Part shown: in pieces, positions 1-41,524 of the stretch | Numbering within the stretch: the first letter of the stretch is position 1 | Layout: every line of letters begins with the position of its first letter | Source: a virus | Virus record (IMG/VR): IMGVR_UViG_3300042865_000346 | Span: 1 to 41,524 of that record | DNA length: 41,524 nucleotides | Direction: 5' to 3' (one strand) | Program-made: the position numbers and the translations under genes | The notes under the pieces: generated by a model | What the model saw: only the letters and a program-made list of their open reading frames with translations | What the model was told of the DNA's origin: nothing | Database searches by the model: none

Positions 1-183
1 TTGAGATACTACAACATCTGTATCACAAAGAAGATTTTCTCCAGTATATACTACACACTGAGCATCAAATACTTCAGAACATGGTTGTGGATCTGGACAT
101 CCTTCTGGAGTAGGACATGGAGCAGGAGTAGTGAGAGCTTTATCCTCACATCCGCATTTTTTACATGTATTATTGGTTGCCAT
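1..183 (-). CDS. Cys-rich virion-like protein, N-terminal part only
   Basis: An open frame starts at ATG 183-181 and reads off the left edge without a stop, giving about 61 residues. The start sits 11 nt after the stop of the upstream gene. The visible part is rich in Cys and Pro, with a CKKCGC-type pair near residue 7, and then a segment CVVYTGENLLC. That segment resembles CVIWQGPDIPC near the N-terminus of the 556-aa neighbour, so the two look like paralogues. Function is unknown; a structural role is inferred from context. The rest of the gene lies outside the window. Confidence 0.75.
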   Translation of the reverse strand, partial: MATNNTCKKCGCEDKALTTPAPCPTPEGCPDPQPCSEVFDAQCVVYTGENLLCDTDVVVSQ

Positions 184-193
184 GATATAATAT

Positions 194-1864
194 TTAAGGA
201 CAAACTTTATTTTTAATATCTGAGTTACAAGGATCAAGATATGCAATTAATCCATCTAGTCTAAATACAAATCCTCCTATTTGTGTTTCAAGACCGGCAT
301 TACAACTAAAAGGATATGTAAAAGAATTATATTCTACATCAACAGCTAAAGTTCCACCACCAGGTATATTTGCACTATGTATTTGTGTATTTGGACTAAG
401 AAAATTAGGAACTTCTTGTCCGCTTAAAACATTACTTGTAATGTATCTTAAATGTGATGAACCTAGTTGAGCAGGATTCTGAACAGTACTTGTATATTCT
501 AAATCTTTTAAAACAGCTGCATATAACTTTTTATCTGATGCTATACCTACTGATAAAAGTGCCGATAAAGCAGTACCATATCCTCCACCTAAATCAATTT
601 GTCTTGTAGCAACAACCCAACCTAAAGTATATGTTCCATCAAAATTAGTTAATGTGTCTACAACACTTGTTTTTATAACAGAAATATCATTATTAAATAC
701 AATAGATCCATTAGTATTTATATAACAACCACCTGTTCCTGAAAAAGTTGTAGGAGATGTAATTGAGTTATAAGAAGTAGCTGTATAATTAGCAGGATTT
801 GTTGGACTAACTGGATTTGGAAGTGGTACAACTACTAAACCTCTAAAATGTATTTGATTTCCTATTCTTCTACATTGAGGTTTGTCAACTCCTGAATAAA
901 AATCAAAACCGTTTAATTCAACCCAACCTGTATCTTGTATTTTAGCTGTTAATATATTTGAAGTATAATCTAAATTTATTGATGTTGTATCTTGTGTTGT
1001 AATTGATACATTTAAATTACTTAAATAATCATACATATCACATAATGCAATCCATAAATTATTAATGGCATCTGCTGCAGTAACCGGTGAATCATTCCAA
1101 GTTCCAAATCCTGTATATGGTCCATATGCACTGCTAAAGGTATCTCCTGGATTAGCTAATGAATCATCTGTACCTGTTATACATTGTGTAGCTACAGCTG
1201 AAAGAATATTAGCTGGTAAATCTGTTGCAGCAATTAATGCACAATAACCTATTGTACTATCATTTACCAAGGTATTTAATATTGTATCAATTGGTGCTTG
1301 AGTTAAGTTGGTATAAGGTGCTGATAAATACTCAGATAAACAGCCAGTATCTATTGATGGTAATGTAAATGTTGGCGGAGGAGTGTTTTCTAATACAGTA
1401 ACTCTAATATCTAGATTTGTAATTTGATTGTTTATGATATCTATTTGATCTAATATACTACAGATTCTATTTGCTATCATTTGTACATAGTCTACTAATT
1501 GCATAGTAGTTTGTGTACCTTCAATAAAACATGGAGCTACTGAAACAACACAATCAGGGCATCCAGATGATTTGACTTCTGTAGGGGTTATTCCGTTTAG
1601 CTCACATATTTTAGTTATGAGTAATTGTATAAGAGCTTGAAAATCTTCTGGAGGACATGCATTAATACCTAAACAAGTAAGATCATAGTTACTTACTTTT
1701 AACTGATCCATAATAGTACATAACTCAGTACCAAGTTTTGCAACTATATCTGATACTGTATCTCCAGTACATAGTTTAATGCATGGAATATCTGGTCCCT
1801 GCCAAATAACGCAGTTACTTGATATTGGGCTACATGGTCTATTATCTAAGTTTAATGGTTTCAT
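194..1864 (-). CDS. Putative tail fibre/virion protein (556 aa)
   Basis: The protein opens with a Cys-rich module (residues about 10-105, several spaced Cys, motif CVIWQGPDIPC) shared with the truncated gene to its left. A helical stretch around 130-160 looks like a short coiled coil. The rest is Thr/Asn/Ser-rich beta sequence typical of phage fibres, with a segment near 325 (DTGWVELNGFDFYSG) of the kind that begins fibre tip domains. No enzymatic motif is visible. It is the last complete gene of the structural block and is preceded by a candidate late promoter at 1881. Role as a host-contact or head-surface fibre is inferred. Confidence 0.7.
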   Translation of the reverse strand: MKPLNLDNRPCSPISSNCVIWQGPDIPCIKLCTGDTVSDIVAKLGTELCTIMDQLKVSNYDLTCLGINACPPEDFQALIQLLITKICELNGITPTEVKSSGCPDCVVSVAPCFIEGTQTTMQLVDYVQMIANRICSILDQIDIINNQITNLDIRVTVLENTPPPTFTLPSIDTGCLSEYLSAPYTNLTQAPIDTILNTLVNDSTIGYCALIAATDLPANILSAVATQCITGTDDSLANPGDTFSSAYGPYTGFGTWNDSPVTAADAINNLWIALCDMYDYLSNLNVSITTQDTTSINLDYTSNILTAKIQDTGWVELNGFDFYSGVDKPQCRRIGNQIHFRGLVVVPLPNPVSPTNPANYTATSYNSITSPTTFSGTGGCYINTNGSIVFNNDISVIKTSVVDTLTNFDGTYTLGWVVATRQIDLGGGYGTALSALLSVGIASDKKLYAAVLKDLEYTSTVQNPAQLGSSHLRYITSNVLSGQEVPNFLSPNTQIHSANIPGGGTLAVDVEYNSFTYPFSCNAGLETQIGGFVFRLDGLIAYLDPCNSDIKNKVCP

Positions 1865-1880
1865 ACTTTTACTTATTATT

Positions 1881-1889
1881 ATAATATAC
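1881..1889 (-). promoter_or_regulatory. Candidate late-promoter element
   Basis: The minus strand reads TTAGTATATTATAATAA here, 17 nt upstream of the 556-aa gene. The core GTATATTAT is shared with elements before the fibre, lysis and scaffold genes. This is sequence recurrence only; the start of transcription is not known. Confidence 0.4.
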
Positions 1890-1895
1890 TAATTA

Positions 1896-4319
1896 TTATT
1901 GAGAATTACAAGTTTTAGGACTACTGTTACACCCGCACCCACATGTAGAAGTATTATTACAACATGATTGTACCGGAGTGCATACATAGTTTGGATCTAC
2001 GGCTCCTTGTAAATCAGCTAGTTCTTTTTTAACAATCCATCTTTCTCCAAGGTCTACATCCGGACAACAGTTACTAATACCATATCTTTTTTCAAGAACA
2101 GTTTTATATAGTATTTCAGATGATTTACATGCAAACTTTTCATATTTTTCTGGATCACAAGAAGGTGTTGAATATCCCGGTTTTACTTTTCTTTTTGGAA
2201 GAGGTTCTACCGGACATTGATTATTTATACAATCTCCAAAGTGTTCAATATATACTAATGCTTCTTCTTCCGGAGTTAGTACCCAATTAATTAAACATAC
2301 TTTATCACTTGTTTCATTTGGTTGCAGATTAATAGTTACTTCTTCAAATAAACAATTTAAGTATATAAAGTCTTTAGCTATAGTATCTTGATTTGTAATT
2401 TTATTACATACACATGGGAATGTTTCTAAGCATTCTGGACAATCAATAAATGAATCTGTTACAGTTACTATACCAGCATTAATTGGTTCTCTAGTTTCTT
2501 CTACTGTAAAACAACTATCACATCCTTTAATTTTTATTACTGGAAGTGCAGTACATTCAGTTGTTACAAGATTTTCTACTTCAAAATCACCACCATCATA
2601 AACCCAATTATTAGATATAGGACATTCAGTATCTGCACTATTTATATAAGCATCACTTCCGTTTATGAGAAAACTCCAAACTAAACCAAATCCACCACCC
2701 CATGAAATATTTATATCACTATCATCTAATCCGTCAATAGTTATTCCACCTAAAGTATATTGATTTTTACCATTTGTAGTATCTGTTTTAGGCACATCAA
2801 ATTCATAATCAATACCATCATAAGTAAACGAAACATGAATACAATCATTACAACTTACTGGTGAAGGTATAAGTGAACTTAAATCAGTATATGTATATGT
2901 TACATTATTTGGATCTAAACAGTCTGTAAGTTTATAGTAAGTTCTATTACATGCTAAACAACTATCAAATGTAAATAGTATAGTAATTGGCTGAGTAGCC
3001 GGAGGCATGTAATCTATTAGAGTTACAAACCAACACTCTCCACAATCTAATTCTACAGTCTTCCCTACATATGCTGAGTAATCATCTAAACTGTATCTTA
3101 CTATAGTTTGATTGTTACAGTTAGTAAACTTATAAGCTATTATTGGTAAACAAGATGGACAGTCATCAAATACTTGTAGTATAGTTACATTAACGGGACA
3201 TTCACAATCTTCTGATAATTCAATAGTCCAACAACCATCATAACCATTTAATGTAACTACTTTATTTTGAGATGCATACTGAGATATGTTTGGAGTATTA
3301 GATACAACTGTCAGTGTCTCTGATGTTAAACAGTTAGTAAATAAATAACATAAATCTACACATTCATTATTAACACAAGGACCATAGTTAGTAACTTCTC
3401 CTGTACCGCCCATAACAATTGGAGGTACTATAGAACAAAATTTACTAGCACCTAATATTTCTTGAGTTACTTGATCTTCATCAACATAAAGTATTATTGT
3501 TGGAGTTCCTGTAACTTCATAACATTCATTAGGACAGTCTGGTTGTAGGCCAGATGCTGTAACTTGTAATGATGAAAAATATGATTCTGGATCACAAGGG
3601 GCATCTGTTTCAATAACATACCAGTCTCCTGGAATAGGTTGATAGTCTTGATCATTTATATTAATAAACTGACCAATATATAGTGATAAGTTAGTATTAG
3701 TATAAATTATAGTACCATCACACTTTGTTAAAAGAAAACATTTTTCTACACACAGCGGGCATTCCACTTGATATGTTTCATCAGTACAATCAATTGTAAT
3801 ATCTGTTGGTCCTGTATAGTTAGAAGCATTTGGTGCTAATGGTAAAGCATTCCACATAGTATTATCTACTATGGGTCCTATACCTACAGCAACTGTATCT
3901 ACTCTATAACAAATGTTTTCTAATAGATATGTTGGAGCTCCTGTGTATTCTTTAAGTCCTAGTAAGTAACCACCATCTTGTGTAGACTTAAAATATATTA
4001 ATGAATTATCACAACATTTTTCAAAAATTAAATATCTATTATCTGATGCACAAGGACATGGTTCTGTAAGGCAGTCTCCTAATGTTCTTGTTAAATCTGT
4101 GTCAGGTAATATTGCTCCAGTAGGTGTTCCACCTGTACCTACTTTAATTATTTGATAGCATTGACCATTTTCCCATTCAAACCCATTATCAGGATCAATA
4201 TATGTTGGACCAGAATATGTATAAGTACCTGTAGGAATATTTACTGTACTTTGAAATTCTCCAAAAATTCTAGTATCACAACATGATACAACTCTATATA
4301 GGTATGAGGTTCCAGCCAT
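1896..4319 (-). CDS. Large Cys-rich repeat virion protein (807 aa)
   Basis: The protein is built of tandem beta-rich units of about 65-100 residues, each opening with an aromatic-hydrophobic-x-x-C pattern such as CYLFTNC, AYKFTNC, YYKLTDC or CFLLTKC and closing with a Cys pair such as DCPSCL or SCLACN. Dozens of Cys are conserved in spacing, which suggests metal binding or disulfide-stapled repeats. The C-terminal domain (about 690-790) has a separate Cys pattern including NCCPDVD and ends in a CGCGC cluster. No signal peptide or catalytic motif is seen. It lies two nt before the zinc-ribbon gene in a Cys-rich virion block. A structural or adhesin role is inferred; the exact function is unknown. 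Confidence 0.65.
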   Translation of the reverse strand: MAGTSYLYRVVSCCDTRIFGEFQSTVNIPTGTYTYSGPTYIDPDNGFEWENGQCYQIIKVGTGGTPTGAILPDTDLTRTLGDCLTEPCPCASDNRYLIFEKCCDNSLIYFKSTQDGGYLLGLKEYTGAPTYLLENICYRVDTVAVGIGPIVDNTMWNALPLAPNASNYTGPTDITIDCTDETYQVECPLCVEKCFLLTKCDGTIIYTNTNLSLYIGQFININDQDYQPIPGDWYVIETDAPCDPESYFSSLQVTASGLQPDCPNECYEVTGTPTIILYVDEDQVTQEILGASKFCSIVPPIVMGGTGEVTNYGPCVNNECVDLCYLFTNCLTSETLTVVSNTPNISQYASQNKVVTLNGYDGCWTIELSEDCECPVNVTILQVFDDCPSCLPIIAYKFTNCNNQTIVRYSLDDYSAYVGKTVELDCGECWFVTLIDYMPPATQPITILFTFDSCLACNRTYYKLTDCLDPNNVTYTYTDLSSLIPSPVSCNDCIHVSFTYDGIDYEFDVPKTDTTNGKNQYTLGGITIDGLDDSDINISWGGGFGLVWSFLINGSDAYINSADTECPISNNWVYDGGDFEVENLVTTECTALPVIKIKGCDSCFTVEETREPINAGIVTVTDSFIDCPECLETFPCVCNKITNQDTIAKDFIYLNCLFEEVTINLQPNETSDKVCLINWVLTPEEEALVYIEHFGDCINNQCPVEPLPKRKVKPGYSTPSCDPEKYEKFACKSSEILYKTVLEKRYGISNCCPDVDLGERWIVKKELADLQGAVDPNYVCTPVQSCCNNTSTCGCGCNSSPKTCNSQ

Positions 4320-4321
4320 TA

Positions 4322-4558
4322 TTATTTAGTAAACTTATTTAAATTTTTATATCTTTCTTTTCCCCATACATTTAAAGGTGCAAGACCTTTACCTTCAATT
4401 ACTACAGCAGGAGATTTTTTTCTAGGTTGTATTACAGGAGCTTTAGTAACTCCAGGAGTTTTACCTGCGCAATTAGCACATCCTTGTTTTCCATCAGCAA
4501 GCGTTCTTTTCTGACATCCACAAGATAAGTTACTTCCGCAGTTTGGACATGTTGCCAT
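4322..4558 (-). CDS. Small zinc-ribbon-like protein (78 aa)
   Basis: The N-terminus carries CPNCGSNLSCGCQKR and then GCANC, six or seven Cys in CxxC-type pairs within 33 residues, as expected for a zinc-binding ribbon. The remainder is basic and Pro-rich and ends with an ERYKNLNKF helix. Similar small Cys-rich proteins accompany structural genes in large phages. It sits between a 188-aa structural gene and the 807-aa Cys-rich protein, so it may be a virion or assembly component. Function is not known. Confidence 0.6.
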   Translation of the reverse strand: MATCPNCGSNLSCGCQKRTLADGKQGCANCAGKTPGVTKAPVIQPRKKSPAVVIEGKGLAPLNVWGKERYKNLNKFTK

Positions 4559-4576
4559 AATTTGTTGGTTTTAGGT

Positions 4577-5143
4577 TTAACAATTTGTACAAGACATTTT
4601 ATTTAAAAGCTTGAGAGCATAGTTATATAAACTCATACCTTTTTGTGGCTCATGACAAAATTCTACTTTTGACTTAGCAGCATCAAGGTACATTTTTATA
4701 AATCTTAACTCTTCAAGAATTTTTTGAATTTTTGCAGGAGGATCACAAGCATTAGCATCTACATCACATAGAATTTTGTAGTATTTATTCATTGCTTGTG
4801 TAACTCTCATATGATTATATTCTACATATACTTGATCATTTGGAGATACACTGTATTTAATTACATATACTCCATCTGGTAGATCAACGTACTGTGTTCC
4901 ACAGTTTGTAGTTTGTAATTGTAAATCACATGCTGTAATAGTAATGTGTCCATTATTAACAAAATTATCCATAACAGTTCCTTCAATTTGATTTGAGTAG
5001 TTAAACCCAGGCACTGTAATATTTAGTGTTGGACATGAAATTGGAAGCAAAGGATTTACTGCATAAACACTTGTGTCAAATATTTTTAATACACAAGAGT
5101 TCATTACAAATGGTACCTCTAAACTTAAGACATGATTTGCCAT
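4577..5143 (-). CDS. Conserved structural protein (188 aa), unknown
   Basis: The first about 120 residues are beta-rich with scattered Cys (NSCVLKIFD, SCPTLNITVPG, ITACDLQ) and the last about 60 are helical (KILEELRFIKMYLDAAKS), ending in CTNC. This resembles a small beta-sandwich virion protein with a helical tail. It lies just after the terminator of the 567-aa structural gene and starts the run of Cys-rich virion genes. No specific family is recognised with confidence. Confidence 0.6.
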   Translation of the reverse strand: MANHVLSLEVPFVMNSCVLKIFDTSVYAVNPLLPISCPTLNITVPGFNYSNQIEGTVMDNFVNNGHITITACDLQLQTTNCGTQYVDLPDGVYVIKYSVSPNDQVYVEYNHMRVTQAMNKYYKILCDVDANACDPPAKIQKILEELRFIKMYLDAAKSKVEFCHEPQKGMSLYNYALKLLNKMSCTNC

Positions 5144-5160
5144 GGAAATATTTATAAAAA

Positions 5161-5192
5161 AAGGGGAGGAGTTTGAAACTCTGCTCCCCTTT
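5161..5192 (-). terminator. Rho-independent terminator after the 567-aa gene
   Basis: On the minus strand a GGGGAGC-AGAGTTT stem folds back on AAACTC-CTCCCC and is followed by a run of seven T. It lies 25 nt past the stop of the 567-aa gene and 18 nt before the next start, so it insulates a highly expressed gene from those beyond it. Confidence 0.85.
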
Positions 5193-5216
5193 CTAGTTAA
5201 TAATTAGAATATGTAA

Positions 5217-6920
5217 TTAGTCTTTTCTTTTATTGGTTAAAGGTGGAATTGCAATTGGAACATCACAATTTGATTCACAGAGAAACGCCTCTAATTCACA
5301 AACTCCACAGTTTGCTAGATAATCACCTACACAACTTGTAAAAGTCTCAAATCCAGTGAATCCGTCACCAAATGCTGGAAAAATAATTTGCAATAAATAT
5401 TGGTCATTATCAAATACTCCTGTAGGATTGTTATATCTTGGAACATTATGTTGTAGATAAACAGTATTGTATAATGCACTTCTATTAATTGCAGTAATTA
5501 ATTGATTTCCTTGAGTGATCTCTCTGATACGGAAGTCAGAATGTAGGAAGTTTTGTCTATAGCTTTCAGAAAGAACTAAATCTCTTAATAAAGTTTCTCC
5601 AAGACCATTAGCTTGAGTTGCTAAACATTCATGAACAACACAAATACCATCAAATGTACATGGGTCTCCATTAAGATCTAATTCTGATAAGTAAAGTTTA
5701 ACTGGTTCTTTTTCATAGAAGTCTGTCAACTGGAATGTACAGTCACCAAATTTAGTATCTACATAAGCACCTTCAAATACAAGACCGGCACAAGCACCTT
5801 CAGTATGAGCAATACCTTCTGGATAATTATCCCAAGTATCACCACCTAAAGTACTAAGATCTTGAGCACTAGTTCCTGGAGCATACCAAAGTACACCAGC
5901 TTCATCTTGTATAACTATTCTTACAAACGGATTAACTACTGGGTAACGTAAGATAGCATCTGCCCACTTGATCATTACATAAGTTGAATTAACAGCAACT
6001 GGAGCAATTGATCCTTCTGGACAACATCCTGTATAAGCTTCAGCAATATAGTATGCATTGTGATTTAAATATCTTAATGCAGGAGAACCTTTAATATCTA
6101 AACGTAGATTATAAGTTTCACCACATAAGAATTCTTTACAACATGCTGCACCGCCTGAACCAGTAATTGGATCTACTATAGCAGAAGTAACATCATTAAC
6201 TGTTAGTTGAAATCCTGAACTATCTCCATCAACAGTTAAAGTATCCCCGATTGAATAACCTTTACCCAGAACAGCATTATCAGGTGTACTTATTGCAATA
6301 ACTACTCCTGAACCGTCAGTTCTAATAAGTATTGTTGCTCCTGTTCCAGTACCGCCTACTAATGCAACTGGTGTAAAAACATTTAAGTTTGGAGTTTGTC
6401 CATCAATGGGACCACCCGATGTAGACGAACTTAAAATCCCACCTCCAGCAGTAGCATATGTTGAACCAACATGAACAATTTCATTTTGTGGTTGACATGC
6501 TTCTACACTGTAGAATCTAGATACATATTTAGGATTAATAACTTTAGACTTGTTAGTCTCAGTATATCCACCATGGAAAGGACCAATCTTGTCATTGTTA
6601 TAAATTGCAGATCCTGCAATATAAAAAGGACAACATGTAGGACCTGCCGCTAATAGTAATGGACCATCACATCCTAAATTTAATGATAAGTTTGTCTTAG
6701 GGTCAAAGATTCCAATATAACCAGATTGATATGTACCGTTACTATCTTCAGCTATAGTAGATAAAGTATTTAGACCATAAGTTGGTACACCTGAAGTAGT
6801 TAAGAAACCACCTGCTGTAGTTGCACTAACAGTGCCTCCATTTAGTAAAGGAACATCTTCGTTAAGGTTTATTCCAGTAGCTAAAAAGCTTTTCTGGAAT
6901 GCATGATTAAAATAAGCCAT
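5217..6920 (-). CDS. Major structural protein candidate (567 aa)
   Basis: This gene has its own promoter region (6944-6964) and its own strong terminator (5161-5192), an arrangement expected for an abundant virion protein. The protein is beta-rich with Gly/Thr loops, a Gly-rich insertion around 155-245, and Cys residues throughout (for example GPTCCPFYIAG, YTGCCPEGS). There is no signal peptide or enzymatic motif. Its place in the head/Cys-rich block suggests a tube, sheath, decoration or head-surface protein, but I cannot choose between these from sequence. Mass spectrometry of virions would show its abundance. Confidence 0.6.
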   Translation of the reverse strand: MAYFNHAFQKSFLATGINLNEDVPLLNGGTVSATTAGGFLTTSGVPTYGLNTLSTIAEDSNGTYQSGYIGIFDPKTNLSLNLGCDGPLLLAAGPTCCPFYIAGSAIYNNDKIGPFHGGYTETNKSKVINPKYVSRFYSVEACQPQNEIVHVGSTYATAGGGILSSSTSGGPIDGQTPNLNVFTPVALVGGTGTGATILIRTDGSGVVIAISTPDNAVLGKGYSIGDTLTVDGDSSGFQLTVNDVTSAIVDPITGSGGAACCKEFLCGETYNLRLDIKGSPALRYLNHNAYYIAEAYTGCCPEGSIAPVAVNSTYVMIKWADAILRYPVVNPFVRIVIQDEAGVLWYAPGTSAQDLSTLGGDTWDNYPEGIAHTEGACAGLVFEGAYVDTKFGDCTFQLTDFYEKEPVKLYLSELDLNGDPCTFDGICVVHECLATQANGLGETLLRDLVLSESYRQNFLHSDFRIREITQGNQLITAINRSALYNTVYLQHNVPRYNNPTGVFDNDQYLLQIIFPAFGDGFTGFETFTSCVGDYLANCGVCELEAFLCESNCDVPIAIPPLTNKRKD

Positions 6921-6943
6921 TTTTCTTTTTTTTAATTAATAAA

Positions 6944-6964
6944 CAAATATATAGTATAATATAA
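6944..6964 (-). promoter_or_regulatory. Promoter region of the 567-aa structural gene
   Basis: Reading the minus strand, a GTATATTAT-like core (TTATATTAT, 6964-6956) is followed at once by TATATTTG (6951-6944), which fits the Bacteroidota -7 consensus TAnnTTTG. The start codon is 24 nt further on. The two boxes together suggest a start of transcription near 6937. Confidence 0.5.
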
Positions 6965-6987
6965 TAAAAGTTTTTTAAACTTCCAAA

Positions 6988-7440
6988 TTATTTTAAGAAA
7001 AGTAATTTGTATTTAGCAGAATTAATAGAATCTTTAAGAGTGTCTAAAGAGTTTACTATTTCTGAGTATGGCATTTTAGCTTGTAAACCATTTACCATTT
7101 CATACATATCTCTTAGATAACTTAAACCTTCTTCTACTGTATTTATTGTTCTTGGTGCTACTTCTTTGTAGTCAAGAATCTTTTCTGCTGCTCCTTGGTA
7201 TCCTTCTATAAGTGTATCAGCATGTCCAGGTAAAGCATCATACAAATCATTTAGAGCTTTGTGTGCTGCATAGGCACCGGATCCTTTTACTTTTAAATGA
7301 AGCTTATGAAAACTTGAAGCAGCATTCATAAGTTCTGTAGCACATGCTGCTGTCATAGTATCTATTGAAGCTCCTGCAGGAGTTCTTGAGTATGAAGCGC
7401 TAGGTGCAGCATCTCTTTTTAATAATCTAGGTTTTTCCAT
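6988..7440 (-). CDS. Ferritin/Dps-like phage protein (DUF5856-like)
   Basis: After a basic N-terminal tail of about 30 residues the protein is all-helical. Residues about 42-90 read ASSFHKLHLKVKGSGAYAAH followed by a DLYDALPGHADTLIEGY helix. This matches the pattern at the start of Dps-type four-helix bundles, where a conserved His in helix 1 is followed by an H/D/E series in helix 2. Phage proteins of this kind (DUF5856-like) have been linked to the ferritin-like fold. It could store iron, protect packaged DNA, or be a structural helper. The full set of ferroxidase ligands cannot be confirmed by eye. Confidence 0.5.
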   Translation of the reverse strand: MEKPRLLKRDAAPSASYSRTPAGASIDTMTAACATELMNAASSFHKLHLKVKGSGAYAAHKALNDLYDALPGHADTLIEGYQGAAEKILDYKEVAPRTINTVEEGLSYLRDMYEMVNGLQAKMPYSEIVNSLDTLKDSINSAKYKLLFLK

Positions 7441-7445
7441 TGTTA

Positions 7446-8144
7446 TTAGTTGTTACGTTCAGCTCCTTCTGTACCTCTAGTATATTGATTACCTGATTCA
7501 ATATCACCAGCAAGTATTGCTACAGCCTCATCTATTATTAATTCTATTATATCATCTTTAAACTCACATAGTACTTCTTGAGTAGATTGCACATTAGTAT
7601 ATGGATCTACGCAACCGTTTATCTGTATCTTAATAGGCTGCCGGTAGTATACCAAATCTGCAGACTGCACTTCAAAATCACCGTTGGTGTAAATATTTAC
7701 TTTATCACCTTTGAGAGTAGCAAATGTTTCTGCCCAAGTAAAATCAGGTCTTTTGTTTACATCTCTTAGTAACTGGTTTAAGTTACCTTCTTCAGCTAAA
7801 TATACTGTCATTCTTCTTTTACCACAACAATCTTTACCAGCAAAGACATCTACTCTTTTCCATTGTAAATACTCTTCAGGAATAGGACCTGCATAATAAT
7901 ATTCTTTATCTACCAATGATAATGATTGAGTACTTAATAAAACTTGTAAGTCATCTTTTCTACGGGTAGATTGCTCATCACCTTCTTTTACCATATTAAT
8001 ACCATGAAGCTGTCTACGGGTCCATTCAACCTGAGCTTTATTAAAAGATTCAACAACTTGCCAGCATTCTATGTTGTCATAGTCTTGGCTGTCAAGTTTA
8101 TTGAGCCTTTGTTTCATCTTTATGGTAATAGTACTATTGAGCAT
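7446..8144 (-). CDS. Virion/connector-region protein (232 aa), unknown
   Basis: The N-terminal about 75 residues are helical and charged, with a KAQVEWTRRQLHG segment. The middle is beta-rich (YYYAGPIPEEYLQWKRVDVF), and the C-terminus includes an acidic helix (FKDDIIELIIDEAVAILAGD). The pattern resembles head-completion or tail-connector proteins of large phages, but no family is identified. The start at 8144 is 2 nt after the stop of the upstream small gene; an internal ATG nine codons in is an alternative. Confidence 0.55.
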   Translation of the reverse strand: MLNSTITIKMKQRLNKLDSQDYDNIECWQVVESFNKAQVEWTRRQLHGINMVKEGDEQSTRRKDDLQVLLSTQSLSLVDKEYYYAGPIPEEYLQWKRVDVFAGKDCCGKRRMTVYLAEEGNLNQLLRDVNKRPDFTWAETFATLKGDKVNIYTNGDFEVQSADLVYYRQPIKIQINGCVDPYTNVQSTQEVLCEFKDDIIELIIDEAVAILAGDIESGNQYTRGTEGAERNN

Positions 8145-8146
8145 GC

Positions 8147-8308
8147 TTATCTATTTTTAGCAATCTTCTTAAATGTTTTAGCTAAAGCCTTAGCCTTACC
8201 TGTACAACCTGGTTTAGTTATTGGAGTACACTTACCTTTTGTACCTCTTCTTTCTATAGAAGCTGTGGCTTTCTGTATCCAATTTTTATCTGACTTCTTA
8301 GTTGCCAT
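8147..8308 (-). CDS. Small basic phage protein (53 aa)
   Basis: A 53-codon frame runs from ATG 8308-8306 to TAA 8149-8147 and fills the gap between its neighbours exactly, 2 nt from each. The protein begins MATKKSDKNWIQKATASIER and is rich in Lys, with two Cys in a KGKCTPITKPGCTGKAKALA segment. Short proteins with a KNWIQKA opening are common in Bacteroidota phages; their role is unknown. It belongs to the cluster of Lys-rich small genes that follows the capsid genes. Confidence 0.75.
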   Translation of the reverse strand: MATKKSDKNWIQKATASIERRGTKGKCTPITKPGCTGKAKALAKTFKKIAKNR

Positions 8309-8310
8309 AA

Positions 8311-8922
8311 TTATTTCTTTTTAACAGAACCACCTTTTTTCTTAATAACTCCACGGCCTTTAAGTATATCAGCCTTAGTTACTTTACCATCACCCGTAAG
8401 ATCTGGGAAACCACCTTTTTGAAACTTAGTTCTTGCAGGTTCTCTTTTACCTATAGCTGTATAACCTTGGTCTCCGGCAGATCTAATCTTACCAGGATAA
8501 CCTCTTTGCACATTTACAGAAGCACCAAATTTAGCTTTAGGAGCTTCAGCTTCTTTTTTAGCTTTTTCTTTTTCAGCTTTTCTAGCTTTTCTAGCTTTTA
8601 CTTTATCAGAAATAGCTTTTGCAGCAGTACCAACAACACCAGCTACTGTAGCGGCAACACCAATTTTGGAACCTGTTGAGCTAAATGGTTTTTTATATCC
8701 CGGTGTTTTTTCTTGACATCCTTGCACTGACCAATAATAGCCTGGAGGACAGCCTTTAGATGAACCGCCTTTTTTTAAGATTCTGCCTTGTTCAGATCTT
8801 GGGTTATTAGAATATCTTGGCATACCAACTAATCCAGTTGATCCGCCTTTTTCCATTTTTTTTATTTTCTTTACAGATCCACCGGCTTTCATTTTGCCGC
8901 ATCCAGTTTTACAAGTTTTCAT
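8311..8922 (-). CDS. Lys/Gly-rich protein with EF-hand/dockerin-like loop (203 aa)
   Basis: The protein opens with a CKTGCGKMKAGG stretch, carries a small Cys-containing motif (CPPGYYWSVQGCQ) near residue 58, a short hydrophobic segment (VAATVAGVVGTAAKAI, about 88-104) and a highly charged KARKARKAEKEKAKKEAEA helix. Near residue 177 it has DLTGDGKVTKADI, which matches a single calcium-binding EF-hand/dockerin loop. The mix of basic tail, small hydrophobic segment and one loop suggests a minor virion protein. Function is unknown. Confidence 0.6.
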   Translation of the reverse strand: MKTCKTGCGKMKAGGSVKKIKKMEKGGSTGLVGMPRYSNNPRSEQGRILKKGGSSKGCPPGYYWSVQGCQEKTPGYKKPFSSTGSKIGVAATVAGVVGTAAKAISDKVKARKARKAEKEKAKKEAEAPKAKFGASVNVQRGYPGKIRSAGDQGYTAIGKREPARTKFQKGGFPDLTGDGKVTKADILKGRGVIKKKGGSVKKK

Positions 8923-8934
8923 GATATATATAAT

Positions 8935-9465
8935 TTAACATTTCCATTTTCTTAAAGACTTATTAATCCTAGAGTTAGGATCATTGGCAGTCTTTGCGCT
9001 GGTTAACTTTTTCTTCATGCCAGACATTCTAGCACAAAAAGATCTTTTTCTTGGTCCGCCTTCTGGCTGTGGAGCTTTAATGTCATGACCGGCTGCTTTT
9101 AATGAAGCTCTACCTTTAGCATTAAGACCACCACTTGGTGACTTTCCTTCTTTTCTTTGCCATGCTGGAGTAGATCCACCTGTCTTATATTGAATACCTC
9201 CGCTAACAGGATCACTTGTAAGTTTTCTATTTTTTATATTAGAAGGCATCTCTTTTGGTCTTTCAGTCATGCGAACAGGTTTAGACTTAGGCTTAGACAT
9301 ACCTTCAGGATATCCCGTTGACATTCTTGCAGGAGTAACTTTAGCTGTTTTCCAAAGACTATCCATAGTAGCACCTCTCTGTGCTTTTGGTATAGACTTA
9401 GGTTTCTTACCAGCTTTCTTCATAGAGATAGCTATTGCTGCTTGTTGTGCTCTACTTTTTGCCAT
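8935..9465 (-). CDS. DUF6321-like basic protein (176 aa)
   Basis: The N-terminal 95 residues are a low-complexity basic stretch. The C-terminal 75 form a conserved-looking block: AWQRKEGKSPSGGLNAKGRA, then GGPRKRSFCARMSGMKKK and a final SLRKWKC. This matches my recollection of the phage DUF6321 family, whose members end in an FCARMSGM...LRKWxC signature. The role is not known. Its start overlaps the previous gene by 14 nt, pointing to coupled translation. Confidence 0.65.
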   Translation of the reverse strand: MAKSRAQQAAIAISMKKAGKKPKSIPKAQRGATMDSLWKTAKVTPARMSTGYPEGMSKPKSKPVRMTERPKEMPSNIKNRKLTSDPVSGGIQYKTGGSTPAWQRKEGKSPSGGLNAKGRASLKAAGHDIKAPQPEGGPRKRSFCARMSGMKKKLTSAKTANDPNSRINKSLRKWKC

Positions 9466-9718
9466 TACCTTTTCCTTTATATTTATAATCCGGGTTATCC
9501 TTATGCCATTTCTTTGTAGCAGCTACACCTTGTTTAACTGTCTTAGCTCTACCTTTTGCAGTAAGATCTATTGTATCCCACTGACCTTTATCTTTGGTAG
9601 GATGGTTGACCATTATATTGCCAACCTTTCCTTCTCCTTTTTTTGTAGTCTTTTTGTATACTACATGCTTTTCACCACCGGCAGTAACTTTTACTTTCTT
9701 AGTCTTTGCCTGTGCCAT
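9452..9718 (-). CDS. Small Lys-rich protein (88 aa)
   Basis: The protein has about one quarter Lys and contains a GQWDTIDLTAKGRAKTVKQG core followed by KKWHKDNPDYKYKGKG. It overlaps the downstream gene by 14 nt and starts 2 nt after the stop of the upstream gene. The composition suits binding to packaged DNA or to the capsid interior. The family is not recognised. Confidence 0.6.
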   Translation of the reverse strand: MAQAKTKKVKVTAGGEKHVVYKKTTKKGEGKVGNIMVNHPTKDKGQWDTIDLTAKGRAKTVKQGVAATKKWHKDNPDYKYKGKGNGKK

Positions 9719-9720
9719 GA

Positions 9721-9945
9721 TTATTTACTAAATGTTTTTAAAACACTCATTTGTTCCTGAGCAAGTTTCCTAACATCATTCATCATCTTAGCATCCTTAC
9801 GGATCTCATCTGCTCTCTTTAATGTACTTAAGGCAGATTCAATTTCCCACTTTCTCATTTCTGCTTTTGGCGATGCAGTAATTTTAGTACCTGTTGTTGC
9901 TTTCTTAACAGGTGCCTTTTTAGTTGTTGTTTTTTTAATAGCCAT
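9721..9945 (-). CDS. Small Lys-rich protein with C-terminal helix (74 aa)
   Basis: The first about 30 residues are a Lys/Thr/Pro tail reminiscent of histone-like tails (MAIKKTTTKKAPVKKATTG). The remainder is a charged helix with a DVRKLAQEQMSVLKTF end. The start overlaps the upstream stop in a TAATG junction, so the two are probably coupled. Role unknown; packaged DNA binding is a guess from composition. Confidence 0.6.
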   Translation of the reverse strand: MAIKKTTTKKAPVKKATTGTKITASPKAEMRKWEIESALSTLKRADEIRKDAKMMNDVRKLAQEQMSVLKTFSK

Positions 9946-10265
9946 TATTTTCTTTTTTTAATGTTACCTCCTAACTTCATTTTAGATTCTCTATAACCTT
10001 GAGAAGTTTTTGTTTTTTTCTCCATTACAGGTTTATTGTTTCCAATACTACCATATTGTGTAACTACTCTCTTACCTGATATAGGCCTATTCTTTACAGA
10101 AAAAGATTCATCAGCTCCTTTTCTGATTGCCTGTTTTGCTTTAATATTAGAAAATGCTCCTGTATAAGTATTTTTAGGAGTTGTTTTAATTTCTTTTTGA
10201 GCTACTACTTTAGGATCTTCACCACCTGTTTTAGCTTTTCTTAATGGTTTTTTAAGCTTTGCCAT
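9945..10265 (-). CDS. Small Lys-rich protein (106 aa)
   Basis: A low-complexity basic protein with Gly-containing motifs (KAKTGGEDPK, KLGGNIKKRK) like those in neighbouring genes. It has no Cys and no obvious folded domain. It shares its last base with the next start (TAATG). Function unknown. Confidence 0.55.
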   Translation of the reverse strand: MAKLKKPLRKAKTGGEDPKVVAQKEIKTTPKNTYTGAFSNIKAKQAIRKGADESFSVKNRPISGKRVVTQYGSIGNNKPVMEKKTKTSQGYRESKMKLGGNIKKRK

Positions 10266-10283
10266 TTTATTTAGTTTTAAAAG

Positions 10284-10622
10284 TTATGCTTTTTTAACTC
10301 TTCTTCCCATACCTACTCTAGACTTTTCAGCTTTCTTAGCAGCTAGTTTAGAAGGAGTTAGTTCATATTTAGTCTTTGGTGTATCCTTAGATACTTTTTT
10401 TGTAGGCCGGCAGTATTCATTTTTACCACCGGCACCACAAGGTTTTCCTGATTTAGTATCTTGCCATTTCTCTGCTTGCCATCTTTTTAGTTCTGCTCCT
10501 TTCTCAGTCTTCCTAACAGTGCCCTTACCTTTACGGCACTTGGCAATAGCTTGAGAAGCCCTTGCTGAAGGAAATACTGCATACCGTGCTTTTACACTAT
10601 GATAGCAAGAATCTTTTGGCAT
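10284..10622 (-). CDS. DUF5872-like basic protein (112 aa)
   Basis: The N-terminus reads DSCYHSVKARYAVFPSARAS followed by a KCRKGKG segment. The middle contains LKRWQAEKWQDTKSGKPCGA and then YCRPTKKVSKDTPKT. This set of motifs (CYxxVKxRYxVxPSAxAS, WxxEKWxDxxSGKPCG, CRPTKxV) fits the DUF5872-type small proteins found in phages and giant viruses, recalled from memory rather than searched. The role is unknown. The conserved Cys could bind metal. Confidence 0.6.
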   Translation of the reverse strand: MPKDSCYHSVKARYAVFPSARASQAIAKCRKGKGTVRKTEKGAELKRWQAEKWQDTKSGKPCGAGGKNEYCRPTKKVSKDTPKTKYELTPSKLAAKKAEKSRVGMGRRVKKA

Positions 10623-10759
10623 TACTTTGTTTTTTTAGCTTTAGCAGGTTTCTCTGCCTTAGCTGGTTCTTCTTTAGCTTCTTGAGCTTTAACATACTCA
10701 GGGTTAAGAATATATCTTCCCGGAGTTTTTTCTACATAAACTGGAATTTCAGTTGCCAT
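10622..10759 (-). CDS. Small protein with Lys/Ala-rich tail (45 aa)
   Basis: A 45-codon frame runs from ATG 10759-10757 to TAA 10624-10622 and overlaps the next start by one base (TAATG). The protein begins MATEIPVYVEKTPGRYILNP and ends in an EEPAKAEKPAKAKKTK tail. The coding fit between neighbours supports it as real despite its length. Function unknown. Confidence 0.65.
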   Translation of the reverse strand: MATEIPVYVEKTPGRYILNPEYVKAQEAKEEPAKAEKPAKAKKTK

Positions 10760-10787
10760 GATATTTAATTTAAATTGTTACTAATTA

Positions 10788-11117
10788 TTATTTAGGAGAA
10801 GCGGTTTTAGGAGCTTTACTAGTTCCACCTGATCTACCTTTAGCTTTCTTTTGTACAACAGCTTTAACACTTAAGCTGTGCTTAACACCTTTGCTACCAG
10901 CTTTTTTACCAGCTTGTATTTTAGCATTAGGATTAACCATACCGCCTGTTTTCATTTTTCTAGCTGAAGGTATTGCAGCTTCTTCTTTAACTGTTGAAGA
11001 TTTTGCAGGTGTTGCCATTGCTTTAGCCATAGGCCCGCTTCCAGGATTAGAAATTTTTCCAGCAGTAGTATTACCATACATACCGCCTCCCTGGTATTTT
11101 TTCATTTTTGTTTTCAT
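10788..11117 (-). CDS. Small Lys/Gly-rich protein (109 aa)
   Basis: A low-complexity protein with MKKYQGGGMYGN at its start and RKMKTGGMVNPNAKIQAGKK in the middle. The KTGG/KKGG motif recurs in several of the neighbouring small proteins, suggesting a common origin or common binding partner. It is the first of the small basic genes after the capsid companion. Function unknown. Confidence 0.6.
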   Translation of the reverse strand: MKTKMKKYQGGGMYGNTTAGKISNPGSGPMAKAMATPAKSSTVKEEAAIPSARKMKTGGMVNPNAKIQAGKKAGSKGVKHSLSVKAVVQKKAKGRSGGTSKAPKTASPK

Positions 11118-11129
11118 TTTATTTTTAAA

Positions 11130-12146
11130 TTAAGAGTTCCAAAATTTCTCACAGCTGTTGTTAAGATCTTTCAGAACATCTTCATTTAAAGGGTTCTTCA
11201 AGTACTCAATAACATCTGATACATTTCTACCAAGTAAAGCATTTAACTTTCCATGATATAAATAACCATCAGGCTTACTTATAATATACTTAAAAAAACT
11301 GGAATCTCTAACAATTGCTTTAATTTTTAGTGTCTCCATGTCTAAATTAGTAGCTTCTAAGAATGCCTTAGCTGCACGTTCTTTGTTGGTTTCTCCACCT
11401 AATCCATTGATGTAATTATCCATGTTCTCATAAATAACATCATTTGGAGTAGCTTTTCTATATTGTGTACTATCTATATCTACAACTTTTGCAATGTAGA
11501 ATAACTTAGTACTGTTTTTGTCAAATAATTTCTGAAGTTCAGAAAGTGCTTTGTTCCGCATTTTCTTATATTCAGTTCTTACCATTACTGTTTCTTCTTC
11601 TTTATCAAGATAAAACTTTGGTGGTACAGCTTTAGATCTTGCATCATCATAGCTCTTAGCTACAATTGAAAATCCTCCAGCTTCAATAGCATATAATTTT
11701 AATCTATCAAAAGGATCATTTGGATTTAAATATACAGGTTCATTACCACAAGATATAGAAATCTTGTTCCAAAAATCTGTATTACCTGGACTAAGTAATT
11801 TAATCTTATTCCAGAAATCTTTATCCTCAGTATCTACTATATTAGCAGCTAATTCTTTTTCTAATTCTGCTACTGCTTCTCTAATTTGTTTTACTCTTGC
11901 TAATCTTTCTTCAGCAGGTAGTAATTTAATTTCAGGGGCATATTCATTGAGACCAGTGACATATCTTGTAACACCATTGTTCTCTAAACATGCTATTTGT
12001 TCAGTATGTGTAACTCCATCAAATAGAGTCATACCATATTCTTCTAATCCCATGTTAGAAGTTCTATTGTCAAAGAACGGTCTGATAGCAATTGCCGTTT
12101 TTCTTACTGAGCCCTTACCGGTCTCAACCATTGTGAAATTTTCCAT
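11130..12146 (-). CDS. Capsid-proximal structural protein (338 aa), unknown
   Basis: It follows the major capsid gene, separated only by a terminator-like hairpin, and begins with an extended beta segment (TAIAIRPFFDNRTSNMGLEE) before turning helical. A helical pair around residues 78-100 and another around 195-215 flank an alpha/beta middle. Its leader (AAAAACCAACAACA before ATG) is nearly the same as that of the scaffold gene. The context suggests a head-completion or decoration protein. No specific family is recognised. Confidence 0.6.
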   Translation of the reverse strand: MENFTMVETGKGSVRKTAIAIRPFFDNRTSNMGLEEYGMTLFDGVTHTEQIACLENNGVTRYVTGLNEYAPEIKLLPAEERLARVKQIREAVAELEKELAANIVDTEDKDFWNKIKLLSPGNTDFWNKISISCGNEPVYLNPNDPFDRLKLYAIEAGGFSIVAKSYDDARSKAVPPKFYLDKEEETVMVRTEYKKMRNKALSELQKLFDKNSTKLFYIAKVVDIDSTQYRKATPNDVIYENMDNYINGLGGETNKERAAKAFLEATNLDMETLKIKAIVRDSSFFKYIISKPDGYLYHGKLNALLGRNVSDVIEYLKNPLNEDVLKDLNNSCEKFWNS

Positions 12147-12190
12147 TGTTGTTGGTTTTTATTTGTTGGTTAAATTTAATAATAATAACT

Positions 12191-12223
12191 AAAAAAGGGA
12201 GGAGTTACCCCCTCCCGTTTTTT
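12191..12223 (-). terminator. Terminator after the capsid gene
   Basis: GGGAGG (12197-12202) pairs with CCTCCC (12211-12216). The minus strand shows a T6 run after the stem and the plus strand a T7 run, so it could work both ways. It sits 12 nt after the capsid stop and probably gives partial read-through into the 338-aa gene. Confidence 0.85.
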
Positions 12224-12235
12224 TATAGTGTCTGG

Positions 12236-13855
12236 TTAGAATGATCCACCAGTGATTGGGTTTCTCATAACAATCTTAAGGACTTTAGTTGGATCCTTAA
12301 CCCAGATAGCTGGCATTGTTTGAGACATCATAACACGGTACCCATTGAATTGTCCAGAAGACTGGAATCCTTGTGTACGTCCCATGTAGTCCATAGTACC
12401 ATTTTGATACCACCACTTCAATTGGTTATCCCAAGATAATTTCAACAAGAAGATGTTGTCATTAGTATTATCAGTGATGTCAAAGATAATAAAGCTGTAA
12501 GAGCTTAATGGGAAACCATCAATGATTGGGTTCTCAATGTCATTTGTATGAACATTGTCAAATGCTGGGTTAAGAACAAACTTAACATTTGCCAAGAATG
12601 GAATAACATATGAAGTATATGCAAATCCAAAGTTCAAGTCCATACCTTTACCAGTGATAGCACCGATATCAGCAGCCTGAATCAAAAGACCTGAAGATAC
12701 TGCTTCTCTTTTGATAGCTTCATTTACCATACGCATACCACCCATACCTGTTTGTACAACTAGGCTACGTTTTGGATCTGGACCTTGGAACTCAACCTTA
12801 CCATTGAAGAAGTTGTAGATCTCTCCACGGAACAAATCAAGAGTAAAGTTATTTTTGTTGTATACTCTTTTGAAAGAGTTATCTAACTGTTTCCAAAGAC
12901 CCACAGATAATCTGATATCATCTGGACCATCTTGCTTAACTCTACCTCCTTGTCCCCACATTAAGTAAGTCTCAATGTCAGTTGCAATTTTAGAAAGGTG
13001 AGCAGATTCTAAAGTTGTTAAGAATGTACGTGACAAGTCTCCATTGTCAAATGCTTTCTTCACTTTATCTTTACCCATAACTTTTACCATATCTTCTAGA
13101 GATGTGATAGAAGGATCTACATTTTTGTCAAATGTTCTCCAGATCTCAGTTACAGGAACTGTACCATCTGCATTCATTCCACCTTTGATCATCAAGTCAG
13201 CACGGCTAGAGATTGAATAGTGAACATGAGCTTCAGCACCACCAACAAAGTTATAGAACTCACGGAATCCTGTTCTTGTTTGGATGTCAGAAAATCTTTC
13301 ACCATATTCTCCACGGGCAGAACCTTTACGGAAAACTTTAGTACCATTAGATAAATACTTATTATCTAAGTACTTGTAGTTGTCATTGTCTACTAACTGT
13401 ACAGTATAGATAAAACCATCTGTAGCAGGAAGAATATCTTCTGTAGGTACAATGTACAATTCAGCCCCGTTGTATTTGTCATAAGTGATGATGTCACCAT
13501 GTCCAAATTCTCTACGGCTTAATTTAATGCGGAATGTAGTACCATCCACACCTTTAAAATCATTGTTTGGTTCAATATCCTCAATGATGTAAGGTAAGTC
13601 TACAGACACTGGAGTCTGCCACTTATACTCACCACGAGCATTGTCAACCATAATTACATTCTTGCCACCAAATGAAGACATTTGATAAAGCGGCATTTCA
13701 ACTTTCTGAGCCATAGCCCATAGGTCAACTGGGCCTAAGTCCATAGGCTCAGCATCTTTCAGCATGTTAACCAAGTGGTAAGAATCCACATGGGAACTTG
13801 CGTTGTAAGCGGTATCCCGGAGGAATATACCATTGTTTAAAACTGGAGTTGCCAT
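12236..13855 (-). CDS. Major capsid protein (539 aa)
   Basis: The identification rests on position and character. It follows the scaffold gene in the order terminase, portal, scaffold, capsid, and is followed by a strong terminator. Base composition is visibly richer in G and C at third positions than in neighbours, as expected for a very highly expressed gene. The length and mixed alpha/beta sequence suit an HK97-fold capsid protein with a long N-terminal region (VDSYHLVNMLKDAEPMDLGP) and C-terminal beta segments. No Cys are seen in most of the protein, unlike the tail-side proteins. The fold itself cannot be proved by eye. Confidence 0.8.
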   Translation of the reverse strand: MATPVLNNGIFLRDTAYNASSHVDSYHLVNMLKDAEPMDLGPVDLWAMAQKVEMPLYQMSSFGGKNVIMVDNARGEYKWQTPVSVDLPYIIEDIEPNNDFKGVDGTTFRIKLSRREFGHGDIITYDKYNGAELYIVPTEDILPATDGFIYTVQLVDNDNYKYLDNKYLSNGTKVFRKGSARGEYGERFSDIQTRTGFREFYNFVGGAEAHVHYSISSRADLMIKGGMNADGTVPVTEIWRTFDKNVDPSITSLEDMVKVMGKDKVKKAFDNGDLSRTFLTTLESAHLSKIATDIETYLMWGQGGRVKQDGPDDIRLSVGLWKQLDNSFKRVYNKNNFTLDLFRGEIYNFFNGKVEFQGPDPKRSLVVQTGMGGMRMVNEAIKREAVSSGLLIQAADIGAITGKGMDLNFGFAYTSYVIPFLANVKFVLNPAFDNVHTNDIENPIIDGFPLSSYSFIIFDITDNTNDNIFLLKLSWDNQLKWWYQNGTMDYMGRTQGFQSSGQFNGYRVMMSQTMPAIWVKDPTKVLKIVMRNPITGGSF

Positions 13856-13883
13856 TTTGTATTTGTTTTTAAATTGTTACTAG

Positions 13884-15164
13884 TTAAAAGTTTCTCTTAA
13901 ACATATTGTTTTGGCGAGAAAGTGTTCTTTGTGGAGCTTTGTTAGCAGCTGGTCTTCTGCTTTCTTCTTCTCCTGTGTTTGTAGAAGAGCTAGAAAGTTT
14001 TCTTGCTTCTTCTGTTTTTAACTGCCTTACTGTCTTTTCTACAACAGCTTTACCACCTTGGTCTTTTACTTTAGCTCTGTATCCATCTGGATCAGCAAGT
14101 AGCCAAAGTGCTTCAGCAATTAAATCATGTCTTGGTTCAACAAACTGATACTTTTCTAATAAGTGTCCAAGTAAGTTAGTTTGTTTACCAGAAATTGAAG
14201 AGTAGTTAGGTTGAACTAATCCGGAGTATAATAAACCTTGAACTTTCTTATCAAGCTTTAATCCTCCTAACTCACCTGCAGCAAGTGTATTATACACATT
14301 GTCTTGGTAAGCTCTAGCTTGTTCAGCTTGTTGTTGCTTTTTGTATTCTTGCTGAGCAAGTTTTTTAGCAACTACTTCTTCATGCATTCTGTCCAACTTT
14401 GGTTTAAATTGTTTTGCTTTTTGACCAAGTTTATCAATATCTCTCCAATCATTAATCTCATCTTCAATTTCTTCTGGAGTTCCAAAGTTTGTAGCATAAA
14501 GATACTGACGAGCAATTTCTTCTTGATGTTGTTCATTATCCGCATCAAGTTCAAATACTTCTTCTACTTGAGCAAGTGTTCTAAACAAACCTTTTAGATC
14601 TTGTCCACCATCAGCTACATACTTAGCTGCAATTTGAAGTTCTTCAGGAAGAGATTGAAAAAATTCTCTTGGAGTATTTTCTCTTATTGTTGCTTCTCTT
14701 TCTTGAAAGTTAGCTTCAAATAACTCTCTAAAATCTTTTGTTGTATATTCCTCTAAAGGTTTATCATCATCAAAAGGAATTAGAGTACCTTCCTCAATCA
14801 TCTTAGTTGCTAGTTCAGCAAGACCAGATTTATCAACCTTTGGTCTTCCTTTGTTACCGGCATCTTCTTCTTGAGAAATTAAGCCATCAAGTTCAGCTAT
14901 AGTTTCTTCAACTTCTGCTTTCTTTTCCGCAGCTTCTTCCTTTTCTTCAGGAGTAGCTTTTGGATTGTCAAGGAACGTAGTGTCAATATTCTCTTTAGAA
15001 AATAGACTTTTAGGTTTATCTTCTTCTTTACCATCTGCAGGAAGCATAATACTTTCCGCACCTGGATTTCCAAAGATCTCATCTAAGTTTACATCTACTT
15101 GATCTACCGTTGTAGAATCAAGAACCTGGGTTTCCCCAGTTGGGTTTTTTGCGTTATCACTCAT
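13884..15164 (-). CDS. Putative head scaffold protein (426 aa)
   Basis: The gene lies directly before the capsid gene, the usual place for scaffolds. The protein is highly acidic and helical, with a disordered N-terminal 100 residues (DGKEEDKPKSLFSKEN) and a long charged coiled-coil stretch around 245-290 (KLAQQEYKKQQQAEQARAYQ). It ends in a basic disordered tail (ALSRQNN-type, finishing MFKRNF) of the kind that binds the capsid shell. No protease motif is visible, so this is scaffold only. Its leader includes AAAAACCAACAACA just before ATG. Confidence 0.7.
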   Translation of the reverse strand: MSDNAKNPTGETQVLDSTTVDQVDVNLDEIFGNPGAESIMLPADGKEEDKPKSLFSKENIDTTFLDNPKATPEEKEEAAEKKAEVEETIAELDGLISQEEDAGNKGRPKVDKSGLAELATKMIEEGTLIPFDDDKPLEEYTTKDFRELFEANFQEREATIRENTPREFFQSLPEELQIAAKYVADGGQDLKGLFRTLAQVEEVFELDADNEQHQEEIARQYLYATNFGTPEEIEDEINDWRDIDKLGQKAKQFKPKLDRMHEEVVAKKLAQQEYKKQQQAEQARAYQDNVYNTLAAGELGGLKLDKKVQGLLYSGLVQPNYSSISGKQTNLLGHLLEKYQFVEPRHDLIAEALWLLADPDGYRAKVKDQGGKAVVEKTVRQLKTEEARKLSSSSTNTGEEESRRPAANKAPQRTLSRQNNMFKRNF

Positions 15165-15186
15165 TGTTGTTGGTTTTTGTTACAAT

Positions 15187-15195
15187 ATAATATAC
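15187..15195 (-). promoter_or_regulatory. Candidate late promoter of the scaffold/capsid unit
   Basis: The minus strand reads TTTGTATATTATATTGTAA, 23 nt before the scaffold start, in the 91-nt gap between portal and scaffold. The GTATATTAT core matches the elements before the fibre and lysis units. Confidence 0.45.
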
Positions 15196-15255
15196 AAATT
15201 AAACTTGAGAAATTTATATAGCTTAGAAAAATATTTTTACATTATATAGCTAAGG

Positions 15256-18009
15256 CTATTTTTTCTCATCTTTATTTTTTGATTTCACATCAAACTTATT
15301 CTTGTTTTCTTGTGCAATCTGTAGTTGCTTATTAGCAATTTCTTTTTGAGCAGCTATCTTTTCTCTTTCTATTTGATTTTTCTGAGCATCATTATTCATC
15401 CTATTAACTTCCTTTTCTCTTTGAAGACTGGTTTGTTGTTGGTACTGATCTGATTCTCTTATTTCTCTCATAGCATCTACATAGTCTGATTCTTGATTTT
15501 TATTTACATCAGTCATAGAACCATAACCAGCTGCTCTAATTTCAGCAACAAGAATATCACGCTGTCTGTTTTTCTCATCCCTCATATTCTGTGCATCAAT
15601 CTCCATTTGTTTCTGTTCTTTCTGAGCAGCTAATTGTTGTTCTTGCATTTGTTGTTGAGCTTGTTGCTCTTGTTGTTTTTGAGCATTTTGTTTTTGTTCA
15701 GCATCCTTAAGAACTGAATTAAGCTCAGCAATTGAATCTGATTGTACTAATTTACCAAGATCATAGATACTTGCACCAGTTGTATTATTTGTAAGAGCCA
15801 TTTGTTTTAATTGCTCAAGAATAGCTCGGTGATTTGCTGTTGTACTAGCAAAGATGTTTAAATCTCTTGCCAGCATATCAGTACCATTTATTTCAAAGTT
15901 TACTTTTTCATCTGCAGAAGTCATATAAGTTAATCTTGCAGAAGGTTTAGTAGCATGATAATACTGAGCTAAGTCAGTTCTCATTTGATGAACTCTAGGC
16001 ATTAAATAATCACAGTGCTGGATAAAGAACATCTCTGTTTGAGCATATGAAGCTGCCGCAGCTTGTTCTACTCCAGTAGCTGTCATTTGAGATAATTGTT
16101 GACCCATTCTTTGTGGGTTAAGACCAATAACTTCAAATGCTTGTTGCTTAAAATGATTAGCTAACTGTATCCTAGACATTAATCTTTCTGTTTGAGAAAG
16201 ATCTAGTTTTTGAAAATGCTGGAAGTTTAATGCATTCTCTGTATTTGTGATAGATGTATCTAACGGTAACATCTGAAAATTCTTCATGGCTACATATGCT
16301 TTGGCCAAGTTTCCTTTTCCCCAGTCTTCACCTAATGAATGCCTAGGTAATGAATTCTGATCAAGCATAATTACAGTACCAAGCTCATCTACTAGTATAT
16401 CAGCAATCTGATTATTAACAATGTTATATCCAATCTGGTATGGCTTCATTAAGTCAAGTAATGCAGTAGACTTAGTATTTCTATCTGAGAAGACAGCTCC
16501 TTCTACAGGAAGTTTGCACCCATATAGTGAGTTATCTCCTTTAAACTGAAACTTAAGAGGACCTACATGGTTTCTTTCAATACCAATATATATAGGTGAG
16601 AACCCACCCGGGTTATTCATTCCCCAGAAGCTAGGAATATTAGGTCCAATCTTTATGCCTCCCCATACTTCATTGATCCAGATCCAATCTATGTGCTCAC
16701 CAAATACTAGATTATCTTTAGTTTTATTTTTAAAGAGTCTGGTATCATAGATAGCTTTATCAGTTATCTTATAGTCTTCGGTTACTATTTCTGAAGTAAC
16801 TTCACCATTTTCATTAATCTTAGTTAAGTGCCCAACTTTACGCTGAGATTTCCAGTAAGCTGTAGTACAGCGTAATAAGTATGCAGTACCTTGGTCAAAG
16901 TAATCTTCACCTTCTGATAAGATTTGATTAATAATATCTCCACCATCATATACAGTACCTGCCATCATAGTAGTATACTGTCTATATGCAAGAGATGGCA
17001 TGTTTACGTTCCAATCATGGTTCTTAGTAGCATCATAGTATGTACCATCATTCTGATAACCACCTGTAATATATCCACCAGATCTGATAGGATACACAGC
17101 TTCCAAAGCTTCCATTTGCTCTTCTGTCATCAGATAACCATAGCGATCAATAACATCAGATACAGTAAACATATCAATCTTACCTACCCAGTTACCTTGG
17201 GATATATATCTTGCATCTGGAGATTTATGGTAGAATGTTAATGGCGGGTTCCATAGTTCTACATCATAATCATCTTCCATCATACGGAAATGCCAGAACT
17301 CTCTGTCAGTAATCAGCATATCTCTAAAACCTCTCTCTTCAAGTTCATCCATTCTGAATTTTTCAACATCTACTTTATGTTGATGAGAAGCCCACTGTTC
17401 AATCATTCCTCTATAGCTTTTCTTAAAAAACTGTTCTATTTCAGGAAGTGATTTTATAGTATCTGGTTGTAATTGTTTGTTTGCCTCTTCAGAATTTGGA
17501 TCTAATCCTTGTTCTAACAAGGCTGCCATAATCTTAGACTGAGCATCTGCCATTAATGTATCCTCAACCATTTTTCTTTTCTGCTCCATCATCTCATTAT
17601 ATGAGAACTCATCAATTGCAGTATAAGTAAGTTTAGTTGCTCTTTTAGCAAATTCAGCTACTAGAACATTAATAACATTTGGGATAATGGGGTAGAACTT
17701 TAACTCTAATGCAGAAGCATCTTCCTTTGTCAATATCTCTACTATATCTCTATACTCATTATCTTCTTCAATTAGATAATCTGATTTATCTATAATACCT
17801 TTCGCAAGTTTATAATTCTTCATTAACCTGCGGGCATTTCTACGGATCTGCTTAAGTCCGTTCCATTCTAACCAGTCAAGATTCCATGCTGCCCATTCTT
17901 CATCTTTATCTTTTTTAGATAAAAATTGTAATGGCTGGGTAATACTACCCATTCTATTATGTTGTGCTTTGGCACCTTTCTTTAACTGTAATGCGTTGTA
18001 TATTTGCAT
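15256..18009 (-). CDS. Portal protein (917 aa)
   Basis: It begins 5 nt after the terminase stop and precedes the scaffold and capsid genes, the canonical portal position. The N-terminal region is helical and aromatic (WAAWNLDWLEWNGLKQIRRN). The body is alpha/beta with a long segment around 560-680 that suits portal stem and crown helices (LMSRIQLANHFKQQAFEVIG). The C-terminal 150 residues are a Gln/Lys-rich coiled coil (QKQQEQQAQQQMQEQQ near 775). At 917 residues it is longer than many portals because of this tail, which may form a crown or barrel inside the head. Confidence 0.8.
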   Translation of the reverse strand: MQIYNALQLKKGAKAQHNRMGSITQPLQFLSKKDKDEEWAAWNLDWLEWNGLKQIRRNARRLMKNYKLAKGIIDKSDYLIEEDNEYRDIVEILTKEDASALELKFYPIIPNVINVLVAEFAKRATKLTYTAIDEFSYNEMMEQKRKMVEDTLMADAQSKIMAALLEQGLDPNSEEANKQLQPDTIKSLPEIEQFFKKSYRGMIEQWASHQHKVDVEKFRMDELEERGFRDMLITDREFWHFRMMEDDYDVELWNPPLTFYHKSPDARYISQGNWVGKIDMFTVSDVIDRYGYLMTEEQMEALEAVYPIRSGGYITGGYQNDGTYYDATKNHDWNVNMPSLAYRQYTTMMAGTVYDGGDIINQILSEGEDYFDQGTAYLLRCTTAYWKSQRKVGHLTKINENGEVTSEIVTEDYKITDKAIYDTRLFKNKTKDNLVFGEHIDWIWINEVWGGIKIGPNIPSFWGMNNPGGFSPIYIGIERNHVGPLKFQFKGDNSLYGCKLPVEGAVFSDRNTKSTALLDLMKPYQIGYNIVNNQIADILVDELGTVIMLDQNSLPRHSLGEDWGKGNLAKAYVAMKNFQMLPLDTSITNTENALNFQHFQKLDLSQTERLMSRIQLANHFKQQAFEVIGLNPQRMGQQLSQMTATGVEQAAAASYAQTEMFFIQHCDYLMPRVHQMRTDLAQYYHATKPSARLTYMTSADEKVNFEINGTDMLARDLNIFASTTANHRAILEQLKQMALTNNTTGASIYDLGKLVQSDSIAELNSVLKDAEQKQNAQKQQEQQAQQQMQEQQLAAQKEQKQMEIDAQNMRDEKNRQRDILVAEIRAAGYGSMTDVNKNQESDYVDAMREIRESDQYQQQTSLQREKEVNRMNNDAQKNQIEREKIAAQKEIANKQLQIAQENKNKFDVKSKNKDEKK

Positions 18010-18014
18010 AGTTG

Positions 18015-20219
18015 TTATTTAAAATGTTTAAAGGGTGAGCGTTTAACACTATCTCCACCTCTATAAACTGATTTACCCATGTGTCTAAATGGACTATTAT
18101 TTAATTTAAACAAATTTTCTGACTTTTGCAAGTTTTTAGCAGCATCATCCATAATAACAGTCTTTAAATATCCACGGTTTGACTGCTGAATTCTCATGAA
18201 TGCAACTAATGCTGCAAAAGAAACTAACCTATCCACATTGACTCCGTCTGCATATGCTCTCATTTCTTTGAGCAACATTGGATCCGGAATCCTTTCTATG
18301 CCATATTTAGTTCTTACTATTGTACCATCTGGTTTAGTTTCCTGATCTATTTCTTCTTTAGTAAATTCTATGGCATAACTGAGCAGATGTGCTTTAAATA
18401 ATGTACCGGTATTTTTCCAACCATATTCCTGAAAGACATTTGCATTTGCTCCTAAATCTTTTAGGAACATGATCTGACTTTTTGGTACCAGATACTTTTG
18501 TTTTTTTCTAGATATGATATACTGGATAAATAGTGATATGTTGTTTTCTATTAATGTCCATGCATTATACCATTCCATAATAAGTTCTAATCTCTGATGG
18601 GTTTTGTTTATATCATCAAATCTGCCACACCAGGCTGCTACTATTTTAGCTGGCTCTATGTATGTTTCTGTTTCTGTACCTGATACTTTAGTTACTTCTA
18701 CTGGAGCTTTCATTACGTATATAGAACATAGTGATTCTGAAGTAGTTGTCTTACCTTCACCCACGGGGTCAATAGAAGCATAGTACTGACCAAATGCTGG
18801 ATCTTTTACTGGTCTTTCCCATACGACAAGACATCCTATTTTATCTTCAGTTTTCTTATCAATTGGAAAATCTTTTATTGGTCCCTTACTAGTAGGTATA
18901 ACTTTAGGTTTACCATTTTCATCAGTCATTATATCTAAGAACTCATAGCCATATTCTTTGTCTTCTATTCTTCTTTCTTGTGCAGTAAGTAAATGCACAG
19001 GAAATACAGATACTGTTCTATGGGCAAATGCTTCTTCAATATTTCTGGGATGCTGCGATATCCTAAGCTGGTACTTCTCTGGATCTAGTTCTTTTTTCCA
19101 CTGTTCAAATTGAGCATCTAATGCTTTTAATGCTTCTTCTACAAGTGAATTACCGTACTTATCAATATAAGGTGGCATTGACCATTGCTCAGGAATAAAC
19201 AAACCTGACATACCAACAGTACCTTTTGAATCTATAAGATTAGTAGTAACTGCATATACATCATTATCATGAGGTTTTATGATCATCTGTCTTAATGGTT
19301 CACACTGAGATAAATCACCTACTGATCCTGCAGCAATAAACATCCCCGTAGTAATAAGTCCTGATCTCATGGCAGGACGCATATACTCAAATGTCTGATC
19401 CATCTTAGGAGCAATCCCGGCCTCCTCATGAAAGAAGTATTTAACCGGACCCCCTACACCATTTGTTGGATCTTTCTCAAATGACATACCTTGTATAGTA
19501 CCTTTAAGACCAACTTCTGTTTTTCTGTCTCCTTTTCTTACCTCAATCTTCTGTTGCCACATCATTACTTTCTGTGGATTCATAGGACGGTACCATGCTG
19601 TGTGTTGATTTAAGAAAGCTGCATATTCTTCTAAGAATTTCCAGGAACCCTTTTCATTAATATAATCTTTAAGACTAGCTCCAATTTTTAATGTAACACC
19701 GGGTTCAAACCATTGCTGATTTATTAGCTTAGCCATATGATAATATGATGAAGCTATCTGTCTTTTCTTAAGTACTGCAGAATGTTTATAGTTTAGTTCT
19801 GCTAATAACTCATACAGAGCCATATGATACTGAGCATCCCGGATATCAGCAAAACCAAACTGTTGTATCTCTTTATTAAAGATAGGCAGAAAGTTAAGCC
19901 ACATATAATACTCCCGCGCAAGAAACCAAGTTTTTTCTTTATGTTTGATTAACAAGCCTTTTCTACACTTTGCTTTTTGATCATCCCAGTATGCAATAAA
20001 ATCTTTAGACTTAAATGGTGCCATGCAGTATACACCTTGTAGATTAAATCTTTTGGATTCAGATATAAATAACTCTGCAGAAACTTCATCAAATTCATAC
20101 TCACCTGGTTCTTTGAATAGGTCAAATATATAACTTGTAAACTCTTCACGGTTTACAAAAGATGTGGTAGTCCATGTACCATTATCCCAAGTTGGTATGT
20201 CTTCAAATATCTGACTCAT
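18015..20219 (-). CDS. terL: Terminase large subunit (734 aa)
   Basis: This is the DNA-packaging motor: an N-terminal ATPase and a C-terminal RNase H-like nuclease. A degenerate Walker A-like loop (LKKRQIASSYY, about 150-160) lacks the usual GKS/GKT. Walker B with catalytic Glu is YFFHEEAG (261-268), the coupling motif is AAGSVGDL (296-303), and HPRNIEEAF (390-398) matches the linker seen in many large terminases. The nuclease Asp is in YASIDPVGEG (D484), with a second acid in IENN (E558) and a third in VNVDRLVSFAALVAF near 690. The gene overlaps the putative small-subunit gene by one base. Confidence 0.92.
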   Translation of the reverse strand: MSQIFEDIPTWDNGTWTTTSFVNREEFTSYIFDLFKEPGEYEFDEVSAELFISESKRFNLQGVYCMAPFKSKDFIAYWDDQKAKCRKGLLIKHKEKTWFLAREYYMWLNFLPIFNKEIQQFGFADIRDAQYHMALYELLAELNYKHSAVLKKRQIASSYYHMAKLINQQWFEPGVTLKIGASLKDYINEKGSWKFLEEYAAFLNQHTAWYRPMNPQKVMMWQQKIEVRKGDRKTEVGLKGTIQGMSFEKDPTNGVGGPVKYFFHEEAGIAPKMDQTFEYMRPAMRSGLITTGMFIAAGSVGDLSQCEPLRQMIIKPHDNDVYAVTTNLIDSKGTVGMSGLFIPEQWSMPPYIDKYGNSLVEEALKALDAQFEQWKKELDPEKYQLRISQHPRNIEEAFAHRTVSVFPVHLLTAQERRIEDKEYGYEFLDIMTDENGKPKVIPTSKGPIKDFPIDKKTEDKIGCLVVWERPVKDPAFGQYYASIDPVGEGKTTTSESLCSIYVMKAPVEVTKVSGTETETYIEPAKIVAAWCGRFDDINKTHQRLELIMEWYNAWTLIENNISLFIQYIISRKKQKYLVPKSQIMFLKDLGANANVFQEYGWKNTGTLFKAHLLSYAIEFTKEEIDQETKPDGTIVRTKYGIERIPDPMLLKEMRAYADGVNVDRLVSFAALVAFMRIQQSNRGYLKTVIMDDAAKNLQKSENLFKLNNSPFRHMGKSVYRGGDSVKRSPFKHFK

Positions 20220-20734
20220 TATGAATCATATGCTAAGCCTTGTCCTCCGCGCACTTTGCTAGATTGTTCCTCTTGTAAGTCTTTATAAACTCCTTTAAAT
20301 GAGGCTCTTATCTGGTCAAAATTTTTCGCGGCTGCTACAAGTGAATTAATATTTCCATCTCTTCCTGCTGTAATTGTTGTAGTTTCCATATATCTAGCTA
20401 ATCTGTCTAACATAGATGCCATACCTTTATATGCTCTAGATGTAGGAGTTTCATACATTCTTTCACAAAATCTTAGTGCTGCAAATACAGTTTCATCTTC
20501 TGTTGAGAACTCACCCTGAATCTCTCTCATTATGATCATTTCTTTTTCAGCTTCTGGAGTATGAAAGAATGGATTCATATCAGGATTGGGACATGTCATA
20601 TAGAATAAGTACTGGTATATCTTTAGATAATCATCAGGATACTCATCCATGACATCCTTGAGAGCTTTTAAAGTATAACAATGCTCTGTTGGTATAACAG
20701 TATTGTTTTGTACATCAAATAGTTTTATAAGCAT
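20219..20734 (-). CDS. Putative small terminase subunit (about 171 aa)
   Basis: The ATG at 20734 lies 1 nt after the upstream TAA and is a better start than one 33 nt further out. The protein is mostly helical (KDVMDEYPDDYLKIYQYLFY, and a C-terminal helix NSLVAAAKNFDQIRASFKG). It lies immediately before and overlaps the large terminase gene, which is the usual place for a small subunit. No DNA-binding motif is clear, so the assignment rests on position and size. Confidence 0.5.
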   Translation of the reverse strand: MLIKLFDVQNNTVIPTEHCYTLKALKDVMDEYPDDYLKIYQYLFYMTCPNPDMNPFFHTPEAEKEMIIMREIQGEFSTEDETVFAALRFCERMYETPTSRAYKGMASMLDRLARYMETTTITAGRDGNINSLVAAAKNFDQIRASFKGVYKDLQEEQSSKVRGGQGLAYDS

Positions 20735-20735
20735 G

Positions 20736-21566
20736 TTACTTCTTTTTAATTTTATCTTTATTCTCACGCAGGTAATGCATGATGGCTAATACTTCATCAA
20801 CCAAGTAAGGTACTGGAATTGGTATAACTTCTTTTAGGATAGGTTCACCATTCTCATCTAACTTGGATATTGGATAACCCCAGTTATCTTCCCGTTCAAC
20901 TTCAAAAGTAATATGATGTATATAAATATTACCGGGCCTCAGTTTAGGATTATGCTTCAGTATAATATACATATAAATACTGAGTTGTAGTGCATAGTGA
21001 TAAAAGTTACAGTCATCTAATGTGTCTACGGGAAATGCCATTTTTTCTGATTGACCTTCCCAGTTTACATAAGATTCTTTTTTAATCTCTTTATTAGTTT
21101 TGTAGTCAATGATATTTACTTTACCATTGACTACTTCTACTAAATCTGATTGACCACAGATACCAACTGATCTAAGATATACCATATGTTCTGGATACAC
21201 GCCTGGTTCTAATTTTTGTGATGGTGCAATCTTAACTCCATCTTTTATTTCTACTGGAGAAAACACAGGTACAGTTACTCCTTCTCTTTCTATAGAGGCT
21301 AATGAGCATATATCAATTTCTCTTTGATTATGATACCATGTACCAAGAAGAATAGATCTGTCAGCTTCATTACTCCAAATTTGTTGAATAAGCTCAGGAT
21401 CTACACCAGACCACTTTGACTTCTTGGACTTAGATACTTTCTCAGCAACTTTCTTTGCATCAAAAGGTTTCTTAAAATGGGAAACAAGTGTTGTCACACT
21501 TATCCAGTCAATAGCTTCTCCATCTATACTAGAGTAACTATGATTATCTGCATTGAATTTTATCAT
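20736..21566 (-). CDS. PD-(D/E)XK nuclease (Cas4/RecB-like, 276 aa)
   Basis: The core motifs of this nuclease superfamily are in order: GTWYHN (75-80), CGQSDLVEV (137-145, catalytic Asp), NIIDYKTNK (151-159, D-x-K), and a YALQLSIYMYI helix (about 191-201) like the Q-x-x-x-Y motif of RecB/Cas4 enzymes. No Fe-S Cys cluster is evident. Its site beside the terminase genes suggests processing of DNA for replication, recombination or packaging. It overlaps the next upstream gene by 4 nt (ATGA). Confidence 0.8.
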   Translation of the reverse strand: MIKFNADNHSYSSIDGEAIDWISVTTLVSHFKKPFDAKKVAEKVSKSKKSKWSGVDPELIQQIWSNEADRSILLGTWYHNQREIDICSLASIEREGVTVPVFSPVEIKDGVKIAPSQKLEPGVYPEHMVYLRSVGICGQSDLVEVVNGKVNIIDYKTNKEIKKESYVNWEGQSEKMAFPVDTLDDCNFYHYALQLSIYMYIILKHNPKLRPGNIYIHHITFEVEREDNWGYPISKLDENGEPILKEVIPIPVPYLVDEVLAIMHYLRENKDKIKKK

Positions 21567-21829
21567 ATCTTTAATTGTTCTATAGCAAGTACTGCTATGT
21601 TAAAATTATCTTTATCTGGAGATTTTAGCATCCTAATTAGATTTGTTCCTGTCTCAGTATCAATCTTTTTATTATCCATCATCCATTCTACATAATCTAC
21701 AGAATTCACTACTGCTAAGTAATGACTCATCCAATTAGCTCCATTCTGACCCATATATAAATGTATATCTTTTCCTTGAGGAGAAATACCATCAGTTAAA
21801 AAAGATTCTAGTTCCGGCCAGCTAAGCAT
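21563..21829 (-). CDS. Small protein, unknown (88 aa)
   Basis: The protein has a helical N-terminus (LSWPELESFLTDG), a middle with an HYLAVVNSVDYVEWMMDN helix and a C-terminal helix (NIAVLAIEQL). Its end overlaps the nuclease start by 4 nt (ATGA) and its own start overlaps the upstream gene by 8 nt, so it is embedded in the operon. No family is recognised. Confidence 0.65.
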   Translation of the reverse strand: MLSWPELESFLTDGISPQGKDIHLYMGQNGANWMSHYLAVVNSVDYVEWMMDNKKIDTETGTNLIRMLKSPDKDNFNIAVLAIEQLKI

Positions 21830-22151
21830 TTTCTATAATAGTATTAGCCAATGTTCTAGATGCTTCATCTTCAGATATCAACATCTTCCTGATATTAGTT
21901 ACTTCTTCCTGTGTAAACTTACCCTCTATAGAAAGTATCTTTAGTCTTAGAAACTTGTTCTCTGTTTCCAGTTTAGTAATTCTATCTTCTATAGCTTTTA
22001 AAGGATGTACCCATGGATCTTCCAGAACTGTGTTCATTCTGGTAAAAATTCCATCTGATGTAGTGGTTACAGTTTGTCCAGGAATTGTATTAATAACTTT
22101 ATTAGGATCACTAACATATATACCTTGCATATTATTTGGGTCTGTAAACAT
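21822..22151 (-). CDS. Small coiled-coil protein, unknown (109 aa)
   Basis: The first 50 residues look extended (YVSDPNKVINTIPGQTVTTT). A coiled-coil helix follows (LKAIEDRITKLETENKFLRL, about 51-70), then an acidic helical C-terminus. It may be a small virion or packaging accessory. It overlaps the downstream gene by 8 nt. Function unknown. Confidence 0.65.
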   Translation of the reverse strand: MFTDPNNMQGIYVSDPNKVINTIPGQTVTTTSDGIFTRMNTVLEDPWVHPLKAIEDRITKLETENKFLRLKILSIEGKFTQEEVTNIRKMLISEDEASRTLANTIIENA

Positions 22152-22155
22152 AATA

Positions 22156-22464
22156 TTAATCTTTAAGGTTTTCTAATGCATCTTCTTGTTCTTCAGTAGC
22201 AATAGCATCCCATTTACCTAATGGACATTCTGAAGAAAGTGACCGGGTCTTAAATGCCAATGAACATCCACACTCAGCACAACAAGGCTGGGTTTTCTTT
22301 ACAGCACACTGTTTACCTTTGGTATCCAAATGTTCACAATCATCACATATGTCATGTCTCATGCGCGCGATATCTTCTACAAACTCATCTCTAATAATTG
22401 AGTTCTTAATTCCTTCTAGGATTCCTTTTCTATTCTCCCAGATTGTCTTTAGTACTGCTCTCAT
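22156..22464 (-). CDS. Cys-cluster (zinc-binding) phage protein (102 aa)
   Basis: After a helical first 30 residues, eight Cys follow in a compact pattern: ICDDC, then QCAVKK, PCCAECGC and SECPLGKW. This resembles a family of small phage proteins that bind zinc through a DxC-type knuckle (DUF6171-like in pattern). It lies between the IHF-like and terminase-side genes. A role in packaging or nucleic-acid binding is possible. It overlaps the upstream gene by 35 nt, which is unusually long for this region. Confidence 0.65.
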   Translation of the reverse strand: MRAVLKTIWENRKGILEGIKNSIIRDEFVEDIARMRHDICDDCEHLDTKGKQCAVKKTQPCCAECGCSLAFKTRSLSSECPLGKWDAIATEEQEDALENLKD

Positions 22465-22819
22465 CTTTAAGTTTTTTAAATTCTGTTTTTCTAATTTCTT
22501 CTAAGCTTATTTTATGTTCAAGTTCAATAAGAAGATTTAGCTTTTCTTCCACCTTTACTTTCTTTGAATAGGCACCAAAAGTAGAGGTATCATGATTTTC
22601 TAAAAGCTCTGTTGACTTCTTAATTGATCTTCTTACCCAAGTAGGTTTAACATTAAAATGTCCTAAACCTTCTACATTTATTCTAGGATGACTAAGATTA
22701 GATAAGCAACTTCTAACATTTTTATAAAGGTATTCTACAAAATCTTCTACTAGAGCTTCATCTATATGAAGATCTTCTGCTACTTGTTTATAGAGTTTAG
22801 TTGCTTTCTTCGGTGTCAT
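22430..22819 (-). CDS. IHF/HU-like DNA-bending protein (129 aa)
   Basis: The N-terminal about 75 residues match the HU/IHF plan: two helices (KLYKQVAEDLHIDEALVEDF, VEYLYKNVRSCLSNL) followed by a beta strand RINVEGLGHFNVKP (46-59), which is the signature strand of the family with its Gly-x-Gly-x-Phe turn. The arm region that usually wraps DNA is replaced by a short basic stretch (WVRRSIKKS) and a charged helical tail. It likely bends DNA for replication or packaging. IHF-like genes near terminase also occur in crAss-like phages. Confidence 0.75.
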   Translation of the reverse strand: MTPKKATKLYKQVAEDLHIDEALVEDFVEYLYKNVRSCLSNLSHPRINVEGLGHFNVKPTWVRRSIKKSTELLENHDTSTFGAYSKKVKVEEKLNLLIELEHKISLEEIRKTEFKKLKDESSTKDNLGE

Positions 22820-23177
22820 ATCCTAAAAATTTATAGTCTAATAACACTGTTCCTTCTGTTTGTATTTTAAGATTTGGATTAAGTTTAATAATTTTCTTAT
22901 TCTTGCTATCTTTAATAACTAATCCATTTTTCTCAGCTTTATTAATACAATTCCTTACTGTTTGTGGTGATTTAAAAATCCACTCTTCTTCTGCAGATGC
23001 ATCATAACAAAAACTAGTAAGTTCAATTGGCTCATTAAAACTAAGTAATGTCAAACAGTTTAAGTCAGATTCACTCACTGCTATATGGTTGATATAGCAA
23101 TGAGTTAAAATCTGAAATTTAACTACATCCCATTTGGGCATTTTTACTTTCTTCTGTACTTGATTAACAAGTGCCAT
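22797..23177 (-). CDS. Winged-helix-like protein (126 aa)
   Basis: A helical first half (VVKFQILTHCYINHIAVSES) leads into SPQTVRNCINKAEKNGLVIK, which has the look of a recognition helix followed by a wing (KDSKNKKIIKLNPNLKI). This fits a MarR/replication-initiator-type winged helix, suggesting a DNA-binding or regulatory role. It overlaps the IHF-like gene by 23 nt, so the two are probably coupled. The exact family is not recognised. Confidence 0.55.
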   Translation of the reverse strand: MALVNQVQKKVKMPKWDVVKFQILTHCYINHIAVSESDLNCLTLLSFNEPIELTSFCYDASAEEEWIFKSPQTVRNCINKAEKNGLVIKDSKNKKIIKLNPNLKIQTEGTVLLDYKFLGYDTEESN

Positions 23178-23179
23178 GA

Positions 23180-23455
23180 TTAATTCTTTTTAAGCTTTCT
23201 TTCTGGTGCCCGTTGATCTTCTTGTTCTAATTCCTCTTCTGAATCTGGACCTTGAGATTGCGCCATCATGACTGCAAACTGATACTGAAAGTTAGCTCTT
23301 TTAAATCTTGCTTCTTCAATATCTGTAAGAAGTTTTTCATACTTAAGCTGAGATTCTAAATAAGGAACTGATTCCTCATAGAATTTTTTCATTTCTTCTT
23401 TTCTTGCCATCAATTCTTCATGTGACAGCTCTTGTTCTTGGTGTTGGTTTTCCAT
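23180..23455 (-). CDS. Acidic coiled-coil protein (91 aa)
   Basis: Almost entirely charged helix: EQELSHEELMARKEEMKKFY and then YLESQLKYEKLLTDIEEARF. The C-terminus is acidic then basic (EEELEQEDQRAPERKLKKN). It is the first gene after a terminator and a TATATTTG box. A structural or chaperone-like role in assembly is possible. No family is recognised. Confidence 0.65.
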   Translation of the reverse strand: MENQHQEQELSHEELMARKEEMKKFYEESVPYLESQLKYEKLLTDIEEARFKRANFQYQFAVMMAQSQGPDSEEELEQEDQRAPERKLKKN

Positions 23456-23476
23456 GATATATTATTTAAGTTTAGA

Positions 23477-23484
23477 CAAATATA
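23477..23484 (-). promoter_or_regulatory. Bacteroidota-type -7 promoter box
   Basis: The minus strand reads TATATTTG, an exact match to TAnnTTTG, 21 nt before the 91-aa gene and downstream of a terminator. It probably drives the packaging operon. No clear -33 element is visible. Confidence 0.5.
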
Positions 23485-23520
23485 CAATAAAAGTTTAAAC
23501 TGAAATAGTTTAAAATAAAA

Positions 23521-23546
23521 AATCCAGGCATAGAAAATACCTGGAC
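23521..23546 (-). terminator. Terminator between small-gene and packaging blocks
   Basis: TCCAGG (23523-23528) pairs with CCTGGA (23540-23545). The minus strand has a T6 run after the stem. It lies 23 nt past the stop of the 88-aa gene. Confidence 0.75.
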
Positions 23547-23568
23547 TAGTAAGATTTAAGTATAAAGA

Positions 23569-23835
23569 TTAGTTATAGCAACCTGGTGCACCACACTTTG
23601 ATTTTCTATATGTTGGTCCACTGTCACCAGCATTTTTAATAGCATTTTTAACTCTTCTTACAACTTTCTTAACCTTGCGTTTAAATCTATCACCAGGACC
23701 AGACATCTCACTCATTTCAGCCATACCACCTTCAGCATAACTTTTCATTGACCTAATCATTGGTTTAGCACCACCTTTTTGCATTGACTTACAGAATACT
23801 GTAGCATCTGTAACTCCTTTTAATCCATTTTTCAT
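23569..23835 (-). CDS. Small basic Gly/Lys-rich protein (88 aa)
   Basis: The N-terminal half contains FCKSMQKGGAKPMIRSMKSY, and the C-terminal half has a basic helix (RFKRKVKKVVRRVKNAIKN) and ends in CGAPGCYN. The composition resembles the Lys-rich proteins near the capsid gene. It is the last gene before the terminator at 23521. Function unknown. Confidence 0.55.
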   Translation of the reverse strand: MKNGLKGVTDATVFCKSMQKGGAKPMIRSMKSYAEGGMAEMSEMSGPGDRFKRKVKKVVRRVKNAIKNAGDSGPTYRKSKCGAPGCYN

Positions 23836-23837
23836 AA

Positions 23838-23996
23838 TTATCTATTTTTAAGTGTAAAATTTAATATAGTCACTGAATAAAAGTTTCTAGTTGGATCTAT
23901 TTCAAGAGACAAGAAATCTACTACAGATATTCTTAATCTAATTGTTATTGTTTTCCAATTAGGTTTATGACTTTTCCAACTATTTCTGAACTTCAT
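23838..23996 (-). CDS. Small protein, start uncertain (52 aa)
   Basis: The preferred ATG at 23996 overlaps the upstream gene by 17 nt; an earlier in-frame start at 24041 would overlap it by more. The C-terminal half is beta-like with a DFLSLEIDPTRNFYSVTILN segment. It stops 2 nt before the next start. Its reality is supported by the tight fit between neighbours, but not by any family match. Confidence 0.45.
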   Translation of the reverse strand: MKFRNSWKSHKPNWKTITIRLRISVVDFLSLEIDPTRNFYSVTILNFTLKNR

Positions 23997-24300
23997 TTTT
24001 ATTAAACTTTTTAATAAATCTTTTTGCAATAAAATTACCAAATCTTTTTAATAAGCTGTTTTGAGCTTCTACTTTAACTTCAGTACCTTCTTCTGTTTTT
24101 TTTACATTAACATCAAGTTTTTTACTGTCTAGTTTAAACTCCTTATTAGAATCATCAGCATGTAGCTCAACATCTACTTTTTCAGTATCTATTACTACAT
24201 CAACTTTATTGTCTTCTTTCTTTACTTTGACATGAGCTTTCTTTGTCTTTACTTCAGCTTCAAAGTCTTTAATTTTTTTCTTTGCCATTTTATTGTTCAT
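23980..24300 (-). CDS. Lys/Glu/Val-rich repeat protein (106 aa)
   Basis: A short-period pattern of alternating charged and Val residues (VKVKKEDNKVDVVIDTEKVD) gives an extended beta-like stretch, followed by a basic helix (LLKRFGNFIAKRFIKKFNKN) that is amphipathic and could touch membrane or DNA. It starts in an ATGA overlap with the endolysin stop, so it is translationally linked to the lysis cassette. Function is unknown; the terminal amphipathic helix makes a lysis accessory one option. Confidence 0.55.
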   Translation of the reverse strand: MNNKMAKKKIKDFEAEVKTKKAHVKVKKEDNKVDVVIDTEKVDVELHADDSNKEFKLDSKKLDVNVKKTEEGTEVKVEAQNSLLKRFGNFIAKRFIKKFNKNEVQK

Positions 24301-24808
24301 TGGTTGTTATTACTCCTTTAGACTCTAATTTAACCTTTCTTACATTTGCAGGTTGGGCAACCTTCCATGCTGTTCTACGTGCTTGATTTAGTCTTGACTT
24401 AGCTATTCTAGATACACTAACTGAGTTGTTTTGATTACCTCCAAGTACATGATAATGAGTATTATCCTCACCAACATAAATTCCTACGTGACCGCCACCA
24501 TTTCTTTTAAAAGTCAATATATCACCTAGCATTGGCTCATCTACCTTGTTGCCAAACTTATTCCAGTTCAATGCCCATAGTGGTCTTTCAACTACTTGCA
24601 GGCCTTGAGCATGAGCACAATAGGCTACAAATAAACCACACCAAGGAATTTCATCATTAGTATAAACATTCTTCAATCCTGTAGCTTCAGCCCATCCAAG
24701 AATAATAGGGTTATGTGTAGGCCCCACAAACTCCTTAACACCTAAATGCTTTACAGCTTCTACTAATAACTTAGGAGATTTTTCTTCTTTTAACCAAGCA
24801 TAACTCAT
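24290..24808 (-). CDS. Endolysin, CHAP/NlpC-type amidase-peptidase (172 aa)
   Basis: The probable catalytic Cys lies in IPWCGLFVAYC (C57) and the His in GGGHVGIYVG (H107), with a polar third position likely in GGNQNNSVS near 125. The order and the LGDILTFKR strand match TIGR02594-type cysteine hydrolases. It should cut peptidoglycan peptide bonds. No signal peptide is present, so a holin would be needed for export. It overlaps both neighbours by ATGA junctions in the lysis cassette. Confidence 0.85.
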   Translation of the reverse strand: MSYAWLKEEKSPKLLVEAVKHLGVKEFVGPTHNPIILGWAEATGLKNVYTNDEIPWCGLFVAYCAHAQGLQVVERPLWALNWNKFGNKVDEPMLGDILTFKRNGGGHVGIYVGEDNTHYHVLGGNQNNSVSVSRIAKSRLNQARRTAWKVAQPANVRKVKLESKGVITTNEQ

Positions 24809-25029
24809 TGCTGATCTGTATTAGGAGTGTCTACTGTTAGTTGTGATAAAGTTGCTGCTACTGTCCCAGCTGTTACCACATATCCTGCTACTGTTACTAC
24901 TGCTGCAGGTAATGCTACTGGAGCTGTTAAAATTACTCCTGCAACTGCACCTAATGTAATTGCAATGTTTCTTACTTTCTTCCAAAACTTAGGAGTTGGA
25001 GAATTCCATCTATGTTTTAAATGTTTCAT
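24805..25029 (-). CDS. Putative holin (74 aa, two membrane segments)
   Basis: A basic N-terminus (KHLKHRWNSPTPKFWKKVR) is followed by two hydrophobic segments (about 22-45 and 48-65: AITLGAVAGVILTAPVALPA, AAVVTVAGYVVTAGTVAATL). Size, topology and position directly before the endolysin support a holin. It overlaps the endolysin start by 4 nt (ATGA). Confidence 0.7.
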   Translation of the reverse strand: MKHLKHRWNSPTPKFWKKVRNIAITLGAVAGVILTAPVALPAAVVTVAGYVVTAGTVAATLSQLTVDTPNTDQQ

Positions 25030-25325
25030 CTGTTAATTATTAGTTGTTTTACTGCATCTGACAGTTCACTTACATTCTTTGCCAGATTTTTTATTTCTAA
25101 TTGTGTAAGCTCTTGAATAGCTTGATATTTTAATTCAGAACTTTGTTGAACTAGTTCTATTTTGCCTTTAAGTTTTCCTAATTCTTCAGCTCTTTTCTGA
25201 TCTGTTTGTAATAAGAGTTCTATGTCTTTTCTAGCATCTAGGTATGCCGTTCTTAAAAAGAAGCCGAAGATTGTTAATATTGTTCCGGCTATAAAAAGTA
25301 TCAGTGTTAATACCCAAGTTTCCAT
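25026..25325 (-). CDS. Lysis-cassette membrane/coiled-coil protein (spanin- or holin-like, 99 aa)
   Basis: One N-terminal membrane segment (VLTLILFIAGTILTIFGFFL, 4-23) is followed by a long charged coiled coil through the C-terminus. This is the plan of an inner-membrane spanin or a holin accessory. It overlaps the holin gene by ATGA and is preceded by a candidate late promoter. There is no lipobox, so an outer-membrane spanin partner is not seen here. Confidence 0.6.
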   Translation of the reverse strand: METWVLTLILFIAGTILTIFGFFLRTAYLDARKDIELLLQTDQKRAEELGKLKGKIELVQQSSELKYQAIQELTQLEIKNLAKNVSELSDAVKQLIINR

Positions 25326-25348
25326 TGTATATAAATAAATAAGTTATA

Positions 25349-25371
25349 CTATAATATACAAAAATTTTTTA
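25349..25371 (-). promoter_or_regulatory. Candidate late promoter of the lysis cassette
   Basis: The minus strand carries an A/T run then TGTATATTATAGT, about 26 nt before the 99-aa gene. The 23-nt stretch is almost identical to that before the fibre operon at 34089-34111. Confidence 0.5.
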
Positions 25372-25387
25372 ATATAAGTATAATTAC

Positions 25388-25699
25388 TTAGTTTAAATCT
25401 ATAATTACTTCATACCCTTGTTGCTCATAAGCTATCTTAGCATATTTGTGAGCTGTTTCTAAAGATTGAACTTCACCTTCTTCAAGATTAGCTTGATAAC
25501 TTCCAATTGGAACATCAGTATAAAGCATTTTACCCTCTGCAAATGTTTCTGCATTAGCAAATGTTGCTACCTCACCTTGAATTGTAGTTCCTGTGAAATC
25601 TCCTACAAAACGGATTCTACCATAAACTTCTGGTAATTCAATACCTGTTCCTGAGATTGTAATCTTTTTTTCTTCTGTTGCTTTAATTAAAATTGCCAT
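25388..25699 (-). CDS. Small virion-like protein, unknown (103 aa)
   Basis: The ATG at 25699 gives a protein starting MAILIKATEEKKITISGTGI; an upstream in-frame start adds 15 residues overlapping the fibre gene and is less likely. The sequence is beta-rich (YGRIRFVGDFTGTTIQGEVA) with a C-terminal helix-strand (TAHKYAKIAYEQQGYEVIID). It ends the adsorption block, so a tail or fibre accessory is possible. Confidence 0.6.
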   Translation of the reverse strand: MAILIKATEEKKITISGTGIELPEVYGRIRFVGDFTGTTIQGEVATFANAETFAEGKMLYTDVPIGSYQANLEEGEVQSLETAHKYAKIAYEQQGYEVIIDLN

Positions 25700-25730
25700 A
25701 ATATATTTTTTTTGTAAAGATAATAAAAAA

Positions 25731-27155
25731 CTATGCAGGTGCAATTACCGAGATTGTTCCTGAGCTACCAATGTATTTTAATGCTCCACCTTCTACATAT
25801 AATTTACCTCCTCCTGCTAATGCAACAGTAGGAGCCGTACCATTAGGTATATAAATAACTCCTATATCATTTGTGTCTTCTGTTGGTGTTTGTAGTAATA
25901 AATTAGATTGAGAAGTTATTGAAGCCCTTTCTGCTAATGTATTATTTCTAATTAATTCAAATTTGAAATAAGATCTAGCATTTAAATTAGCTCCTGACCC
26001 TGTTTGACCAATATTCAACCTTGCCAGGTGAGCAGTGCTTGCAGTAAATCCTGAATACCTTGTTGAAAAAAGAATGTTTAAATTATCTGTTCCACTATTA
26101 TATTGAGATCCAAATCTAGCAACCGTTGTTCCTGGGCCTGGGCCTGCAAAATCCCAAACATCTAATAAAGCAGCTGGCGCAGTACTTGAATTACCTATAA
26201 CAACTCCTTTTACTGATGAAGCTCCTGTAAATGCAAATCTTGAAACAAATGGATTAACTATTACCGAAGCAATGCCATAACTATATAACTCTAGTTGATT
26301 AGATCCTACTGTTTGTGAATTAAATAATAAACCATGTGTTGTATTATTAAATAAAATATTACCATTTCCTTGAACAGCTGCTATATCAGCCGTATCAGCA
26401 CTATTTCTAACTCTAAATGCTATGTCAGTTGATAATGCACCTTGTGCTCTTACGTCAAGTCTTGCGCCTAATGTACCAACATTACCTATACCAAAGTTAC
26501 CTGTAAGAGCTTCAAACTTATATTTTTTAGTTGTTTGTAGATTTACATAAAAATTAGAAGATACTGCTATAACAGAAGTTCCTTGACCATCACCAATATT
26601 ACCTTGGTTATTTTCCCATACAGCATTTGCTCCAGAATCACCAAAAGATGCTCCTAAACCAAAACCACCTAAATCAAATCTTCTTGTTACACCTGAATCA
26701 CCACCATATATTAATGATGAACAGTAAACCGCACCCATTAAACTTGCTGAAGCACCAGCATTATCTCTAATTCTAAATAAAGTATTACCATAGAATCCAT
26801 TTTGTATTGTTAGTATATCATTTGCTACAGCAATATTTGTTCTAATATTTAAAGCTGCAGAAGGTGAAGTCGCATTTGCACCTATTCCTAATCTCTTATT
26901 AGTATTATCCCAGTTAAATGCACCATCTTGTTGAACTACTCCACCTGCTTGAAAGAATACTCTACTATTTACTCCAGATGAAGTAGTAGAACCTACTGTT
27001 ATACCACTTCCTGTTACATTTACAGTAACATTATTACCTACAGCTGTAGCTGCAACACCTGATCCCGTAAAATTAATTTGTGATACATCTGTTGTAATAG
27101 ATGATCCCTCATCAAGTATGGCTATTTTTTTACCTATATTAATATCTGTACTCAT
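25731..27155 (-). CDS. Tail fibre protein (474 aa)
   Basis: Asn/Ser/Thr/Gly-rich beta sequence with repeated KRLGIGANATSPSAALNIR-like units, a motif seen in phage fibres of Bacteroidota phages and shared with the 737-aa neighbour. The N-terminus (MSTDINIGKKIAILDEGSSI) resembles an attachment segment, and the C-terminus (AGGGKLYVEGGALKYIGSSG) a fibre tip. It probably contacts the host surface. The receptor is unknown. Confidence 0.75.
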   Translation of the reverse strand: MSTDINIGKKIAILDEGSSITTDVSQINFTGSGVAATAVGNNVTVNVTGSGITVGSTTSSGVNSRVFFQAGGVVQQDGAFNWDNTNKRLGIGANATSPSAALNIRTNIAVANDILTIQNGFYGNTLFRIRDNAGASASLMGAVYCSSLIYGGDSGVTRRFDLGGFGLGASFGDSGANAVWENNQGNIGDGQGTSVIAVSSNFYVNLQTTKKYKFEALTGNFGIGNVGTLGARLDVRAQGALSTDIAFRVRNSADTADIAAVQGNGNILFNNTTHGLLFNSQTVGSNQLELYSYGIASVIVNPFVSRFAFTGASSVKGVVIGNSSTAPAALLDVWDFAGPGPGTTVARFGSQYNSGTDNLNILFSTRYSGFTASTAHLARLNIGQTGSGANLNARSYFKFELIRNNTLAERASITSQSNLLLQTPTEDTNDIGVIYIPNGTAPTVALAGGGKLYVEGGALKYIGSSGTISVIAPA

Positions 27156-27167
27156 CTTGTATTATTT

Positions 27168-29381
27168 TTAATAGAATACATTCCAGTTAGTTCCATCATA
27201 ACCATAATGTTTATTAACGGTTGTGTCATAAACAATTAAACCAGCTGCCGGAGCTACTATTGCTGTACGTTGTACTGTTGTCATTCTTGGAGGTAAGAAT
27301 CCTTTTGTTGTAGATGTCATTTGTAATTGTGCAGAAGAATTAATAGTTGTTGAACCTATAGATACACTTCCGCTTGTTGATCCAAATATAACATCACCTG
27401 TTGTTGTTTCAATAGCTCGGTGTGTTGTTCCTGTAAGTGATGTAAGAGTTGGATTATAATAAATACCCCTTACTATTCCTGAATAAGTTCCAGTATTGTT
27501 TATTGCTGGATTTATTCTTAATGCATCTAATGTTGTGGCTCCTGATGATAATGCGGGTAGTACACTAATATTTAAAGCAACGGGAACACCAGGCTGATTA
27601 GATCCAAACTGACCTCCTCTTAAAAGTGCCTGTATTGCTTGACCTTCAAAGTTTACGGTATTACCACCTCCTACGGTCATAAACTGACCAACACCTGAAT
27701 GAAAGAATCTTAGTACATTATTGGCTGAAAAATTTACTTGTAACTCACCTGTAAATGTTGGATTAGCAACCCTTAGTATTCCTGTATTTGAAACTGAAAA
27801 TATATCCTTTACATTTGTACTATCTCTAACTTTTAAAGCTAAGTCACCAGGAACAGCATTTAATGCTCTAATATCTAATCTTGATCCTGGAGTTGTTGTT
27901 CCAATTCCTACATTTCCATTTGGATAACTTATATGTAATCTTGGAATACCACCACCATCAATTATTTGAAATGTATCTCCAGTGCATTGTAAATCATACC
28001 AATAGTTAGTTGAACTACCTATTCTTACAAATTTATCACTACCTGTAGATAAACGTATATTTCCAATATTATCAATTCTTACCTTTTCAGTATTTGCAGT
28101 TGCAAAAGCAATAAATGAAGTTCCTGAAGTTGAATTTGATGCATTTATAACTAATCCACTTGAGGTAGATCCCGATTCTAAAACAGATAAATTAGCGGCT
28201 GTAATTCCAGCATAATTACCAGATTTATTTGCACCATATTGCAAGGAAGCTAAATATCTATTTCCTGAAGTTCTACTCATTATAATAGAAGAAGCACTTG
28301 TTCCTGTATTATCATTTGAAATTTGTATTCGTGTTTCTCCATTTACACTTTCATTTACATGCAGTTTTTGAGTTGGAGCTGCTGTTCCAATACCTAATCT
28401 ATTATTTGTATCATCCCAAAAGAGATTAGGATTGTCTTGAGACAATACTCCTGATGGTCCTGCAAATAATACAGATCCTGGAGTCATAGTACCAAAAGTA
28501 GGAGTAGAACTAAATGTTTTACTACCTGCAAATGTTTGTGTACCTGTAGATACAACACCTCTTACTGTTTGAGAAGCATCAGGAATATTTAAAGTATGTG
28601 TGTTACCAGCAGAAGTTATTCCTATTGGTGATGCTGTACTAACACCAAAAAACTGTACTTGATCTGTAAGACCATTTAATGCAGTTAAACCTGTAGTAAA
28701 TGTAGTTACAATCTGACATAGATTATCTCCTTGTGTATGAAGAGTAATTGTATTTCCGGAATTATTTACATATACTCTAACAGCTAATCTATCTGTAAGT
28801 GTTAAAGTAGTTTGTGGTACTGCCATTATAGTAGTATATAAATCTTTGGTTGTACCGCTTGTAATATCTTTAGGACTTGCTGATGTATCCGCAATTAAAG
28901 TAAAAGTAGTTCCATCATACTTATATAGTTCTACATAAAAGTTTGGAGAACCTGCGTTAGTTGATGCTGAAAAATATAAAGCAAAATTCCAGTTACCCGC
29001 AGGAATTAAAAGTTTATTTGGATCAGTAGGATTAGTCAGAAATGAAGCTATATAATCATTAGATGCAACATTAAAGTTAGTCGGTGTTCCTACTGCAGCC
29101 AGCTTGTTTAACTCATAATATGTTACTCCACTTATTGTTGCTACTGTAGTACCTCCATTAAGATAATAGTTTACAGATGCTCCTCCTCCGGTTGAATTTG
29201 GAAAGTTAGCAAGAGTACCATCGCCTCTTATATATTCAGAAGCTGAACCTGCACCTGTAACAGCTAATGTTCCAGCAGATATAATTGGATTACCTGCAAC
29301 ATTAAATGCAGAAGGCATTGTTAGATCAACACTAGTTACTCCACCGGATCCTCCTGTGCTTATATTTATTTGAGTGCTCAT
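27168..29381 (-). CDS. Tail fibre protein (737 aa)
   Basis: A long beta-repeat fibre. It contains the NRLGIGTAAPTQKLHVNES and VGIGTTTPGSRLDIRAL repeats, a middle region with a KTFSSTPTFGTMTPGSVLF link, and a C-terminal part with LIVYDTTVNKHYGYDGTNWN, typical of fibre ends with a small beta domain before the tip. It shares repeat types with the 474-aa gene downstream, pointing to duplication. The N-terminal STQINISTGGSGG segment likely anchors it to the virion. Confidence 0.8.
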   Translation of the reverse strand: MSTQINISTGGSGGVTSVDLTMPSAFNVAGNPIISAGTLAVTGAGSASEYIRGDGTLANFPNSTGGGASVNYYLNGGTTVATISGVTYYELNKLAAVGTPTNFNVASNDYIASFLTNPTDPNKLLIPAGNWNFALYFSASTNAGSPNFYVELYKYDGTTFTLIADTSASPKDITSGTTKDLYTTIMAVPQTTLTLTDRLAVRVYVNNSGNTITLHTQGDNLCQIVTTFTTGLTALNGLTDQVQFFGVSTASPIGITSAGNTHTLNIPDASQTVRGVVSTGTQTFAGSKTFSSTPTFGTMTPGSVLFAGPSGVLSQDNPNLFWDDTNNRLGIGTAAPTQKLHVNESVNGETRIQISNDNTGTSASSIIMSRTSGNRYLASLQYGANKSGNYAGITAANLSVLESGSTSSGLVINASNSTSGTSFIAFATANTEKVRIDNIGNIRLSTGSDKFVRIGSSTNYWYDLQCTGDTFQIIDGGGIPRLHISYPNGNVGIGTTTPGSRLDIRALNAVPGDLALKVRDSTNVKDIFSVSNTGILRVANPTFTGELQVNFSANNVLRFFHSGVGQFMTVGGGNTVNFEGQAIQALLRGGQFGSNQPGVPVALNISVLPALSSGATTLDALRINPAINNTGTYSGIVRGIYYNPTLTSLTGTTHRAIETTTGDVIFGSTSGSVSIGSTTINSSAQLQMTSTTKGFLPPRMTTVQRTAIVAPAAGLIVYDTTVNKHYGYDGTNWNVFY

Positions 29382-29387
29382 ATATTT

Positions 29388-30638
29388 TTATCTACTTATT
29401 TCTTCCCAGTCTACTGAAGCATATGCTCCTAAAGTTCCTCCTGTAGCATCAATAGCCATTTCAATAACCAATTCAAAAGCAGTTCCTGTAAAACTATTTC
29501 TTTCAAGCTGAGTTGCAAACAATGCTTCTTTTAATATATTGATACTTGGGGAACCTTGATTAGAGGAATTTACATATCCTTGTGCTAATACTCTACCAAG
29601 AGTAACAGATGTTCCTGTAAGGTTATATTCTACAGATGAATCTGCTCCTGCTGATAACCAAGATCCTCCTGATATTATAGCAGATTGCACAACTCTCCAT
29701 GCGTAATTTTTACCATTACCTAATCCTAATAAAGATATTGCTGTAGTTATAACTATAGCATCTAATGCAGTAGTTTTAAGTCTAATTCCTAGCATTGGAT
29801 AATACGTTCCTGCTACAGCAAATGTTTTAGGAGCAGTAATAGATGTGCCAACTGCTTGTTGAGCTCCTCTAAGTTCATATCCACCTTCAGATATTGCACT
29901 AGAACAAACTTGTTTTAATGTGCTGGCAGTTGCTGTAACACCTGTATTAGTTATCTCATATCTAAGTGGTAATGAAGCTGTAGTAATATAAGTAGATGTA
30001 ATTAAGTTAGCATGATTAAATCTATGGCATACAATGAAGTTACCATCTATAATAAAACCTACTCTTACAGTTCCTTCTCCTAACCACTCAATATCCATGA
30101 ATAAAATCTGAGCCTTAGTAATATCTAAAGTTATTCCCGATGGACCATTACCATCTAATGGATCAGCATTCCAAGAAGCTTGATTAACTACTGATTCTGT
30201 AACAATACCTGTGACTAAACTTCTTTCAACAAAACTTAAAGTACTATTATTTAATTGAACATAAATTCCATTATCCGTACCAAAGTATCCTACTCTTTGT
30301 CTAAGATTGGTTTGAGCAGGAGCCATTACAAATGTGTTCATTACAAGTAAAGACTTACCTGGTTGATATGACATTACTTTAAATGTTTCCCTAAGAACTT
30401 GTGAACCACTTGTTGTATTTACATTTAGGTTTACTAAGCCTTCATTTGCACTAAAAACTGCTGCACCACCACTTGCTGTAGAAGTAGCCCATAGACCATT
30501 ATCTCTATATCTATGTGAAGAGTCAAATAATGTCAATGGTTGTGCTACTCTTATCCTACCAAAGGCATCAGCCAACATTGGATCATTAGCTAATATTGAT
30601 TGATTAGATGCACCTATAGTAGATATAATGGTTGCCAT
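29388..30638 (-). CDS. Phage structural/baseplate-fibre protein (416 aa)
   Basis: The N-terminus (DPMLADAFGRIRVAQPLTLF) and the beta-rich body, with a central DIEWLGEGTVRVGFII strand, match a type common in marine and Bacteroidota phages, but its function is not established as far as I recall. It overlaps the upstream gene by one base (TAATG), suggesting that the two make parts of the same adsorption structure. Confidence 0.65.
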   Translation of the reverse strand: MATIISTIGASNQSILANDPMLADAFGRIRVAQPLTLFDSSHRYRDNGLWATSTASGGAAVFSANEGLVNLNVNTTSGSQVLRETFKVMSYQPGKSLLVMNTFVMAPAQTNLRQRVGYFGTDNGIYVQLNNSTLSFVERSLVTGIVTESVVNQASWNADPLDGNGPSGITLDITKAQILFMDIEWLGEGTVRVGFIIDGNFIVCHRFNHANLITSTYITTASLPLRYEITNTGVTATASTLKQVCSSAISEGGYELRGAQQAVGTSITAPKTFAVAGTYYPMLGIRLKTTALDAIVITTAISLLGLGNGKNYAWRVVQSAIISGGSWLSAGADSSVEYNLTGTSVTLGRVLAQGYVNSSNQGSPSINILKEALFATQLERNSFTGTAFELVIEMAIDATGGTLGAYASVDWEEISR

Positions 30639-31252
30639 TATGTAAGTGTTATAATAATTAACTCTGCTCCAGCATTTGTAGTAGTATCATATGTTACAGC
30701 ACCTAATGTATTATTAATTGCTCCTGCATCAAAATTTAATGTTTCACCTGGTTTAAGAACAATACCACCAACAATTGCATTACCAGTTCCTACACTAGCA
30801 AATGACATTGAATATGTTCCTAAAGCTACAGATCCATTAGATCCTGTTGGTCTTAAAAATGTAGGAGTTCTTTGAACACCTGTTCCACCGTCTACAGTAA
30901 TAGAGTTACCACCATCTTGAATAGCCACTTGTCCAGAAGCATTTGTATTTAACGGAACCGGAGAGCCTGATGCACCATTTATATAACCGTAAATACCTAC
31001 TTGATCATTAGCTGCATCTAAATTTACTTCTAATGTAACACCACCAATAATGTTTACATCAAGACCTGTATCAGCACCAATTGTGGTACTTGTTAATAGA
31101 TTACCACCTGCGCAAATAGCTATTGAATCTTCTACACAAGTTAATGGAGCTGAGGTAGCATCAGCTATTGCTTGCAATCCTTGAAGCATTTTAAGTTGCC
31201 ACGGAAAATTATTTCCCTTATTACCGTAGTCTTTTAAATTTCCTATTGACAT
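30638..31252 (-). CDS. Fibre-associated protein with GNKGNNFPWQ motif (204 aa)
   Basis: The N-terminus has GNLKDYGNKGNNFPWQLKML, a segment that recurs at the start of phage fibre genes and probably binds the virion or a neighbouring fibre. The rest is beta-rich and Gly/Thr/Asn-rich with two Cys near residue 40-50. It shares no obvious sequence with the four MDILN-type proteins upstream, but sits in their operon. Confidence 0.65.
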   Translation of the reverse strand: MSIGNLKDYGNKGNNFPWQLKMLQGLQAIADATSAPLTCVEDSIAICAGGNLLTSTTIGADTGLDVNIIGGVTLEVNLDAANDQVGIYGYINGASGSPVPLNTNASGQVAIQDGGNSITVDGGTGVQRTPTFLRPTGSNGSVALGTYSMSFASVGTGNAIVGGIVLKPGETLNFDAGAINNTLGAVTYDTTTNAGAELIIITLT

Positions 31253-31254
31253 GA

Positions 31255-31893
31255 TTAAGAAAGTTTAATTATTTCTAAAAAAGGTTGATTGAAAGTATTA
31301 TTATTAAATACAGGATATCCTTGATTATTAAAGGGTCCTCCATTTGCGCCTATATGATATCCATATATACCTATATATTCTCCAGCATTAAATTGATAAA
31401 CTTCACTACCTTGCATTAGTGCTTCACCATTTACAAAAGTTCCTGTTCTTCCATGATTTAAAATATCTATACGATTACCTAAATCAGTTGAAGAAGAACT
31501 TTTTGTAACACCTAGTCTTAAAAAATCTGTATTTGGTGTGGTTAAATCATAAGTTGCATATCTTGCAATAACTAAATAAGTACCAGTTGTATTTATTAAA
31601 ATTTTTGAATTTACTACAGTAAAGTCTTCAAGTGAATCATTCCAAACTGTATTATTAAATTTTACTAAAAAGTCAGTATTATTATCTGTATTACTTAAAC
31701 CGTTAGTACTATTAATATTTATTTTAACTGTTTTAACATTACTTGATATAAGGTTGGATTTCTTAATACCTACAGTAGTGTACTTATCATCTCTATTTTC
31801 TGTTCTAATCCCTATTGGAACTAAAGCATCATCTGGAGCTGAAGTTACTATTCTTTTGCTGGCTATCCAGCTTATAAAATTTAAAATATCCAT
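31255..31893 (-). CDS. Modular adhesin, MDILN-type N-terminus (212 aa)
   Basis: The first about 45 residues (MDILNFISWIASKRIVTSAP, then DALVPIGIRTENRDDKYTTV) match those of the three proteins upstream in this operon. The C-terminal about 140 residues form a beta-rich domain (DFLVKFNNTVWNDSLEDFTV, TGTYLVIARYATYDL, GEYIGIYGYHIG) with the strand pattern of a TNF/C1q-like jelly roll. A likely receptor-binding head on a shared anchor. The fold is inferred from strand pattern only. Confidence 0.65.
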   Translation of the reverse strand: MDILNFISWIASKRIVTSAPDDALVPIGIRTENRDDKYTTVGIKKSNLISSNVKTVKININSTNGLSNTDNNTDFLVKFNNTVWNDSLEDFTVVNSKILINTTGTYLVIARYATYDLTTPNTDFLRLGVTKSSSSTDLGNRIDILNHGRTGTFVNGEALMQGSEVYQFNAGEYIGIYGYHIGANGGPFNNQGYPVFNNNTFNQPFLEIIKLS

Positions 31894-31903
31894 GATTAAT
31901 TTA

Positions 31904-32590
31904 TTAAAAAGTATGAGTTCTTACAGCACGCACATAGTAAGTGTTGGACTTAAAGCCGAAGTTGTTGGCACTCCCAAAGCCGAAGTTGAAGTTCCACGCG
32001 TTGGTACCGTTGCTCTCCGTACTACTCCAATAGATGGCATTACCAATAAAACTATTTGTACCTAAAACTTTATTAACTATAGCTGCTGAATTATAACACA
32101 TGTTTAATTCCCAGCTTGAAGGTAAATACCAATCATTATATCCACCATCAGCATGAAGTCTTGCTAAACCTGCCGCATATGTATTTGCTGCTGGAAAAGT
32201 AGTTTGTGCTATAATAGCATTTGTATTACTTAAACCATCACTAAAGCTTTGAGCAGCAGGTCCTATAAGTGTAGATTGAAATACTGGGAAAGTCCATTGA
32301 ATACCGGTAGATAAGTTTGTTAAACTTGCTATGAGAGCTTTTTCAGTAGAGCCCTCTTTCCAAAGAGCAACTACTATCCCTCCCCCTACAAGTTCTCCTA
32401 TATAATGACTTCCACCACCACCTCCTCCAATTTGAGCTGCAAGATCACTATATGTTATAGCAGTAGGTTGATAACCTCCTGTATAATTTGGATCTTTTGT
32501 ACCTACAGCAATTAGGTCAGTATTATCTAATTGTGTTTTAACTTTACGGTTTGTAATAAGATTAAAGAAGTTAGTTAAGTTCTGTAACAT
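31904..32590 (-). CDS. DGR-type variable adhesin, DUF1566/C-type-lectin-like (228 aa)
   Basis: The N-terminal about 55 residues (ITNRKVKTQLDNTDLIAVGT, ending TAITYSDLAAQ) are the anchor module shared with its neighbours, followed by a Gly linker. The remainder matches DUF1566 (Lcl C-terminal, C-type-lectin-like): NDWYLPSSWELNMCYN near 152-167, IYWSSTES near 186, and a final YYVRAVR. Residues 193-216 lie between the WSST and VRAVR landmarks and are rich in NNC codons (AAC, TTC, GGC, GCC, TCC), as produced when a diversity-generating retroelement mutates AAC codons. It is therefore a probable receptor-binding protein that varies by DGR. No reverse transcriptase or template repeat lies in this window. 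Confidence 0.85.
   Translation of the reverse strand: MLQNLTNFFNLITNRKVKTQLDNTDLIAVGTKDPNYTGGYQPTAITYSDLAAQIGGGGGGSHYIGELVGGGIVVALWKEGSTEKALIASLTNLSTGIQWTFPVFQSTLIGPAAQSFSDGLSNTNAIIAQTTFPAANTYAAGLARLHADGGYNDWYLPSSWELNMCYNSAAIVNKVLGTNSFIGNAIYWSSTESNGTNAWNFNFGFGSANNFGFKSNTYYVRAVRTHTF
31943..32014 (-). other. DGR variable region (VR) of the adhesin gene
   Basis: Codons 193-216 of the adhesin. Seven are AAC and most others are one or two A-to-N changes from AAC (TTC three times, GGC twice, AGC, ACC, GCC, TCC). The flanks are ordinary AT-rich coding sequence, so the GC-rich third positions begin and end sharply. This matches adenine-directed mutagenic retrohoming. The template repeat should contain A where these codons carry T, G or C. 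Confidence 0.8.
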
Positions 32591-32592
32591 GA

Positions 32593-33144
32593 TTAATTAG
32601 TTGTGTATAATTCATAATAAATATACAAAGCTCCATCCCAGTTATTAACACCAGCTAATGTAGGGTTAGCATTATAAAGATTAAACTCTAATCCAGTTGC
32701 AATGCCAGTAGATATTAAGTATGGAATAGCATTATCAGTTATAGTATTTTTGTAATATACAGAATACTGTACATATGTATTATCTCTGTTAGCTATTGTA
32801 AGATCTAGATCTGGATTATCAATAAAAAAAGATACTGAACTACCATAAGCTGGAGTAGGAGTTAAAGGAATAGATGATCCCATACCTAGGATATCAATAA
32901 TACCACGGGTAGTGTTTACTGTAACTACGTTACCAGTACTAATATCTAGCTCATAATGCTTAGTATTAGCTGTGCATCCAGACTGCGTTGCATCAGCAAG
33001 AGTCATTGCATAAGTCTGATACTGATCATCTCTTTTATTAAATCCAACATTAGCACCTAATGCTATGATATCTGTATCAGCATCATTTGCTTTTGTCTTA
33101 ATAAGTTGCTGTTTCTTTAAGTACAGCCAATTTAATATATCCAT
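32593..33144 (-). CDS. Modular adhesin, MDILN-type N-terminus (183 aa)
   Basis: The first about 55 residues (MDILNWLYLKKQQLIKTKAN, later RDDQYQTYAMTLADA) are the shared anchor. The rest is a beta domain (SVSFFIDNPDLDLTIANRDN, VQYSVYYKNTI) unlike its neighbours. Its place between two other anchor-type genes suggests alternative heads on one docking module. No catalytic motif. Confidence 0.65.
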   Translation of the reverse strand: MDILNWLYLKKQQLIKTKANDADTDIIALGANVGFNKRDDQYQTYAMTLADATQSGCTANTKHYELDISTGNVVTVNTTRGIIDILGMGSSIPLTPTPAYGSSVSFFIDNPDLDLTIANRDNTYVQYSVYYKNTITDNAIPYLISTGIATGLEFNLYNANPTLAGVNNWDGALYIYYELYTTN

Positions 33145-33147
33145 ATC

Positions 33148-34065
33148 TTAAAATTGTTCTAATAATACTCTATCTATAAATGCAGAATCAGAAGAGTTGC
33201 TTAATTCAACTGCAAATATTAAATATAAATTTGTTGAATTATTAATAGTAAATGCAGATCTAGTTTGATTAGTATTTCCTAAATCATTTGAAGCTTGTAG
33301 GTTAGAATTAAAAATATAACCTGTTGTATTTGTTTTTTGTATAGTTCTTACATTATTAAGATAACTTCCGGCACCTGTTGTAGATGTTGGTTGACCAGCA
33401 CCAGTAGCAATAAGTGTTGCTCCAGCAATTGTATTTGAAGTATTAATATATACTCTTGTTGTAATAGTACTAATACCAGTTGATCTATAAACACCCCAGT
33501 TTAATCTTAATACTCCACTTGATAATAATGTATTAGCTGGAATAAAGAAAGATTGCGATGCTGTTGGTGAAGTTGTACCTGTAACTGCTAGTCCTAATAA
33601 TGTACTTGAAAATACTTTAGAACTTCCTCCTGCGGGTCCCTGAGGTCCTTGTGGACCTTGAGGTCCTGTAGCACCTTGTGATGCAAGTAATGCCCAGTTA
33701 ACTGTATCGGTTGATGGATTAGATCCTGAAGGTCCCACATTATTAATACAAAACCAAGAAGCTCCACCAAAACCTACAGCATCATCAACTACATATACTC
33801 CAGAAGGAGACCATGCACCTTGCCAGTTTAATCCTGCTGGACCTACCGGACCTGGTACACCTTGAGGACCAATTGGACCTTGAGGACCTGCTGGTGCATA
33901 AGGGCCAACTTGTGCAGCAAAATCATCTACTGAAATTGCACCTGTTAGCCATTGATCATCTCTTTTAGGATCTTTAACAGCAGCAGGTAATAATGTTTGA
34001 GAAGGATTCACTGTAGTAAATTTTCTACCACCTCTGATCCAAGATATGAAATTAAGAATATCCAT
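33148..34065 (-). CDS. Modular adhesin with collagen-like and carbohydrate-binding-like segments (305 aa)
   Basis: The order is: shared anchor (1-55: MDILNFISWIRGGRKFTTVN, RDDQWLTGAISVDDFAAQV), a collagen-like Gly-x-y run (about 58-80: GPQGPIGPQGVPGPVGPAG), a CBM5/12-like segment (about 83-130, Trp/Tyr pattern WQGAWSPSGVYVVDDAVGF), a second Gly-x-y run (GATGPQGPQGPQGPAGG) and a C-terminal beta domain. It is the first gene of the adsorption operon, 27 nt after a candidate late promoter. It likely forms a trimeric fibre, as collagen-like repeats do. Confidence 0.75.
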   Translation of the reverse strand: MDILNFISWIRGGRKFTTVNPSQTLLPAAVKDPKRDDQWLTGAISVDDFAAQVGPYAPAGPQGPIGPQGVPGPVGPAGLNWQGAWSPSGVYVVDDAVGFGGASWFCINNVGPSGSNPSTDTVNWALLASQGATGPQGPQGPQGPAGGSSKVFSSTLLGLAVTGTTSPTASQSFFIPANTLLSSGVLRLNWGVYRSTGISTITTRVYINTSNTIAGATLIATGAGQPTSTTGAGSYLNNVRTIQKTNTTGYIFNSNLQASNDLGNTNQTRSAFTINNSTNLYLIFAVELSNSSDSAFIDRVLLEQF

Positions 34066-34088
34066 GATTATAAAATTTTAATAAATAT

Positions 34089-34111
34089 ACTATAATATAC
34101 TAAAAATTTTT
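34089..34111 (-). promoter_or_regulatory. Candidate late promoter of the adsorption operon
   Basis: The minus strand reads an A/T run followed by TAGTATATTATAGTATA, about 27 nt before the first fibre gene. The stretch is nearly identical over 23 nt to that before the lysis cassette. Confidence 0.5.
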
Positions 34112-34120
34112 GAATAAAAA

Positions 34121-34147
34121 AAATCCCCGGAGATATTTCCAGGGATT
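34121..34147 (-). terminator. Terminator before the adsorption operon
   Basis: AAATCCC (34121-34127) pairs with GGGATTT (34141-34147). The minus strand continues into a T run. It lies 48 nt past the stop of the small membrane protein gene. Confidence 0.75.
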
Positions 34148-34194
34148 TATTATTCTAGCAGGGCACGAAAATTTGTCAGATATGAGGAGAAAAG

Positions 34195-34392
34195 CTAGAA
34201 TAAAACACTACCTAATAAAATAGATAAGAGTATAATCATTCCAATAATCAAGTTGGCTATCTGTCTACCAACTGGATCATCTTCATAATAGTTCTGCATT
34301 CTGTTTAGTATAGGCTTACTAAATACATTAACTAGATACCATAGTACAACTATGAATCCTAGTAACACAAGCAGGCCTAATACTTTAAACAT
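34195..34392 (-). CDS. Small membrane protein (65 aa)
   Basis: Two hydrophobic segments (VLGLLVLLGFIVVLWYLVNV, 4-23, and IANLIIGMIILLSILLGSVL, 45-64) flank a short charged link. It starts 4 nt after a TATATTTG box, so its mRNA may be leaderless. Function unknown; it is not in the lysis cassette. Confidence 0.7.
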   Translation of the reverse strand: MFKVLGLLVLLGFIVVLWYLVNVFSKPILNRMQNYYEDDPVGRQIANLIIGMIILLSILLGSVLF

Positions 34393-34396
34393 TTGG

Positions 34397-34404
34397 CAAA
34401 TATA
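34397..34404 (-). promoter_or_regulatory. Bacteroidota-type -7 box, probably leaderless
   Basis: The minus strand reads TATATTTG and the ATG follows after only 4 nt. In Bacteroidota the start of transcription is usually about 5-8 nt past this box, so it would fall at or next to the start codon. Confidence 0.5.
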
Positions 34405-34414
34405 AAAATAATTT

Positions 34415-34753
34415 TTATTTATCCAAACTATCTATTCTTTTCTGTAGATATACTACAGCTTTTTCTAGATCTTCTTTGTATTTAGCTGGGTCTTTCTTGC
34501 CTGCTCGGGCAACATATTTAATTACATTACCTAAGTAGAAATCTTTATCTAGACCCCATTCTTCAAGAACCCGGAATACTTCATATGGGTTATCTTTACC
34601 ACCATAGTATTTTGGTCTTGGTCCAGATTCTATCTTAACTATTCTATTTGTAAGATCTTTGGGATATCCACTAATATCAGAAAATCTATCAGTAATTCCA
34701 CTTGCCATGTAGGTATATGGAGAAGCTGGAACATCTTTCTTTTCATTGCTCAT
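34415..34753 (-). CDS. DUF3310 protein (112 aa)
   Basis: The family motifs are clear: KYYGGKDNPYEVFRVLEEWG (about 48-67) and YLGNVIKYVARAGKK (about 73-87), followed by a DLEKAVVYLQKRI helix. DUF3310 proteins are common in phages and sometimes labelled nucleotide kinases, but their role is not established. It starts 2 nt after the stop of the GroES-like gene, so it is part of that operon. Confidence 0.85.
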   Translation of the reverse strand: MSNEKKDVPASPYTYMASGITDRFSDISGYPKDLTNRIVKIESGPRPKYYGGKDNPYEVFRVLEEWGLDKDFYLGNVIKYVARAGKKDPAKYKEDLEKAVVYLQKRIDSLDK

Positions 34754-34755
34754 GA

Positions 34756-35049
34756 TTACCAGATTATAATTACATCTCCTTCATTAAGTACAAGTTTGAT
34801 ATCACCATCAATATCAATTCTCTCAACTTGCTCCATGTTAAGAGCAGATGTGCGGACATAGACTTGGTCTCCAACTTTTACTTCTTCTACTTTATCACCT
34901 ACAGCATATACAGTAAGTTTATTCCAAAGCTTTACTGCTTCTTGCATTATAGCTTCTTCATCTTTTGCTGATAACTCAATAGATGACTTCTTTCTTTGTG
35001 GAACATCTAACAAGATTGTTCTACCTCTTAGTGATTTAAATGCTGACAT
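34756..35049 (-). CDS. GroES-like co-chaperonin (97 aa)
   Basis: The end of the protein fits GroES: TVYAVGDKVEEVKVGDQVYV (46-65) corresponds to the AVGxGxxxxVKVGDxV strand and LNEGDVIIIW (88-97) to the EEDILAIV-like final strand. The N-terminus (LRGRTILLDVPQRKKSSIEL) corresponds to the opening strand. The mobile-loop region is short and charged. Phage GroES-like proteins such as T4 gp31 pair with host GroEL to fold the capsid protein, the likely role here. It shares its last base with the next start. Confidence 0.7.
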   Translation of the reverse strand: MSAFKSLRGRTILLDVPQRKKSSIELSAKDEEAIMQEAVKLWNKLTVYAVGDKVEEVKVGDQVYVRTSALNMEQVERIDIDGDIKLVLNEGDVIIIW

Positions 35050-35336
35050 TATTTATTCTTTAATGTTATTACTTTTACTACTGACATTTGGGCATTAACT
35101 AATTCACCTACAGCATGGTCAAATAGCAAACTTTTTAGCGGAGACTTCTGTTCTTCACTATAAGCATCCTTTAAGATGTTTGCTACTTCAGCCATAAGTT
35201 GTTTTACTTTAGCTACCTTATCATCATTAGATGGGTTAAATTCAATACCAACTAATAACTCTCCAAAAGAAAGAATTTTAGTTTCATTAATTACTCCACC
35301 TGCTGGAATGTCTACTGCTTTTTTATTTGTTTCCAT
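35049..35336 (-). CDS. Acb2/Tad1-hairpin-like protein (DUF7681-type, 95 aa)
   Basis: The pattern SFGELLVGIEFNPSNDDKV (23-41) followed by a helix (VAKVKQLMAEVANILK) and a closing helix with AVGELVNAQMSVVKVITLKN matches my recollection of the Acb2/Tad1 hairpin family (DUF7681), in which a FNPSGDxKV motif precedes two helices ending in an AQMWAVKA-type segment. Acb2 sponges cyclic nucleotides made by the CBASS system. Here AQMSVVKV replaces AQMWAVKA, so activity is uncertain. It overlaps the GroES-like gene by one base. Confidence 0.5.
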   Translation of the reverse strand: METNKKAVDIPAGGVINETKILSFGELLVGIEFNPSNDDKVAKVKQLMAEVANILKDAYSEEQKSPLKSLLFDHAVGELVNAQMSVVKVITLKNK

Positions 35337-35353
35337 TATATTTAGTTTTTAAA

Positions 35354-35659
35354 TTATGCATCATATTTTTGTTTTATTATTGGTTTAACTTCTTTTTCTC
35401 CTTGAACAGGCACCCCTTCTAGAAGACTAAACTTAATTCTTTCTAATAAACCTATCACAGCTAGATTATCATAAGCATCTTCTGCAACTCTTACTTCTAT
35501 CCCGTCTGGTTTTTCACTAATAGATATTAATACTTTATCTGACATATTTAATAATTTACTTAGTTCATCATAGAGCTCCCGGGCGCGGAGATTGTCCATG
35601 CCGGTATCCCTAACTTCTTTAGTTAGCTTTTCCCACAACAGCTTTTGCTGGGCAGTCAT
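35354..35659 (-). CDS. Small alpha/beta protein, unknown (101 aa)
   Basis: The ATG at 35659 is preferred over a TTG six nt further out. The N-terminal half is helical (LLWEKLTKEVRDTGMDNLRA), and the second half has strands (DKVLISISEKPDGIEVRVAE) and a helix (VIGLLERIKFSLLE). It follows a TATATTTG box at 35709 with a leader of about 45 nt and begins the operon that leads to the Acb2-like, GroES-like and DUF3310 genes. Function unknown. Confidence 0.6.
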   Translation of the reverse strand: MTAQQKLLWEKLTKEVRDTGMDNLRARELYDELSKLLNMSDKVLISISEKPDGIEVRVAEDAYDNLAVIGLLERIKFSLLEGVPVQGEKEVKPIIKQKYDA

Positions 35660-35708
35660 TGTCAAATAAATAATTAGGGAGTGTTGCTCTCATAGTTTGT
35701 TGGTGACA

Positions 35709-35716
35709 CAAATATA
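35709..35716 (-). promoter_or_regulatory. Bacteroidota-type -7 promoter box
   Basis: The minus strand reads TATATTTG, an exact TAnnTTTG match, just downstream of the terminator at 35741-35765. It probably drives the operon starting at 35659. Confidence 0.5.
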
Positions 35717-35740
35717 AAAACTTTTTTTGTTTAAACTAAA

Positions 35741-35765
35741 AACCCCAGAAAAAATTTCCAGGGTT
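35741..35765 (-). terminator. Terminator upstream of the 101-aa gene
   Basis: AACCC (35741-35745) pairs with GGGTT (35761-35765), with a further GAA/TTC pairing inside. The minus strand continues into a T run. It closes the unit that contains the transferase-like and zincin genes. Confidence 0.65.
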
Positions 35766-35819
35766 CTCAGTTAAATCAATCAATTAAAATTATGTTATGA
35801 ACACATACAAATATACAAA

Positions 35820-36017
35820 TTATTTTATATCTCTACCAAATGTTAAATTATTTTTTGCACGGATATCTTTATGAGTAAACTGCCAGAACTCTCCGGTAGC
35901 TGTAATAATAACAGTATAGATAGTATCAGTTTCATGCCCGTAGTCAGTAATAAGCCAGATGATCCCCGGACCTTTGGGTGTGTTTACCTCTACTCTATTG
36001 GTGGGTTCATACATCAT
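35820..36017 (-). CDS. Small beta-barrel protein, unknown (65 aa)
   Basis: The sequence alternates short strands (RVEVNTPKGPGIIWLI, DTIYTVIITATGEFWQF), compatible with an SH3-like barrel. It overlaps the transferase-like gene by 11 nt, starting with tandem ATGATG. A second TATATTTG box at 35808-35815 lies just past its stop. Function unknown. Confidence 0.6.
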   Translation of the reverse strand: MMYEPTNRVEVNTPKGPGIIWLITDYGHETDTIYTVIITATGEFWQFTHKDIRAKNNLTFGRDIK

Positions 36018-36681
36018 ATCCTGTGATGTTTATATTTTCATCTCTTGTTACTAAAGCTTTGTAAAGATCAATATCAGTTGACCATTCTTTACCTGTCCAG
36101 AACTCAAACCCTGAATAGTTAGCTTTATACTCACAGCACTTTTCATATCCACCTAAGAGATACACATACTCACAGTTCAAAAGTTTTGCAGTTTCACATT
36201 CCATCATCTGAGCTATGGTACCCAGAGAAAGTTTTGGATCTTGGTAATCCCATATAAACTGATATGCTACAAACTGTGTCTCAAACTGTCTGTACAAACT
36301 GATACCAACCAGGGTATCTGCCCAGTATTCTATAACCTGACAATCTTTAAATGACTCAAGCTTTATGTCTCTCTTAAAGTTGTGATAACTGCAGTACTTG
36401 TTATACAGCTCAGTATAAGCTTCTAGGTTAGCTTCAAGATTACCATTTTCAACTATGATTTTTTTGGATAGCTTCTTGGTAGTTTTGCTAGGTTTATAGT
36501 GAGCTAAGTTTATCCGGGTGCTGCGTTCATTATACCACTTACCCTCCCATGGTATCCATCCTTGTAGTAATGCATCTGTGGAAGATTCATTAGGTTCAAG
36601 AATCCCGTATGCACAGTTGATAATTAACTCCAGGTCACTTACTTTACCAAAGCCTTGGACATGATCAAAGTATACTTTCAT
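36007..36681 (-). CDS. Aminoacyl-tRNA-protein transferase-like (ATE/Bpt family, 224 aa)
   Basis: The C-terminal half follows the catalytic GNAT domain of arginyl/leucyl-tRNA-protein transferases: QFIWDYQDPKLSLGTIAQMM (141-160; family pattern YDPxLxxxSLGT), YVYLLGGYEKCCEYKANYSG (172-191; family YVYLGYWIxxCxKMxYKAxF) and FEFWTGKEW (192-200). The N-terminal half has GWIPWEGKWYNERSTRINLA (41-60), where the family shows a Cys-containing region and a C/S-x-P-x-R element. The usual N-terminal Cys pair is absent, so catalysis or tRNA binding may differ. Such enzymes add an amino acid to protein N-termini and can mark proteins for degradation. Context and length (family about 230-250 aa) agree. Confidence 0.7.
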   Translation of the reverse strand: MKVYFDHVQGFGKVSDLELIINCAYGILEPNESSTDALLQGWIPWEGKWYNERSTRINLAHYKPSKTTKKLSKKIIVENGNLEANLEAYTELYNKYCSYHNFKRDIKLESFKDCQVIEYWADTLVGISLYRQFETQFVAYQFIWDYQDPKLSLGTIAQMMECETAKLLNCEYVYLLGGYEKCCEYKANYSGFEFWTGKEWSTDIDLYKALVTRDENINITGYDV

Positions 36682-37121
36682 TTTTTAAAAAACCTTTTCT
36701 TTGGCTGCTCCTTCTTATCAAATCCTAGTATATCAATAATCTTGTTAGCTTGCTCTTCAGCATAACTAATAATCTCTTCTTCTTTATCCTTGACATTCCA
36801 GTTATTAAGTAAGATACCCATATGCATAGTCTCATGCATAACTGCAGTAGCTTTTTCTGTTGGTGAATACTTCTTAAATGTACCTAGGTTAATAAACAGA
36901 AACGGGAGGTAAGGCTTTTTACCAGTAAGCTTCTTATCATTGGGATCATAGTTAGTCCATCCATAAATATAAACCCCATTACCAACAGTCTTATCTACTT
37001 CTTCTGCCTGAGCATCTTTACGGTTCAACCCGTGCATCTCCTCTACATCATAGTAGTCAAATATCTTGGTAGCATTCTCCCCAGCCAGGAGCACATACTT
37101 ACCCATGTCATACTTTCTCAT
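36678..37121 (-). CDS. Putative zinc metalloprotease (zincin, 147 aa)
   Basis: The ATG at 37121 is chosen because a TTG start 18 nt further out would read through a promoter box. HETMH (96-100) inside AVMHETMHMGILL is the HExxH zinc-binding motif, preceded by strands (GVYIYGWTNYDP, YLPFLFINLGTFKKYS) and followed by EEEIISYAEEQANKI, which could give the third ligand. No signal peptide is present, so it acts in the cytoplasm, if active. It is the first gene of the minus arm and overlaps the transferase-like gene by ATGA. Target unknown. Confidence 0.65.
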   Translation of the reverse strand: MRKYDMGKYVLLAGENATKIFDYYDVEEMHGLNRKDAQAEEVDKTVGNGVYIYGWTNYDPNDKKLTGKKPYLPFLFINLGTFKKYSPTEKATAVMHETMHMGILLNNWNVKDKEEEIISYAEEQANKIIDILGFDKKEQPKKRFFKK

Positions 37122-37126
37122 GTCTA

Positions 37127-37134
37127 CAAATATA
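37127..37134 (-). promoter_or_regulatory. Bacteroidota-type -7 box before the zincin gene
   Basis: The minus strand reads TATATTTG and the start codon follows after 5 nt, suggesting a leaderless message. It lies directly past the terminator of the small RNA at 37138. Confidence 0.5.
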
Positions 37135-37137
37135 TAC

Positions 37138-37352
37138 AAAAAAACCCAGACAGTATTTCTTGATCAGAGAAACTTATCTGGGGTTGTTACTAGTTATACA
37201 TGTTGGTACCATGCTTTCCCAGTAACCAAAAAGTCCAGGTATAGTGAGCAGATCTTACGGTATGCTGTCTGGAACTTGGCCTATGTCTATCTCAACACAG
37301 GGGGGAACAACTTGTTCTGAGCGGGCATGATGACCAGAGGCCGAACAAGTAC
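37138..37352 (-). ncRNA. Probable small structured RNA (about 215 nt)
   Basis: A TATCTTTG box (37365-37358) precedes the region. It ends in a terminator whose stem pairs AACCCAGA (37143-37150) with TCTGGGgTT (37177-37185), followed by seven T on the minus strand. Within it CTTGTTC (minus strand, near 37350) can pair with GAACAAG about 30 nt on. GC content is clearly higher than in surrounding genes. No convincing ORF, tRNA or known class is seen. Confidence 0.55.
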
Positions 37353-37357
37353 TGGGG

Positions 37358-37365
37358 CAAAGATA
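37358..37365 (-). promoter_or_regulatory. Promoter box of the small RNA
   Basis: The minus strand reads TATCTTTG, a full match to TAnnTTTG, with GCC following. No -33 element is visible. It is the outermost minus-strand promoter of the window's left arm. Confidence 0.45.
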
Positions 37366-37409
37366 CAAATTTTTCTATAGATGGTTTTGTTATATGTAAT
37401 AGGTTGTGA

Positions 37410-37462
37410 TGGGGCCTCCGCAAAAGCATCCCCCCCTAGCTGCAGCTGGGTGGTACCCCCCG
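37410..37462. other. GC-rich palindromic island in the divergence zone
   Basis: In an otherwise AT-rich sequence this stretch has runs GGGGCC and CCCCCCC, a 10-base perfect palindrome AGCTGCAGCT (37438-37447) and a GGTACC palindrome (37452-37457). It lies where minus-strand and plus-strand transcription diverge. It could be part of a structured leader, a protein-binding site or an origin; no evidence selects one. Confidence 0.4.
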
Positions 37463-37566
37463 TGTTGCTACAGGAACCAAACTGAAACAAGCTGTAGAAA
37501 TAAACTTTTTTCTGCTGTGGAAAAAACACCGCTTGTAACTGTAGTAGAATTTTAAAACTTAAGACT

Positions 37567-37749
37567 ATGATAAAATCTATTCAGTATGTATCAATTGGTT
37601 TGATGATCACTATGTTTGTAGAAGGTATACTTACTTATGGAAGAGCATTTGATATCAGTAATTATGGCGCGTTTGCTTGGTTTGTCCAACTTGTAATAGT
37701 TACTGCAACTGTGACAACTGCATTAAGAATTAAAGAAGAGGGGAAGTAA
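37567..37749 (+). CDS. Small membrane protein (60 aa)
   Basis: Two hydrophobic segments are seen (VSIGLMITMFVEGILTYG, about 8-25, and FAWFVQLVIVTATVTTAL, about 36-53), with a basic/acidic tail. It is the first plus-strand gene. Its stop codon lies in the loop of a terminator-like hairpin (GGGAA-gtaa-TTCCC). Function unknown. Confidence 0.65.
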   Translation: MIKSIQYVSIGLMITMFVEGILTYGRAFDISNYGAFAWFVQLVIVTATVTTALRIKEEGK

Positions 37750-37758
37750 TTCCCTTTT
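37741..37758 (+). terminator. Terminator overlapping the end of the 60-aa gene
   Basis: GGGAA (37741-37745) pairs with TTCCC (37750-37754) around the loop GTAA, which contains the TAA stop, and TTTT follows. The stem is short, so strength is uncertain. Confidence 0.6.
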
Positions 37759-37780
37759 AGATTTGAACCATACTGCTTAG

Positions 37781-37839
37781 AACCATAGTGAATGTTGCTA
37801 CGCAACAGGCTTTTATTCTCCGCTTTTAACTGCAAGGGA
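37781..37839 (+). ncRNA. Repeated 59-nt RNA motif, copy 1
   Basis: This 59-nt segment aligns without gaps to 38316-38374, with 41 of 59 positions identical. The conserved blocks are AACCAT, GTGA, GGCTT, CTCCGCTTT, AACTG and AGGGA. The hairpin TGTTGC-tac-GCAACA becomes TAAGCC-tgc-GGCTTA in copy 2, so four of six pairs change on both sides. It lies in the gap before the 127-aa gene, 39 nt from its start. A duplicate GAACCATA lies just upstream (37765-37772). Regulatory leader or processing signal are options. Confidence 0.75.
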
Positions 37840-37878
37840 TTATTGTTTTATTTATTAACTTTTTAAATTTTTAGCATT

Positions 37879-38262
37879 ATGGCAAAATTTGAATTTAAAC
37901 CGGAAACAAACCCAAACACCGGTGAGAGAATGTTTGTAGCAACTATGCAAGGTAAACTTGTATCTATTGCTACTAATCCACTAAACAATGCAAACGACAA
38001 TGCATTTTACCCTGCAACAGTAGAGTATGAAAATGCAGAAGGTGTTAACACCAAGTCAGGTTGTTTAGTGTATAAAAACAATTATGATTATGGAATGTCT
38101 GTAGGAACAACCTACTTAGGCAAAGTAATTGTAATGGCAGGTAAAGAGCCTTTACTTGTATTGTCTCACTTAGACCGTGCTAGTCAAGCTACTGTTGCTG
38201 ACTTTGGGTTTGATTTGTCTCTCTTGGAAACAACAGACTTTGACGCTGTTCCAAAGAAATAA
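37879..38262 (+). CDS. Beta-rich protein, unknown (127 aa)
   Basis: Mostly beta sequence (FVATMQGKLVSIATNPLNNA, TVEYENAEGVNTKSGCLVYK, TYLGKVIVMAGKEPLLVLSH) with a short acidic tail. The strand pattern could be an OB-like barrel, so a nucleic-acid-binding role is possible, but no motif proves this. It is bounded on both sides by copies of the 59-nt RNA motif and followed by a strong terminator. Confidence 0.6.
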   Translation: MAKFEFKPETNPNTGERMFVATMQGKLVSIATNPLNNANDNAFYPATVEYENAEGVNTKSGCLVYKNNYDYGMSVGTTYLGKVIVMAGKEPLLVLSHLDRASQATVADFGFDLSLLETTDFDAVPKK

Positions 38263-38275
38263 CATTTCGGGGATT

Positions 38276-38305
38276 AACCTCACACTGGATGTGTGGGGTT
38301 TTTCC
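38276..38305 (+). terminator. Rho-independent terminator of the 127-aa gene
   Basis: AACCTCACAC (38276-38285) pairs with GTGTGGGGTT (38291-38300) over ten pairs including one T-G, with loop TGGAT and a following T run. It lies 13 nt past the stop. Confidence 0.9.
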
Positions 38306-38315
38306 TTTTTAATGG

Positions 38316-38374
38316 AACCATTGTGATTAAGCCTGCGGCTTAGGCTTGATTGCTCCGCTTTGAACTGTTAGGGA
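38316..38374 (+). ncRNA. Repeated 59-nt RNA motif, copy 2
   Basis: The aligned second copy, with stem TAAGCC-tgc-GGCTTA. It comes directly after the terminator and opens the long gene-free region, so unlike copy 1 it is not followed by a coding start within 1 kb. This suggests that it is part of, or marks the 5' end of, the large structured RNA. Confidence 0.75.
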
Positions 38375-39400
38375 GTTGTGCAGTAGATTAAACTACACGG
38401 TCATAGTAAGTCATAGTATGATATATTATTAGATTATACTATTAATGCACACACACTTCATACTTGACGGTTACTGTATTGGTAAAAATTATACAAAGAT
38501 GTGTGAGAAACTAAGTGTGAGTGACAACCTTTCGGTCATATTAAAGGTATTGTAACAGCTGTAAAATTAGCACATTCTTATTATTATATAATATAGCTAA
38601 CACATACAGCAAGCACTACTCACACACATACCTACACTACTAACACTATATCTATTACTCTTATTAGTTAGTATTAGTGTTAGTGTTTCACAGTAAAAGC
38701 TTCCGGGAAAGCTATATTTTCCGGTCATATATAGAAAAAGCAAAGGGATTTTAACAGAGTGTCTTTTATTCCCTTAACTGTCTAACTAACAGTATTCAAA
38801 GACGGGTCAGTAGTATAATTGGGATATAATTGTAGTGATTATATGGATATTATGTGATAACTCCAACGGCTCTATTAGTATTAAGTCCTATTGTTTAGCA
38901 TAGTTAACACAGCAGATAGGCATTAACTGTATTCCTGAGTATGAATCAAAACTACTCATTTTATATCACAAGGTTTCAGGCATAACCTCTCATCCTGTAA
39001 AGCAGGGGTTGACTTGTGATATATATACTCTCATCCAAGCAGGTAATGTGAGGCTACCAGAAATGGTATCCTGCTATAAATGTATCACATACTTCAAGGG
39101 TTGCAACCTTGTGAGAGTACGATAAAGTGCACCACTATGTGCTAAAAAGTGTATGTTATATGGCCTGAGAAACCATATGATGAAACAAACTAGGGGAACA
39201 AGACTGAAATAGTAGCAATACTATTTGAATGAACAACCTAGAACATTAGTCATACCGTTATGCTCCCTAACGGCCTGTGCGAGATAGTGAAACTAAGTTT
39301 GGCTGCAAAGACACAAACATATCTATCCGAGCTGTATTCCTTACCTCAATTTGGACAATGCAGGTTACAACGGGTGTGTAGGATAATCACACCCTTTTTT
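38375..39400 (+). ncRNA. Candidate giant structured RNA (about 1 kb)
   Basis: No convincing ORF exists here. At least ten hairpins are seen, including ACTAACACTA/TAGTGTTAGT (38639-38648 with 38675-38684), ATATCACAAG/CTTGTGATAT (38963-38972 with 39013-39022), TACTCTCA/TGAGAGTA (39026-39033 with 39112-39119), a GAAA-capped stem (39055-39068), a GCAA-capped 8-bp stem (39207-39226), ATATGG/CCATAT (39158-39163 with 39173-39178), CTAGG/CCTAG (39190-39194 with 39237-39241) and CCGTTA/TAACGG (39255-39260 with 39268-39273). It ends in a strong terminator. The size and hairpin density recall GOLLD- or ROOL-type phage RNAs, but no class can be assigned by eye. Confidence 0.65.
39372..39400 (+). terminator. 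Terminator closing the structured region
   Basis: GGGTGTG (39372-39378) pairs with CACACCC (39388-39394), followed by six T. It lies 23 nt before the next start, so it ends the RNA rather than serving a gene upstream. Confidence 0.85.
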
Positions 39401-39423
39401 ATTAACTCTTTAAAACTAACAAA

Positions 39424-39849
39424 ATGAGAACAGACAAGATTGATCATGATTTCAATTACAGGGCTTGCCGTTATAATAATTGTTTAGCATATGAATATTC
39501 TAATTATAATAGTCCTGGGTTTACTTATGTAGTATTTACTGATATATCTTACAAACGGTTTAAAGCATCTAAAGATTCATGGAGAAAGAATCTAGGGCAT
39601 ATGGACAAAAGACGTAATAGTAAGATAATGTTCATAACTAATAAACAGTTAATGGATTTCAACCATCCATTGGCTGATTATCATTTTATGAAAGCAGTAC
39701 GTAATTTGGTATTTGATGCTAAATTAGGAACAAGTTATGAAGCCAAAGAAAAGTATGGCAGTAGTACAGGTTCTTATTTCTGGTGTCTAAGATCTGAAAC
39801 TATTGAAATCAAACCAAGAAATCCCAAGAAAAGGGTACGTCAAAGCTGA
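39424..39849 (+). CDS. Basic protein, unknown (141 aa)
   Basis: Aromatic- and Lys/Arg-rich, with ACRYNNCLAYEYSNYNSPGF near the start and a helical DYHFMKAVRNLVFDAKLG region, ending in a very basic tail (KPRNPKKRVRQS). The start follows a TTTATTAACTCTTTAAA leader that is similar to those of two other right-arm genes. The basic tail suggests nucleic-acid binding. No family recognised. AAAGCT/AGCTTT pairing spans its stop. Confidence 0.55.
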   Translation: MRTDKIDHDFNYRACRYNNCLAYEYSNYNSPGFTYVVFTDISYKRFKASKDSWRKNLGHMDKRRNSKIMFITNKQLMDFNHPLADYHFMKAVRNLVFDAKLGTSYEAKEKYGSSTGSYFWCLRSETIEIKPRNPKKRVRQS

Positions 39850-39897
39850 AAAGACGGTCAAAGCTTTATTATTTAGTAATCCCATAAATTTAAATAT

Positions 39898-40134
39898 ATG
39901 AATGCAACAGTTATGATTGCCAACAGAGAGTATGTAGAAAATCTACACGCAATTGAATCAAATGTTAATTTGAATCTTCTTATTTCTGCAACTAAGTTTT
40001 ATAAACAAGAACTTAATGCAGATACTAGAAGACAATTATTTGCATTACCTCTTGAAGAAAAACTTTGGTTAACCAAAGAGTATGAACAAGAGATTGCAGG
40101 GTATCAACCGGCTGATTTAGATAATCTATACTAA
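39898..40134 (+). CDS. Small helical protein, unknown (78 aa)
   Basis: Mostly helical (NLNLLISATKFYKQELNADT, LEEKLWLTKEYEQEIAG), with neutral to acidic charge. Its stop lies in an imperfect hairpin (ATACTAA 40128-40134 with TTAGTAT 40172-40178, plus GAACA/TGTTC inside). Function unknown. Confidence 0.55.
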   Translation: MNATVMIANREYVENLHAIESNVNLNLLISATKFYKQELNADTRRQLFALPLEEKLWLTKEYEQEIAGYQPADLDNLY

Positions 40135-40199
40135 ATCATTGTCCTGAACAAGACATTAAACTGTTCTTTACTTAGTATTAATCTTAAAAACATAAAGTT

Positions 40200-40397
40200 A
40201 TGATTGCAAAAGCAGTATTTGTATGGTTATTACTTACCGGTCAGGTAAAGTATCAGCAGACAATGAACGGACATAAACAATATGCTCTGTTCTTTAAAAA
40301 TGGCACAGTAGTAGACTATGCCTACAAAGAAGAAATTATTGAATATATTCAAACAGGAGACTTTGAATATAATGAAGACTTAACCTTTGAGTTATGA
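40200..40397 (+). CDS. Small protein, unknown (65 aa)
   Basis: The N-terminus is hydrophobic (AKAVFVWLLLTGQV), then short beta segments (QYALFFKNGTVVDYAYKEEI) and an acidic end. It overlaps the next gene by ATGA, so the two are translated together. It may be a small membrane or beta protein. No family recognised. Confidence 0.55.
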   Translation: MIAKAVFVWLLLTGQVKYQQTMNGHKQYALFFKNGTVVDYAYKEEIIEYIQTGDFEYNEDLTFEL

Positions 40398-40792
40398 AGA
40401 AACTAATTAAATTGTTGTTTCCAAAGACTTATAAAGCTATTTATGATGAAGGATACAATACTTGTTATTCTGATGCTCTTAATTCATATGATGACAGATA
40501 TGATGATCATTATGATGATTATTATGATGACTATGATGATCAGTATCCGGAAGGTTATTGGGATGAGCCTCAGAATGAAGAGAATCAGGAAGAAGAAACA
40601 TATGCACATATACCACATTTAGAAGTAGGTGATAAAATTCACTTACATTCTAGACAAGGTATGTATACTGTAACCGAAGTCTTTACTGATTCTTTTGCAT
40701 TCAGAACTAAGAATGATACAAAAGATAATTATGCAGATTATGATGATTATAAGTGTCACGCAGGTGGTCTTTGGAACTTCAAGGGGAAATAG
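40394..40792 (+). CDS. Protein with Tyr/Asp repeat tract (132 aa)
   Basis: Residues about 30-50 are a (Y/H)DD(Y/H)-type repeat (SYDDRYDDHYDDYYDDYDDQ) encoded by a GATGAT/TATGAT nucleotide repeat at about 40485-40545. It is followed by an acidic linker and an SH3-like beta segment (GDKIHLHSRQGMYTVTEVFT). The repeat may change length by slippage. The acidic-aromatic tract resembles DNA mimics, but this is only a compositional hint. The stop lies in the loop of a terminator hairpin. Confidence 0.55.
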   Translation: MKKLIKLLFPKTYKAIYDEGYNTCYSDALNSYDDRYDDHYDDYYDDYDDQYPEGYWDEPQNEENQEEETYAHIPHLEVGDKIHLHSRQGMYTVTEVFTDSFAFRTKNDTKDNYADYDDYKCHAGGLWNFKGK

Positions 40793-40803
40793 TTTCCCCT
40801 TTT
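40783..40803 (+). terminator. Terminator overlapping the 132-aa gene's stop
   Basis: GGGGAAA (40783-40789) pairs with TTTCCCC (40793-40799), the loop is the TAG stop codon, and TTTT follows. The three-base loop is exactly the stop codon. Confidence 0.75.
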
Positions 40804-40833
40804 AACTTATTTATTCACTTAAAACTTAAACTT

Positions 40834-41524
40834 ATGAACAAAAAAATTAAAACATTCTATACTGATAAGCAAGTATGCTTTGACAGTATTAAAGAGAGTT
40901 CTTACTCTCAATCACCTTTAAAACCTTATTTGTTAATGAAAAGGTTTGCGGAAACTGGTTATGATGAATTACTGGATGTTGACGGTAGTTTTAAACCAAT
41001 CAAAAGACAAGACTTTCATATTGCTCACACAGAACAATATGTGGACAATGTCTATACAGGCACAGGTAACTACAGAAGCAATTCATTACCTTGGTCTAGA
41101 AACTTGGTAGATAGTTTACCATATACAACAGGTTCATTATATGCTGCAAGTAAATGGGCATTAGAGCATCCTGAACAAATTGCATTTGCTCCAGTTTCAG
41201 GTATGCATCACGCACAACCTGAACACGGTGGTGGTTTTTGCACTTTCTCTGGTCAAGTTATCTCTGCTATTAAAATCTATCAAGAAACAGGTAAGTCTTG
41301 TGCTTATCTTGATCTTGACGGTCACTTTGGTAACAGTATTGAAGACACTAGAGATTTCAATCCATTATTAAACAAAGCAATTCCAGAAGGTTGTAACATA
41401 AATCCAGATTATGCTGATGCAGTTTATGTGGATGACTTTAGAGAAAAACTATTTGAACTAGCTCAAAAGATTATCAATAATGAAATTCATTATGTGGTCT
41501 TTGCTCACGGTGCAGATAGTCACT
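40834..41524 (+). CDS. Histone-deacetylase-fold hydrolase, truncated at right edge
   Basis: The first 230 residues lie in the window and the stop is beyond it. The arginase/deacetylase fold motifs are in order: HTEQYVDNV (65-73), GMHHAQPEHGGGFCTFSG (123-140) with the His-His dyad at 125-126, YLDLDGHFGN (158-167) with zinc ligands D162 and H164, and FAHGADSH (223-230) with a third ligand, D228. All expected catalytic residues are present, so it is probably active. Substrates in this superfamily include acetyl-lysine, acetylpolyamines and other acetylated amines; the phage substrate is unknown. The start follows a TTTATTCACTT leader. Confidence 0.85.
   Translation, partial: MNKKIKTFYTDKQVCFDSIKESSYSQSPLKPYLLMKRFAETGYDELLDVDGSFKPIKRQDFHIAHTEQYVDNVYTGTGNYRSNSLPWSRNLVDSLPYTTGSLYAASKWALEHPEQIAFAPVSGMHHAQPEHGGGFCTFSGQVISAIKIYQETGKSCAYLDLDGHFGNSIEDTRDFNPLLNKAIPEGCNINPDYADAVYVDDFREKLFELAQKIINNEIHYVVFAHGADSH

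Follow-up and report, generated by a model that had tools for sequence, protein, structure and literature searches.

Two related 59-nt segments in the early region of a crAss-like phage were each found to hold a short conserved box and, about 10 nt upstream of it, a small hairpin with a variable stem. With about even confidence we read each copy as a composite early promoter, consisting of the box and an upstream DNA hairpin and most likely used by the giant DFDxD virion RNA polymerase of the phage. The box (CTCCGCTTTTAACT and relatives) would be the sequence-specific promoter element of the early gene array, and the variable stem would be extruded under negative supercoiling as a small DNA hairpin. 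On the template strand, the extruded hairpin would expose a C(GNA)G triloop and so recruit or activate the early polymerase. It would mark two outputs of the array: with copy 1 a gene for an SSB-like OB-fold protein, and with copy 2 a long noncoding region.

The window, the whole stretch of DNA analysed here, is an entire IMG/VR virus record of 41,524 bases. It belongs to a crAss-like phage of the Crassvirales, as a profile search of the window matched the Crassvirus major capsid protein (PF23898, E 2e-30) and a PHROG search matched the portal and terminase (phrog_6547 and phrog_6681). Leftward genes start near 37139 and rightward early genes near 37568, and the region is therefore divergent. 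On the rightward side, small genes follow one another in an array that is shared with G002 (near-identical to the window), L206 (about 75% identity), G006 and many other relatives. Most genes in the array end with a terminator-like hairpin and a T-tract, followed by the short box, which in the arrays of relatives lies about 17-48 nt 5' of the next ATG.

The first-pass annotation had aligned 37781-37839 with 38316-38374 without gaps, and the alignment was reproduced with 41 of 59 positions identical; when the same noncoding DNA was resampled 12 times with a Markov model, the best self-match between 59-mers reached 32-35. The identical blocks that it had quoted were all present in both copies, and the compensatory change in the stem was confirmed. 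Copy 1 has the hairpin TGTTGC-TAC-GCAACA (37793-37807, plus strand, like all features of the two copies) and copy 2 has TAAGCC-TGC-GGCTTA (38328-38342), with four of the six pairs differing on both sides and the outer T-A pair and loop-closing C-G pair unchanged. The copy 2 hairpin has an L206 orthologue, TGTTCC-TGC-GGAACA. By direct reading, an upstream block precedes each hairpin: GAACCATAGTGA at 37780-37791 in copy 1, with a similar GAACCATACTGCTTA just before it, and GAACCATTGTGA at 38315-38326 in copy 2. Both blocks are also found in L206, and the copy 1 block is absent from more distant relatives. Each hairpin is followed by a 10-nt spacer (GGCTTTTATT, 37808-37817; GGCTTGATTG, 38343-38352), in which (G/S)CTTNT is conserved 3' of the copy 1 hairpin. 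Then comes the box, a putative early promoter element (CTCCGCTTTTAACT, 37818-37831; CTCCGCTTTGAACT, 38353-38366).

The gene context was also as described: copy 1 lies 5' of an ORF of 127 aa (37879-38262) and copy 2 lies 5' of a noncoding stretch of about 1 kb. A terminator-like hairpin with a T-tract (38276-38309, plus strand), seen by folding 38250-38390 and by direct reading, separates the 127-aa gene from copy 2. In agreement with the remark that the motif is not a recognised RNA, an Rfam search gave no match at the gathering score. The window holds only two full-length copies, and the 3' part has a further relative, absent from the earlier annotation, CACCGCTTGTAACT at 37527-37540 (plus strand), 5' of the first rightward early ORF (about 37568) and with orthologues in G002 and L206. 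The box is thus repeated more often than the hairpin. Directly 5' of this first box is an AT-rich hairpin, TTTTTTC(TGCTGTG)GAAAAAA (37506-37526, plus strand), which is not of the TNC-triloop type and has an L206 orthologue with a compensating pair. Single-sequence folding of the two copies was unimpressive (z = +0.35 for copy 1 and -1.58 for copy 2); the evidence for the hairpin is comparative.

The box reads CWCCGCTTKTAACT in the window, G002 and L206, and varies by lineage (CARCTTTTATTG in G006 and G007, ACAGCTTTTTACT in G016, ACATCTTTTTACTT in G025 and G011, AACTTCTTTTTACT in L320). Its position is best explained by a role as early promoter element, because terminators lie just upstream of it and its distance to the ATG is variable. 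A role as ribosome-binding element was rejected, as this distance varies and one box precedes noncoding DNA. A sister lineage (L208, L289, L302, L308, L310, L312, L318, L337) carries an AACCCT-type box behind pyrimidine-rich tracts, and no TNC hairpin was seen in the relatives with this box. The pattern CTCCGCTTTNAACTG was also run over viral contigs; besides the near-identical L120, it gave matches that have no common hairpin context and look like chance.

The hairpin recurs in relatives, usually twice per genome. We scored the best hairpin upstream of each box in nine related arrays, after removing a duplicate box call in G006. A TNC-triloop hairpin was located 5' of 16 of the 18 boxes that are the last two of their arrays, as compared to 1 of the 64 others (Fisher p = 6e-14), and the gap between hairpin and box was 10 ± 1 nt in the last-two set and 11 ± 6 nt in the others (Levene p = 0.0006; three last-two gaps were taken by eye from the nearer hairpin), both p-values being descriptive only, since the contrast and the array labels were set after the pattern had been seen and the related contigs are not independent. 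One of the 16 cases (L320) is a terminator-like hairpin, and the nearer hairpin in L320 has a TTT loop. Both failures come from L325, also with a TTT loop. The last-two loop in G011 is TATC, and in some lineages the stems have only 3 bp. Most early boxes are without a TNC hairpin. In a less selected, gene-anchored count, a C(TNC)G hairpin of at least 3 bp was present upstream of 15 of the 16 genes for OB-fold family members. The noncoding C(TNC)G hairpins of at least 4 bp found in a scan of the relatives all belonged to early arrays, pointed the same way as the early genes and had CTT a few nucleotides 3' of the stem, whereas coding matches in the same scan were scattered over both strands. 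An explicit loop-and-stem rule thus separates the array sites from the rest. One relative (L330, oriented early region 1600-3500) has at least four copies of a GCC-TNC-GGCAG hairpin, including one with the loop TCC, and two OB-fold genes.

For scoring covariation, 26 distinct sequences were aligned at their centres. The inner five pairs gave 0.662, as compared to 0.181 ± 0.040 for shuffled sequences and at most 0.298 for slid partners, and each of the five was changed on both sides somewhere in the set. The percentage of paired positions is inflated, because the sequences were partly picked for having stems, and the informative part is the variety of compensating arms: AAGCC/GGCTT in copy 2 and GTTCC/GGAAC in L206, TGCC/GGCA and TGGC/GCCA in G025, and TTGCC/GGCAA and TTTCC/GGAAA in L343. 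The first-pass annotation had allowed that copies and covariation might be confined to the two segments in the window; both extend far beyond it. It had also taken the preserved pairing as strong evidence that an RNA folds here. The hairpin is indeed real, conserved and covarying, but the RNA conclusion does not follow from it, as a DNA hairpin would be expected to covary just as well. Covariation of a stem between phage genes need not point to RNA.

We infer that the hairpin acts as DNA because it lies between a terminator and a promoter-like box, keeps a near-fixed distance to that box, and follows the loop rule of the template-strand hairpins of phage N4: a coding-strand C(TNC)G reads C(GNA)G on the template. 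In the N4 early promoters, the C:G loop-closing pair and the 5' G and 3' A of the template loop are required for hairpin extrusion, the non-conserved stem bases are free provided that pairing is kept, and SSB melts the hairpin of the other strand while the template hairpin persists (PMC4496689). N4-like Pseudomonas phages have stems of 4-5 nt and 3-nt loops at three early promoters (PMC3715699). As a control, our rule with stems of at least 5 bp was applied to the first 12 kb of N4. It returned exactly three matches, 5' of gp1, gp2 and RNAP1, in agreement with the three early promoters in the leftmost tenth of the N4 genome. In the first of these, the P1-position hairpin GTTGC-TTC-GCAAC, all five stem pairs are those of the copy 1 inner stem.

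Both copies have the N4-type structure, with a 6-bp stem around a 3-nt loop (N4 type, about 4-7 bp), and the N4-type template loop, C(GTA)G in copy 1 and C(GCA)G in copy 2, with C:G closure, 5' G and 3' A. The base-specific contacts of the N4 enzyme are only partly present. Where N4 has the central template-loop purine (-11), copy 1 has T and copy 2 has C; the template -8G is found in copy 1 (GC-TAC-GC), but not in copy 2 (CC-TGC-GG) or most relatives; and in place of the template +1C, 11 nt past the loop centre, both copies have a coding T (37811 and 38346). For this reason we do not class the element as an N4 vRNAP promoter, and propose by analogy that it may work like one. N4 and other Schitoviridae share with the phages studied here two or three small hairpins per genome 5' of early genes, variable stem arms around a C:G-closed 3-nt loop with template G and A, a T-rich TTNT past the stem, and a giant virion polymerase encoded by the phage. 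They differ in that the polymerase here is of the DFDxD type, with no T7-like one detected, stem length ranges over 3-7 bp, and the hairpin is coupled to a separate box about 10 nt downstream. The Thermus phage P23-45 has a two-barrel RNAP with a fold related to that of the crAss-type enzyme; the early promoters of this RNAP likewise have a short conserved motif, but no hairpin is mentioned for these AT-rich virion-RNAP promoters (PMC10770324).

The hairpin could instead act as RNA, at the 5' end of both the OB-gene mRNA and the noncoding RNA, stabilising the transcript or binding a protein through a UNC loop, with transcription starting at a promoter further upstream, perhaps the GAACCATNNTG block. 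Covariation and a strand-specific loop come naturally to an RNA, and this block does lie 5' of both copies in the window and in L206. Yet the GAACCAT block is missing in distant relatives, and the hairpin starts only 0-8 nt past the T-tract of the preceding terminator in G025, G016, L286 and L347, which leaves no room for a promoter upstream of it. Many other early genes, moreover, have the box alone. A UNCG RNA tetraloop was rejected, since the GC-TNC-GC class would place its pairing out of register, and nothing points to a ribozyme or a ligand aptamer. On balance we regard an RNA role as rather unlikely. Computed DNA energies were identical for the coding and template hairpins, the parameter set used being one that does not separate the strands.

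The hairpin with its T-rich tail could also be a second terminator, an insulator that would shield two strong promoters from read-through. The intrinsic terminators of the same array also consist of a hairpin and T-rich sequence 5' of a box, and the TNC hairpin, which comes after a terminator and is followed by CTTNTT, is placed like a hairpin with a T-tract. In the array terminators, by contrast, the loops are different, the stems longer and the T-tract stronger, and the next box follows at a variable distance. The stems of the TNC hairpin go down to 3-4 bp, the T-run past the stem (CTTTTATT or CTTGATTG) is weak, the C(TNC)G loop is missing in 63 of the 64 other array hairpins, and the distance from the TNC hairpin to the next box is near-constant; we find this explanation improbable. 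That the copies are a recent duplication with drift, with fortuitous pairing, agrees with the presence of only two full-length copies in the window, but is contradicted by the comparative data and was rejected as hardly credible: both copies have orthologues in G002 and L206, and positional equivalents with independent compensating arms occur in divergent phages.

For the composite promoter, the candidate polymerase is a DFDxD enzyme, which we infer to read the hairpin-box element. The window contig is a fragment that lacks the giant polymerase ORF, and larger relatives encode an ORF of 3,830-4,613 aa with the DFDxD motif. This motif is a hallmark of the crAss-type virion RNAP, and in phi14:2 the enzyme was shown to carry out early transcription that resists rifampicin (review PMC10136315). 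The T7-like RNAP profile PF00940 had no match in 17 relatives, a search in which the control, the N4 vRNAP itself, matched only weakly. The giant ORF gave no match against PDB sequences. No sequence of a promoter used by a virion RNA polymerase of crAss-like phages turned up in a literature search, with the primary phi14:2 paper outside its scope, and the element supplies concrete 60-bp templates of a candidate one. In G006, a 2OG-Fe(II) oxygenase domain (PF13532, E 8e-11) is also found close to the C-terminus of the giant DFDxD ORF (L268 6348-20000). The adjoining 2,405-aa ORF (L268 1-6345) matches Sigma-70 region 3 marginally (E 1.4e-5, slightly over the cut-off) and is a possible promoter-recognition part. 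As a broader and more tentative proposal, for which our confidence is well short of even, this crAss-like lineage may use supercoil-extruded C(GNA)G hairpins as early promoters read by a two-barrel DFDxD virion RNAP, converging on N4 with an unrelated enzyme, and one of them may drive an SSB-like protein with a possible feedback on hairpin activation. Hairpin promoters, familiar from N4 and related phages, would in that case have arisen a second time, with a polymerase unrelated to theirs.

The 127-aa protein downstream of copy 1 has no Pfam or PHROG match. Its predicted structure is an OB-like fold (mean pLDDT 81.5), and the best solved structural neighbours are mostly SSB and PriB (E about 0.005-0.03, TM-scores near 0.4), so that on the predicted model it resembles SSB/PriB at the fold level only. 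Since host SSB activates the N4 hairpin promoters, an SSB-like product of the copy 1 gene is suggestive of a possible role in hairpin activation. The link between hairpin and OB gene is not universal, as the gene that follows the hairpin in G025 and G011 encodes another small protein.

In the noncoding stretch past copy 2 (window 38960-39130), the modules AGGTTTCAGGCATAACC... and AAGGGTTGCAACCTTGTGAGAG are conserved across relatives. Such modules were found in L240, L245, L264, L272, L286, L289, L290 and L320, and relatives also carry TACAACTGAGTGCAGAGGG. From their sequence, these modules look like parts of structured RNAs. Past the structured noncoding region in G011 lies a gene for a 461-aa DUF2828/DUF7788 protein (L245 7758-9143), and one of the early genes of crAss001 is annotated as encoding a TROVE protein. 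Proteins of these kinds may be linked to the noncoding RNAs.

In the parts scanned of phi14:2, crAss001 and Lbo-JY46, one 6-bp C(TNC)G hairpin each was found; with about 1.9 hairpins of at least 5 bp expected per 100 kb, these are at chance level and were not counted as evidence. An exception among the few distant Crassvirales scanned is the Bacteroides crAss-like phage DAC15 (L368 about 48299, MT074136), with a noncoding 9-bp hairpin, GTTCAGTGC-TTC-GCACTGAAC, that lies in the terminal repeat and points along the adjacent small genes. Elsewhere in the window, an arginyl-tRNA-protein transferase C-terminal domain (PF04377, E 3e-8) is encoded at 36007-36681 on the minus strand and is conserved in G006. 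The ORF at 40834-41524, which runs off the contig end, presumably encodes a protein resembling the histone-deacetylase/acetylpolyamine-amidohydrolase type, and relatives of it were found in 34 viral contigs, some of 250-270 kb.
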